Origin: an uncultured Alphaproteobacteria bacterium
GTDB lineage: Bacteria > Pseudomonadota > Alphaproteobacteria > Micropepsales > Micropepsaceae
Assembly: GCA_903857685.1 (NCBI GenBank)
Contig: CAIOFO010000114.1
Span: 1-45,006, forward strand
DNA: 45,006 nt
Direction of reading: 5' to 3'
Below the pieces are notes generated by a model, which saw nothing but the letters and a program-made list of their open reading frames with translations, had not been told where the DNA came from and did not search any database. A program made the translations under genes and the position numbers. The stretch's first letter is position 1, and every line of letters starts with the position of its first letter. Below are positions 1 through 45,006 of this stretch, one piece after another.

Positions 1-1562
<1,562 letters not shown>

Positions 1563-2735
1563 TTAATCCTGACGCATGAACTGGCCGTTCTCGACCAGAA
1601 AGATTTCGGCGCGGGCGCCGTGGAAAAGCGAAAGATCGGTGCCGGTCATCCAGGCCTGCGCGCCCAGATCGGCGATTTCCTCGAACAGCGCGGCGCGGCG
1701 CACACTGTCGAGATGGGCGGCGATCTCGTCCAGCAGCAGCAGCGGCGCCATGCCGTCCCGCGCCCGGGCAAGTTCCCGTGTCTCGGCCAGCATGATGGAA
1801 ATGAGAAGCGCCTTCTGTTCGCCGGTGGAACAGTCGCGGGCATCGGCGCGCTTGGCGGTATGGCGCGCGCTCAGGTCACTCACATGCGGCCCGGCATGAG
1901 TGCGGCCGCTTTCGGCATCGCGGATGCGGCTGGCGGCCAAGGCATCGCGCAGATCCTGCGCCATCTCGAAACTTTCGCCCGTCAGGGTCAAGGCGGCGGC
2001 GGGAAACACGCCGGCGGCCTCGCGCTCCGCCAGGGCGCGGTTCAGCCGTTCCACCGTGGCAAGGCGCGCGGCCGTGATGAGCACGCCCGCCTCCGCAATT
2101 TCCTTCTCAAGGCCGTCCAGCCAGGCGGGATCGCGCGGCCCGTATTTCAGCAGCCGCGCCCGCTCGCGCATCGCAGTTTCATAACGCGTGGCGGCACGGG
2201 CGTGCCCGGCATCGAAGCCCAGCACCAGCCGGTCGAGAAATCGCCGCCGCCCGCCCGCGCTTTCGATGAACAGCCGGTCCATGGCCGGCGTCAGCCAGAT
2301 CATCTGCACCACATCGCCAAGGTCGGCCGAACCCTTGGCCTCGACGCCATTGAGCCGCACATGACGGCGTTCGCCGCCATTGGGCCCCAGAGTCAGTCCG
2401 GTGCCGATCTCGTAATCGGTGCCAGCGCGCGTTACCGTCGCCGCCACCGCCCACAGGGCGTCCTCCTGCGCAACCGGTCCCTTGCGGACATGCTCGCCGA
2501 GCCTGGCGCCGCGCAGGCCCCGCCCCGGCGATAAGAGCGAGATCGCGTCCAGGATATTGGTCTTGCCCGCACCGTTGGGGCCCGCCAGCACCACCGAGGT
2601 GCCGGCAAGGGCAAGCTGTCCCACCGCATAGGAGCGGAAATTGGTCAGCTGCAGCCGCGTTACCGCCAGCCTGGTGGCCGGAATGGCGGCAGCCTCGCCG
2701 GAACGGCGCGGATCGGGCGCGAAGGTCAAACTCAA
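1563..2735 (-). CDS. recF: DNA replication and repair protein RecF
   Basis: RecF is an SMC/ABC-type ATPase that, with RecO and RecR, loads RecA at single-stranded gaps. The 390-residue product has Walker A GPNGAGKTN at about residues 52-60, following the characteristic LTNFRSY. The ABC signature region appears as STGEQKALLISIMLAE and Walker B as LLLLDEIAAHLD. The start is a TTG at 2735 that overlaps the dnaN stop as TTGA; no ATG or GTG start lies before the conserved LQLTNFRSY core. The overlap suggests recF is translated by reinitiation after dnaN. Length and motifs are ordinary for the family. Confidence 0.96.
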   Translation of the reverse strand: MSLTFAPDPRRSGEAAAIPATRLAVTRLQLTNFRSYAVGQLALAGTSVVLAGPNGAGKTNILDAISLLSPGRGLRGARLGEHVRKGPVAQEDALWAVAATVTRAGTDYEIGTGLTLGPNGGERRHVRLNGVEAKGSADLGDVVQMIWLTPAMDRLFIESAGGRRRFLDRLVLGFDAGHARAATRYETAMRERARLLKYGPRDPAWLDGLEKEIAEAGVLITAARLATVERLNRALAEREAAGVFPAAALTLTGESFEMAQDLRDALAASRIRDAESGRTHAGPHVSDLSARHTAKRADARDCSTGEQKALLISIMLAETRELARARDGMAPLLLLDEIAAHLDSVRRAALFEEIADLGAQAWMTGTDLSLFHGARAEIFLVENGQFMRQD

Positions 2736-3853
2736 ACCCTGAGCGGCATGAGGACGTAGAGGGTGCGCGGGTCCTCTGCGTCTTCGATAATGGCGGGCGA
2801 GCCGGCATCGGACAAAAGGAAACGCACTTCCTTGCCTTCGATCTGGCCGGTGATGTCCAGCAGGTAGCGCGCGTTAAAACCGATCTCCAGCGCCGCGGCG
2901 CGATAGGTGGCGCCCACATCTTCCGTCGCCGTGCCCGATTCCGGGTTCACCACCGACAAGGTGACCTTGTCCTTGGCGATATTGAGTTTCACCGCGCGGG
3001 TCTTGTCGGCGCTGATGGTCGAGACGCGGTCCACCGACTGGGAGAATTCCTTGGCTTCCAGCGCCAGGGACTTGTCATTGCCCGAGGGAATGACCCGCTC
3101 ATAGGGCGGGAAATTGCCGTCAATCAGCTTGGAGGTGAGTTCGACGCCGTTGAAGCCGAACTGGATCTTGGTGTCCGACAGCGAAATCTCGATGGCGCCT
3201 TCGGCATCGTCCAGCAGCTTGCGCAGTTCATTCACGGTCTTGCGCGGAATGATGACGCCCGGCATCTGTTCGGCTCCGGCCGGCAGTTCCAGCTCATAGC
3301 GCGCCAGACGGTGGCCATCGGTGGCCACGGCCCGCATCACCGGCGGCTTGGCGTCGGATGCGGCATGGACATAGATGCCGTTGAGATAATAGCGCGTCTC
3401 CTCCGTCGATATGGCGAAGCGGGTCTTGTCGATGATGCGCTTGAGATCGTTCGCCGCCAGCCGGAAGCGATGGGGCAGGGCGCCCGCCGCCATCTGCGGA
3501 AAATCGTCCTTGGGCAGGCAGGCCAGCTCGAAGCGCGAGGAACCGGCCGACACGGCCAGCCTGCCGCCTTCGCTGGTGAGAAGCTCGACCTGCACCTGGG
3601 CGCCGTCCGGCAGCTTGCGGACAATGTCGTAGAGCATATGCGCCGGCGCGGTGGCGAAACCATTGCGCAGCACATCCGAGGGGATGGACTCCACGATTTC
3701 GATATCCAGGTCGGTGGCGGTGAGCTTCAGCGCGCCCTTGCCCGCTTCCAGCATCACATTGGACAGGATCGGGATGGTGTTGCGGCGTTCGACAACGCTC
3801 TGCACATGGCTGAGAGCCTTGAGAAAGGCGCCCCGTTCGACATTGATTTTCAT
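2732..3853 (-). CDS. dnaN: DNA polymerase III sliding clamp subunit beta
   Basis: The beta clamp forms a ring dimer on DNA that tethers polymerase III and recruits repair proteins. The 373-residue product has the usual clamp length and three-domain organisation. It opens with MKINVERGAFLKAL and VVERRNTIPILSNV, and ends in the family-typical YVLMPLRV. The ATG at 3853 is the natural start. The stop overlaps the recF TTG, so dnaN-recF-gyrB look co-transcribed. A rho-independent terminator after dnaA at about 4013-4041 implies that dnaN has its own promoter in 3854-4010 rather than depending on read-through from dnaA. Confidence 0.97.
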   Translation of the reverse strand: MKINVERGAFLKALSHVQSVVERRNTIPILSNVMLEAGKGALKLTATDLDIEIVESIPSDVLRNGFATAPAHMLYDIVRKLPDGAQVQVELLTSEGGRLAVSAGSSRFELACLPKDDFPQMAAGALPHRFRLAANDLKRIIDKTRFAISTEETRYYLNGIYVHAASDAKPPVMRAVATDGHRLARYELELPAGAEQMPGVIIPRKTVNELRKLLDDAEGAIEISLSDTKIQFGFNGVELTSKLIDGNFPPYERVIPSGNDKSLALEAKEFSQSVDRVSTISADKTRAVKLNIAKDKVTLSVVNPESGTATEDVGATYRAAALEIGFNARYLLDITGQIEGKEVRFLLSDAGSPAIIEDAEDPRTLYVLMPLRV

Positions 3854-4012
3854 GATCGCGACCGCTGTTCCGCTGCTGACAAAACCCCAAATCCCGGCCG
3901 AAATCGTCCGGCCGGAAAACCCGTTTTCTTGTGTTTTGGAACGGCCCCGGGCAGCAAAAAAGGGGCGCCAAGACTCAAGTGGAGGACCATACCAAAAGAG
4001 GCGGAAAAGGGC
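3854..4012. promoter_or_regulatory. dnaN upstream region
   Basis: This gene-free stretch between the dnaA terminator and the dnaN start should hold the dnaN promoter and leader. I see no convincing -35/-10 pair or operator, and no strong Shine-Dalgarno sequence right before the dnaN ATG. The call rests on position only. Confidence 0.35.
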
Positions 4013-4041
4013 AAAAAAAACGCGGCCGAAACCGCGTTTTT
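4013..4041 (-). terminator. Rho-independent terminator of dnaA
   Basis: On the minus strand the arms 4041-4032 and 4025-4016 pair perfectly over ten base pairs (AAAAACGCGG with CCGCGTTTTT) around a six-base loop. A run of eight U follows the GC part of the stem. It starts about 42 bases past the dnaA stop. The A and T tracts make it partly symmetrical, so it could also act weakly on the plus strand. Confidence 0.85.
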
Positions 4042-4082
4042 CTGGTCCGCTTTTGGGCGGGATTCCGGGCTTTTTTCAGCCC

Positions 4083-5603
4083 CTAGAGTTCGCCCCGGCG
4101 CTGAAGCATTTGCGACAGAAAATCGACCTCCTGGCGGAACAGCGGATCCTCGTCGATCAAGGCCTCGATCCGCCGGCAGGCGTGCAGCACCGTGGTGTGG
4201 TCGCGGCCGCCGAAACGCCGTCCGATCTCGGGCAGGGAGCGGCTGGTGAGCTTGCGCGACAGGTACATCGCAACCTGGCGCGGCCTGGCCACCCGCCGGG
4301 CGCGCTGGGGCGAATGGAAATCCTTGACTTCCAGCTTGTAGAACTCGGCGGTCTTGCGCTGGATATCCTCGATCGAGGTCTTGGCGCCGGGGCTGGACCT
4401 CAGGCCCACCGCCTCTTCCGCCGTCTCCAGCGTCACCGGCTTCTTGGTGAGGTCGGCATAGGTCGCCAATTTGGTGAAAACGCCAATCAATTCGCGTGGG
4501 CTGGCATCGTCAAGGTCGGCAATGCGCTCCAGCACGGCTTCCGGCAGCACCACTTCGGGCTTGTGGCGGCTGAATTCCGCCGCGCGCGCCCGCACGATGA
4601 GCAGGCGGGTATCGCGATCCGGCTTGTCCAGGGCAATGCAAAGGCCGCCTGCCAGCCGCGATTTGACGTCCGCGCCCAGACCTTCCAGCGCTTGCGGGGC
4701 ACGGTCGGCGGCGATCACCACCCGGCGGCGCAGATCGGCAAAGGCGTTGACGGTGTAGAGGAATTCCGACGCCGTGGCGGTGGAGCGGCAGATATGCTGC
4801 AGATCGTCAATGATCAGCACTTCGGCGGTGCGCAGCTCTTCTTTGAAGGCCAGCGTGTCCTTGCGATAGAGCGCTCCCAGGAAATGGCGCATGAAATCCT
4901 CGGCGCGCAGGAACAAGGTGCGCTTGCCGCGCTTGCGGAATTCCAGCGCCGCGGCATTGAGCAGATGGGTTTTGCCGAAACCGAAGCCGCCATGGATATA
5001 GAGCAGCGGGATGTCGCTTTGCTGGCCTTCGGCAAAGGCGCGTGCCGCGCCGTGGCCGAACTCGTTGGCGCGGCCCGGAATGAAGCTGTCAAAGGTCTGC
5101 TGCGGGTGCAGCATCCGCGTCCACAAGCCCTTGGCTGTGTCTTCTTCGCGGCATTCGGCGCGCGGCGGCAGGTAGGAGACATTGCTGGCGGGCAGGTCGG
5201 CGGGCGCGGTGTCGCGCAGCGCATTGCCGCCGATGCTGGGCGGCGGCGCCGCCATCACAATGGACAGGGAAACCGGCTCGGCGCCCTCGGCCCGGAAGGC
5301 GCGTTCGATGCGGGCGACATAGTGATTGGCCACCCAGTTGCGCACAAACGGCTTGCTGGCGCCGATCTTGAGCTCATCCTTGTCGCAGGATTCCAGGCTC
5401 AGGGGACCGATCCAGGCCTCGAACACCGGATCGCCCAGTTCCCGCCGCAGCCGGTCCCGGACCGCACTCCACGCCGCCGGCCAATCAGGCCGCATCGGCT
5501 TTCCCGTCAATTGTCCCATCATCTTACCCATGCATTGTGGCCCGATATACGGCGCCATCTGTTTCTTGTCGGCGCGCCTTTGCGCGTCCGTCGGCTCATT
5601 CAT
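4083..5603 (-). CDS. dnaA: Chromosomal replication initiator DnaA
   Basis: DnaA is the AAA+ initiator that binds DnaA boxes and melts oriC. The 506-residue product starts at the ATG at 5603, preceded by GAGGG. A TTG at 5621 would add six residues. An N-terminal oligomerisation domain (about 40-115) is followed by a variable linker and the AAA+ domain, with Walker A GGFGFGKTH at about 205-213 and Walker B LIIDD at about 263-267. The C-terminal DNA-binding domain carries the signature GGRDHTTVLHACRRIE. The roughly 35 residues before the conserved N-terminal domain are unusually Met-rich, so the true start could lie further in. A strong terminator follows the gene. The rhodanese-like gene lies 45 bases upstream on the same strand. 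Confidence 0.96.
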   Translation of the reverse strand: MNEPTDAQRRADKKQMAPYIGPQCMGKMMGQLTGKPMRPDWPAAWSAVRDRLRRELGDPVFEAWIGPLSLESCDKDELKIGASKPFVRNWVANHYVARIERAFRAEGAEPVSLSIVMAAPPPSIGGNALRDTAPADLPASNVSYLPPRAECREEDTAKGLWTRMLHPQQTFDSFIPGRANEFGHGAARAFAEGQQSDIPLLYIHGGFGFGKTHLLNAAALEFRKRGKRTLFLRAEDFMRHFLGALYRKDTLAFKEELRTAEVLIIDDLQHICRSTATASEFLYTVNAFADLRRRVVIAADRAPQALEGLGADVKSRLAGGLCIALDKPDRDTRLLIVRARAAEFSRHKPEVVLPEAVLERIADLDDASPRELIGVFTKLATYADLTKKPVTLETAEEAVGLRSSPGAKTSIEDIQRKTAEFYKLEVKDFHSPQRARRVARPRQVAMYLSRKLTSRSLPEIGRRFGGRDHTTVLHACRRIEALIDEDPLFRQEVDFLSQMLQRRGEL

Positions 5604-5648
5604 CCGGCCCTCAGCCGGCAATCTGCTTTCGTCGCATGCATGTCCCCT

Positions 5649-6098
5649 TCAGGATTGTTTCCAGGCAAGGCCCTCGGCCTTCCAGCCTTTTTCATTGCCG
5701 CGGTGGCGCTTGGCATCGAGATCGCCCTCAAAACCGCCCGCGATATTGAAAGCCTTTTGAAATCCCGCCCGTGTCATCGCGATGGCGGCGGCGCGCGAAC
5801 GCGCGCCCGAGCGGCAGAGAAAAAATACCGGCGCCTCGGGGCTCGCGCCGGCGCCGGCCAGCGCGCCCGAGGTTTGCACCACGAAATCGCCATTGGGCGC
5901 CATGGAAGGGAACATCTGCCATTCGACGCAATGAACCTTGCGGCCCAGCTCCGCCAGATCCGGCAGGCCGACGAAATTCCACTCCGCAACGGTGCGCACA
6001 TCCACCAGCTGAGCCTTGGGATCGCTCTTGAGCGCGTCCCAGGCTTCGGCAGCGCCAACATCGCCTGCATAGTCGAGAGAGGAAGGGGAAGAAGACAT
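5649..6098 (-). CDS. Rhodanese-like domain protein
   Basis: A single-domain rhodanese of about 149 residues, presumably a cytoplasmic sulfurtransferase or persulfide carrier. The sequence shows LVDVRTVAEW in the first half and the active-site loop FLCRSGARSR with catalytic Cys at about residue 95. It ends in GGFEGDLDAKRHRG and GLAWKQS, a C-terminus often seen in this group. The ATG at 6098 (MSSSPSSLDYAG) was chosen because the family homology begins there. An ATG at 6146 would add 16 residues; neither start has a clear Shine-Dalgarno sequence. It lies directly upstream of dnaA on the same strand, so the two may share a transcript. The physiological sulfur acceptor cannot be read from the sequence. 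Confidence 0.88.
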   Translation of the reverse strand: MSSSPSSLDYAGDVGAAEAWDALKSDPKAQLVDVRTVAEWNFVGLPDLAELGRKVHCVEWQMFPSMAPNGDFVVQTSGALAGAGASPEAPVFFLCRSGARSRAAAIAMTRAGFQKAFNIAGGFEGDLDAKRHRGNEKGWKAEGLAWKQS

Positions 6099-6146
6099 CG
6101 CAGCGCCCAAAAGACAATTTGCCAGTGCTGGGGTATCGCCCAACAT

Positions 6147-6493
6147 TAAAACGTCATAAATGAAAGAGTTTAAGAGGCTTTATACTTACTCAAATGGTCA
6201 AAAAGCCTAAAATGGCCGCCGAATATTGTTGTTTTACTGTTGTTAGTCTTCGGCATTGCTTCGTATCCGCCCCAACCGTTGGTTAAGATACGATCAAGCC
6301 GGCGCCCCACACAAGAGAACAAATGCTGATTCTCCAGATTTTTTCAATTTTGTTACCGGCGCTAAGCGATTGTGCAGTATACGGAAAATAACGTTTTTCG
6401 GGCTCTTTCCGCCGAATCAGTGGCTTAGCCGGGCTGCCACTCTTGGGTGCAGTGCGAAAACGTCATAATCGGTGAAATTCAGCACACGGACAA
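6147..6493. other. AT-rich gene-free island beside dnaA (promoter region, possible origin)
   Basis: About 350 bases without a credible gene, clearly richer in A and T than its surroundings. The 12-mer AAAACGTCATAA occurs at 6148-6159 and again at 6457-6468, near the two ends. A diverged inverted copy (AAAACGTTATTT) reads on the minus strand at 6397-6386. Methylation-type GANTC sites lie at 6328-6332 and 6414-6418, with another at 6548-6552 inside rpsT. I found no match to the DnaA box TTATCCACA with one mismatch or fewer. The region must at least hold the promoter of the rhodanese-dnaA transcript. An origin role is conjecture from position and composition. Confidence 0.4.
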
Positions 6494-6522
6494 TAAAAAA
6501 GGCCCGGATTTGTGCCCGGACC
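6494..6522 (-). terminator. Rho-independent terminator of rpsT
   Basis: On the minus strand GGTCCGG (6522-6516) pairs with CCGGGCC (6507-6501), with one G-U pair, around an eight-base loop. Six T and then ATTG follow at once. It lies about 42 bases past the rpsT stop, the right place to end the transcript. Confidence 0.85.
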
Positions 6523-6563
6523 TGATCTAGACTTGAATTCATCAAAGGATTCAGCACGTTCGC

Positions 6564-6830
6564 CTATTTGGCGAGTTTTGCGACCCGTTTGGTGAGGCGG
6601 GAGACTTTCCGCGACCCGGTATTCTTGTGCAGGATGCCCTTGGAGACGCCACGCATGATTTCTGGCTCGGCGGCCTTCAAGGCGGCCAGTGCGGCGGCCT
6701 TGTCGCCCTTGGTAATCGCTTCCTCGACCTTGCGGATAAAGCCGCGGACGCGGGTTTTGCGCGCGGTATTGATCGCGGTGCGCTTGGCCGTGGTGCGGAC
6801 GCGTTTGTGGGACGAGGCGATATTGGGCAT
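6564..6830 (-). CDS. rpsT: 30S ribosomal protein S20
   Basis: S20 is a basic helical protein of the small ribosomal subunit that binds 16S rRNA. The 88-residue product begins [17 protein letters not shown] and contains the typical helical stretch KKVEEAI-like (here [15 protein letters not shown]) and [14 protein letters not shown], a diagnostic S20 C-terminal block. The ATG at 6830 has a good Shine-Dalgarno sequence (AGGAAG) five to six bases upstream. The frame stays open upstream but is not conserved there. It has its own terminator at 6494-6522. Its position near dnaA is typical of alphaproteobacteria. Confidence 0.97.
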
Positions 6831-6972
6831 GGGCTTCCTGATGGTTTTGCCGAAAAGAGGCGCGCATATACCCCCCAAAGCGCCCAAGGTCAACAAATCC
6901 GGGCAGAACGGGCTTTGACAGGGCTATGACACCTGCCCATCCTCGGCCGGACGGACATCAGGGGAGGAAACC

Positions 6973-7980
6973 ATGAAAAAGCATTTCGGGGCGGCGCTGG
7001 TCGTGGCGGCGGGGTTTGGTCTTGTGGCGGCTGACGCCGCGCCGTCGGCCGACAGCGCCGACGGCCATATCGCGGCGGCACAGAAGGCGGCGGGAACCGA
7101 TTTTCCCGGCACCCTGGCGCGGCTTTGCATCCAGCCGGCCGACGGCGCCGATGCACAGGCCTCCCGGCGCAATGCTGCCGGCGGGGCCGCCAAGCCCGTG
7201 GCCAGGGTCATTCCGGATCGCGCCACCTGGTATGCCGCGCCGGTCCAGGTGTTCGACAATCTCTACTGGGTCGGCACCAAAGTGCATTCCTCCCGGGCGC
7301 TCAGGACCAGCGCCGGCATCATCATCATCGACACGCTTTACAACTACGCCGCCGAGCCGGAAATCGTGGAGGGCCTCAAGACGCTGGGGCTCAATCCCGC
7401 CGACATCAAATACGTCATCATCAGTCACGGGCACGGCGATCATGACGAAGGCGCCAAGCTGCTGCAGGACAAGTATGGCGCGCATATCGTGATGGGCGCG
7501 CCCGACTGGGATTCCATCATCAAGTCGAACAACATGGCGGGCGGCGTGCCCCGGCGCGACATGACGGCGACGGATGGCCAGAAACTGACCCTGGGCGACA
7601 CCACCGTAACCATCATCACCACACCGGGCCATACGCCCGGCACGCTGTCATTGCTGTTTCCGGTCAAGGACAGGGGCAAGACCCTCATTGCGGCCTATTC
7701 CGGCGGCACCGCCTTCAACTTCCCCCGCGATCCGTCGCATTTCGACATCTACATCAATTCGGCGGAAAAATTCGCCAGGGCCGCCAGGGCTGCGGGCGCC
7801 ACCGTGTTCCTCACCAACCATTCCGAGTTCGACGAGGCCTATATGAAAGGGCGCATGCTGGCCGCGCGCAAACCGGGCGAAGCCAGCCCCTTTGCCGTCG
7901 GCGGCGACGCGATCCAGCGCTACTTTACCGTCACGGCCGAATGCGCCGAGGCGGAAAAGCTGCACCTCAAGGGGTCCTGA
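6973..7980 (+). CDS. Exported metallo-beta-lactamase-fold hydrolase
   Basis: A 335-residue metallo-hydrolase with an N-terminal signal-like segment (MKKHFGAALVVAAGFG, then LVAADAA), so it is probably periplasmic. The zinc motif is SHGHGDHDEG, giving His152, His154, Asp156 and His157. Further candidate ligands are His220 in TPGHTPGT and His283 in LTNHSEF. The HxHxDH motif with TPGHTPG resembles subclass B3 beta-lactamase relatives. The family also contains many enzymes that do not act on antibiotics, so I do not call resistance. A strong ribosome binding site (GGGGAGGAAACC) precedes the ATG. The gene stands alone between rpsT and mutM, facing mutM tail to tail, and its substrate is unknown. 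Confidence 0.85.
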   Translation: MKKHFGAALVVAAGFGLVAADAAPSADSADGHIAAAQKAAGTDFPGTLARLCIQPADGADAQASRRNAAGGAAKPVARVIPDRATWYAAPVQVFDNLYWVGTKVHSSRALRTSAGIIIIDTLYNYAAEPEIVEGLKTLGLNPADIKYVIISHGHGDHDEGAKLLQDKYGAHIVMGAPDWDSIIKSNNMAGGVPRRDMTATDGQKLTLGDTTVTIITTPGHTPGTLSLLFPVKDRGKTLIAAYSGGTAFNFPRDPSHFDIYINSAEKFARAARAAGATVFLTNHSEFDEAYMKGRMLAARKPGEASPFAVGGDAIQRYFTVTAECAEAEKLHLKGS

Positions 7981-7983
7981 TCA

Positions 7984-8892
7984 TCATTTCTGGCAGGCGG
8001 GGCAGTAAAAGCTCGAGCGTCCCGCCTGCACGATGCGCTTGACGGTGTCTTTGCATCTTTTTTTATGGCCTACCGCTTCGCTACTTGAGGCCAGGCCCTT
8101 GCACGGCTTGCCTTCGCGGCCATAGACCAGAAAGCGATGCTGGAAATTGCCGGGATCGCCGGTGGCCTGGGCATGGTCGCGCAGGGTGGAACCGCCTGCC
8201 GCAATGGCATCCTTCAGCACCGATTTTATGGCCTTGAGCAGTGGCGCGATCTGGTCCTTCTTCAGGCTGCCGGCCAGCCGCTTGGGGGAAATGCCGGCGC
8301 GGAACAGCGCCTCGCAGACATAGATATTTCCCAGCCCGGCAACCAGCCGCTGGTCCAGCAGCGCCGACTTGACCGGCGTCTTCTTGCCGCCCAGTGCCTT
8401 GGCCAGATAGGCCGCATTGAACTTGTCCGACAAGGGCTCGATGCCCATGTCTTTGAACAATTTGTCCTGGTCCAGCGCATCGGTCGCCACCAGGGTCATC
8501 AGTCCGAAGCGGCGATGGTCGTTGAAGACGATGCGGGCAGGGACATCGGTTTCAAATACGACATGATCATGCTTGCCGTCGCCGGCGCCATCCGGCGCCT
8601 TGTCGTAAACATAATTGCCCAGTTTCTGGCGGTGGCCCTCGGCGTAGACGCTCATGCGCCCCGACATGCCCAGATGGATCACCAGCGTCTCGCCGCTGTC
8701 CAGCGCCGCCAGCAGATATTTGGCGCGGCGGGTCAGCCGTTCCACCTTGCGCCCGGTCAAGCGCTCGGCGAAGCGGGGCGGGAAGGGGATGCGCAGATTG
8801 CCCCGGCGAATCCTGGCCTGGGTGATGACATGACCTTCCAGCGCGGGGGCAAGGCCCAGGCGAACGGTTTCGACTTCCGGTAATTCGGGCAT
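7984..8892 (-). CDS. mutM: Formamidopyrimidine-DNA glycosylase (8-oxoguanine repair) with enlarged zinc finger
   Basis: Fpg/MutM removes 8-oxoguanine and formamidopyrimidines and cleaves the abasic site. The product is 302 residues from the ATG at 8892, giving the obligatory MPELPEVET (Pro2 nucleophile, Glu3). The helix-two-turn-helix region has [14 protein letters not shown]. The C-terminal zinc finger has Cys264, Cys280, Cys297 and Cys300. The last two spacings (16 and 2) are normal, but 15 residues separate the first two Cys where 2-4 are usual. The extra segment is encoded by DNA containing a GGCCT/AGGCC palindrome at about 8067-8092. The gene diverges from ubiE with only 47 bases between starts. 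The enzyme identity is certain; function of the altered finger is not. Confidence 0.94.
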
Positions 8893-8939
8893 TTGCTGTT
8901 TACCTAGCCCATTGCGCCCGGCCCGGCTATGTTTGCGCC

Positions 8940-9695
8940 ATGAGCGACCCAAAAACTGCCAGCTTTGGCTTCCGCGACGTGCCGGAGGCCGAGAAAGAAG
9001 GCCTTGTGCGGGAGGTTTTCTCCTCGGTGGCGGCCCGCTATGACCTGATGAACGACCTGATGAGCGCCGGCGTCCACCGCATCTGGAAGGATGCCATGGT
9101 GGAATGGCTGAACCCCCGGCCAGGTTGGCAGGTGCTGGATGTGGCGGGCGGCACCGGCGACATCGCTTTCCGCATCGCCGACATGGCGCGTCTGCGCGAA
9201 GGAGAAGCCGATATCACGGTCTGCGACATCAATGCCCAGATGCTGGGCGAGGGAGTGCGCCGCGCCACCGAAAAAAATGAATCCGCCATCCAGTGGGTGT
9301 GCGGCGATGCCGAAAAACTGCCGGTGCCGGACAATCATTTCGATGCCTACACGATCGCTTTCGGCATCCGCAATGTCACCCATCTCGATATTGCCCTGCG
9401 CGAAGCGTTCCGGGTGCTGAAACCGGGCGGGCGTTTTCTCTGCCTGGAATTTTCCCATGTCGAGGTCCCCGGACTCGACACGCTCTATGATGCCTATTCC
9501 TTCAAGCTGCTGCCGAAAATCGGCGGGTTGGTGGCGGGGGATGAAGCATCGTACCGCTATCTGGCGGAAAGCATCCGCCGCTTTCCGCCCCAGGCGGAAT
9601 TCGCGCAGATGATCGGCGAGGCCGGCCTCTCCCAGGTGAAGGTGCGCAATCTTTCCGGCGGCATCGCCGCCATGCATTCCGCTTTCAAGGTATGA
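8940..9695 (+). CDS. ubiE: Ubiquinone/menaquinone biosynthesis C-methyltransferase UbiE
   Basis: SAM-dependent C-methyltransferase of ubiquinone (and menaquinone, if made) synthesis. The 251-residue product shows [21 protein letters not shown], the SAM-binding motif [13 protein letters not shown], and the family blocks [23 protein letters not shown] and [10 protein letters not shown]. It ends in [12 protein letters not shown], as UbiE does. The ATG at 8940 is the only sensible start. ubiB follows ten bases downstream, so the two form a quinone-synthesis operon, a common alphaproteobacterial arrangement. Confidence 0.97.
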
Positions 9696-9705
9696 CGGCA
9701 AGTTG

Positions 9706-11190
9706 ATGCGCGGCGTTCTCAGCATTCCCCGCCTCGGCCGCGCCGCGCGCGCGGTGTGGGTGGGCGTCCGGGTGCGGCAGGGCCGCTTGCCGCCGGCAAG
9801 ACTGGCGCAGGTGCTGGAACACCAGGGTCCCGCCTATATCAAGCTGGGCCAGATGCTGGCGACCCGTCCCGATATTGTGGGCGAGGCTGTCGCCACGGCG
9901 CTGGAGCACCTTCAGGACCGCTTGCCGCCCTTTTCCGACGCCCAGGCCCGCGCCATGGTCGAGCAATCGCTTGGCAGGCCGCTGGCGGATTTATTCTCCG
10001 CCTTCGGGCCGCCGGTTGCCGCCGCTTCCATCGCCCAGGTGCACAAGGCGACCACGACCGAAGGCGCCGAGGCAGCGGTCAAGATATTGCGGCCCGGCAT
10101 CGAAGCCGAATTCGCCCGCGACCTGGAAGCGCTCGGCTTCTTTGCCCGGGCTGCGGAATTTTTTTCCGCCGAAGCCCGCCGCCTGCGCCTGACCGCGCTG
10201 GTTGAAACCCTGGCTGCCTCGATGGCGCTGGAACTGGACCTGCGCATGGAGGCTGCCGCGGCATCGGAGCTGTATGACCGCACCAGCGGCGATGCCGAAT
10301 TCCGGGTGCCGCATGTGGACTGGACGCGCACCTCCGCCCGCGTCCTGACCAGCGAGTGGATCGCGGGCACGCCGATCCGCGACGCGAATGCCTTGCGCGC
10401 GGCCGGCCATAATCCCGGGAAAATCGCCCTGACGCTGGTGCGCTCTTTCCTTACCCAGGCGCTGCGCGACGGCTTTTTCCATGCCGACATGCACCCCGGC
10501 AATCTCTTCGTGGACGCGCAGGGCCGCCTGGTGGCGGTGGATTTCGGCATCATGGGACGGCTGGATGCGCCGATGCGCCGTTTCATGGCGGGAACGCTGG
10601 CGGGGTTCCTGGCGCGCGACTACGCCAAGGTGGCTCAACTTCACTATGATGTCGCCTTCGTGCCGCAGCAGCATGATGTCGAAACTTTCGCCCAGGCGCT
10701 GCGCGCCATCGGCGAGCCGATCTTCGGCAAGAGCGCCCGCGATGTTTCGATGGCGCGCCTTCTGGGCCAATTGTTCGAAACCACCCGCCGTTTCGACATG
10801 CAGGCCCAGCCGCAATTGGTGCTGCTGCAAAAGACCATGGTGGTGGTGGAAGGCGTGGCGCGCGGCCTGGATCCCGATTTCGATATCTGGGAAGCGGCGC
10901 GACCGGTGGCCGAGCGCTGGGTGGCGGAAAATCTGGGACCGGAAGCGCATCTGGCGCGCGCCGCCGAAGGCTTTACCGCGCTGGGCAAGCTGGCCCAGGA
11001 CCTGCCGCAACTGGTCAGGAATGCCGAAGAATTGTCCCAGATGGTGGCGGAAGGCGGCGTGCGCCTGCACCCCGATACCGCCCGGCAGATCGCCCGCGAA
11101 CAGGACCGCCGCAATCGTCCGCTGTTTATAGCCCTGATCGCGCTGCTGGCGTTGATTGCCGGCGCGCTGCTGTGGCGGCTTTACGCCTGA
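9706..11190 (+). CDS. ubiB: Ubiquinone biosynthesis regulatory ATPase UbiB
   Basis: UbiB is a membrane-associated atypical kinase-like protein with ATPase activity needed for ubiquinone synthesis. The 494-residue product shows the family KxGQ motif (YIKLGQ, about 45-49), the Ala-rich nucleotide loop AAASIAQVH (about 105-113) in place of a P-loop, FFHADMHPGNL, and the metal-binding VDFGIMGRL. A C-terminal hydrophobic segment (LFIALIALLALIAGALL) is a likely membrane anchor. I chose the ATG at 9706; a TTG directly before it at 9703 is also possible. It forms an operon with ubiE and meets the MATE gene tail to tail, three bases apart. Confidence 0.95.
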   Translation: MRGVLSIPRLGRAARAVWVGVRVRQGRLPPARLAQVLEHQGPAYIKLGQMLATRPDIVGEAVATALEHLQDRLPPFSDAQARAMVEQSLGRPLADLFSAFGPPVAAASIAQVHKATTTEGAEAAVKILRPGIEAEFARDLEALGFFARAAEFFSAEARRLRLTALVETLAASMALELDLRMEAAAASELYDRTSGDAEFRVPHVDWTRTSARVLTSEWIAGTPIRDANALRAAGHNPGKIALTLVRSFLTQALRDGFFHADMHPGNLFVDAQGRLVAVDFGIMGRLDAPMRRFMAGTLAGFLARDYAKVAQLHYDVAFVPQQHDVETFAQALRAIGEPIFGKSARDVSMARLLGQLFETTRRFDMQAQPQLVLLQKTMVVVEGVARGLDPDFDIWEAARPVAERWVAENLGPEAHLARAAEGFTALGKLAQDLPQLVRNAEELSQMVAEGGVRLHPDTARQIAREQDRRNRPLFIALIALLALIAGALLWRLYA

Positions 11191-11193
11191 CGC

Positions 11194-12591
11194 TCAATTG
11201 TGACGCCGCGACAGGATGAAAAACCGCGCGCTGAGCAGGATCGAAGCCACCAGAAGGCCGAAGGCCAGCCCCAGCCAGATGCCCAGGCCCTTCAATCCCA
11301 GTCCGAAACCCAGGAACACGCACATCGGCGCTCCCGCCAGCCAGTAAGAGGCGCCCGCCAGCCACATCGGCCAGCGCGCGTCCTTCAATCCGCGCAGGCT
11401 CATCGCCGCCGTCACCTGCACCCCGTCCATCAGCTGGAACGCGGCCGCGACATGCAGGAACGTCACCGCCAGCGCCAGCACCTGCGCATTGTCCGCCGTG
11501 TCGGGCAGCCACAGGCTGGCGATGGCGCGGGGATACAGCAGCAAGAGCAGCGCCGTGGCGCACATGAAGGTCATCGCCATGGCGATGGCGGTGAAGCCGG
11601 CGCGCCGGGCCGCCTTGGCGTCGCCCGCTCCCGCCGCCATCCCCACCCGCACCGTGGCGGCCAGCCCGATGCCCAGCGGCACCATGAAGGTGAGCGAGGG
11701 AATGGTGATGGCGATCTGGTGCGCGGCGATCGAGGCGGTGCCGAAGGCGCCCATCGCCAAGGTCGCGCCATTGAACATCGCCACCTCGAACAGCATGGTC
11801 ACGCCCATCGGCAGGCCGAGCCGCAGGAGTTCCGCCAGCGTCTTCCAGTCCGGCCGCAGCAGCCGGTGCAGGATGCGATAGTCGCGCAATTTCGGTGCCA
11901 GCAGGCTGAATCCCAGCATCGCCACAAAGGTGAAAAAGTTGGAACTGGCGCTGGCAAGCCCGGCGCCGAACAGTCCCATTGGGGCCAGGCCGAAATGGCC
12001 GAAGATCAGGGCATAATCGCCCAGCGCATTGAACAGCACCGCCAGCCCAAGCACGATCAGCGGCGGCACGGCCAGCGACAGGGCGGTGGAAAAGCTCCGC
12101 AGCACCTGGAACGCCAGGGCGAAGGGCAGACACCAGCCCAGGCTGGACATATAGAGGGCCGCATCCGCCGCCAGTTTTGGATCCTCGCCGAACAGCAGCA
12201 GCAGGTCGCGGGTGAAAAACAGCAGCACCGCGAAAAACGGCATGGACAGCGCCACCGACCACAGCCCCATGCGCACCGCGGCGCGGACATCGCGATGATC
12301 GCGCGCCTGGGCGCTGTCGGCATATTCGCCCTGGATATGGGCGATTACCGGCGACACCGCCATCGGCAGGCCGCAGCCCATCAGCCAGGCCATGAAGAAG
12401 ATGGTGTTGCCCAGCGCGGCCGCAGCCAGGGCATCCTTGCTGAAATGCCCCAGCATGGCGGTGTCGGTGGCCAGGATGACCATCTGGGCGATCTGGGTGG
12501 CCGCCAGCGGCACCGACAGGCGCAGGAGCTCGCGGGCTTCCAGCAGCCATGCGGCGCGGTCGGAAATTGCGGTGGGCGATGGCCTGTCCAT
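11194..12591 (-). CDS. MATE family multidrug/toxin efflux transporter (NorM-like)
   Basis: An integral membrane antiporter of the MATE family that exports cationic compounds using Na+ or H+. The 465-residue product matches the usual length and has about twelve hydrophobic segments. It begins with the typical ELLRLSVPLAATQIAQM and ATDTAMLGHFS. A second-half copy of this pattern, LLRLGLPMGVTMLFEVAMF, fits the internal duplication of the family. The ATG at 12591 was chosen; a TTG at 12627 would add twelve residues with no support. The gene diverges from the glycerophosphodiesterase gene and converges on ubiB. Substrates cannot be predicted. Confidence 0.92.
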   Translation of the reverse strand: MDRPSPTAISDRAAWLLEARELLRLSVPLAATQIAQMVILATDTAMLGHFSKDALAAAALGNTIFFMAWLMGCGLPMAVSPVIAHIQGEYADSAQARDHRDVRAAVRMGLWSVALSMPFFAVLLFFTRDLLLLFGEDPKLAADAALYMSSLGWCLPFALAFQVLRSFSTALSLAVPPLIVLGLAVLFNALGDYALIFGHFGLAPMGLFGAGLASASSNFFTFVAMLGFSLLAPKLRDYRILHRLLRPDWKTLAELLRLGLPMGVTMLFEVAMFNGATLAMGAFGTASIAAHQIAITIPSLTFMVPLGIGLAATVRVGMAAGAGDAKAARRAGFTAIAMAMTFMCATALLLLLYPRAIASLWLPDTADNAQVLALAVTFLHVAAAFQLMDGVQVTAAMSLRGLKDARWPMWLAGASYWLAGAPMCVFLGFGLGLKGLGIWLGLAFGLLVASILLSARFFILSRRHN

Positions 12592-12673
12592 GCGCGCCGC
12601 GTTACGCCCGCATGGCCCCCCGGTCAATCGCGCCTGCTGGTATTCCGGCCCCGACTCCCGTTAATTTCGCACG

Positions 12674-13477
12674 GTGGGGAAATCGCTCAATATCGCCCAT
12701 CGCGGCGGCGCGGCTCTGAGGCCGGAAAACACGCTGACGGCTTTTTCCGCCGCCATTGCGCGCGGCTATGACGGCGCCGAACTCGATGTCCAGCTTTCCG
12801 CCGATGGCGTGGTGGTGGTGCATCACGATTACCGCCTCAATCCGGCCATCACGCGCCATGCCGGCGGCTGGCTGACCAGCCCGACCCCCGCGATCAAGGA
12901 TTTGAGCTATGCGGCGCTGCAGGCCTTCGATGTCGGGCGCGCCGATCCCGATAGCGAATATGCCCGCGCCCATCCCAAACTGGCCGCCGCGGAAGGCGAG
13001 CGCATTCCCACCCTGGAAGCCGTCGTGGCGCGGGCGCGCGAGGCGCGCTCGCCTTTTTTCCTGTTTGTGGAATTGAAAAGCTCGGACGATCCGGATTCCG
13101 GCGATCCCATATCCCTGGCCGATGAAACGCTGGCGGTGATGGAATCCTATCTCGATCGCACCATCTTTGTCGGCTTCGACTGGCGCGGCCTTACGCACAT
13201 CAAGCAGATGGCGCCCCGCGCGCATTGCTGGTTTACCACCGACAGGCTGGAGGGAGACCTGCGGCCCATTCTCGGCAATATCGCCGACAACAAGGCCAAT
13301 GGCTGGTTCCCCGATTATCGCAATGCCACGCCGGAAGATGTCGCCTATGCCCGCGAACTCGGCCTCAAGGTCGGCGCCTGGACTGTCAACCAGCCGGCCG
13401 ACATGAAAAGACTGATCGCGCTGGGCCTGAACGCGATCTGCACCGACCGCCCCGATCTTCTACAATCCCTCGAATAG
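12674..13477 (+). CDS. Glycerophosphodiester phosphodiesterase
   Basis: Cytoplasmic-type GDPD that hydrolyses glycerophosphodiesters to glycerol 3-phosphate and an alcohol. The 267-residue product has the full family pattern: [14 protein letters not shown] near the start, [20 protein letters not shown], the metal-site FVELKS, and a C-terminal [12 protein letters not shown] with [11 protein letters not shown]. It starts with GTG at 12674, only two codons before the conserved core. No signal peptide is visible. Its 3' end overlaps the cysK 3' end by 18 bases, tail to tail. It may feed glycerol 3-phosphate to PlsY and GlpD, both encoded in this window. Confidence 0.93.
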
Positions 13478-14419
13478 GGCCGTGGAAAGATAGCGTTCCG
13501 CGAATGAAGGAATGATCGCGACGATGGTCTTGCCGGCATTTTCCGGCCGCGATCCCACTTCCAGCGCCGCCGCGATCGCCGCGCCCGAGGAAATCCCCAT
13601 CGGGATGCCTTCCAGCTTGGCGGCCCACCGCGCCGTTTCCAGCGCCGTCTCGTTGGAGATTGTGATGACTTCGTCAATCACCTTGCGGTCCAGGATGGTG
13701 GGAACGAACCCCGCGCCGATGCCCTGGATCTTGTGCGGCCCGGCCTGGCCGCCCGACAGCACCGGACTGTCCTCCGGCTCCAGCGCGATCATTTTCACCG
13801 ATGGCTTGCGGGCTTTCAACACCTGGCCGACGCCGGTGATGGTGCCGCCGGTTCCCACGCCGGAAATCACGATATCCACCTTGCCCTCGGTATCGTTCCA
13901 GATTTCCTCCGCCGTGGTGCGGCGATGCACGTCCGGATTGGCGGGATTTTCGAATTGCTGCGGGATCACCGCACCCGGAAGCAGCGCCACCAGCTCATGG
14001 GCGCGGGCGATGGCGCCTTTCATGCCCAGCGCCGCCGGCGTCAGCTCCAGCTCCGCCCCCAGGATCAGCAGCATCTTGCGCCGTTCGATGGACATGGAAT
14101 CCGGCATTACCAGGATCAGGCGATAGCCTTTCGACGCGGCGACAAAGGCCAGGGCGATGCCGGTATTGCCGCTGGTGGGCTCCACCAGAGTGCTTTTGCC
14201 CGGCGTGATGATGCCCTGTTTCTCCAGGGCCTCGACCATCGCCACGCCGATGCGGTCCTTGACCGATGACAGCGGATTGAAGAATTCCAGCTTGAGCAGG
14301 ATGTCGGCCTTGACGCCGGCTTCCTGGGGCATGCGTTTCATCCGCACCAGCGGCGTGTCGCCGATGGTTTCTGTGATGCAGTCATACACGCGGCCCCGGC
14401 CGGGCTTCTTGTCTGTCAT
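13460..14419 (-). CDS. cysK: Cysteine synthase A (O-acetylserine sulfhydrylase)
   Basis: PLP enzyme that makes cysteine from O-acetylserine and sulfide. The 319-residue product has the PLP lysine in [13 protein letters not shown] (Lys54), the substrate loop PTSGNTG (about 81-87), the phosphate-binding [10 protein letters not shown] (about 187-196) and GISSGAA. The ATG at 14419 has a clear ribosome binding site (GAGGA). A TTG at 14431 that overlaps the rrf2 stop has none. It is the last gene of the coaBC-dut-rrf2-cysK operon. Pairing with an Rrf2-type regulator recalls the CymR/CysK pairing of Bacillus, which is an analogy only. Confidence 0.94.
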
Positions 14420-14427
14420 GGCGTTCC

Positions 14428-14883
14428 TCAAATGGTGAAATCGGCGCTGGCGTTCTTGTCGGCGTCAACCCCCTGGTTGCGGGCGCGCTGGCAAAGATCC
14501 TCGATGGTGACGGAATCCAGCCGCGCCATCACGTCATCCTGCAAGGTCTGGATCAGCGGCGCCACGATGCGCTGGCCCAGGTCGGAGCGGGGGCGGATTT
14601 TTTCCTCTTCGGCATCCTCGATGCTTTCGGCGACCCGGACCACATCGCCCACCGAAATGCGGCGGCGCTCGCGCGCGAGGCGATAGCCGCCGCGCGGCCC
14701 GCGCACGCCCTTGAGCACCCCGGCCCGCACCAGCTGCTGCATCACCTGTTCCAGATAACGCTGCGGCACACCTTGCCGCGCCGTGATTTCCTTGGCCTGC
14801 ACCGGCTCGGGCCGCGCATTGAAGGCGATGTCGATCACCGCCTCCAGCGCCAGCAAGGTCTTGCGGGACAGGCGCAGCATCAT
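14428..14883 (-). CDS. Rrf2 family transcriptional regulator
   Basis: A 151-residue winged-helix regulator of the Rrf2 family. It shows the N-terminal [19 protein letters not shown], the recognition region [19 protein letters not shown] and the wing [15 protein letters not shown]. IscR-type members bind a [2Fe-2S] cluster through three Cys in the middle; here the only Cys is in EDLCQRA near the C-terminus, so an iron-sulfur sensor is unlikely. The start overlaps the dut stop as ATGA. Being just upstream of cysK, it probably controls sulfur or cysteine genes; this is inference from context and from the cysteine-free CymR branch. Confidence 0.88.
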
Positions 14884-15329
14884 GATTTCACCATGCCGGT
14901 CGAGCCGAAGCCGCCCGCGCCGCGCGCGCTACCGGACAGCGTTTCGCTTTCCACCAGCTCGGCCTGTTCGTGGCGGGCAATCACCATCTGGGCGATCTTG
15001 GTGCCGCGCGCGATTCGGAACGGCTTGTCGCCATGGTTGATCAGGATCGCCTTGATCTCGCCGCGATAGTCGCTGTCGATGGTGCCCGGCGCGTTGAGAC
15101 AGGTGATGCCGTGATTGAGCGCCAGGCCGGAGCGCGGCCGGATTTGCGCCTCGACGCCGGGCGGCAATTCGATTGCGATGCCGCAGGGCACCGCCATGCG
15201 CGCGCCGGGCAGAAGCTCGATCTCCGTCTCCACCGCCGCCAGCAGGTCGAGTCCCGCCGACCCCGTGGTGGCGTAGAAGGGCAGCGCCAGGTCCTGCGCA
15301 TGCGCCAGTTTCTTGATCCCGACTTTCAT
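14880..15329 (-). CDS. dut: dUTP diphosphatase
   Basis: Trimeric dUTPase that hydrolyses dUTP to dUMP, keeping uracil out of DNA and feeding thymidylate synthesis. The 149-residue product carries all five family motifs in order: [38 protein letters not shown] and the C-terminal [10 protein letters not shown]. The start overlaps the coaBC stop and the stop overlaps the rrf2 start, both as ATGA. This is tight coupling in the coaBC-dut pair that is usual in alphaproteobacteria. Confidence 0.97.
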
Positions 15330-16549
15330 GCCGCGCCCTTGATCTCGGCGGCAATGCGCGCGGCCAGCCGCGTTCCGACGTCGCGCTTGCTCATCTCGGG
15401 CCAGTCTTCGCGCCCGGCGGCGCTGATCAGATGCACCCGGTTGCGTTCGCCGCCCATGACCGATTCACCATTCAGGTTGGCGGAAACATCATTGGCGATG
15501 ATCCAGTCTGCGCCCTTGCGCGCCCGTTTGGCGATGGCGTTTTCCACCACATCATCGGTCTCGGCGGCAAATCCGATCACCAGCCGCGGCCGCTTGGCGT
15601 GATGCGCCAGCGTCGCCAGGATGTCGGGATTCTCCACCAGTTTGATCAGCGGCACCACCCGGTCCGTGCTTTTCTTGATCTTGCTGTTGGCGGCGATGTC
15701 GGGCCGCCAGTCGGCCACCGCCGCGGCCATTACCAGTACATCGGCGGGCAGGCTGGCCTCGCAGGCCGCCAGCATTTCGCGGGCCGTGGTGACCCGCATC
15801 AGCTTGACCCCATCCGGCGGGGCGATGGAAACCGGACCCGATATCAACGTCGTCTCCGCGCCCGCCCGCACCAGCGCCTCGGCAATGGCATAGCCCTGCT
15901 TGCCGGAGGAATGATTGGCGAGAAAGCGCACCGGGTCCACCGGCTCGCGTGTCGGCCCGGCGGTGACCAGGGCGCGGACGCCCGCCAGCGGACTTGCAAG
16001 CGATTTGGCGCCGCCCAGCGCGGCCTCGATGGCGGCGACAATTTCCAGCGGCTCGGCCATGCGGCCGGGGCCGAACTCACCACAGGCCATTTCCCCGTCA
16101 TTGGGCCCGGCAAACAGCACGCCGTCCTTTTTCAATATCTCGAAGCTGCGCCGCACCGACGGGCTTTCCCACATGCGCACATTCATCGCGGGCACCATCA
16201 ATATCTTCTTGTCGGTGGCGAGCAGGGTGGTGGAGGCCAGGTCATTGGCCAGCCCGCCCGCCAGCTTGCCCATCAGGTCGGCCGTGGCCGGCGCCACCAC
16301 CACCAGGTCGGCGGCGCGCGACAATTCGATATGACCCATTTCGGATTCGTCCGTCAGGCTGAAAAGGTCCTGGAATACCTTCTGGCCGGTCAGCGCCGAC
16401 ACCGACAGCGGCGTGACGAATTCCGCCCCCGCCCGGGTCAGGATGGCGCCGCACGTCACGCCGAGCTCGGCCAGGCGGCGGATCAGTTCCAGGGATTTGT
16501 AGGCCGCGATGCCGCCGCCGATGATCAGAAGAACGCTCTTGCCATGCAT
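15326..16549 (-). CDS. coaBC: Bifunctional phosphopantothenoylcysteine decarboxylase/phosphopantothenate-cysteine ligase
   Basis: Two-domain enzyme of coenzyme A synthesis. The flavin-dependent CoaC half shows [15 protein letters not shown], catalytic His73 in [17 protein letters not shown] at about 120-127 and [13 protein letters not shown] with Cys156. The CoaB half shows [30 protein letters not shown] and AAAVADWRP. The 407-residue form from the ATG at 16549 matches the family; an in-frame upstream extension lacks conserved sequence. It is the first gene of the coaBC-dut-rrf2-cysK operon. Its promoter should lie between 16550 and the small plus-strand gene. Confidence 0.96.
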
Positions 16550-16723
16550 GACTGTGAATTTCCAAAAAATACGGCGCCGGGCGCGGGAAATATAGCAAAC
16601 CACGCGGGCGAAGTGTAGTTCCGCGCAAGCCTCTGAAAAAGCGAGGAAAAACCACCAGACCGAGGGTTAATCCTTCGCTAATCTTGTCATGCTCAAATGG
16701 TCCTGGCGAAAAAGGCGTGGCCC

Positions 16724-16951
16724 ATGGCGGCGACCAGGACCCATCTGACGACCGGCGACATGTATCGCCTGGCGGCGGATTTTGCCGAAGAGCATGGCGA
16801 CAACGCCAGCGACTATGCCTACCGCGCCGTGATCTGTTTTGAAGCCGAAGGCGAGGGCGACCGGGCCTATTTCTGGTTCCTTCTGCTGGTGATGCTGGGC
16901 GATATCGCCAGCAAACGCATCCAGCCTGGTGCGGCGATCACGATTCACTAG
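16724..16951 (+). CDS. Small protein of unknown function
   Basis: I do not recognise a named family. The product is 75 residues from the ATG at 16724, or 84 from the ATG at 16697. It is acidic and probably mostly helical, with an aromatic-rich central part (DYAYRAVICFEAEGEG, then DRAYFWFLLLVMLGD). It has no signal peptide, no Cys pair and no clear transmembrane helix, although YFWFLLLVML is quite hydrophobic. Codon use resembles its neighbours, which supports a real gene. It stands alone between coaBC and the esterase gene, 85 bases upstream of the latter on the same strand. Confidence 0.6.
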   Translation: MAATRTHLTTGDMYRLAADFAEEHGDNASDYAYRAVICFEAEGEGDRAYFWFLLLVMLGDIASKRIQPGAAITIH

Positions 16952-17036
16952 CCGAAACAAGCGCGATTTCCTGCAACTTCGCATGTCCGGCGCGTGCCCA
17001 AATGCGTTAGCGTAGGGCCGCACCCAAAGGACTCTC

Positions 17037-17981
17037 ATGCCCCTCGATCCGCAGGTGAAAGCCTTTCTCGATCAGGCGTCGGCGATGCCGCGCCCGAAAA
17101 TGTGGGACATGCCGCTCTCCATGAGCCGACAGGGCTTCTCGCAGATGATGCAGATGATGGGGCCGCACGATGTGCCGGTGGGCAAGATCCAGAACATCAC
17201 CATTCCCGGTCCGGCGGGTGACATTCGCGCCCGCGTTTACGCCCCCATCGCGGCGGGCGGCGAGTCGCTGCCGGCCATGGTGTTTTTCCATGGCGGCGGT
17301 TTTGTGGTGGGCGATCTCGACACCCATGACGGGCTTTGCCGCCTGATCGCCCATGAGGGCGGCTTTATCGTGGTGGCGGTGGATTATCGCCTGGCGCCGG
17401 AAAACAAATGGCCGGCGCCGCTCGACGATGCCATCGCCGCCACCCGATGGATATCCGAGAATGCCTCTTCCTACGGGATCGATGCCGGCCGCATCGCCAT
17501 CGGCGGCGATTCCGCAGGCGGCCATCTGGCCGCCTGCGTCACCCAAGCGGTGAAGGCGCAAGGCGGGCTGAAGCTGGCCTTCCAGCTGCTGCTGTTCCCC
17601 GGCACCGAATTCACCACCGACACCGGCTCAATGAACCGGTATGCCGTGGGTTATCTGATGGAAAAACAGACCATCGAATGGTTCTACAGCCAGGTGTTGC
17701 CCGCCGATGCCGACCGGTTGTCGCCCAGGGTCTCGCCGCTGCTGGCACGCGATTTTTCCGGCCTGCCGCCCGCCTATATCATGCTGGGCGGTTACGACCC
17801 CTTGCACGATGAAGGCCTGGCCTATGCCGAGAAACTGAAAGCGGCAGGCGTCAAGACCACCGTCGCCGATTACACCGACATGGTGCATTGCTTCATCTAT
17901 CTGCAAAGCGTGCTGCCCCAGGCGCATGAGGCGATGGCCAGGGCCGCCGAGGCCGTGGCCGAGGCGCTGGACCAGGCCTGA
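17037..17981 (+). CDS. Alpha/beta hydrolase, hormone-sensitive-lipase (family IV) type esterase
   Basis: A 314-residue carboxylester hydrolase. The oxyanion-hole motif is FFHGGGFVVGD (about 84-93) and the nucleophile elbow is GGDSAGGH with Ser159. The acid is probably Asp254 in GGYDPLHDEG and the base His284 in DMVHCF. The N-terminal cap region MPRPKMWDMPLSMSRQ is usual for this family. There is no signal peptide, so the enzyme should be cytoplasmic and act on short-chain esters. The gene is monocistronic and meets the lipid kinase gene tail to tail, five bases apart. The natural substrate is unknown. Confidence 0.92.
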   Translation: MPLDPQVKAFLDQASAMPRPKMWDMPLSMSRQGFSQMMQMMGPHDVPVGKIQNITIPGPAGDIRARVYAPIAAGGESLPAMVFFHGGGFVVGDLDTHDGLCRLIAHEGGFIVVAVDYRLAPENKWPAPLDDAIAATRWISENASSYGIDAGRIAIGGDSAGGHLAACVTQAVKAQGGLKLAFQLLLFPGTEFTTDTGSMNRYAVGYLMEKQTIEWFYSQVLPADADRLSPRVSPLLARDFSGLPPAYIMLGGYDPLHDEGLAYAEKLKAAGVKTTVADYTDMVHCFIYLQSVLPQAHEAMARAAEAVAEALDQA

Positions 17982-17986
17982 TTTTT

Positions 17987-18922
17987 TCAGCAGCGCAAGT
18001 TGATTGCCGACGGCAATATCTCAAATGTCGCGGGCAGCAGGCCGGCGCTTTCTCCGTCCGTCTCCACCGTCACCGCGCCATGCGTGTCCACGGTCGGGGC
18101 CGCCATCAGGCGGGAGGCGCGCACCAGCCGCACGCCCGGCTCGGACAGATGCGCGCCGGAGCGGACCTTTTTCAGCGCCCGCAGGATATGCCGCCGCGGC
18201 GTGCCGCCCATCACCACGATGTCGAACAGGCCGTCGCCCGGCTCAGCCTGGGGCGCGATGCGCAGGCCGCCGCCGAACCAGCGGCCATTGGCCACCGCGA
18301 CATTGGCGATGCCGGCGATCTCGTCATAGCCGGCATTGGTAATCAGCCGCACCCGCTGCGGCCGCCAGCCGATCAGCGCCGCCAGCGCATGGAAGGCGCG
18401 GGCGAATCCGCCGCCGAACAGTCTGGCAATGCGGGCACGATTGATGCGCGCCACCAGCTGCCCGGAAAATCCGAAGGATGCGACATTGACGAAATAGCGG
18501 CTGACGGGCTCGCCCTTGGGCGAAAGACACGCCACCCGCCCCACATCCAGGCGGCGGATGCGCGATTGTTTCAGGCGCGCAATGGCCGCCTCATAGCCGC
18601 TGCCGATGCCGAAGGTGCGGCGGAAATCGCCGCCGCTGCCGGACGAGACAAATCCGAACACCGCATCGGGCGACACCGCCGCGCCATTCTCGAAAAAGCC
18701 GTTGATGGCCTCGTTGATGGTGCCGTCGCCGCCCACCGTGATAATGTCCAGATGACCCTCCTTCAGCGCCGCCCGCACCAGCTTTGCGGCTTCGCCGCGG
18801 GCGTGGCTTTCGCTGACCGTCATCAGGGGAAACAGCAATTCCAGACCGGCGCGGATCTTGGGCCAGTCGTGCCCGGTGCCGCCATTGCCGGATGTCGGAT
18901 TCACCACCACGAATGCCGTCAT
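17987..18922 (-). CDS. Diacylglycerol/lipid kinase family protein (YegS/BmrU-like)
   Basis: A 311-residue lipid kinase-like protein. It starts with the typical VVVNPTSGNGG, has the nucleotide motif TVGGDGTINEA with GGDGT at about 64-68, and later GGGLRIAPQAEPGDGLFDIVV and VETDGESAG. The usual second motif (GTGND) reads SSGSGGDF here, a departure that may affect activity. The start overlaps the glpD stop as ATGA, so the two are translated together. This links glycerol 3-phosphate oxidation with lipid phosphorylation. The exact lipid acceptor cannot be told. Confidence 0.88.
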   Translation of the reverse strand: MTAFVVVNPTSGNGGTGHDWPKIRAGLELLFPLMTVSESHARGEAAKLVRAALKEGHLDIITVGGDGTINEAINGFFENGAAVSPDAVFGFVSSGSGGDFRRTFGIGSGYEAAIARLKQSRIRRLDVGRVACLSPKGEPVSRYFVNVASFGFSGQLVARINRARIARLFGGGFARAFHALAALIGWRPQRVRLITNAGYDEIAGIANVAVANGRWFGGGLRIAPQAEPGDGLFDIVVMGGTPRRHILRALKKVRSGAHLSEPGVRLVRASRLMAAPTVDTHGAVTVETDGESAGLLPATFEILPSAINLRC

Positions 18923-20529
18923 GCCGCCTCTCGCGTCTGATAGAGAGGCGCCAGGCTGTCCATCTCGCGCCAGCGGCGCTGCTCATCCCATCCCAGCAGG
19001 GCGCCCATGGTGTCCGCGACCTTGGCCAGGTTGCGCGCGGGCCCGAACTGGCCCAGGCAGGTGCGCCGCATCACCACATCTTCCAGGGTCAGCGCCATTT
19101 CGTGCCGCACGGCGTGGGTCACCTGCGCCAGCGTATCGCCGCTTTCCCCCAGCGGCTCCAGGTCTTCCATGCGCGCGTCATCCAGCAGCAGCGGCAGCCG
19201 CGCGCCGAACATGTGGGTCAGGTGCCGCAGGCCGGTCAGGCCGCGCCAGCGTTTCTCGAACGTCTTCACCAGTGCCTCGAAATTTTCGAAGCGCCCGCCC
19301 GGCAGCGTTGTTGCGGCGGTGGCGCAAGGCTTGGCTGTGACGGCCAGCCGCTGGATCACCGCGTCGGTAATGGTCTCAGCCAGGTTGCGCGAGGTGGTCC
19401 ATTTGCCGCCCAGCGCGGAAAACAGCCCATCCACGCCGTCATCGAGGCCATGATCCACCAGTTCGGAGCGGCGGCTGGCGTTGTAAGTCTCACCCGAGCC
19501 GTCATCCACCAGCGGCCGCAGGCCCGCATAGAAAAACTGCACCTGCGCCCGCGTCAGCTTTGCCGCCGGCAGATAGCGGTTCACCAGCGCCAGGAATTCG
19601 CCGATATCGCCTTCGCTCACCGCCACGCTGGCGGGGTCGCCGCGAAACTCGGTGTCGGTGGTGCCCAAAAGCGTATGGCCGCGCCAGGGCAGGACGAAGA
19701 AATGTCCGTTGCCCGCTTCCACCGTCAGTGCCGAATGGCTGACTTCCGGCAGCAGCAGGTGAATGCCCTTGGAGCGCAGCAACTTGTGCTGGGCCGGCCG
19801 CCCCGTGGCATGTTCCAGGAACAGATCCGCCCATGGTCCCGCCGCCACCAGCGTCGCCTTGGCCCGAATGTCGAAAACTGCGTCACCCATCGCATCGCGC
19901 ACGCTGCAGCCGACGACGCGCTTGCCCTGCATCAGCAGCTTGTCCGCCGCCAAATGATTGGCGATGGCGGCGCCATGGTCCTGCGCATCCAGCAGGCATT
20001 CCAGCGCAATCCGTTCGGGCGCATACATCTGCGCATCGTGATATTCGAAGGCGCCTGAAAAGCCGGGGCCTTCCAGCACCGGCTCGCGCGCCAATGCCGG
20101 CCTGCGCGGCAGGAAATAATGTCCCGGCATTTTCTGCGCCGGCTCCGTTCCCCGGTTTCTGTCCAGGGACAGAAGATCGTAAAGCATCAGGCCGGCGCTC
20201 AGCGTCAGTCTTTCGCCGATGCCGTTATAGACCGGAACCAGGAAGGGCAGGGGCCTCAGCAGATGCGGGGCGATGTGTTGCAGGTTGCGCCGTTCGCGCA
20301 GGCTCTCGCGCACCAGCCCTATTTCCAGGTTGCGCAGATAGCGCAGACCGCCATGCGCCAGCTTGGAATTGTGGGCGGAGGTCGCGGCGGCGAAATCGCG
20401 CGCCTCGACCAGCGCCACTTTCAGCCCGCGCATCGCCGCATCGCGGGCGGTGAAACAGCCGGTGGCGCCGCCGCCGATGATCAGCAGGTCGAAAGTTTCA
20501 TTGGAAAGCCGGGTGAGGGCGCGCTGCAT
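18919..20529 (-). CDS. glpD: Glycerol-3-phosphate dehydrogenase, FAD-dependent (aerobic)
   Basis: Membrane-associated flavoenzyme that oxidises glycerol 3-phosphate to dihydroxyacetone phosphate and passes electrons to quinone. The 536-residue product has the FAD motif LLIIGGGATGCFTARDAA near the N-terminus, SAHNSKLAHGGLRYL, and GHTLLGTTDTEF and SALGGKWTTSR further on, all diagnostic of GlpD. The ATG at 20529 was preferred over a TTG at 20538. It follows rpmG by 42 bases and overlaps the lipid kinase gene. No glp regulator or glycerol kinase gene is present in the window. Confidence 0.95.
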   Translation of the reverse strand: MQRALTRLSNETFDLLIIGGGATGCFTARDAAMRGLKVALVEARDFAAATSAHNSKLAHGGLRYLRNLEIGLVRESLRERRNLQHIAPHLLRPLPFLVPVYNGIGERLTLSAGLMLYDLLSLDRNRGTEPAQKMPGHYFLPRRPALAREPVLEGPGFSGAFEYHDAQMYAPERIALECLLDAQDHGAAIANHLAADKLLMQGKRVVGCSVRDAMGDAVFDIRAKATLVAAGPWADLFLEHATGRPAQHKLLRSKGIHLLLPEVSHSALTVEAGNGHFFVLPWRGHTLLGTTDTEFRGDPASVAVSEGDIGEFLALVNRYLPAAKLTRAQVQFFYAGLRPLVDDGSGETYNASRRSELVDHGLDDGVDGLFSALGGKWTTSRNLAETITDAVIQRLAVTAKPCATAATTLPGGRFENFEALVKTFEKRWRGLTGLRHLTHMFGARLPLLLDDARMEDLEPLGESGDTLAQVTHAVRHEMALTLEDVVMRRTCLGQFGPARNLAKVADTMGALLGWDEQRRWREMDSLAPLYQTREAA

Positions 20530-20571
20530 GCGCGCCAAGGCTAGGACAGCAGATTCAAGAAAGCGAGGAGC

Positions 20572-20739
20572 TTACTTGATCTTGCCTTCCTTGAATTCGA
20601 CATGCTTGCGCAGGACCGGATCGTATTTCTTGATCGAGAATTTCTCGGTCATGGTGCGGGTATTCTTCCGCGTCACATAGAAAAAGCCCGTCTTGGCTTC
20701 GCTGTTGAGGCGAATTTTGGCGGTGGTCGGCTTGGCCAT
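20572..20739 (-). CDS. rpmG: 50S ribosomal protein L33
   Basis: A 55-residue basic protein of the large ribosomal subunit. It reads [15 protein letters not shown], then [11 protein letters not shown], and ends [19 protein letters not shown], a standard L33 pattern. It is of the type without the CxxC zinc ribbon. The ATG at 20739 has GGAG a few bases upstream. It lies between rnr and glpD, as in other alphaproteobacteria where rpmG sits near topA-rnr. Confidence 0.97.
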
Positions 20740-20764
20740 AGCGGGCTCCAAAAACACGGGTCGG

Positions 20765-20791
20765 GAGGCGGGGTAATGAAGCAGCCGCCTC
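20765..20791 (-). terminator. Hairpin between rnr and rpmG (possible attenuator or processing site)
   Basis: GAGGCGG (20765-20771) and CCGCCTC (20785-20791) form a perfect seven-base-pair stem with a 13-base loop. On the minus strand a short T run appears only about eleven bases later. That is weaker than a classical terminator, so partial termination or RNA processing ahead of rpmG is possible. Confidence 0.4.
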
Positions 20792-20826
20792 TTTCTGTCA
20801 AGCAGAACCAGGCAAGCAGCTGAAAT

Positions 20827-23058
20827 TTATCGCTTTTTTGCCTTGAATCGCTGGCCTGGCCTGCCCCCGCCGGGCTTGCCGGAACGGTGCGAACGCTGCG
20901 GCGCGCCGCCCTCGGCCAGTTCGAAGCGCAAGCCTCCGGTGACCGGGGCGGCTTCCATCAGCTTGACCTGGATGGTGTCGCCCAGGCCGTAACTCGTGCC
21001 GCTGCGTTCTCCGATCATCGCCTGGCGGCGCTCGTCATGGCGGAAATATTCCGCGCCAAGCGAGCGGGCCGGCAGCAGCCCTTCTGCGCCCGACTCTTTC
21101 AAGCGCACGAACAGCCCGAACTTGATCACCCCGGTAATGCGCGCCTCGAAAGTGGCGCCGACATGCGCCTCCATATAGGCGGCGACATAGCGGTCGGTGG
21201 AATCGCGTTCGGCCGCCATGGCGCGCCGCTCGGTCATGGAGATGCTTGCTGCGATCTCCGGCAGCTGCTTGATCTCGCGGTCCGTCAAGCCGCCGCCGCC
21301 GCCAAGCCCAAGGCCGCGGATCAGCGCACGATGCACAATCAGGTCGGCATAGCGCCGGATGGGCGAGGTGAAATGGGCATACTTGGCCAGGTTCAATCCG
21401 AAATGGCCGATATTGGCGGCGTCATAGATCGCCTGCGCCTGGCTGCGCAGCACCACGTCATTCATCACCGCCTCATGCACCGTGCCCTTGGCCCCGGCCA
21501 GGATGCGGTTGAAGGTGCCGGGCTGCACCACCTGGCCCTTGGCGAAGTTGATATTCAGGGTACGGAGAAAATCGGAAAAGGCGAACAGCTTTTCCTTCGA
21601 CGGCGTGTCATGGATGCGGTAGATCAGGGGCGTGCGCGCCTGTTCCAGCGCCTCGGCGGCGGCTACATTGGCCAGCACCATGCATTCCTCGATCAATTTC
21701 ATCGATTCCAGCCGTTCGCGATAGGCGATGGAGGCGACCTTGCCGTCGGCGCCCAGCACGATGCGCCGTTCCGGCAGGTCCAGATCCAGGGGGCTGCGCT
21801 TTTCCCGCGCGATGGTCAGCGTCCGGTAGGCCGTCCACAGATCGGCCAGGGTCTTCTTTGCCACCGCATTCATCTCGGCGTCGGGGTGGCCGTCGAACGC
21901 TTTCTGCGCCTTGGCGTAGGTCAGCCGGGCCGCCGAACGCATGATGCCGCGCATGAACTTGTGAGACTGCTTGCGGCCATGCGCGTCGAACACAATGCGC
22001 ACGGCCAGGCAGGGCCGGTCCACGCCTTCCTTCAGCGAGCAGAGATCGGCGGACAATTCCTCCGGCAGCATCGGCACGACGCGGTCGGGGAAATAGGCGC
22101 TGTTGCCGCGCTTCAGGGCTTCCTTGTCCAGGGCCGAGCCCGGCGTGACATAGTGGGCGACATCGGCAATGGCGACCAGCACGACATGGCCGCCCTTGTT
22201 TCCTTCATCCTCGTCCGGCCCCGCCCACACCGCATCGTCGTGATCGCGGGCATCTTCCGGATCGATCGTCAGCAGCGGGATGGCGCGCAAATCGGTCCGG
22301 CCTTGCGGCTCGATCGGCCCCGCCGCCTTGGCCTCGTCAATCACGTCCTGCGGAAATACGGTGGGAATGCCATGCGAATGAATGGCAATCAGGCTGATGG
22401 TGCGGGGCGAATCCATGCTGCCGATGCGCTCGACCACGCGAACCTTTGGAAAACCGGCGACCCGCTTCCCGACCAGCTCGCAAAGCACCAGTTCATTGTT
22501 CCTGGCGCCGTTCGCATCGCGCTTTTCCAGGGCATATTCGCCGCGCGCCTTGCGCTCCACCGGCATGACGCGAAAGCCGTGGGGACCCTCGCGCAGCACG
22601 CCCAGGATGCGCTCCGGCCCCGCTTCGTTTTCCAGCCGCCGGATCATGCGGGCTTCATACGTGACGCCGCGCTTTTCCAGCCGTGCCAGCAGCCTCGAAC
22701 CCGGCCCCAGCGCATTGCCTTCCTTGGGCGGGATGACATAGATCACCGGCGGCGCGTCGTCCGCCTCCCAGTTCAGCGGGTGCGCGAGCAACTCGCCATC
22801 GCCATCCACGCCGGTGATTTCCAGCATGCTGACTTCGGGCAATTCGCCCTGCCTGGTGAAGCCTTTTTTCGGCTTGCCGGCGATGACGCCTTCAACCTCA
22901 AGTTCCTTGAGCAGGCGCTTCAGCAGGATGCGATCGGAACCCTTGAGGCCGCTCAGATGCGCCAGGTCGCGCTTGGTGGCGCCGGGATTGGCGGCGAGCA
23001 GGGCGAGCAACCGGTCTTTGTCGAGCTTGGGGGCGTTTGTTGTTGTCTTGCGCGCCAA
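20827..23058 (-). CDS. rnr: Ribonuclease R
   Basis: Processive 3'-5' exoribonuclease able to degrade structured RNA. The 743-residue product has an N-terminal winged-helix region (TKRDLAHLSGLKGSDR) and cold-shock-like domains. The catalytic RNB domain carries the acidic cluster DPEDARDHDDAV and HFTSPIRRYADLIVHRAL. A C-terminal S1 domain (ARITGVIKFGLFVRL) and a short basic tail follow. The first codon is TTG at 23058, which directly follows the TAG stop of topA in the same frame. The next in-frame ATG is far into conserved sequence, so translation probably depends on coupling to topA. Confidence 0.95.
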   Translation of the reverse strand: MARKTTTNAPKLDKDRLLALLAANPGATKRDLAHLSGLKGSDRILLKRLLKELEVEGVIAGKPKKGFTRQGELPEVSMLEITGVDGDGELLAHPLNWEADDAPPVIYVIPPKEGNALGPGSRLLARLEKRGVTYEARMIRRLENEAGPERILGVLREGPHGFRVMPVERKARGEYALEKRDANGARNNELVLCELVGKRVAGFPKVRVVERIGSMDSPRTISLIAIHSHGIPTVFPQDVIDEAKAAGPIEPQGRTDLRAIPLLTIDPEDARDHDDAVWAGPDEDEGNKGGHVVLVAIADVAHYVTPGSALDKEALKRGNSAYFPDRVVPMLPEELSADLCSLKEGVDRPCLAVRIVFDAHGRKQSHKFMRGIMRSAARLTYAKAQKAFDGHPDAEMNAVAKKTLADLWTAYRTLTIAREKRSPLDLDLPERRIVLGADGKVASIAYRERLESMKLIEECMVLANVAAAEALEQARTPLIYRIHDTPSKEKLFAFSDFLRTLNINFAKGQVVQPGTFNRILAGAKGTVHEAVMNDVVLRSQAQAIYDAANIGHFGLNLAKYAHFTSPIRRYADLIVHRALIRGLGLGGGGGLTDREIKQLPEIAASISMTERRAMAAERDSTDRYVAAYMEAHVGATFEARITGVIKFGLFVRLKESGAEGLLPARSLGAEYFRHDERRQAMIGERSGTSYGLGDTIQVKLMEAAPVTGGLRFELAEGGAPQRSHRSGKPGGGRPGQRFKAKKR

Positions 23059-25701
23059 CTATTCGCCCGCCACCGGCTCCGGTTTTTTCTTGGGCGCGGC
23101 CTTCTTGGCGGGCGCGGCTTTTTTCTTGGCGGCAGCCTTCTTTTGCGGCTTCTCGGCCGTGGTCTCGGCCTTGGGCTTGGCGGCCGGCTTCGCCGCCGCT
23201 TTCCTTTTCTTTTTCTTGCCGCCGCCCTTGGCGATGCGCTCGGCCAGAAGCGCCTGCGCCTGCTCCAGCGTCACCGCCAGAGGATCGCTGACTTCGGGAA
23301 TGGTGGCATTGGTGTCGCCATCGCTGACATAGGGACCATAACGGCCCTTCAGCACCCTGATCGCCACGCCATCGGCGCCGGCGCCCAGTTCCTTCAGGAC
23401 TTCCGGCCCGCGCCGTCCGCCCTTGGCCTTTTTCTCGGCCAGGATGGTGACGGCATGGTTGAGACCGATATTGAAAACATCCTCGGGCGTTTCCAGCGAG
23501 GCATACTTGCCGTCATGGGCGACATAGGGCCCGAAGCGGCCGAAATTCGCCGTGATCATCTTGCCGTCTTCGGGATGGGCGCCCACTTCGCGCGGCAGTG
23601 ACAGAAGCCTTACTGCCATGTCCATGTCCACATCGGCGGGATCGGTGCCCTTGGGCAAGCCGCTGCGCTTGGGCTTCTTGTCTTCGCCCAGCTGCACATA
23701 AGGACCGAAGCGGCCCGAGCGCAGAGTCACCATGGTCTCGGTGCCGGGGAACAGTCCCAGCTCGCGCGGGCCGGCATCGCCTTCGCCCGGCTTGGCGCCG
23801 ATCTGGCGGGTGAATTTGCATTCCGGATAATTGCTGCAGCCGACAAAGGCGCCGAAGCGGCCCAGCTTCAGATTCAGGCTGCCATTTTCGCAGGACGGGC
23901 ATTTGCGCGGATCAATGCCGGGTTCGCCCGCCGGAAAGATGTAGGAGCCCAGGACGGAATCCAGTTCGTCGATCACCTGGCGGATCTTGAGATCCTTGGT
24001 GCCGCCAACGGCTTCCGAAAATCCGGTCCAGAAATCGCGCAGCAGCTGCTTGTAGTCCAGTTCGCCGGCCGAAACCTTGTCGAGCTGCTCTTCCAGGTCG
24101 GCGGTGAAGTCATACTCGACATAGCGCTTGAAGAAGCTCTGCAGGAAGGTGGTGACCAGCCTTCCCTTGTCCTCGGGATAGAAGCGCCCGCGATCCTGCC
24201 GCACATAGGCGCGGTCGCGCAGGGTGGACAGGATGGTGGCATAGGTCGAAGGCCGGCCGATGCCCAGCTCTTCAAGCTTCTTGACCAGGCTGGCTTCGGA
24301 ATAGCGCGGCGGCGGCTCGGTGAAATGCTGCGCCGAGTTGACGTTCTGCGCCTTGGCCGCGTCACCCGCCGCAACCTTGGGCAGCTTGGAGCCTTCTTCG
24401 TCGGCGCTGTCGTCCTCTCCTTCCAGATACAAAGTGAGAAAGCCGTCGAACAACGTGACGGTGCCGGTGGCGCGCAGGGTGATCTTCCGGTCGGCGGAAA
24501 TCACGTCCACCGTGGTGCGTTCCTGTTCGGCGGACTCCATCTGGCTGGCGACGGCGCGCTTCCAGACCAGCTCGTAAAGCCTGGCGGCATCGGCATCGAG
24601 ATACTTTGCCACTTCTTCCGGCGTGCGCGCAAAGCTGGTGGGACGCACCGCTTCATGGGCTTCCTGCGCGTTCTTGGCCTTGCTGGTATAGACGCGGGCC
24701 GAAGACGGCACATAGCGGGCGCCGTATTTCTCGCCGATCACCTGGCGCGCCTCGGCAATGGCTTCCGGCACCATGATGATGCCGTCGGTACGCATATAGG
24801 TGATCAGGCCGGTGGTCTCGCCGCCGATTTCCACGCCTTCATACAGTCCCTGCGCCACCTGCATGGTGCGCTTGGCGTTGAAGCCCAGCTTGCGCGAGGC
24901 TTCCTGCTGCAGGGTCGAGGTAATGAAGGGCGGCGACGGATTGCGTTTGACCGGCTTGGCCTCGACGCTGCCGATGGTGAATTTCTGCGCCTTGATCGCC
25001 TCCACCGCCTTGGCGGCGTCGGCCTCGTTGGTCAGCGACAATTTTTCCAGCTTCTTGCCGTCCAGCTGGATCAGCCGTGTCGGGAAACTGCCCGCGACGG
25101 TTTCCACCTCGGTATCGATGCTCCAATATTCCTGGGCCTTGAATGCCTCGATTTCCGTTTCGCGCTCGACCACCAGCCGCAGCGCCACGGATTGCACCCG
25201 GCCCGCCGAACGCGCGCCCGGCAGTTTGCGCCAAAGCACCGGCGACAGGGTAAAGCCGACCAGATAGTCCAGGGCGCGGCGCGCGAGATAGGCGTCCACC
25301 AGTTCCTGGTTGATCTGCCGGGGATGGGCAATGGCGTCCAGGATCGCCGATTTGGTGACGGCATTGAACACCACCCGCTCCACCGGCATCTTGCCCAGGG
25401 CGTGCTTGTCGCGCAGCACTTGCAGGATGTGCCAGCTGATGGCTTCGCCTTCGCGGTCCGGGTCGGTGGCCAGGATCAGCTTGTCGGCGCCTTTCACCGC
25501 GCTGGCGATGTCCTTCATCTTGGACTGGGCGCGGGCATCCACTTCCCACACCATGGAAAAGTCGTCATCCGGCTTCACCGACCCGTCCTTGGAGGGCAGG
25601 TCGCGGATATGGCCGAAGCTGGCCAGCACTTTGTAGCCGGAGCCGAGATACTTATTGATGGTCTTGGCTTTGGCGGGGGATTCGACGACGAGGACGTTCA
25701 T
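23059..25701 (-). CDS. topA: DNA topoisomerase I
   Basis: Type IA topoisomerase that relaxes negative supercoils, opposing gyrase. The 880-residue product has the Toprim start VVESPAKAKTI (Glu7), LATDPDREGEAISWH (about 77-91), and active-site Tyr302 in GLITYMRTDG. A C4 zinc ribbon (KCPSCENGSLNLK, then GCSNYPECKF) is followed by repeated GRFGPYV modules. The last 50 or so residues are almost only Lys, Ala and Pro, a disordered DNA-binding tail common in this class. The ATG at 25701 gives the canonical MNVLVVESPAKA. The TAG stop is followed at once, in frame, by rnr. Confidence 0.97.
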   Translation of the reverse strand: MNVLVVESPAKAKTINKYLGSGYKVLASFGHIRDLPSKDGSVKPDDDFSMVWEVDARAQSKMKDIASAVKGADKLILATDPDREGEAISWHILQVLRDKHALGKMPVERVVFNAVTKSAILDAIAHPRQINQELVDAYLARRALDYLVGFTLSPVLWRKLPGARSAGRVQSVALRLVVERETEIEAFKAQEYWSIDTEVETVAGSFPTRLIQLDGKKLEKLSLTNEADAAKAVEAIKAQKFTIGSVEAKPVKRNPSPPFITSTLQQEASRKLGFNAKRTMQVAQGLYEGVEIGGETTGLITYMRTDGIIMVPEAIAEARQVIGEKYGARYVPSSARVYTSKAKNAQEAHEAVRPTSFARTPEEVAKYLDADAARLYELVWKRAVASQMESAEQERTTVDVISADRKITLRATGTVTLFDGFLTLYLEGEDDSADEEGSKLPKVAAGDAAKAQNVNSAQHFTEPPPRYSEASLVKKLEELGIGRPSTYATILSTLRDRAYVRQDRGRFYPEDKGRLVTTFLQSFFKRYVEYDFTADLEEQLDKVSAGELDYKQLLRDFWTGFSEAVGGTKDLKIRQVIDELDSVLGSYIFPAGEPGIDPRKCPSCENGSLNLKLGRFGAFVGCSNYPECKFTRQIGAKPGEGDAGPRELGLFPGTETMVTLRSGRFGPYVQLGEDKKPKRSGLPKGTDPADVDMDMAVRLLSLPREVGAHPEDGKMITANFGRFGPYVAHDGKYASLETPEDVFNIGLNHAVTILAEKKAKGGRRGPEVLKELGAGADGVAIRVLKGRYGPYVSDGDTNATIPEVSDPLAVTLEQAQALLAERIAKGGGKKKKRKAAAKPAAKPKAETTAEKPQKKAAAKKKAAPAKKAAPKKKPEPVAGE

Positions 25702-25703
25702 GC

Positions 25704-25889
25704 CGGCTTTAAATTACCTTGGGTTTTCGGGGGCTTATCTGGGGTCACGGAGGTCCTGCGACAAGGTCCGGCTGGAAAACGGGGTTTTTCCGGCGCGGGA
25801 CACTGATAGAAGCCGAACGCGCCTGTCAACGCTGGGTGGGTCATGTGGATATAACCAATGGTTGAAATAATTCCACTTACAGGCAATTA
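25704..25889 (-). promoter_or_regulatory. topA upstream region with two palindromes and a near-consensus DnaA box
   Basis: An AT-rich stretch before topA. AACCAATGGTT at 25853-25863 and AACCATAGGTT at 25893-25903 are two related 11-base palindromes whose centres are 40 bases apart, about four helical turns. The second lies just past this interval, inside the frameshifted tail of dprA. TGTGGATAT at 25844-25852 matches the complement of the DnaA box TTATCCACA at eight of nine positions. Together they look like a promoter with paired operators, possibly tuning topA; the regulator is unknown. Confidence 0.4.
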
Positions 25890-25941
25890 CTAAACCATAG
25901 GTTGTTTATAAAAGGCATGATTTTGCTCGGAAACCCTGGTT

Positions 25942-27047
25942 TCAGGCCCAGGACACCAGATTTCCCGGGTGCCGGCGGCAACGCCCGGCCAATTCCAGCT
26001 CCAGCAGCCGGTCAGGACCGCCGAAGCGGGGGCGCCGGTCAGGCGAATCAGCTCATCGGCATGGACCGGGGCAGGGCCCAACGCTTCCTCGACCGCCCGG
26101 CGCACCCGGTCCGCTTCGGCTTCCAGCGCCGCCGCATCGGGCTGGATATTCGGGCCTGCGCCCTCGGGATCGCGGAACTCTTCGCCCAATATCGGTCCCA
26201 GCAAGGCCAGCACATCCTCGGCGCTTTCAGTCAATGTGGCGCCTTCGCGGATCAACCGGTTGGCGCCCCTGGCGCGCGGATCCAGCGGCGAGCCCGGCAC
26301 GGCGAAAATCTCGCGCCCCTGTTCCAGCGCATATTGCGCCGTGATGAGGGAGCCGGAACGCTCCGCCGCTTCCACCACCACCAGCCCCCGCGCCAGGCCG
26401 GAGATCAGCCGGTTGCGGCGGGGGAAGTGACGCGCCTGGGGCTGTTCGCCCAGCCGCATTTCCGAAATGATGGCGCCCTGCTCGCGGATGGCGTCATAGA
26501 GTTTCTGGTTCTCCGGCGGATAGACCACATCCACCCCGCCCGCCAGTACCGCGACCGTGCCGGTGCCGAGCGCGCATTCATGCGCCGCGGCATCAATGCC
26601 GCGCGCCATGCCGGACGCGATGGCAAGATTTGCCGCCGCCAATTCCTGCGCCATCACGAAGGCGAATTTGCGCGCCAGCGCCGAGGCGTTGCGCGCCCCG
26701 ACAATCGCCACCATGTCGCGTTTCAGAAGATGGCCATTGCCCAGCACGGCAATCATGGGCGGCGGCGGTTCCAGCGCCGCCAGACCTTGCGGAAAGTCCG
26801 GCTCGCAGGCGGCGATCAGCCGTCCGCCCAGTTTTGCAAGCGCCTCAATCTCGCGCGCACTGTCCGCTACCGGCGGCAGGATGAAATTCTTGCCCCCGCC
26901 GCGCGCCGCCAGGCGCGGCAATTCCGCAAGCGCCGCGCCGGCGCTGCCGAAGCGGGCGATCAGGCTGGCGAAAGTAACCGGGCCGACATGCTCGGTGCGC
27001 GCCAGCCGCAGCCAGTCGCGGCGCTCCCGGTCGTCAAGCGCCCGCAC
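25942..27047 (-). CDS. dprA: DNA processing protein DprA, with an apparent one-base frameshift near the 3' end
   Basis: DprA binds incoming single-stranded DNA and loads RecA during transformation. The Rossmann domain is intact: VAIVGARNASALARKFA, ASGMARGIDAAAHECAL, VLAGGVDVVYPPEN and VVVEAAERSGSLITAQYALEQGREIFAVPGSP. The C-terminal winged helix starts normally (HADELIRLTGAPASAVLTG), then the frame turns into unrelated sequence ending at 25890. One base missing near 26008-26012 would restore LLELELAGRCRRHPGNLVSWA with a TGA at 25942-25944, the expected family ending, about 368 residues in all. Start is GTG at 27047, overlapping plsY by 14 bases. Sequencing error or a real mutation cannot be told apart here. 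Confidence 0.9.
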
Positions 27048-27663
27048 CGCCCGCCCCGTTCTTCTTGGATCCGATGCGCGGTTCCTCGCCGGCCAGCAGC
27101 CGGCGGATATTTTCCCGGTGCATGAAGATGATCAACGCCGCCAGCAGCACCGCCAGCGGAACATAATCGCGTTGGCCGAAGGCGAAGAAATAGACCGGCG
27201 AAAGGGCAATCGCGAGCAGCGCCGATAGCGACGAGACGCGCCAGACAAACGCCACGGCCAGCCATGTCGCTGCCACCAGCAATCCCACCGGCCAGAACAG
27301 GGCGAAGGCAATGCCCAGATAAGTGGCGACACCCTTGCCGCCCTTGAACCCAAGCCACAGCGGAAACAGATGCCCCAACACCGCCGCCAGCGCCGCGAAA
27401 ATTTCTGCGCCGGGCGCCAGGAAATGCCGCGCGATCAGCACCGCTGCTGCGCCCTTGGCGCCATCACACAACAACGTCGCCGCCGCCGCCCACTTTTTGC
27501 CGGTGCGCAGCACATTGGTGGCGCCGATATTGCCCGAGCCGATCTTGCGCACATCGCCCGCCCCCGACAGCCAGGCGAACAAAAGCCCAAACGGAATCGC
27601 GCCGAGCAAATAGCCCAGCGCCAAGGCGGCAAGCGCGGCGGTAACCGGCAAGGGGGCACTCAT
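27034..27663 (-). CDS. plsY: Glycerol-3-phosphate acyltransferase PlsY
   Basis: Membrane acyltransferase that transfers acyl from acyl-phosphate to glycerol 3-phosphate, the first step of phospholipid synthesis. The 209-residue product has several transmembrane segments and the three PlsY motifs: IGSGNIGATNVLR, the glycine-rich FKGGKGVATYLG, and FMHRENIRRLLAGEE near the C-terminus. The ATG at 27663 begins a typical hydrophobic N-terminus. It sits between pyrC and dprA in a conserved alphaproteobacterial order and overlaps dprA. Confidence 0.96.
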   Translation of the reverse strand: MSAPLPVTAALAALALGYLLGAIPFGLLFAWLSGAGDVRKIGSGNIGATNVLRTGKKWAAAATLLCDGAKGAAAVLIARHFLAPGAEIFAALAAVLGHLFPLWLGFKGGKGVATYLGIAFALFWPVGLLVAATWLAVAFVWRVSSLSALLAIALSPVYFFAFGQRDYVPLAVLLAALIIFMHRENIRRLLAGEEPRIGSKKNGAGGAGA

Positions 27664-27697
27664 GGCCGCGAAAGATGACAGGCTTTAGGGCCGAAAT

Positions 27698-29005
27698 CTA
27701 TCGGGCGAAGACGCAAGTCCCGCCGACAAATGTCATCTGCGCCCGGCCCTGGAATTTGCGGCCTTCAAAGGCGGTATTGTGCGCCCGCGAATGAAGCTCG
27801 CGCTCGTCCAGCACAAAGGGCTCGCCGGCATCCAGCAGCACCAGGTCGGCTTGCGCCCCCCTGGCCAGTGTTCCGGCATTCAGTCCCATGATGCGGGCAG
27901 GCGCCGAGGTCAGCGCCTTCAGGATATGGCTGATGCTGACATCGCCGTCGTGATGCAGGCTGAGCGCGGCTGGCAGCAGCGTCTCCAGGCCCACGCTGCC
28001 GAAGGCGGCAGCGGCGAAGGGCTGGCGCTTGGTGTCGGCGCCCTGCGGCTCGTGGCTGGAAACGATCACGTCAATCACGCCGTTGGCGACGCCTTCCACC
28101 ATGGCGGCGCGGTCTGCTTCGGAGCGCAGCGGCGGCTTGACCTTGCGGAAGGTGTAATAGGATCCGACATCCAGCTCATTGAGCATCAGATGATGCGCCG
28201 CCACGCCGCAAGTGATCGGCAGCCCGCGCGCCTTGGCGCTGGCAATCGATTCCAACGCCGCACGGGTGGAAATCTGGCCGAAGTGATAACGCGCCCCGGT
28301 CAATTCCACCAGGCGGATGTCGCGCTCGACAATGATCGCTTCCGCCAGAGCCGGAGCAGCGGGCAATCCCAGCCGCGTGGCGAATTCGCCCTCCGTCATG
28401 GCGGTGCCGTCGCTCAAATCCGGATCTTCGGCATGGCCGACCACCAGCGCACCGAAAGTGGCGGCATAGGAAAGTGCGCGGCGCATCACCCGCGCATTGG
28501 CCACGGTGCGGTCGCCGTCGGTGAAGGCCACCGCGCCGGCTTCCATCAAAAGGCCAATCTCGGTCATGGTTTCGCCCGCCAGCCTGTGCGTCAGCGCCGC
28601 CATCGGCGCCACGCGCACCTTGGCGGTAGCGGCGGCGCGGCGCTTGATGAAATCCACCAGCGACGGTTCGTCGATCACCGGATCGGTGTTGGGCATGGTG
28701 ACGATGGTGGTGACGCCGCCCGCCGCCGCCGCTTCGCTGGCCGATTGCAGGCTTTCGCGATGTTCGCTGCCGGGCTCACCGGTGAACACCCGGCAGTCAA
28801 TCAAACCCGGCGCCAGGATCAGGCCGCGGCAGTCAATGATCTCGGGATCATTCTTGTCGGCGTCGTTGAACAGGCGCGGCCCGATATCGGCGATCTTGCC
28901 ATTCTCAACCAGCAAGCCGCCCTTGGCATCCAGCCCCGATGCCGGATCAATCAGCCGCGCATTGCGGAAGGCGATGCGGCCGGTTTTTCCAAGATGGCCG
29001 TTCAT
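27698..29005 (-). CDS. pyrC: Dihydroorotase-like protein lacking metal ligands (probably non-catalytic PyrC partner of PyrB)
   Basis: A 435-residue amidohydrolase-fold protein of the dihydroorotase family. The metal-binding HxH that follows PGLID in active enzymes is replaced by CRVF: the sequence reads [15 protein letters not shown] at about 65-79. The later catalytic block also differs ([13 protein letters not shown]). Similar inactive dihydroorotase-like chains (PyrC') are known to assemble with aspartate carbamoyltransferase, for example in Pseudomonas, and genes next to pyrB in alphaproteobacteria commonly have this form. The start overlaps the pyrB stop as ATGA, which suits a stable complex with PyrB. 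An active dihydroorotase should be encoded elsewhere. The catalytic loss is inferred from the missing ligands. Confidence 0.9.
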
Positions 29006-29949
29006 GCCATCCCCCTTGCCAGCGCATCCAGCACCGCCATGCGGATGGCCACGCCCATTTCGACCTGTTCGGAAATCAGGCTCACATCCAGATCGTCGGC
29101 AATGTCCGACGCTATTTCGACGCCGCGGTTCATCGGGCCGGGATGCATCACCAGCGCGCTCGGCCTTGCATAGCCCAGCTTCTCGCGGTCCAGGCCATAG
29201 AAGCGGAAATATTCGCGCGACGAGGGCACAAAGGCGCCGGTCATGCGCTCCAGCTGCAGCCGCAGCATCATCACAATGTCCACGCCCGCCAGCCCCGCCT
29301 TCATGTCAGTGAAGATCTCCACCCCGAACCGCGCGGCGTCGCACGGCAACAGCGTGGCGGGCGCCACCAGCCGCACCCGCGCGCCCATCAGCGACAGGAG
29401 CCGGATATTGGAGCGCGCCACCCGCGAATGCAGGATGTCGCCGCAGATCGCCACGGTGAGATTTTCAAAACCGCCAAGCCGCCGCCGGATGGTCAGGGCG
29501 TCGAGCAGGGCCTGGGTGGGATGCTCGTGGCTGCCGTCCCCGGCATTGACGACGCTGCAGTCCAGCTTGCGGGACAGAAGCTCGGCGGCGCCGCTGTCAT
29601 GGTGGCGCACCACCAGAATGTCGGGCCGCATGGCGTTCAGCGTGCTGGCCGTGTCAATCAGCGTCTCGCCCTTGGAGACCGATGACGTCTTGACGCTCAT
29701 GTTCAGCACATCGGCGCCCATCCGCTTGCCCGCCAGCTCGAACGAGCTCTGCGTCCGGGTGGAGGCCTCGAAGAACAGGTTGATCAGGGTGCGGCCCTTC
29801 AGCAGGGCGGTCTTTTTCTCGCCACCGCGGTTGAGCGCGACATAAGTCTCGGCCAGGTCGAGCAAGGCGGTAACTTCGGACGCACAAAGTCCTTCGATCC
29901 CAAGCAGATGGCTTGATTTCAGGATCGGTTCTAGCGTCGCGGATGTCAT
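29002..29949 (-). CDS. pyrB: Aspartate carbamoyltransferase catalytic subunit
   Basis: Catalyses carbamoyl phosphate plus aspartate to carbamoyl aspartate, the committed step of pyrimidine synthesis. The 315-residue product has the carbamoyl phosphate motif [38 protein letters not shown] and the C-terminal [11 protein letters not shown]. No regulatory subunit gene (pyrI) is nearby, consistent with the class that uses a dihydroorotase-like partner. The ATG at 29949 is the natural start. It overlaps pyrC by four bases and follows the MFS gene by 58 bases. Confidence 0.97.
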
Positions 29950-30007
29950 TAAAGTGGGCCTTATAGACAGCTAATCGGTGTCCGGCAAGCCGGCATTGCG
30001 TACTGGG

Positions 30008-31285
30008 TTAAGCAGCCATTTCTTCCAGCGTTTTGCCCGCCGGTTCGGGCAGGAACAGAATGGCGACCAGGGTGACCGGAATGGTGCAAAGAAGCGCCTG
30101 GATCGCCGGGCCATGACCGTGGAAATGGTCGAACAGCCGCCCTTCCAGCGTCAGGCTCACCGCCCCCATGCCGATCTCCACCACATAGCGCAGCCCCGAC
30201 ACGGTGGCGCGGTAATGGGTGGGCACGATCTCCAGGGCGAAACCGGCGATCATCGCGTCGCCGGAGAAAAATCCGAAAAAGGACAGCACCCACAGCAGCG
30301 GCATCCACATCGCCGCCACGCCGCTGTAGAAAAGATAAAAGCCGATGCCGGCGATGCTGGCGATGGCCATGGGCCTGCGGCCGACACGGTCGGACAATCG
30401 CCCGGCCAATATCGCCAGCGCCAATCCGGCGAAGCCGCCGGGAATGAACAGTGCCGTCTCCTGGCCCGGCGTATAATGAAAGACGCTCTGTAGGTATTTG
30501 GATGACAGCACGCTGGCGGGCGCAACCGCAAAACCGAAGGCGGCGGCGGCGGTCACGATGGTGATGATGCGGCCGGGATATTGCCGCGCCATATCGCGCA
30601 GCAGCGCCAGGCCGGCCGCGCTGCGCGAGGAAAAATTCTGCAAGCCCTCCTGCGCCGCAAAACGCTGCGTCTCCGGCAGCCTGCGGCGCAGATAGGCGAC
30701 AAAGAACAACGGCGCCGCCCCGATCACGTAGATCGCCCGCCAGCCATAGGGCAGAAAATTCACCGCCGCAAACACCAGCGAGGCCAGCCCCGCGCCGGTA
30801 TAGTCCATGGCGCTGACGGTGCCGTTGGCCCAGCCGCGCGCCCCCGCCGACACTTCCTCGGCGATGACGACAAAGCACAGCATCTCCTCGGCATAGCCGA
30901 AGACGCGGGTCAGAAGCTGCGCCCAGACAAAGGTGACATAGGTGGTGGTCGCGGCGGTCAGCAGGGTGAAAACCGCCTGGCCCAGGAGCGTGAACAACAA
31001 CAATCGCCGCCGTCCCACCAGGTCGGCGGACGCCGCCAGCAGCAGCGCGACAATCGTGGCCAGCCGGAAATAGGCGACCGTCACGCCCACCATGTTTTCC
31101 GGAATGGCAAGGCTGGCCTGGATCTGGGGAATGGCCAGGCCGAAAATATTCTGGTCGAAACCGGCAAACAGCGCCGCCGACCCCACCAGCAGGAAGACGC
31201 GTTCCTGCCGCCACACCATCGCCACCGGCGGCCGCAATCCTGGCGGCAGCCAGCGGAAGCGCGCCGGTGAGGCGTCATCCCTCAT
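30008..31285 (-). CDS. Major facilitator superfamily transporter
   Basis: A 425-residue, twelve-helix MFS transporter. The cytoplasmic loop motif between helices 2 and 3 is ASADLVGRRRLLL, and the matching loop in the second half is AGRLSDRVGRRPMA, so both halves are intact. The family resembles sugar or metabolite porters (FDQNIFGLAIPQIQ near helix 1, LRRRLPETQRF before the central loop). The substrate cannot be assigned. The start overlaps the ruvX stop as ATGA, so the gene is coupled to ruvX and lies between ruvX and pyrB, where many relatives have no transporter. It may be a later insertion into the operon. Confidence 0.9.
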   Translation of the reverse strand: MRDDASPARFRWLPPGLRPPVAMVWRQERVFLLVGSAALFAGFDQNIFGLAIPQIQASLAIPENMVGVTVAYFRLATIVALLLAASADLVGRRRLLLFTLLGQAVFTLLTAATTTYVTFVWAQLLTRVFGYAEEMLCFVVIAEEVSAGARGWANGTVSAMDYTGAGLASLVFAAVNFLPYGWRAIYVIGAAPLFFVAYLRRRLPETQRFAAQEGLQNFSSRSAAGLALLRDMARQYPGRIITIVTAAAAFGFAVAPASVLSSKYLQSVFHYTPGQETALFIPGGFAGLALAILAGRLSDRVGRRPMAIASIAGIGFYLFYSGVAAMWMPLLWVLSFFGFFSGDAMIAGFALEIVPTHYRATVSGLRYVVEIGMGAVSLTLEGRLFDHFHGHGPAIQALLCTIPVTLVAILFLPEPAGKTLEEMAA

Positions 31286-31737
31286 CGCCGCATCCGGTCG
31301 AGAGCGATTTGCAGGATGTAAGCCGCCGCCATCTTGTCCACCACTTCGCCGCGCTTCTTTCGCGAGGCATCGGCCTCGATCAGGGTGCGGGTCACCGCGC
31401 TGGTGGAAAGCCGCTCATCCTGGAATACGAGGGGCAGGGGGCTGTGGTTCACCCAGTTGCGGCCGAAAGCCCGGGCCGACTGGGCCGATGGGCCGTCGGA
31501 ACCGTCCATGTTGAGCGGCAGCCCCACCACCAGCCCGCCGACCCCCTGCTCACTTATTATAATGTCCAGCCGGGCGGCATCGGCGGCGAATTTGCCCCGT
31601 TTCAGGGTCTGCATCGGGGTGGCCACGGTCAGAAGCCGGTCCGACAGGGCCAGGCCAATGGTCTTTTCCCCCAGGTCCAGCCCCAGCAGGCGCAGACCCG
31701 GTTCAAGCGACAAGGCGGCTATGTCGGTCACCGCCAT
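31282..31737 (-). CDS. ruvX: Holliday junction resolvase-like protein RuvX (YqgF)
   Basis: RNase H-fold protein of the YqgF family, linked to 16S rRNA 5' processing and recombination. The 151-residue product has LRLLGLDLGEKTIGLALSD near the start, VGGLVVGLPLNMDGSDG in the middle, and the C-terminal FQDERLSTSAVTRTL followed by DKMAAAYILQ. The acidic residues of the fold are present. The ATG at 31737 was chosen because sequence upstream in the same frame is only the antisense of gatC. It diverges from gatC with 82 bases between starts. Confidence 0.95.
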   Translation of the reverse strand: MAVTDIAALSLEPGLRLLGLDLGEKTIGLALSDRLLTVATPMQTLKRGKFAADAARLDIIISEQGVGGLVVGLPLNMDGSDGPSAQSARAFGRNWVNHSPLPLVFQDERLSTSAVTRTLIEADASRKKRGEVVDKMAAAYILQIALDRMRR

Positions 31738-31819
31738 GAAATTCCCGCCCTTTTCCTTGCCAGTGCCGCCCCTGATTGCTAGCAAGTTCGCGCCTTTCTT
31801 ACAAAGCAGGAAGCCTTCC

Positions 31820-32107
31820 ATGTCCGTTGACAAGGACACCGTGCGCCGCATCGCCAAACTGGCCCGTCTTGCCGTGCCCGAGGAAAATCTGGCGCCGATG
31901 GCCGATGCCCTGAACGGAATCTTCAACTGGGTGGAGATGCTGGGTGAGGTGAATGTCGAGGGCGTCCCCGCCATGACATCCGTGATCGCCCAGAAACTCA
32001 AATGGCGGCCGGATGCGGTGACCGACGGCGGCAATGCCGATGCCCTGATGGCGAACGCGCCCGAGCATGAAGGCACCTTCTTTGTAGTGCCCAAGGTGGT
32101 GGAATAA
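31820..32107 (+). CDS. gatC: Aspartyl/glutamyl-tRNA amidotransferase subunit C
   Basis: Small subunit that stabilises the GatCAB amidotransferase, which converts misacylated Glu-tRNA(Gln) or Asp-tRNA(Asn) to the amidated forms. The 95-residue product reads [18 protein letters not shown], then [19 protein letters not shown], then the GatC-typical RPDAVTDG and a C-terminal FFVVPKVVE. The ATG at 31820 sets the usual length. gatA begins two bases after the stop. Confidence 0.96.
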
Positions 32108-32109
32108 CC

Positions 32110-33588
32110 ATGTCCACCGCATTCACGCTTGCCAAGGCGCGCGACGCGCTCAAGGCCAGGAAAATTTCTTCCAAAGAGCTGACCCAGTCGTTCATCGCTG
32201 CGGTGGAACAGGGCCGTCCCCTCAACGCTTTCGTCACCGAGACGCCGGAAAAAGCGCTGGCGATGGCCGCCGCCTCCGATGCGCGATTGGCCAAGGGTGA
32301 GGGCGGGGCGCTGGAAGGCCTGCCGCTGGCGATCAAGGATCTGTTCTGCACCAAGGGCGTGCGGACCACGGCGGGCAGCCGGATCCTGGGCAATTTCGTG
32401 CCGCCTTACGAATCCACCGTGACGCAGAATCTGTGGAACGCCGGCGCAGTGATGCTGGGCAAGACCAACATGGATGAATTCGCCATGGGCTCTTCCAATG
32501 AAACATCCGCCCATGGCCCGGTGTTCAATCCCTGGCGGGCGAAAAATTCCAACGCCAATCTGGTGCCCGGCGGTTCCTCGGGCGGTTCTTCCTGCGCCGT
32601 CGCCGCCGATCTTTGCCTGGCCGCCACCGGCACCGACACCGGCGGCTCGATCCGCCAGCCCGCCGCCGTCACCGGCACGGTCGGCCTGAAACCCACCTAT
32701 GGCCGCTGCTCGCGCTGGGGCATCGTTGCTTTCGCCTCGTCGCTGGACCAGGCCGGGCCCATGACCAAGACGGTGCGTGACGCCGCCATCCTCCTGGGCA
32801 GCATGGCCAGCGTGGACGCAAAAGATTCCACCAGCATGGATGTGCCGGTGCCCGATTATGAAAAGCTGCTGGAAGGCGGCATCAAGGGCCTGAAGGTCGG
32901 CATTCCGAAGGAATACCGCATGGACGGCGCCCCGCCGGAAATCGCGGCGCTGTGGGACAAGGGCGCGGACTGGCTGAAGGCCCAGGGCGCGGAGATCGTC
33001 GAAGTCTCGCTGCCCCACACCAAATATGCCCTGCCGACCTATTACATCGTCGCCCCGGCGGAATGCTCGTCCAACCTGGCGCGCTATGACGGCGTACGTT
33101 TCGGCCACCGGGCCAAATCCGCCCGCGACATCACCGATCTGTATGAGAAAAGCCGCGCCGAGGGCTTCGGCGCCGAGGTGCAGCGACGCATCCTGATCGG
33201 CACCTATGTGCTGTCGGCGGGCTATTACGATGCCTATTACGCCCGCGCCCAGAAACTGCGCACTCTGATCGCCCGCGATTTCACCGAAGCCTACAGGAAA
33301 TGCGATGTGCTGCTCACGCCCGCCACGCCGGGTCCCGCCTTCGCGGTGGGCGACAAGAGCGACGATCCCGTCGCCATGTATCTCAACGACGTCTTCACCG
33401 TCACCGTCAACTTGGCCGGGCTGCCCGGCCTTGCCGTGCCGGCGGGCCTGACCGAAACCGGCCTGCCGCTGGGCCTGCAGCTGATCGGCAAGGCCTTTGA
33501 CGAAGCCACCGTGCTGCGGGCCGGCCTGGCCATCGAGCAGGCCGCCGGCTTTGCCCACAAGCCCGCCAACTGGTGGAGGGCGGCATGA
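32110..33588 (+). CDS. gatA: Aspartyl/glutamyl-tRNA amidotransferase subunit A
   Basis: Glutaminase subunit of GatCAB and member of the amidase signature family. The 492-residue product has the catalytic triad Lys76 ([10 protein letters not shown]), Ser156 ([11 protein letters not shown]) and nucleophile Ser180 ([12 protein letters not shown]). The substrate-side block [18 protein letters not shown] is also typical. Start ATG at 32110, stop overlapping the gatB ATG as ATGA. Presence of GatCAB suggests that this organism makes Gln-tRNA and/or Asn-tRNA indirectly. Confidence 0.97.
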
Positions 33589-35060
33589 ACGCGCCAGTTC
33601 CCAACAAATTCATCAAGGGACAGACCGGCGAATGGGAAATCGTCATCGGACTGGAAGTCCATGCCCAGGTGCTGTCGAAATCCAAGCTGTTTTCCGGCGC
33701 CTCGACCGAATTCGGCGCCGAGCCCAATGCCCAGGTCAGCTTCGTGGATGCCGGAATGCCCGGCATGCTGCCGGTGATCAATGAAAAATGCGTCGAGCAG
33801 GCCGTCCGCACCGGACTGGGGCTGAAGGCGAAAATCAATCTCTCCAGCATTTTCGACCGCAAGAACTACTTCTATCCCGACCTGCCCCAAGGCTATCAGA
33901 TCAGCCAGTACAAGAACCCGATTGTCGGCGAGGGCGAGGTGTTTATCGACCTCAAGGATGGCAGCAGCGTCCGGGTCGGCATCGAACGCCTGCATCTGGA
34001 ACAGGATGCCGGCAAGAGCCTGCATGACCAGAATCCCGACAGTTCCTATGTCGACCTCAACCGTTCCGGCATCGCCCTGATGGAAATCGTCACAAGGCCG
34101 GACATGCGCTCATCGGAAGAAGCCGCGGCTTTCCTGAAAAAACTGCGCGCCATTGTCCGCTATCTGGGCACCTGCGACGGCAATATGGACGAAGGCTCGA
34201 TGCGGGCCGACGTCAATGTCTCGGTCAGGAAGCCTGGCGCCCCGCTGGGGACGCGCTGCGAGATCAAGAACGTCAATTCCATGCGCTTCGTCGCGCTGGC
34301 GGTGGAATATGAAGCCCGCCGTCAGGTCGAGATCATCGAGGGCGGTGGCGCCATCAAGCAGGAAACCCGCCTGTTCGACAGCAAATTGAACGAGACCCGC
34401 TCCATGCGCTCCAAGGAAGAGGCGCATGATTACCGCTATTTCCCCGATCCGGACCTGTTGCCGCTGGAACTGGACGTCGCCTGGGTTGCGGCAATCGAGA
34501 AAACCCTGCCGGAATTGCCCGACGAAAAGCGCGCCCGCTTCGTTGCGGCGGGCCTGTCGCCCTATGACGCCTCGGTTCTGACCGCCGAACGCGAACTGGC
34601 CGACTATTATGAGGATCTGGCCAAGGGCGTGGATGCCAAAGCCGCCGCCAACTGGCTCAACAATGAAGTTCTGGGCCGCCTCAACCGCGACGGCCTCTCC
34701 ATTGCCGATGTGCCGGTGAGTGCGGCTGCGAACAATGCCATTGTCGCCATGATCGCCGAGGGCGCCATATCGGGAAAGATCGCCAAGGACCTGCTCGACA
34801 TTGTCTGGAACGAAGGCGGTGACCCCCGCGCCCTGGTGGAATCGCGCGGCCTGCGTCAGGTGACGGACACAGGCGCGATCGACGCCGCCATCGAAGCGGT
34901 GATCGCCGCCAATCCCGCCAAGGTGGAAGAGGTGAAGGCCAAGCCGAAGCTTGCCGCCTGGTTTGTCGGTCAGGTGATGAAACAGACCGGCGGAAAAGCG
35001 AATCCGGTGGCGGTCAATGCCGCTCTCAAGAAGCGACTCAATCTGCCCGAAGAGGGGTGA
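33585..35060 (+). CDS. gatB: Aspartyl/glutamyl-tRNA amidotransferase subunit B
   Basis: tRNA-binding kinase-like subunit of GatCAB that activates the misacylated amino acid. The 491-residue product has the family blocks [52 protein letters not shown] and [14 protein letters not shown]. The C-terminal helical YqeY-like tail ends [20 protein letters not shown]. The ATG at 33585 with a strong GGAGGG site was chosen over an in-frame GTG/TTG start upstream at 33573. The three gat genes form one operon. Confidence 0.97.
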
Positions 35061-35296
35061 TTCGCACAAAATGCACAAAATCGGCCAAGGCGCCGCCCAA
35101 ATCCGGTTTTTTCGTCCGTGTACGGAATAGCTAATCTAGCCCAATGATACCAAGGGTTATACGAATTTTCGCAAAAACGGCCATTTTCGAAAGTCAAGGA
35201 AGAGTTGCAATACCAAATGCAAGTCTTTCATATTCATCTTGTTTTGGGGGGTGACCTCAGTCGCCTCAGACCAAACAAACACATGAGGAGTTGATC
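35061..35296. promoter_or_regulatory. Intergenic region upstream of the lysine-rich microprotein gene
   Basis: No gene seen. A tandem nine-base repeat (GCACAAAAT twice) lies at 35064-35081, just after gatB. The palindrome TTGCA-N8-TGCAA at 35205-35222 overlaps a possible -35 (TTGCAA, 35205-35210), with a weak -10 candidate (CATATT) 18 bases on. A leader of about 60 bases then leads to a strong Shine-Dalgarno sequence before 35297. The promoter assignment is tentative, and I see no convincing terminator for gatB. Confidence 0.35.
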
Positions 35297-35365
35297 ATGG
35301 CTGCGAAGAAAAAGGCCAAGAAGGTTGCCAAGAAGAAGGCCACCAAGAAGAAGAAGACGAAGTAG
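35297..35365 (+). CDS. 22-residue lysine-rich microprotein
   Basis: An ORF of 23 codons reading MAAKKKAKKVAKKKATKKKK then TK, that is 14 Lys among 22 residues and otherwise mostly Ala, with one Val and two Thr. It resembles a piece of the Lys/Ala-rich tails of histone H1-like proteins and of the TopA tail in this window. The ATG follows a strong ribosome binding site (GAGGAG, seven bases upstream) and ends in TAG. Two overlapping hairpins follow at 35370-35392. The likely role is nucleic-acid binding, inferred from charge only. No homology-based name can be given. Confidence 0.6.
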   Translation: MAAKKKAKKVAKKKATKKKKTK

Positions 35366-35369
35366 TCTT

Positions 35370-35392
35370 ATTGACTTTACGTCAATCTGACG
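35370..35392 (+). other. Two mutually exclusive hairpins after the lysine-rich microprotein gene
   Basis: ATTGAC (35370-35375) pairs with GTCAAT (35381-35386) around TTTAC. CGTCA (35380-35384) pairs with TGACG (35388-35392) around ATC. The two stems share bases and cannot form together. Neither is followed by a T run, so this is not a standard terminator. Confidence 0.4.
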
Positions 35393-35426
35393 CTCACGGT
35401 TACCCCTGACATTCAGGATGTATCCG

Positions 35427-35540
35427 ATGAACAAGGCAAAGGCCGCGGTCTCCCGGAAGGGTGCCGCGGCCAAGCCCGTTCTGGAGCCCAAGTCTCGGTG
35501 CGCGCCGGGCAGGCAACCGATCAAACCCACCGCGCGTTAG
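35427..35540 (+). CDS. Possible 37-residue basic microprotein
   Basis: A short ORF upstream of the GST gene: MNKAKAAVSRKGAAAKPVLE, then PKSRCAPGRQ and PIKPTAR. It is rich in Lys, Arg, Ala and Pro with almost no acidic residues, echoing the microprotein 60 bases upstream. AGGA lies about eight bases before the ATG. It could be a real second basic peptide, or simply part of the leader of the GST gene, whose ATG lies ten bases after its stop. Coding status is uncertain. Confidence 0.3.
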   Translation: MNKAKAAVSRKGAAAKPVLEPKSRCAPGRQPIKPTAR

Positions 35541-35550
35541 CGAGACGCCC

Positions 35551-36252
35551 ATGCCCGCCAAACCAAAAAAATCCCCAGCAATTGAACTGTATTATTGGCC
35601 GACCCCCAACGGCCACAAGATCAGCATCCTGCTGGAAGAGCTGAAGCTCCCTTACATCCTGAGGTCGGTGAATATCGGCAAGGGCGAGCAATTCGCCCCC
35701 GCCTTTCTCAAAATCTCGCCCAACAACCGCATGCCGGCCATCATTGACCCCAAGGGGCCGGGCGGAAAACCGATCTCGGTGTTCGAGTCCGGCGCGATTC
35801 TGCAATATCTCGGCCGCAAGACCGGCAAATTCTATCCGAAGGATGAGCGCCAGCGCGTCGCGGTGGATGAATGGCTGTTCTGGCAGGTCGGCGGCCTTGG
35901 CCCCATGGCCGGCCAGGCCAATCACTTCCTCAATTATTCCAAGGAAGACCTCGTCTATGCCAAGAAACGCTACACCGACGAGGTCCACCGGCTGTTCGGG
36001 GTGATGAATACCCGCCTCAAGAGCCGCAAATACCTGGCGGGCGCCTATTCCATCGCCGACATGGCCTGCCTCAGCTGGGTGAAGTCCTCCACCCGCTTCC
36101 AGCCGCTGGACGAATTTCCTCCTCTGGCGGCCTGGATGGAGCGTCTGCTGGCGCGCAAAGCCGTCCAGCGCGGAATGGCGGTGGGCGCCGAACTGCGCAA
36201 GCCGATGACCGATGCGGAGCACAAGATACTGTTTGGTCAGCGCGCGAAATAG
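35551..36252 (+). CDS. Glutathione S-transferase family protein (YfcG/YghU-like)
   Basis: A 233-residue GST of the Nu/Ure2-like group, members of which act as glutathione-dependent disulfide reductases. The N-terminal thioredoxin-like domain has YYWPTPNGHKISILLEEL with the TPN motif used in place of a catalytic Tyr/Ser/Cys, then NNRMPAIIDP and the glutathione-binding ESGAILQYL. The C-terminal helical domain has YLAGAYSIADMACLSWV. The ATG at 35551 was chosen because homology starts at AIELYYWPTPNG a few residues later. An open frame upstream is not conserved. The exact substrate is unknown. Confidence 0.9.
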   Translation: MPAKPKKSPAIELYYWPTPNGHKISILLEELKLPYILRSVNIGKGEQFAPAFLKISPNNRMPAIIDPKGPGGKPISVFESGAILQYLGRKTGKFYPKDERQRVAVDEWLFWQVGGLGPMAGQANHFLNYSKEDLVYAKKRYTDEVHRLFGVMNTRLKSRKYLAGAYSIADMACLSWVKSSTRFQPLDEFPPLAAWMERLLARKAVQRGMAVGAELRKPMTDAEHKILFGQRAK

Positions 36253-36257
36253 CGCCC

Positions 36258-36286
36258 GGCGTTAGGACCTTGTTCACCACGCCTAA
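36258..36286. repeat. Inverted repeat CGTTAGG-N15-CCTAACG
   Basis: A perfect seven-base inverted repeat (36258-36264 and 36280-36286) just after the GST stop. No T run follows. The next 60 bases hold further TTAG/CTAA pieces before the SEL1-repeat gene, so the stretch may be either a factor-dependent terminator or a regulatory site for that gene. Confidence 0.35.
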
Positions 36287-36381
36287 CGGTTCTTAGCAAT
36301 TAAGACTAACCGCCATTTACCGCGTCTTAGTTTCTTCGGCTTCACCATGTGTCTCGCGTGTGGTCAGGCAAGGAGAATATC

Positions 36382-36654
36382 GTGGCGTGTATCGATATGG
36401 ATTCACTGGCGCAATATGAAAGCGAGGCCAAGCTTGGCCGCGCCGATGCGCTCTACAATCTGGGGCTGGCATATTCGACCGGCCAGGGCGTGGCGCAGGA
36501 CTATGTCGCCGCCCACAAATGGTTCAATCTCGCGGCCCAGCGCGGCAGCGACATTGCCAAGAACTGGCGAAACCAGATTGCCGAAGAGATGAATGCGGGC
36601 CAGATCGCGCAGGCGCAGAAGCTCGCGCGCGAGTGGCTTAATATTTTCAGGTAA
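36382..36654 (+). CDS. Small SEL1/TPR-like repeat protein
   Basis: A 90-residue helical protein with one clear SEL1 repeat: ADALYNLGLAYSTGQGVAQD followed by YVAAHKWFNLAAQRG. The family mediates protein-protein contacts. A GTG at 36382 preceded by AAGGAG is the best start (MACIDMDSLAQYES); a GTG at 36349 would add eleven residues without a good site. There is no signal peptide, so it is probably cytoplasmic. Its stop abuts the stop of the lytic transglycosylase gene on the other strand with no space. The partner is unknown. Confidence 0.82.
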   Translation: MACIDMDSLAQYESEAKLGRADALYNLGLAYSTGQGVAQDYVAAHKWFNLAAQRGSDIAKNWRNQIAEEMNAGQIAQAQKLAREWLNIFR

Positions 36655-38802
36655 TCAGTTCGTCTTGCCTTTTGCGGGCTGCGCCACGGGCGCGCTCAGC
36701 ACCATAGCCGCCGGCGCGGCCGGCGCATACAGATCGCTCAGAATCTGCAGCGGCACGTCCTTCCCCGCCAATCGGGCCCGGTAGACCTCGGAATTCTCCA
36801 GCACGCGCTGCACATAATTGCGGGTCTCGCTGAACGGGATCTGCTCGATGAAATCCAGCGGATCCACCGCGCCGGTGCGCGGGTCGCCGAACGCCGCCAC
36901 CCAGCGCCTGGCATTGGTGTCGCCGGCATTGTAACCCGCTGCCGCCAGCAGCAGCGATCCGTTCCAATAGGCGACATGTTCGGCTGCCTCGATCATGCCC
37001 AGTTCGATATTATAGTCCCTGTCGGTCAGAAGGTCGCCAGGGCGGTAGGGCAGGCCGGCGACCCGGGCCGATTTCCTGGCCGCCTCCGGCATCACCTGCA
37101 TCAGGCCTCGGGCGCCGGCGCTGCTGACGGCATAGGGATCGAATTCGGTTTCCTGCCGGATCAGCCCCAGCACCAGCGCCGGATCGGGCGGCGTGCCCGA
37201 AGCCTTGTAGGGCGGCAGCGCAATCACGGGATGGGTGTAATCCAGCATGGTGGCCCCGGCATAACTGGCCTCCTTGGCCAGCCGCACCGCGATCTCCGGA
37301 TAGCCCCATTCGGTCAGTGTCTGCATCAGGGCCTTCAGGTGCCGGGGTGAGGAATAAACCTGGGCATCGGCCTGCACGAACAGCCGCAGGTCACCCGCCT
37401 GGCCCAAATCGGCCAGCACGCGGATTTGCGGCATCAGGGCATCCTCCTCGATTTCGCTGCGGGACGCTGCCGCCACATCGGTGTCATTCACATGCAGCAG
37501 CGGCGCGGATTCGATGCGCGCCTGCGCCAGCTGGCCATAGAAAGTCTCCGAATGTTCGCCGGCCAGCCGGTAATGGGCGATGGCATCGGCAGTGTCGCCC
37601 GCCGCCTCATAGGTGCGGCCCAGCCAGTATTCGGCGCGTGACTTGCTGATGGGACGCGAGACGCCGTCGTCCAGCCTCTGGAAATAGGGCAGGGCGGCCT
37701 GCGGCACCTTCAAAAAGCGCAGGACGATGAACCCGGCCAGGAATTGCTGCTCGACGAATTCGTCGCCGCTGGAAAGCCCGGCATGGCTCACCAGCGCCAT
37801 CGCTTCCTTGGCATCGCCGCCGCGCAGGGCATCGCGCGCCTCGACATTGACTTCCGCCCACCAGCGCGCCGCATGGTCCCGCGCCAGGGTGGCGGGCGCG
37901 GCGCGCAGCAGCATCTGGTGCGCTTGGTCATCCTTGTGTTCGTTGCGCAGCGCCTTGGCCCAGTCGAACAGCAGGCCCGGATCGCTGGATTTCGATACCG
38001 CCGCCAGCGCCGCCTTGGCTGATTTGGTGCCCCCGTCCAGCAGGATGCGCGCCCGCGCCACAGCGGCGGTCTGCGCGTCCACCCGCGTCATCTGCCGCCG
38101 CGCTGCGCTGTTCTCTCCGCGCCACAACAGGTTGTCCAGGCGGGCCTTGTCGCTTTCGGACGTCAGGTACGCCGCGTCATGGGCCAGAATGGCCGCTTCC
38201 GTCGCGTCATCGAAGCTGCCTTCGGCCCAGCCGCGCGCGATCAGCGGTCCACCCTTGGCGGCTTGCCCCGTTGCCACCAGCGCGTCGCCCAGCCGCACGC
38301 GGCCGATCGAGGAATTGGGCGGCCGTCCCTCGAACCAGGCGACGATCTGCGCCGGCGTCAGGGCGGGCGGCATCACCGTATCGGCAATGATCGCCGCCTC
38401 GGCCCGGGCCTGCAGCGTGCCCTTGAGCGGCCAGCTCGCGGCAAATTTCATCACCGCATCTATGTCGGCGAATTTGGCGCCGCTGTTGCGGTCCAGCGCA
38501 TAGCGCCATTGCAGCAGCTGGCGCGCGGTGGTGTCCTTGCCCTGGTCGCCCAGCGTCAGGGCGCCAGCCCAGTCGCCCTTGGCGGCGGCGGCAAGGGCGC
38601 GCTGAAACAGGTCATGGTCTGCGGGAGAGAGAACCCGGATGGTACTGGGCCGCGCCCCGGCGATGCCCGGGTCACCCGGCGCGCTGTCCGGAATGGGCTG
38701 CATCATCACCACGCCGGCGCTCTGGGCCAGCGCCCGTTCTTCCTGCCAGCAGAGGGCGGGGGCCAGGAGACCTGCGATCAGCGCGATATGCTTGGCGGCC
38801 AT
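36655..38802 (-). CDS. Soluble lytic murein transglycosylase (Slt70-like)
   Basis: Periplasmic enzyme that cleaves peptidoglycan glycan strands to 1,6-anhydro-muropeptides. The 715-residue product begins with a signal-like segment (HIALIAGLLAPALCW). A long alpha-superhelical region of repeats follows (for example SRAEYWLGRTYEAAGD). The C-terminal lysozyme-like domain has the catalytic Glu in LIRQETEFDPYAVSSAGA, then RGLMQVMP and LAAAGYNAG. Two Cys are rare in this protein and one lies in the signal region. It diverges from dapA with 97 bases between starts. Confidence 0.93.
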   Translation of the reverse strand: MAAKHIALIAGLLAPALCWQEERALAQSAGVVMMQPIPDSAPGDPGIAGARPSTIRVLSPADHDLFQRALAAAAKGDWAGALTLGDQGKDTTARQLLQWRYALDRNSGAKFADIDAVMKFAASWPLKGTLQARAEAAIIADTVMPPALTPAQIVAWFEGRPPNSSIGRVRLGDALVATGQAAKGGPLIARGWAEGSFDDATEAAILAHDAAYLTSESDKARLDNLLWRGENSAARRQMTRVDAQTAAVARARILLDGGTKSAKAALAAVSKSSDPGLLFDWAKALRNEHKDDQAHQMLLRAAPATLARDHAARWWAEVNVEARDALRGGDAKEAMALVSHAGLSSGDEFVEQQFLAGFIVLRFLKVPQAALPYFQRLDDGVSRPISKSRAEYWLGRTYEAAGDTADAIAHYRLAGEHSETFYGQLAQARIESAPLLHVNDTDVAAASRSEIEEDALMPQIRVLADLGQAGDLRLFVQADAQVYSSPRHLKALMQTLTEWGYPEIAVRLAKEASYAGATMLDYTHPVIALPPYKASGTPPDPALVLGLIRQETEFDPYAVSSAGARGLMQVMPEAARKSARVAGLPYRPGDLLTDRDYNIELGMIEAAEHVAYWNGSLLLAAAGYNAGDTNARRWVAAFGDPRTGAVDPLDFIEQIPFSETRNYVQRVLENSEVYRARLAGKDVPLQILSDLYAPAAPAAMVLSAPVAQPAKGKTN

Positions 38803-38899
38803 GAAGAGGGAATACTTGTTGAATCCGCCAGATCAGCTTAGACGGTGGCTGCCCGAAAAGGCCATAATGCCGGGGGTTTAATTTAAGGACGGAACTGCC

Positions 38900-39793
38900 A
38901 TGACCAGCGTCGCGGCGCGCATCCAGGGTTCCATGCCGGCCCTTGTCACCCCCATGCGGGACGGCAAGGTGGACGAGCAGGCATTCCGCAAACTCGTCTC
39001 CTGGCAGATTGAACAGGGCAGCCATGGCCTGGTGCCCTGCGGCACCACCGGCGAATCGCCCACCCTGTCGCATGAGGAACATATGCGGGTGGTGGAAATC
39101 TGCGTCCAGGAAACCGCCGGCCGCGTGCCGGTGATCGCCGGCGCCGGCTCCAATTCCACCGACGAGGCCATCGCGCTGACCCGCCATGCCAAGAGCGTCG
39201 GCGCCGATGCCGTGCTGCATGTCACCGGCTATTACAACAAGCCGTCGCAGGAAGGGCAGTATCGCCATTTCATGGCGATTGCCGATGCGGTGGATATTCC
39301 CATCCTGCTTTACAACATTCCCGGCCGCGCCATCGTGGAGATCTCGGTCGAGACCATGGCGCGCCTGGCCAAGCACCCCAACATCATCGGGGTGAAGGAC
39401 GCCACGGCCAATCTGATGCGCCCGACCCGCGAGCGTAACGCCTGCGGCAAGTCCTGGCGGCTGATTTCGGGCGAAGACGGCACCGCGCTGGGCTACATGG
39501 CGCATGGCGGCCATGGCTGCATTTCCGTCACCGCCAATGTCGCGCCCAAGCTCTGCGCCGAGTTTCAGGACGCCTGCCTGCGCGGCGCCTATGACCGCGC
39601 CCGCGAGCTTCAGGACAAGTTGATGCCGCTGCATGACGCCATGTTCTGCGAACCGTCGCCCGCGCCGGTCAAATACGCCGTCTCGCTGCTGGGTCTTTGC
39701 ACGCCCGAGGTGCGCCTGCCAATGGTGGAGCTCACCGATGCCGGCCGCGCCCAAGTCAAGGCGGCGATGCAGGGTTGCGGCCTGAAGGTCTGA
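38900..39793 (+). CDS. dapA: 4-hydroxy-tetrahydrodipicolinate synthase
   Basis: Condenses pyruvate with aspartate semialdehyde in lysine and diaminopimelate synthesis. The 297-residue product has the active-site GTTGES (about 48-53), Tyr138 in LLYNIPGR and the Schiff-base Lys166 in IGVKDAT. The family blocks [10 protein letters not shown] and [13 protein letters not shown] are present. The ATG at 38900 follows GGA. Its TGA overlaps the smpB ATG by one base (TGATG). The lysine product feeds the same peptidoglycan that the divergent transglycosylase gene remodels. Confidence 0.97.
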
Positions 39794-40266
39794 TGGCCAA
39801 GAAGAAGGAAGACGGTTTCAAGATCATCGCCGACAACCGCAAGGCGCGTTACGCCTATGCCATCGGCGAGACGCTGGAAGTCGGCATCATGCTGATGGGC
39901 TCGGAGGTCAAAAGCCTGCGCAGCGGCAAGACCACCATCGGCGAGAGCTATGCCCATGCCAAGGATGGCGAGCTCTGGCTGGTCAATTGCTACATCCCCG
40001 AATACACCCAGGCCAGCCGCTTCAACCATGAGCCCAAGCGCACCCGCAAATTGCTGGTGCATAAGCGCGAAGTGAACCGCCTGTCGGCCGCCATCCAGCG
40101 CGAAGGCATGACGCTGATCCCACTCAAGCTCTATTTCAACGCCAAGGGCCGGGCGAAGCTCGAGATCGGCGTCGCCAAGGGCAAGAAGCTGCACGACAAG
40201 CGCGAAACCGAAAAACAGCGTGACTGGCAGCGGGATAAAGCCAGACTAATGCGCGACAAGGGGTGA
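39793..40266 (+). CDS. smpB: SsrA-binding protein SmpB
   Basis: Binds tmRNA and brings it to stalled ribosomes for trans-translation. The 157-residue product shows [49 protein letters not shown] and the basic C-terminal tail [18 protein letters not shown] that mimics mRNA in the ribosome. The ATG overlaps the dapA stop. I do not see the tmRNA gene itself in this window. Confidence 0.97.
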
Positions 40267-40278
40267 GGGCGCCGCCTT

Positions 40279-40340
40279 CGCTTCGCTCGAAGCGGGCCCG
40301 GCTTTTCTAGGCTCGCTCCGCTCACCAAGAAAAGCCAGGC
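40279..40340. repeat. Compound hairpin element between smpB and the uracil-DNA glycosylase gene
   Basis: Two stems in tandem. CGCTTCG (40279-40285) pairs with CGAAGCG (40288-40294). The 13-base arms 40296-40308 and 40328-40340 (GCCCGGCTTTTCT against its near-perfect complement, one G-U) enclose a loop with GGCTCGCTCCGCTC. Lying between convergent genes, the element probably acts as a bidirectional terminator. The wording also resembles dispersed alphaproteobacterial palindromic repeats, but a repeat family cannot be shown from one copy. Confidence 0.55.
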
Positions 40341-40376
40341 CAACGCCGCGAGCTTGGGCGAGTGGCCGGGTGCCGA

Positions 40377-41018
40377 TTAAGTCTCCGCCAGCATCTTCGC
40401 CTTGGCCACCGCATCCTCGAACATCTTGGGCGTCAGCCGGCCCGTATTGGTGTTGTAGCGCGAGCAGTGATAGCTCGAAACCAGCTTGAATTTTCCCACC
40501 GTCTCATACGCCACGCCATGCTTGAACGGATGCAGCGCCTTGCGCGCCCCCAGCGTGTCGCAAACGCTGTCATGGGCGATCTTGCCCAGCGCCAAAATCA
40601 CTTTCACATTCGGCAAGGTCTCCAGTTCCGATTTCAGGAACGGACGGCAGGTCTTGATTTCGCTCGGCTCCGGCTTGTTCTGCGGCGGCACGCAGCGCAC
40701 CGCGTTGGCGATGCGGCAATCCACCAGTTCCAGCGTGTCATCGGCGCGTTCGTCGTAAATGCCCTTGGCCAGCCCATGCTTGAGCAAAGTGGCGTAGAGC
40801 AGGTCGCCGGCCCAGTCGCCGGTAAAGGGCCGGCCGGTGCGATTGGCGCCCTGCATCCCGGGCGCCAGCCCCGCGATCAACAGCCTGGCGGTCAGCGGAC
40901 CGAAGCTGGGCACCGGGGCATTGAACCAGTCCGGATGCTTCTTGCGGTTGTCGGCGCGAAAACCCGCCAGCCTGGGGCAAAGCGGGCAATCATGTGGGGG
41001 TGCGGCGGGGGCTTTCAT
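40377..41018 (-). CDS. Uracil-DNA glycosylase, family 5 (UdgB-like)
   Basis: Removes uracil and related deaminated bases from DNA. The 213-residue product carries four cluster-type Cys: Cys11 and Cys14 (CPLC), Cys109 (NAVRCVPP) and Cys124, the pattern of [4Fe-4S] glycosylases. The active-site block is GLAPGMQGANRTGRPFTGDWAG, typical of family 5. The second motif reads SSYHCSRYNTNTGRLT, with Cys185 where Pro is normally found after the catalytic-region His. Together with MutM and Dut it provides base-damage and uracil defence in this window. It converges on smpB. Confidence 0.9.
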   Translation of the reverse strand: MKAPAAPPHDCPLCPRLAGFRADNRKKHPDWFNAPVPSFGPLTARLLIAGLAPGMQGANRTGRPFTGDWAGDLLYATLLKHGLAKGIYDERADDTLELVDCRIANAVRCVPPQNKPEPSEIKTCRPFLKSELETLPNVKVILALGKIAHDSVCDTLGARKALHPFKHGVAYETVGKFKLVSSYHCSRYNTNTGRLTPKMFEDAVAKAKMLAET

Positions 41019-41051
41019 GCGCCCGGAACTAGCCGCTCGCCGGTAGCCTGT

Positions 41052-41609
41052 CTAGGCCGGCTGGAACTGCGGCGGCTTGGCCCCGTCGCGCGCGATCTGG
41101 GATTTCAGTTCTTCCAGTTCGATGAAATTGTCGGCCTGGCGGCGCAGTTCATCGGACACCATGGGCGGGGAGGTGCGGATGGTGGAAACCACGCTTACCC
41201 GCTTGCCGCGGCGCTGCACCGCCTCGACCAGGTGGCGAAAATCCCCGTCGCCCGAAAATATCACCACATGGTCCACGCAGGCCGACATTTCCATCACGTC
41301 GATCGCCAGCTCGATGTCCATATTGCCTTTGACCCGCCTGCGCCCTTGCGTGTCGGTAAATTCCTTGAGCGGCTTGGTCACCACCGAACAGCCGTTATAA
41401 TCCAGCCAGTCCACCAGCGGCCGCAAAGGGGAGAATTCCTGGTCTTCCGCCACCGCGGTATAATAAAATGCGCGCACCAGGATGCCTTTGCGCGCGAAGA
41501 CCTCCAGAAGCCGCTTATAGTCTATGTCGAATTGCAGGCCCTTGGCCGCGCCGTAAAGATTGGCGCCGTCGATAAATAGCGCGATCTTCTCGCTTGGATA
41601 AAAAAGCAT
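41052..41609 (-). CDS. NYN domain (LabA/DUF88) protein, putative ribonuclease
   Basis: A 185-residue PIN-like NYN-domain protein. The acidic metal-binding residues are visible in ALFIDGANLYG, GNMDIELAIDVMEM and VVIFSGDGDFRHLVEAV, so a metal-dependent nuclease is likely, probably acting on RNA. The C-terminus is short and basic without an extra domain. A strong ribosome binding site (GGAGGT) precedes the ATG. That ATG forms the palindrome CATATG with the folK start on the other strand. The target RNA is unknown. Confidence 0.88.
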   Translation of the reverse strand: MLFYPSEKIALFIDGANLYGAAKGLQFDIDYKRLLEVFARKGILVRAFYYTAVAEDQEFSPLRPLVDWLDYNGCSVVTKPLKEFTDTQGRRRVKGNMDIELAIDVMEMSACVDHVVIFSGDGDFRHLVEAVQRRGKRVSVVSTIRTSPPMVSDELRRQADNFIELEELKSQIARDGAKPPQFQPA

Positions 41610-42125
41610 ATGACCTCCAATAATCCCGATGCGCCAATGCCGGCCCTGTCAGGCCCTGTCTTCATTGGTATTGGCGCCAATATTCCGTCCCATGCGGGCT
41701 CGCCCGCCCAAACCTTCCACGCCGCCTTGGCGGCCCTGGCCGAAGCGGGAGTCGAAATCACCGCTGTTTCGCCCTTTTATGAAACCCAGGCCTGGCCCGA
41801 TCCTGCCGCCCCGCCGTTCCTCAACGCCGTCGCGGCGATTCAAACACGGCTCCAACCCTTTGCGCTGCTGACACTTTTGCATGAAGTCGAAACGGCTTTC
41901 GGGCGTAAGCGTTCCGTTGCCAACGCGCCGCGCAGCCTGGACCTGGATCTGCTGGATTACGCCGGCGCCGTCCTGGACGGGCCGGTCCTGCTGCCCCATC
42001 CGCGCATTGCGGGGCGGCGCTTTGTGCTGGAGCCCCTGAAAGCGGTTGCGCCGCAATGGCGCCATCCGGTCTTGGGACAGGATGTGGACGCCTTGCTGAA
42101 GGGCCTGCAGAGCCGGGTTCCTTGA
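41610..42125 (+). CDS. folK: 2-amino-4-hydroxy-6-hydroxymethyldihydropteridine diphosphokinase
   Basis: HPPK of folate synthesis, transferring pyrophosphate from ATP to the pterin. The 171-residue product shows VFIGIGANI near the start, FYETQAWPDPAAPPFLNAVA, FGRKRSVANAPRSLDLDLLDY with the ATP/metal residues, and PHPRIAGRRFVLEPL. The ATG at 41610 abuts the NYN gene ATG. An ATG at 41637 would trim nine unconserved residues. The site before 41610 is weak (GGA at a long distance), so the later start is possible. Confidence 0.95.
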   Translation: MTSNNPDAPMPALSGPVFIGIGANIPSHAGSPAQTFHAALAALAEAGVEITAVSPFYETQAWPDPAAPPFLNAVAAIQTRLQPFALLTLLHEVETAFGRKRSVANAPRSLDLDLLDYAGAVLDGPVLLPHPRIAGRRFVLEPLKAVAPQWRHPVLGQDVDALLKGLQSRVP

Positions 42126-42218
42126 CCGCAGCGCGACGCCCATGCTACCGGCAATACAGCGTCCGGGGCCTGTGAAACAGCGCATTTGCAGCAAAAAAGG
42201 ACGCAGGGAGGCAGCGAA

Positions 42219-42689
42219 GTGACCTTTCGTCCACGCAACACTTATGTCCTCGCCGTTTTGCTGGGGCTGCTCGCGGCTCCCGCTTTCGCCGCCGATATCC
42301 AATACGCCACCACGCTCGACCCTGTTGCCTTCGACAATTCCACCGTCAAGAACACGGTCGGCAGCGGCGCGGTCACGGGAACCTTGTCCGGCGCCACCCT
42401 GACGGTATCGGGCACTTATTCCGGCCTGTCCTCGGATGCGACCGCCGCCCATCTTCTTCTCGGGCTGGGGTTCGGCGTGGCGGGCGGCCCCATGGGCGGC
42501 ATGTCCGGCGCCGCCATCGGCGATATTTCGGTCAGCGGCGGCACGAACGGCCAGATAACCGGAAGCGTCAAGCTGACCTCGGCCCAGGTCAAGGCACTGG
42601 GCCAGGGCGCGATTTATGTCCTGGTCACCAGCACCAAGGCGCCGCAGGGCAATCTGTGGGGCTGGCTGCATCTTCCGGACAATAATTGA
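42219..42689 (+). CDS. Exported CHRD domain protein
   Basis: A 156-residue protein with a clear signal peptide (YVLAVLLGLLAAPAFA, cleavage expected before ADIQ). The rest is a beta-rich CHRD domain, named after the BMP-binding protein chordin; its bacterial role is unknown. Typical features are ATTLDPVAFDNSTVKNTVGS near the start, GTYSGLSSDATAAHLLLG and the C-terminal GNLWGWLHL. The GTG at 42219 was chosen because GGGAGG lies seven bases upstream. The cytochrome-PQQ dehydrogenase gene follows 14 bases downstream, so both exported proteins are probably made from one transcript. Confidence 0.85.
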   Translation: MTFRPRNTYVLAVLLGLLAAPAFAADIQYATTLDPVAFDNSTVKNTVGSGAVTGTLSGATLTVSGTYSGLSSDATAAHLLLGLGFGVAGGPMGGMSGAAIGDISVSGGTNGQITGSVKLTSAQVKALGQGAIYVLVTSTKAPQGNLWGWLHLPDNN

Positions 42690-42703
42690 GAAGGACGCGT
42701 TCG

Positions 42704-44890
42704 ATGTCTCGCCATGCAAAACGCCTCGCCCTTGCCGCAGCAGTCCTGGTGATGGGCGGAATGTATGCGCTGGCGCAGACAGGCGTTGGCCCCTTCACGC
42801 AAGCCCAGGTAACGGCAGGCCGCGCCGATTACGCGGCCAATTGCGCCGGTTGCCATGGCCCGGCCCTGGCCGGCGCGGGCGATGCCCCTGCCCTGACCGG
42901 TGCGACCTTCAACGGTTCCTGGTCCACGCGCACCACCAAGGAACTGTGGCAATTCATTTCCACCTCGATGCCCTATGGCAATGCCGGAAATCTCAGCGAT
43001 AACATCTACACCAACGTTGTCGCCTACATTTTGGCTGTGAACGGCGCCAAGCCCGGGCCGGCACCCTTCACCAAGGACAGCATCGTCAGGATCAGCACCA
43101 TCGCCAACGGCCAGGCGGTTGCCGCCGTGATCAATCCGGCGCCGCGTCCGGCAGCGGCCACGCCCGCCGCCGCTGCCGCCGGCGAAGGCGAGGCCGAGGG
43201 CGATGCCCGCGCACCCGCCCGTGGCCGCGGCGCGCCCGCCTTCCCGCTGGGCCAGACCGTCCAGGGCACGGTGAAGAACTATCAGGACGTCACCGACGAC
43301 ATGCTGGTGCATCCTTCCGACAATGACTGGCTGATGGGCCGGCGCAACTATCAGGGCTGGAGCTACAGCCCGCTCAAGCAGATCACGCCGGACAATGTGG
43401 GGCAAATTCAGCTGCAATGGTCCTGGGCGATGAACCCCGGCGGCGCGGTGGAAGTCACCCCCATCGTCCATAATGGCATCATGTTCCTGTCCAATACCTC
43501 CAACACCATCCAGGCGCTGGACGCCAAGACCGGCGAACTGATCTGGGAGAACCGCCTCGGCCCTGTCTCCACCGTGGCCTATAGCGGCACGCGCAGCATC
43601 GGCCTCTACAAGGACAAGGTGTTCGTCGCCACCACCGACGCCAAGATTCATGCCCTGGATGCGCGCACCGGCAAGACGGTGTGGACCACCACTATCGGCG
43701 TGCCGCCCAAGAGCGAAACCGGCGGCGTCACGGTGATCCACGGCAAGGTGCTGACCGGCCTGATGGGCTGCGACCAGTTTTCGGTGGAGGGCTGTTTCAT
43801 CAGCGCCTATGACACCGAGACCGGCAAGCAGCTGTGGAAATTCCAGACCAATGCGCAATCCGATCAGCCCGGCGGCGACACCTGGAACGGCATCGCCAAT
43901 GAACTGCGCGGCGGCACCGACACCTGGATTGCCGGCACCTATGACCCCGAACTGAACACGACCTATTGGGGCGTGGCCCAGTCAAAGCCCTGGATGCGCG
44001 CCAGCCGCGGCACCGGCAGCGCCTCGACGCTCTATTCCAGTTCGACCCTGGCGCTCGACCCCGACACCGGCAAGCTGAAATGGTTCTTCCAGCATTCCCC
44101 CGGCGAGAGCCTCGACCTCGATATCGTGTTCGAGCGCCTGCTGATCGACCATGGCGACCAGAAAACGGTGATGACCATTGGCAAGGACGGCATCCTGTGG
44201 AAGCTGGACCGCGTCACCGGCAAGTATCTCGGCCTCAAGCAGACGGTGTTTCAGAACGTCTTCTCCAAGGTGGACGACAAAACCGGCAAGGTCACCTATC
44301 GCGACGACATCATCAACCAGAAGACCAACCAGTATTACGCCTCGTGCCCGGGCCCGGAGGGCGGCCATGACTGGCCGGCCACCAGCTACAATCCGCCGAC
44401 CGACCTCCTGATCATTCCCGAGAGCCAGAGCTGCGTGATGATGATGGGCCGCGACGTCGACAAGAAGGTCGGCGGCGGCGGCACCGCCGGCTCGCAGCTT
44501 TTCTACTTCATGCCCGGCACCAACCAGAATATGGGGCGGATGTACGCCATCAACACCACCACCATGCAGACGGCCTGGACCTGGCAGCAGCGCTCGCCAT
44601 TCCTCAGCGCCGTGGTCTCCACCGGCGGCGGCGTCGCCTTCGTGGGCGACTTCGACCGCCACTTCAAGGCGATAGACGTCAAGACGGGCAAGATCTTGTG
44701 GCAGACAAGGCTGGGCCAGACCGTCGAGGGCTACCCGGTCTCCTTCGCCATAGACGGCAAGCAGTATATCGCCGTCACCACCGGCACCGGCGGCGGCAGC
44801 CCGGAGCAGAAACCCTCCACCCTGCTGACCGATGTCCACCGCCCGGTGGAGGGCAATGGCCACCAGGTCTATGTGTTTGCGCTGCCGTAG
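42704..44890 (+). CDS. Cytochrome c-PQQ dehydrogenase fusion (quinohemoprotein)
   Basis: A 728-residue exported oxidoreductase. After a signal peptide (RLALAAAVLVMGGMYALA) comes a cytochrome c domain with heme motif CAGCH at about 47-51 and a probable axial Met89 in STSMPYGN. An Ala/Glu/Pro-rich linker (about 143-187) leads to a beta-propeller of PQQ-dehydrogenase type, with repeats such as IQALDAKTGELIWE, IHALDARTGKTVW and ISAYDTETGKQLW. The order heme then propeller is the reverse of type II quinohemoprotein alcohol dehydrogenases. The adjacent Cys pair of methanol dehydrogenase is absent. Substrate is probably an alcohol or sugar; this is uncertain. ATG 42704 follows AAGGA. Confidence 0.9.
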   Translation: MSRHAKRLALAAAVLVMGGMYALAQTGVGPFTQAQVTAGRADYAANCAGCHGPALAGAGDAPALTGATFNGSWSTRTTKELWQFISTSMPYGNAGNLSDNIYTNVVAYILAVNGAKPGPAPFTKDSIVRISTIANGQAVAAVINPAPRPAAATPAAAAAGEGEAEGDARAPARGRGAPAFPLGQTVQGTVKNYQDVTDDMLVHPSDNDWLMGRRNYQGWSYSPLKQITPDNVGQIQLQWSWAMNPGGAVEVTPIVHNGIMFLSNTSNTIQALDAKTGELIWENRLGPVSTVAYSGTRSIGLYKDKVFVATTDAKIHALDARTGKTVWTTTIGVPPKSETGGVTVIHGKVLTGLMGCDQFSVEGCFISAYDTETGKQLWKFQTNAQSDQPGGDTWNGIANELRGGTDTWIAGTYDPELNTTYWGVAQSKPWMRASRGTGSASTLYSSSTLALDPDTGKLKWFFQHSPGESLDLDIVFERLLIDHGDQKTVMTIGKDGILWKLDRVTGKYLGLKQTVFQNVFSKVDDKTGKVTYRDDIINQKTNQYYASCPGPEGGHDWPATSYNPPTDLLIIPESQSCVMMMGRDVDKKVGGGGTAGSQLFYFMPGTNQNMGRMYAINTTTMQTAWTWQQRSPFLSAVVSTGGGVAFVGDFDRHFKAIDVKTGKILWQTRLGQTVEGYPVSFAIDGKQYIAVTTGTGGGSPEQKPSTLLTDVHRPVEGNGHQVYVFALP

Positions 44891-44891
44891 C

Positions 44892-44913
44892 GCCCGGCGC
44901 TTTTGCGCCGGGC
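44892..44913 (+). terminator. Perfect GC-rich hairpin after the PQQ dehydrogenase gene
   Basis: GCCCGGCGC (44892-44900) and GCGCCGGGC (44905-44913) form a nine-base-pair stem with a TTTT loop, one base after the stop codon. No T run follows (the sequence goes on TCGTCGCTCG), so it is an imperfect intrinsic terminator or an RNA-stabilising stem. From 44914 to the window end I see no gene. Confidence 0.6.
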
Positions 44914-45006
44914 TCGTCGCTCGTCGCTCCTGCCCGGACGGCCAAAATCCCTCGGGCGCCAGACCCCGCTGGTCACGCCTCCCTTGCCTGAATCAGTCTT
45001 TTTCTG

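Follow-up and report, generated by a model that had tools for sequence, protein, structure and literature searches.

The dprA gene in the window (the whole stretch of 45,006 nucleotides analyzed here, from an uncultured member of the Micropepsaceae) ends out of frame, and the likely cause is a real and recent one-base deletion that forms part of a breakdown of natural transformation. The same genome has lost a second gene of the transformation pathway, comM, and further dprA lesions occur in related genomes.

As annotated, dprA spans positions 25890–27047 on the minus strand and encodes 385 amino acids from a GTG start codon, with a one-base frameshift close to its 3′ end. In a profile search, the window protein was identified as DprA by a match of 215 bits to the dprA equivalog TIGR00732 (cut-off 191), and it also matched PF02481 as the DprA core with 230 bits, PF21102, and a part of PF17782. 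The gene is preceded by plsY (27034–27663, minus strand; PF02660) and followed by topA (23059–25701, minus strand), and the extended dprA frame stops short of topA. A pattern search detected no promoter or terminator around the end of dprA. The closest copies are those of the related genomes G024 and G083, with protein identities of 79% and 78%, respectively. The genus is called Rhizomicrobium (Micropepsaceae) here, because DNA of genome G041 is identical over 1,701 bases to that of Rhizomicrobium electricum DSM 21034. A protein-level match to dprA was found in 63 of the 69 genus genomes searched, and 60 of these copies, a few of them partial, were used for a frame-aware alignment, leaving out G010 and G067, which are affected by contig edges, and G019, which has only a 40%-identical relative of the gene.

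The last in-frame codon that the gene has in common with its relatives ends at 26010, and the lost base maps to 26008–26012 (minus strand). The native C-terminal coding sequence is still present but lies out of frame (25942–26009, minus strand), where the next frame after the lesion reads LLELELAGRCRRHPGNLVSWA, followed by a TGA stop at 25944–25942. A preliminary description of this DNA had stated that the annotated end is unlike DprA and that a shift by one base yields a typical DprA ending; both statements are borne out, with position, peptide, and stop codon all correct. Residues 347–385 of the annotated frame (39 residues) are out-of-frame sequence foreign to DprA. The last 17 or so of them derive from the 52 bases between the native and the new stop (25890–25941, minus strand), which are not conserved and cannot be aligned with relatives. 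The likeness of the shifted frame to a DprA end exceeds chance, because the C-terminal 20 residues of the G024 protein align with this frame at 75% identity (E 0.003) and the DNA of G083, compared from the other side, changes frame at the same place. The alignment with close relatives that had been proposed as a check revealed a one-base gap within 26008–26012 in the window only, the base being present in 23 of 23 relatives. In the frame-aware alignment, the base is missing from the window copy and from none of the 59 other genus copies. With relatives free of the lesion and a native frame that goes on beyond it, dprA resembles a frameshifted pseudogene in these two respects.

As had been proposed, the lesion affects the winged-helix domain. 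The remaining part of this domain comprises residues 304–346 (26010–26139, minus strand) and matches positions 2–44 of the 61 positions of the DprA_WH profile PF17782, whereas intact relatives reach position 61 in five of five cases. Like three-domain DprA proteins consisting of an N-terminal SAM/HHH, a Rossmann, and a winged-helix or DML1 domain (e.g., PDB 3MAJ), the window protein has complete N-terminal and Rossmann domains, but its winged helix breaks off and is followed by the foreign tail. The intact relative from G083 can be aligned with 3MAJ, which is DprA from Rhodopseudomonas palustris, from residue 19 to 380 of 382. Structure prediction was of low confidence both for the window protein (mean pLDDT of 39.7) and for an intact relative (54.8). 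Based on these models and the layout of winged helices, the lesion might tentatively be placed in the final helix of this domain.

The consequences for the protein can be approached by analogy with characterized DprA proteins. In Deinococcus radiodurans, loss of the last 63 residues of DprA decreased genomic transformation only 10-fold (PMC7314969). For DprA of H. pylori, the C-terminal domain is described as important in the assembly of the nucleoprotein complex and the N-terminal domain as sufficient for DNA binding (PMC4489622). A domain review within a further paper assigns the C-terminal domain a part in the formation of higher-order oligomers (PMC9769556). Because of these data and because the N-terminal and Rossmann domains are kept, the truncated window DprA may be weakened rather than dead, and partial function is plausible.

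In the genome from which the window originates, comM has been cleanly deleted. A profile search of this genome yielded no match to the ComM C-terminal family PF13335, and only weak matches to the full ComM model TIGR00368 (best E 8.5e-5). In G083, comM has a ferredoxin-like gene on one side and a small gene on the other, and pst-like genes lie farther out, as judged by reading the translations. The same neighbors are encoded on contig C105 of the source genome, separated by about 92 bp as compared to 2.4 kb including comM in G083. Since these neighbors are located on one contig, comM is deleted and not hidden in an assembly gap. No inserted element was found at the place of either dprA or comM in this genome. 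The comEC gene is present as an open frame of 709 residues. Contig C105 also harbors, beside the lost comM, a stretch of about 2.7 kb (3275–5961) with cupin-like and transporter-like frames recognized by eye, which G083 does not have at this place.

The preliminary description had explained the frameshift either by a base that the assembly lost or by a mutation of the strain, and these are indeed the two readings between which the evidence has to decide. A sequencing or assembly error would mean that dprA is intact in the organism and that the contig dropped one base, for example owing to a strain mixture in the binned draft genome. This is rather unlikely, even if the source genome is a draft of 3.0 Mb in 160 contigs (100% complete, about 2% contaminated), in which the window corresponds to contig C114, and even if dprA has this one lesion and no further decay. 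The branch leading to the window copy (0.17) can be compared with those of G024 (0.23) and G083 (0.25); as the branch is not long and dprA shows no decay elsewhere, the lesion is either young or an error. Further frameshifts, as they would be found in an indel-rich assembly, are not seen in the screened quarter of the genome. In this screen, frames of G024 were compared by tblastn with 760,640 bases of the source genome, a procedure by which short tails can be missed; it covered 132 orthologous ORFs with 42,434 aligned residues and flagged seven places, among which dprA was the sole frameshift accepted. Moreover, the lesion site is not a long homopolymer, and the independent deletion of comM in the same genome would be expected under a real loss but not under an error. 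A real mutation is favored because of the lone accepted frameshift among the 132 ORFs, the comM deletion, and the dprA lesions in other Rhizomicrobium genomes, and the lesion is probably present in the organism.

Concerning the other flagged places, reading of the frames identified four of them (L126, L127, L079, and one at 8.9 kb of the window) as ends of neighboring upstream genes, and two (L090 and one at 31.7 kb of the window) as opposite-strand frames, ruvX being encoded on the minus strand at 31.7 kb. A mirror screen of 136 ORFs of the source genome against the DNA of G024, which tests G024, flagged eight places including dprA; besides dprA, only the place at 31.7 kb of the window was inspected. 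The open frame at 31282–33558 (minus strand) comprises 758 residues with a RuvX domain only at residues 623–754, and the true ruvX start is probably located inside this frame. A plasmid search resulted in three partial matches only, and viral contigs contained no exact match to the dprA lesion site.

Two further explanations were considered. It is extremely improbable that the tail represents an alternative C-terminus of a functional DprA variant: the frame runs uninterrupted as far as 25890 and ends before topA, but a tail ending there was found in none of the 59 other aligned genus copies, and the origin of its last residues from unalignable DNA past the native stop also argues against it. 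Programmed frameshifting or transcript slippage could in principle restore the native end, which is intact out of frame, but is no less far-fetched, as had been anticipated, since inspection of the junction by eye revealed neither a slippery heptamer nor a long homopolymer and the site is missing from the 59 other genus copies.

The interpretation as a real mutation can be placed in the context of the genus. Broken dprA genes were found in 7 of the 60 aligned copies, namely in the window, G001, G014, G017, G043, G075, and G079, and each is broken differently. In G005, G019, and G023, dprA is missing, and plsY is directly followed by topA on one contig. These three genomes without dprA (loci L212, L211, and L210, respectively) are devoid of comM and comEC as well. 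Six broken copies were found in control genes, three of which are doubtful single stops (pyrB, 0/62; pyrC-like, 2/62; topA, 4/67). The lesion rate per 100,000 codons, taken from the search output with partial copies counted at full length, was 5.7 for the controls and 27.9 for dprA (p 0.009), the latter being based on 6 of 59 copies without the source genome.

By simple counts, defects of dprA coincide with defects of comM and comEC. Among genomes with a completeness of at least 85%, comM was defective in 9 of 10 dprA-defective and in 7 of 38 dprA-intact genomes (p 5.7e-5), and omission of the source genome changed the former to 8 of 9 (versus 7 of 38; p 1.5e-4). When only broken and not missing dprA genes were considered, also without the source genome, the proportions were 5/6 and 7/38 (p 0.0037). 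These tests left out 14 genomes in which comM occurs as partial pieces, as well as four genomes (G076, G010, G051, and G067) in which contigs split dprA or cut it off. The former include G024, G047, and G084, in which comM had been counted as absent under an earlier grouping that gave 9/10 versus 10/41 at 85% completeness (p 2.4e-4). For comEC, defects were present in 7 of 10 dprA-defective and 4 of 46 dprA-intact genomes (completeness of at least 85%; p 1.4e-4), with comEC of G014 scored as defective on one TAG within its match. A tree-aware pair test was not significant (six pairs, 3.3 the same way and 0.1 the other way; median p 0.25), and all seven broken dprA copies fall in one part of the tree with 28 copies. 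In G043, dprA is broken while comM and comEC are whole. In G041, the matches to dprA, comM, and comEC show no break. The link of dprA defects with comM and comEC defects is suggestive but not proved.

Several genomes of the genus harbor split genes. In G003 (L223), G049 (L224), and G062 (L225), comM is interrupted near residues 321–335 by 4.6, 1.9, and 4.5 kb of extra DNA, respectively, and in G046 (L226/L227) it is split near residues 361–366 by about 20 kb. The split sites look like a recurrent insertion hotspot. On contig C16 of G007, at about 494.9–524.4 kb (L202, L203), comEC is present in two halves about 29.6 kb apart. In G051, topA is seen in two frames (C11, 16027–18584; residues 1–132 and 155–880) and dprA is split over two contigs, possibly as a result of misassembly.

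Recurrent loss of competence is already known from other groups. For Pasteurellaceae, a study describes recurrent losses of competence genes by frameshift and deletion (PMC1626085), and the lesions in Rhizomicrobium are similarly scattered and lineage-unique and affect genes of the transformation pathway. However, dprA is present in eight of eight genomes in the table of that study, whereas dprA itself has been hit repeatedly in Rhizomicrobium. Mobile elements that disrupt competence genes, comM among them, are described for Acinetobacter and Legionella (PMC11472951), and insertion of AbaR into comM for Acinetobacter (PMC7508600). The comM genes that extra DNA interrupts in several Rhizomicrobium genomes resemble these cases; the source genome differs from them in that its comM is deleted and its dprA frameshifted with no element seen at either place. 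A literature search yielded no paper that deals with transformation in Rhizomicrobium, and the word competence occurred together with the genus name only in single mentions.

Judged from the gene content, natural transformation may be reduced or lost in the lineage of the source genome. In the preferred reading, transformation would have ceased to be of benefit to this lineage; comM would have been cleanly deleted already, and dprA would then have been freshly hit by a one-base deletion destroying the last part of the C-terminal winged-helix domain, with comEC still open; both this order of events and the cause of the losses are deduced from the present state of the genes. On balance, Rhizomicrobium seems to be losing transformation repeatedly, often with joint loss of comM, dprA, and comEC, and the window would represent an early-stage lineage in this process. 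A single broken dprA is ordinary; here, the genus has six other, different dprA lesions in addition to three clean deletions. If real, this pattern means that the genus provides related genomes at different stages of transformation loss, in which it can be asked which gene goes first.
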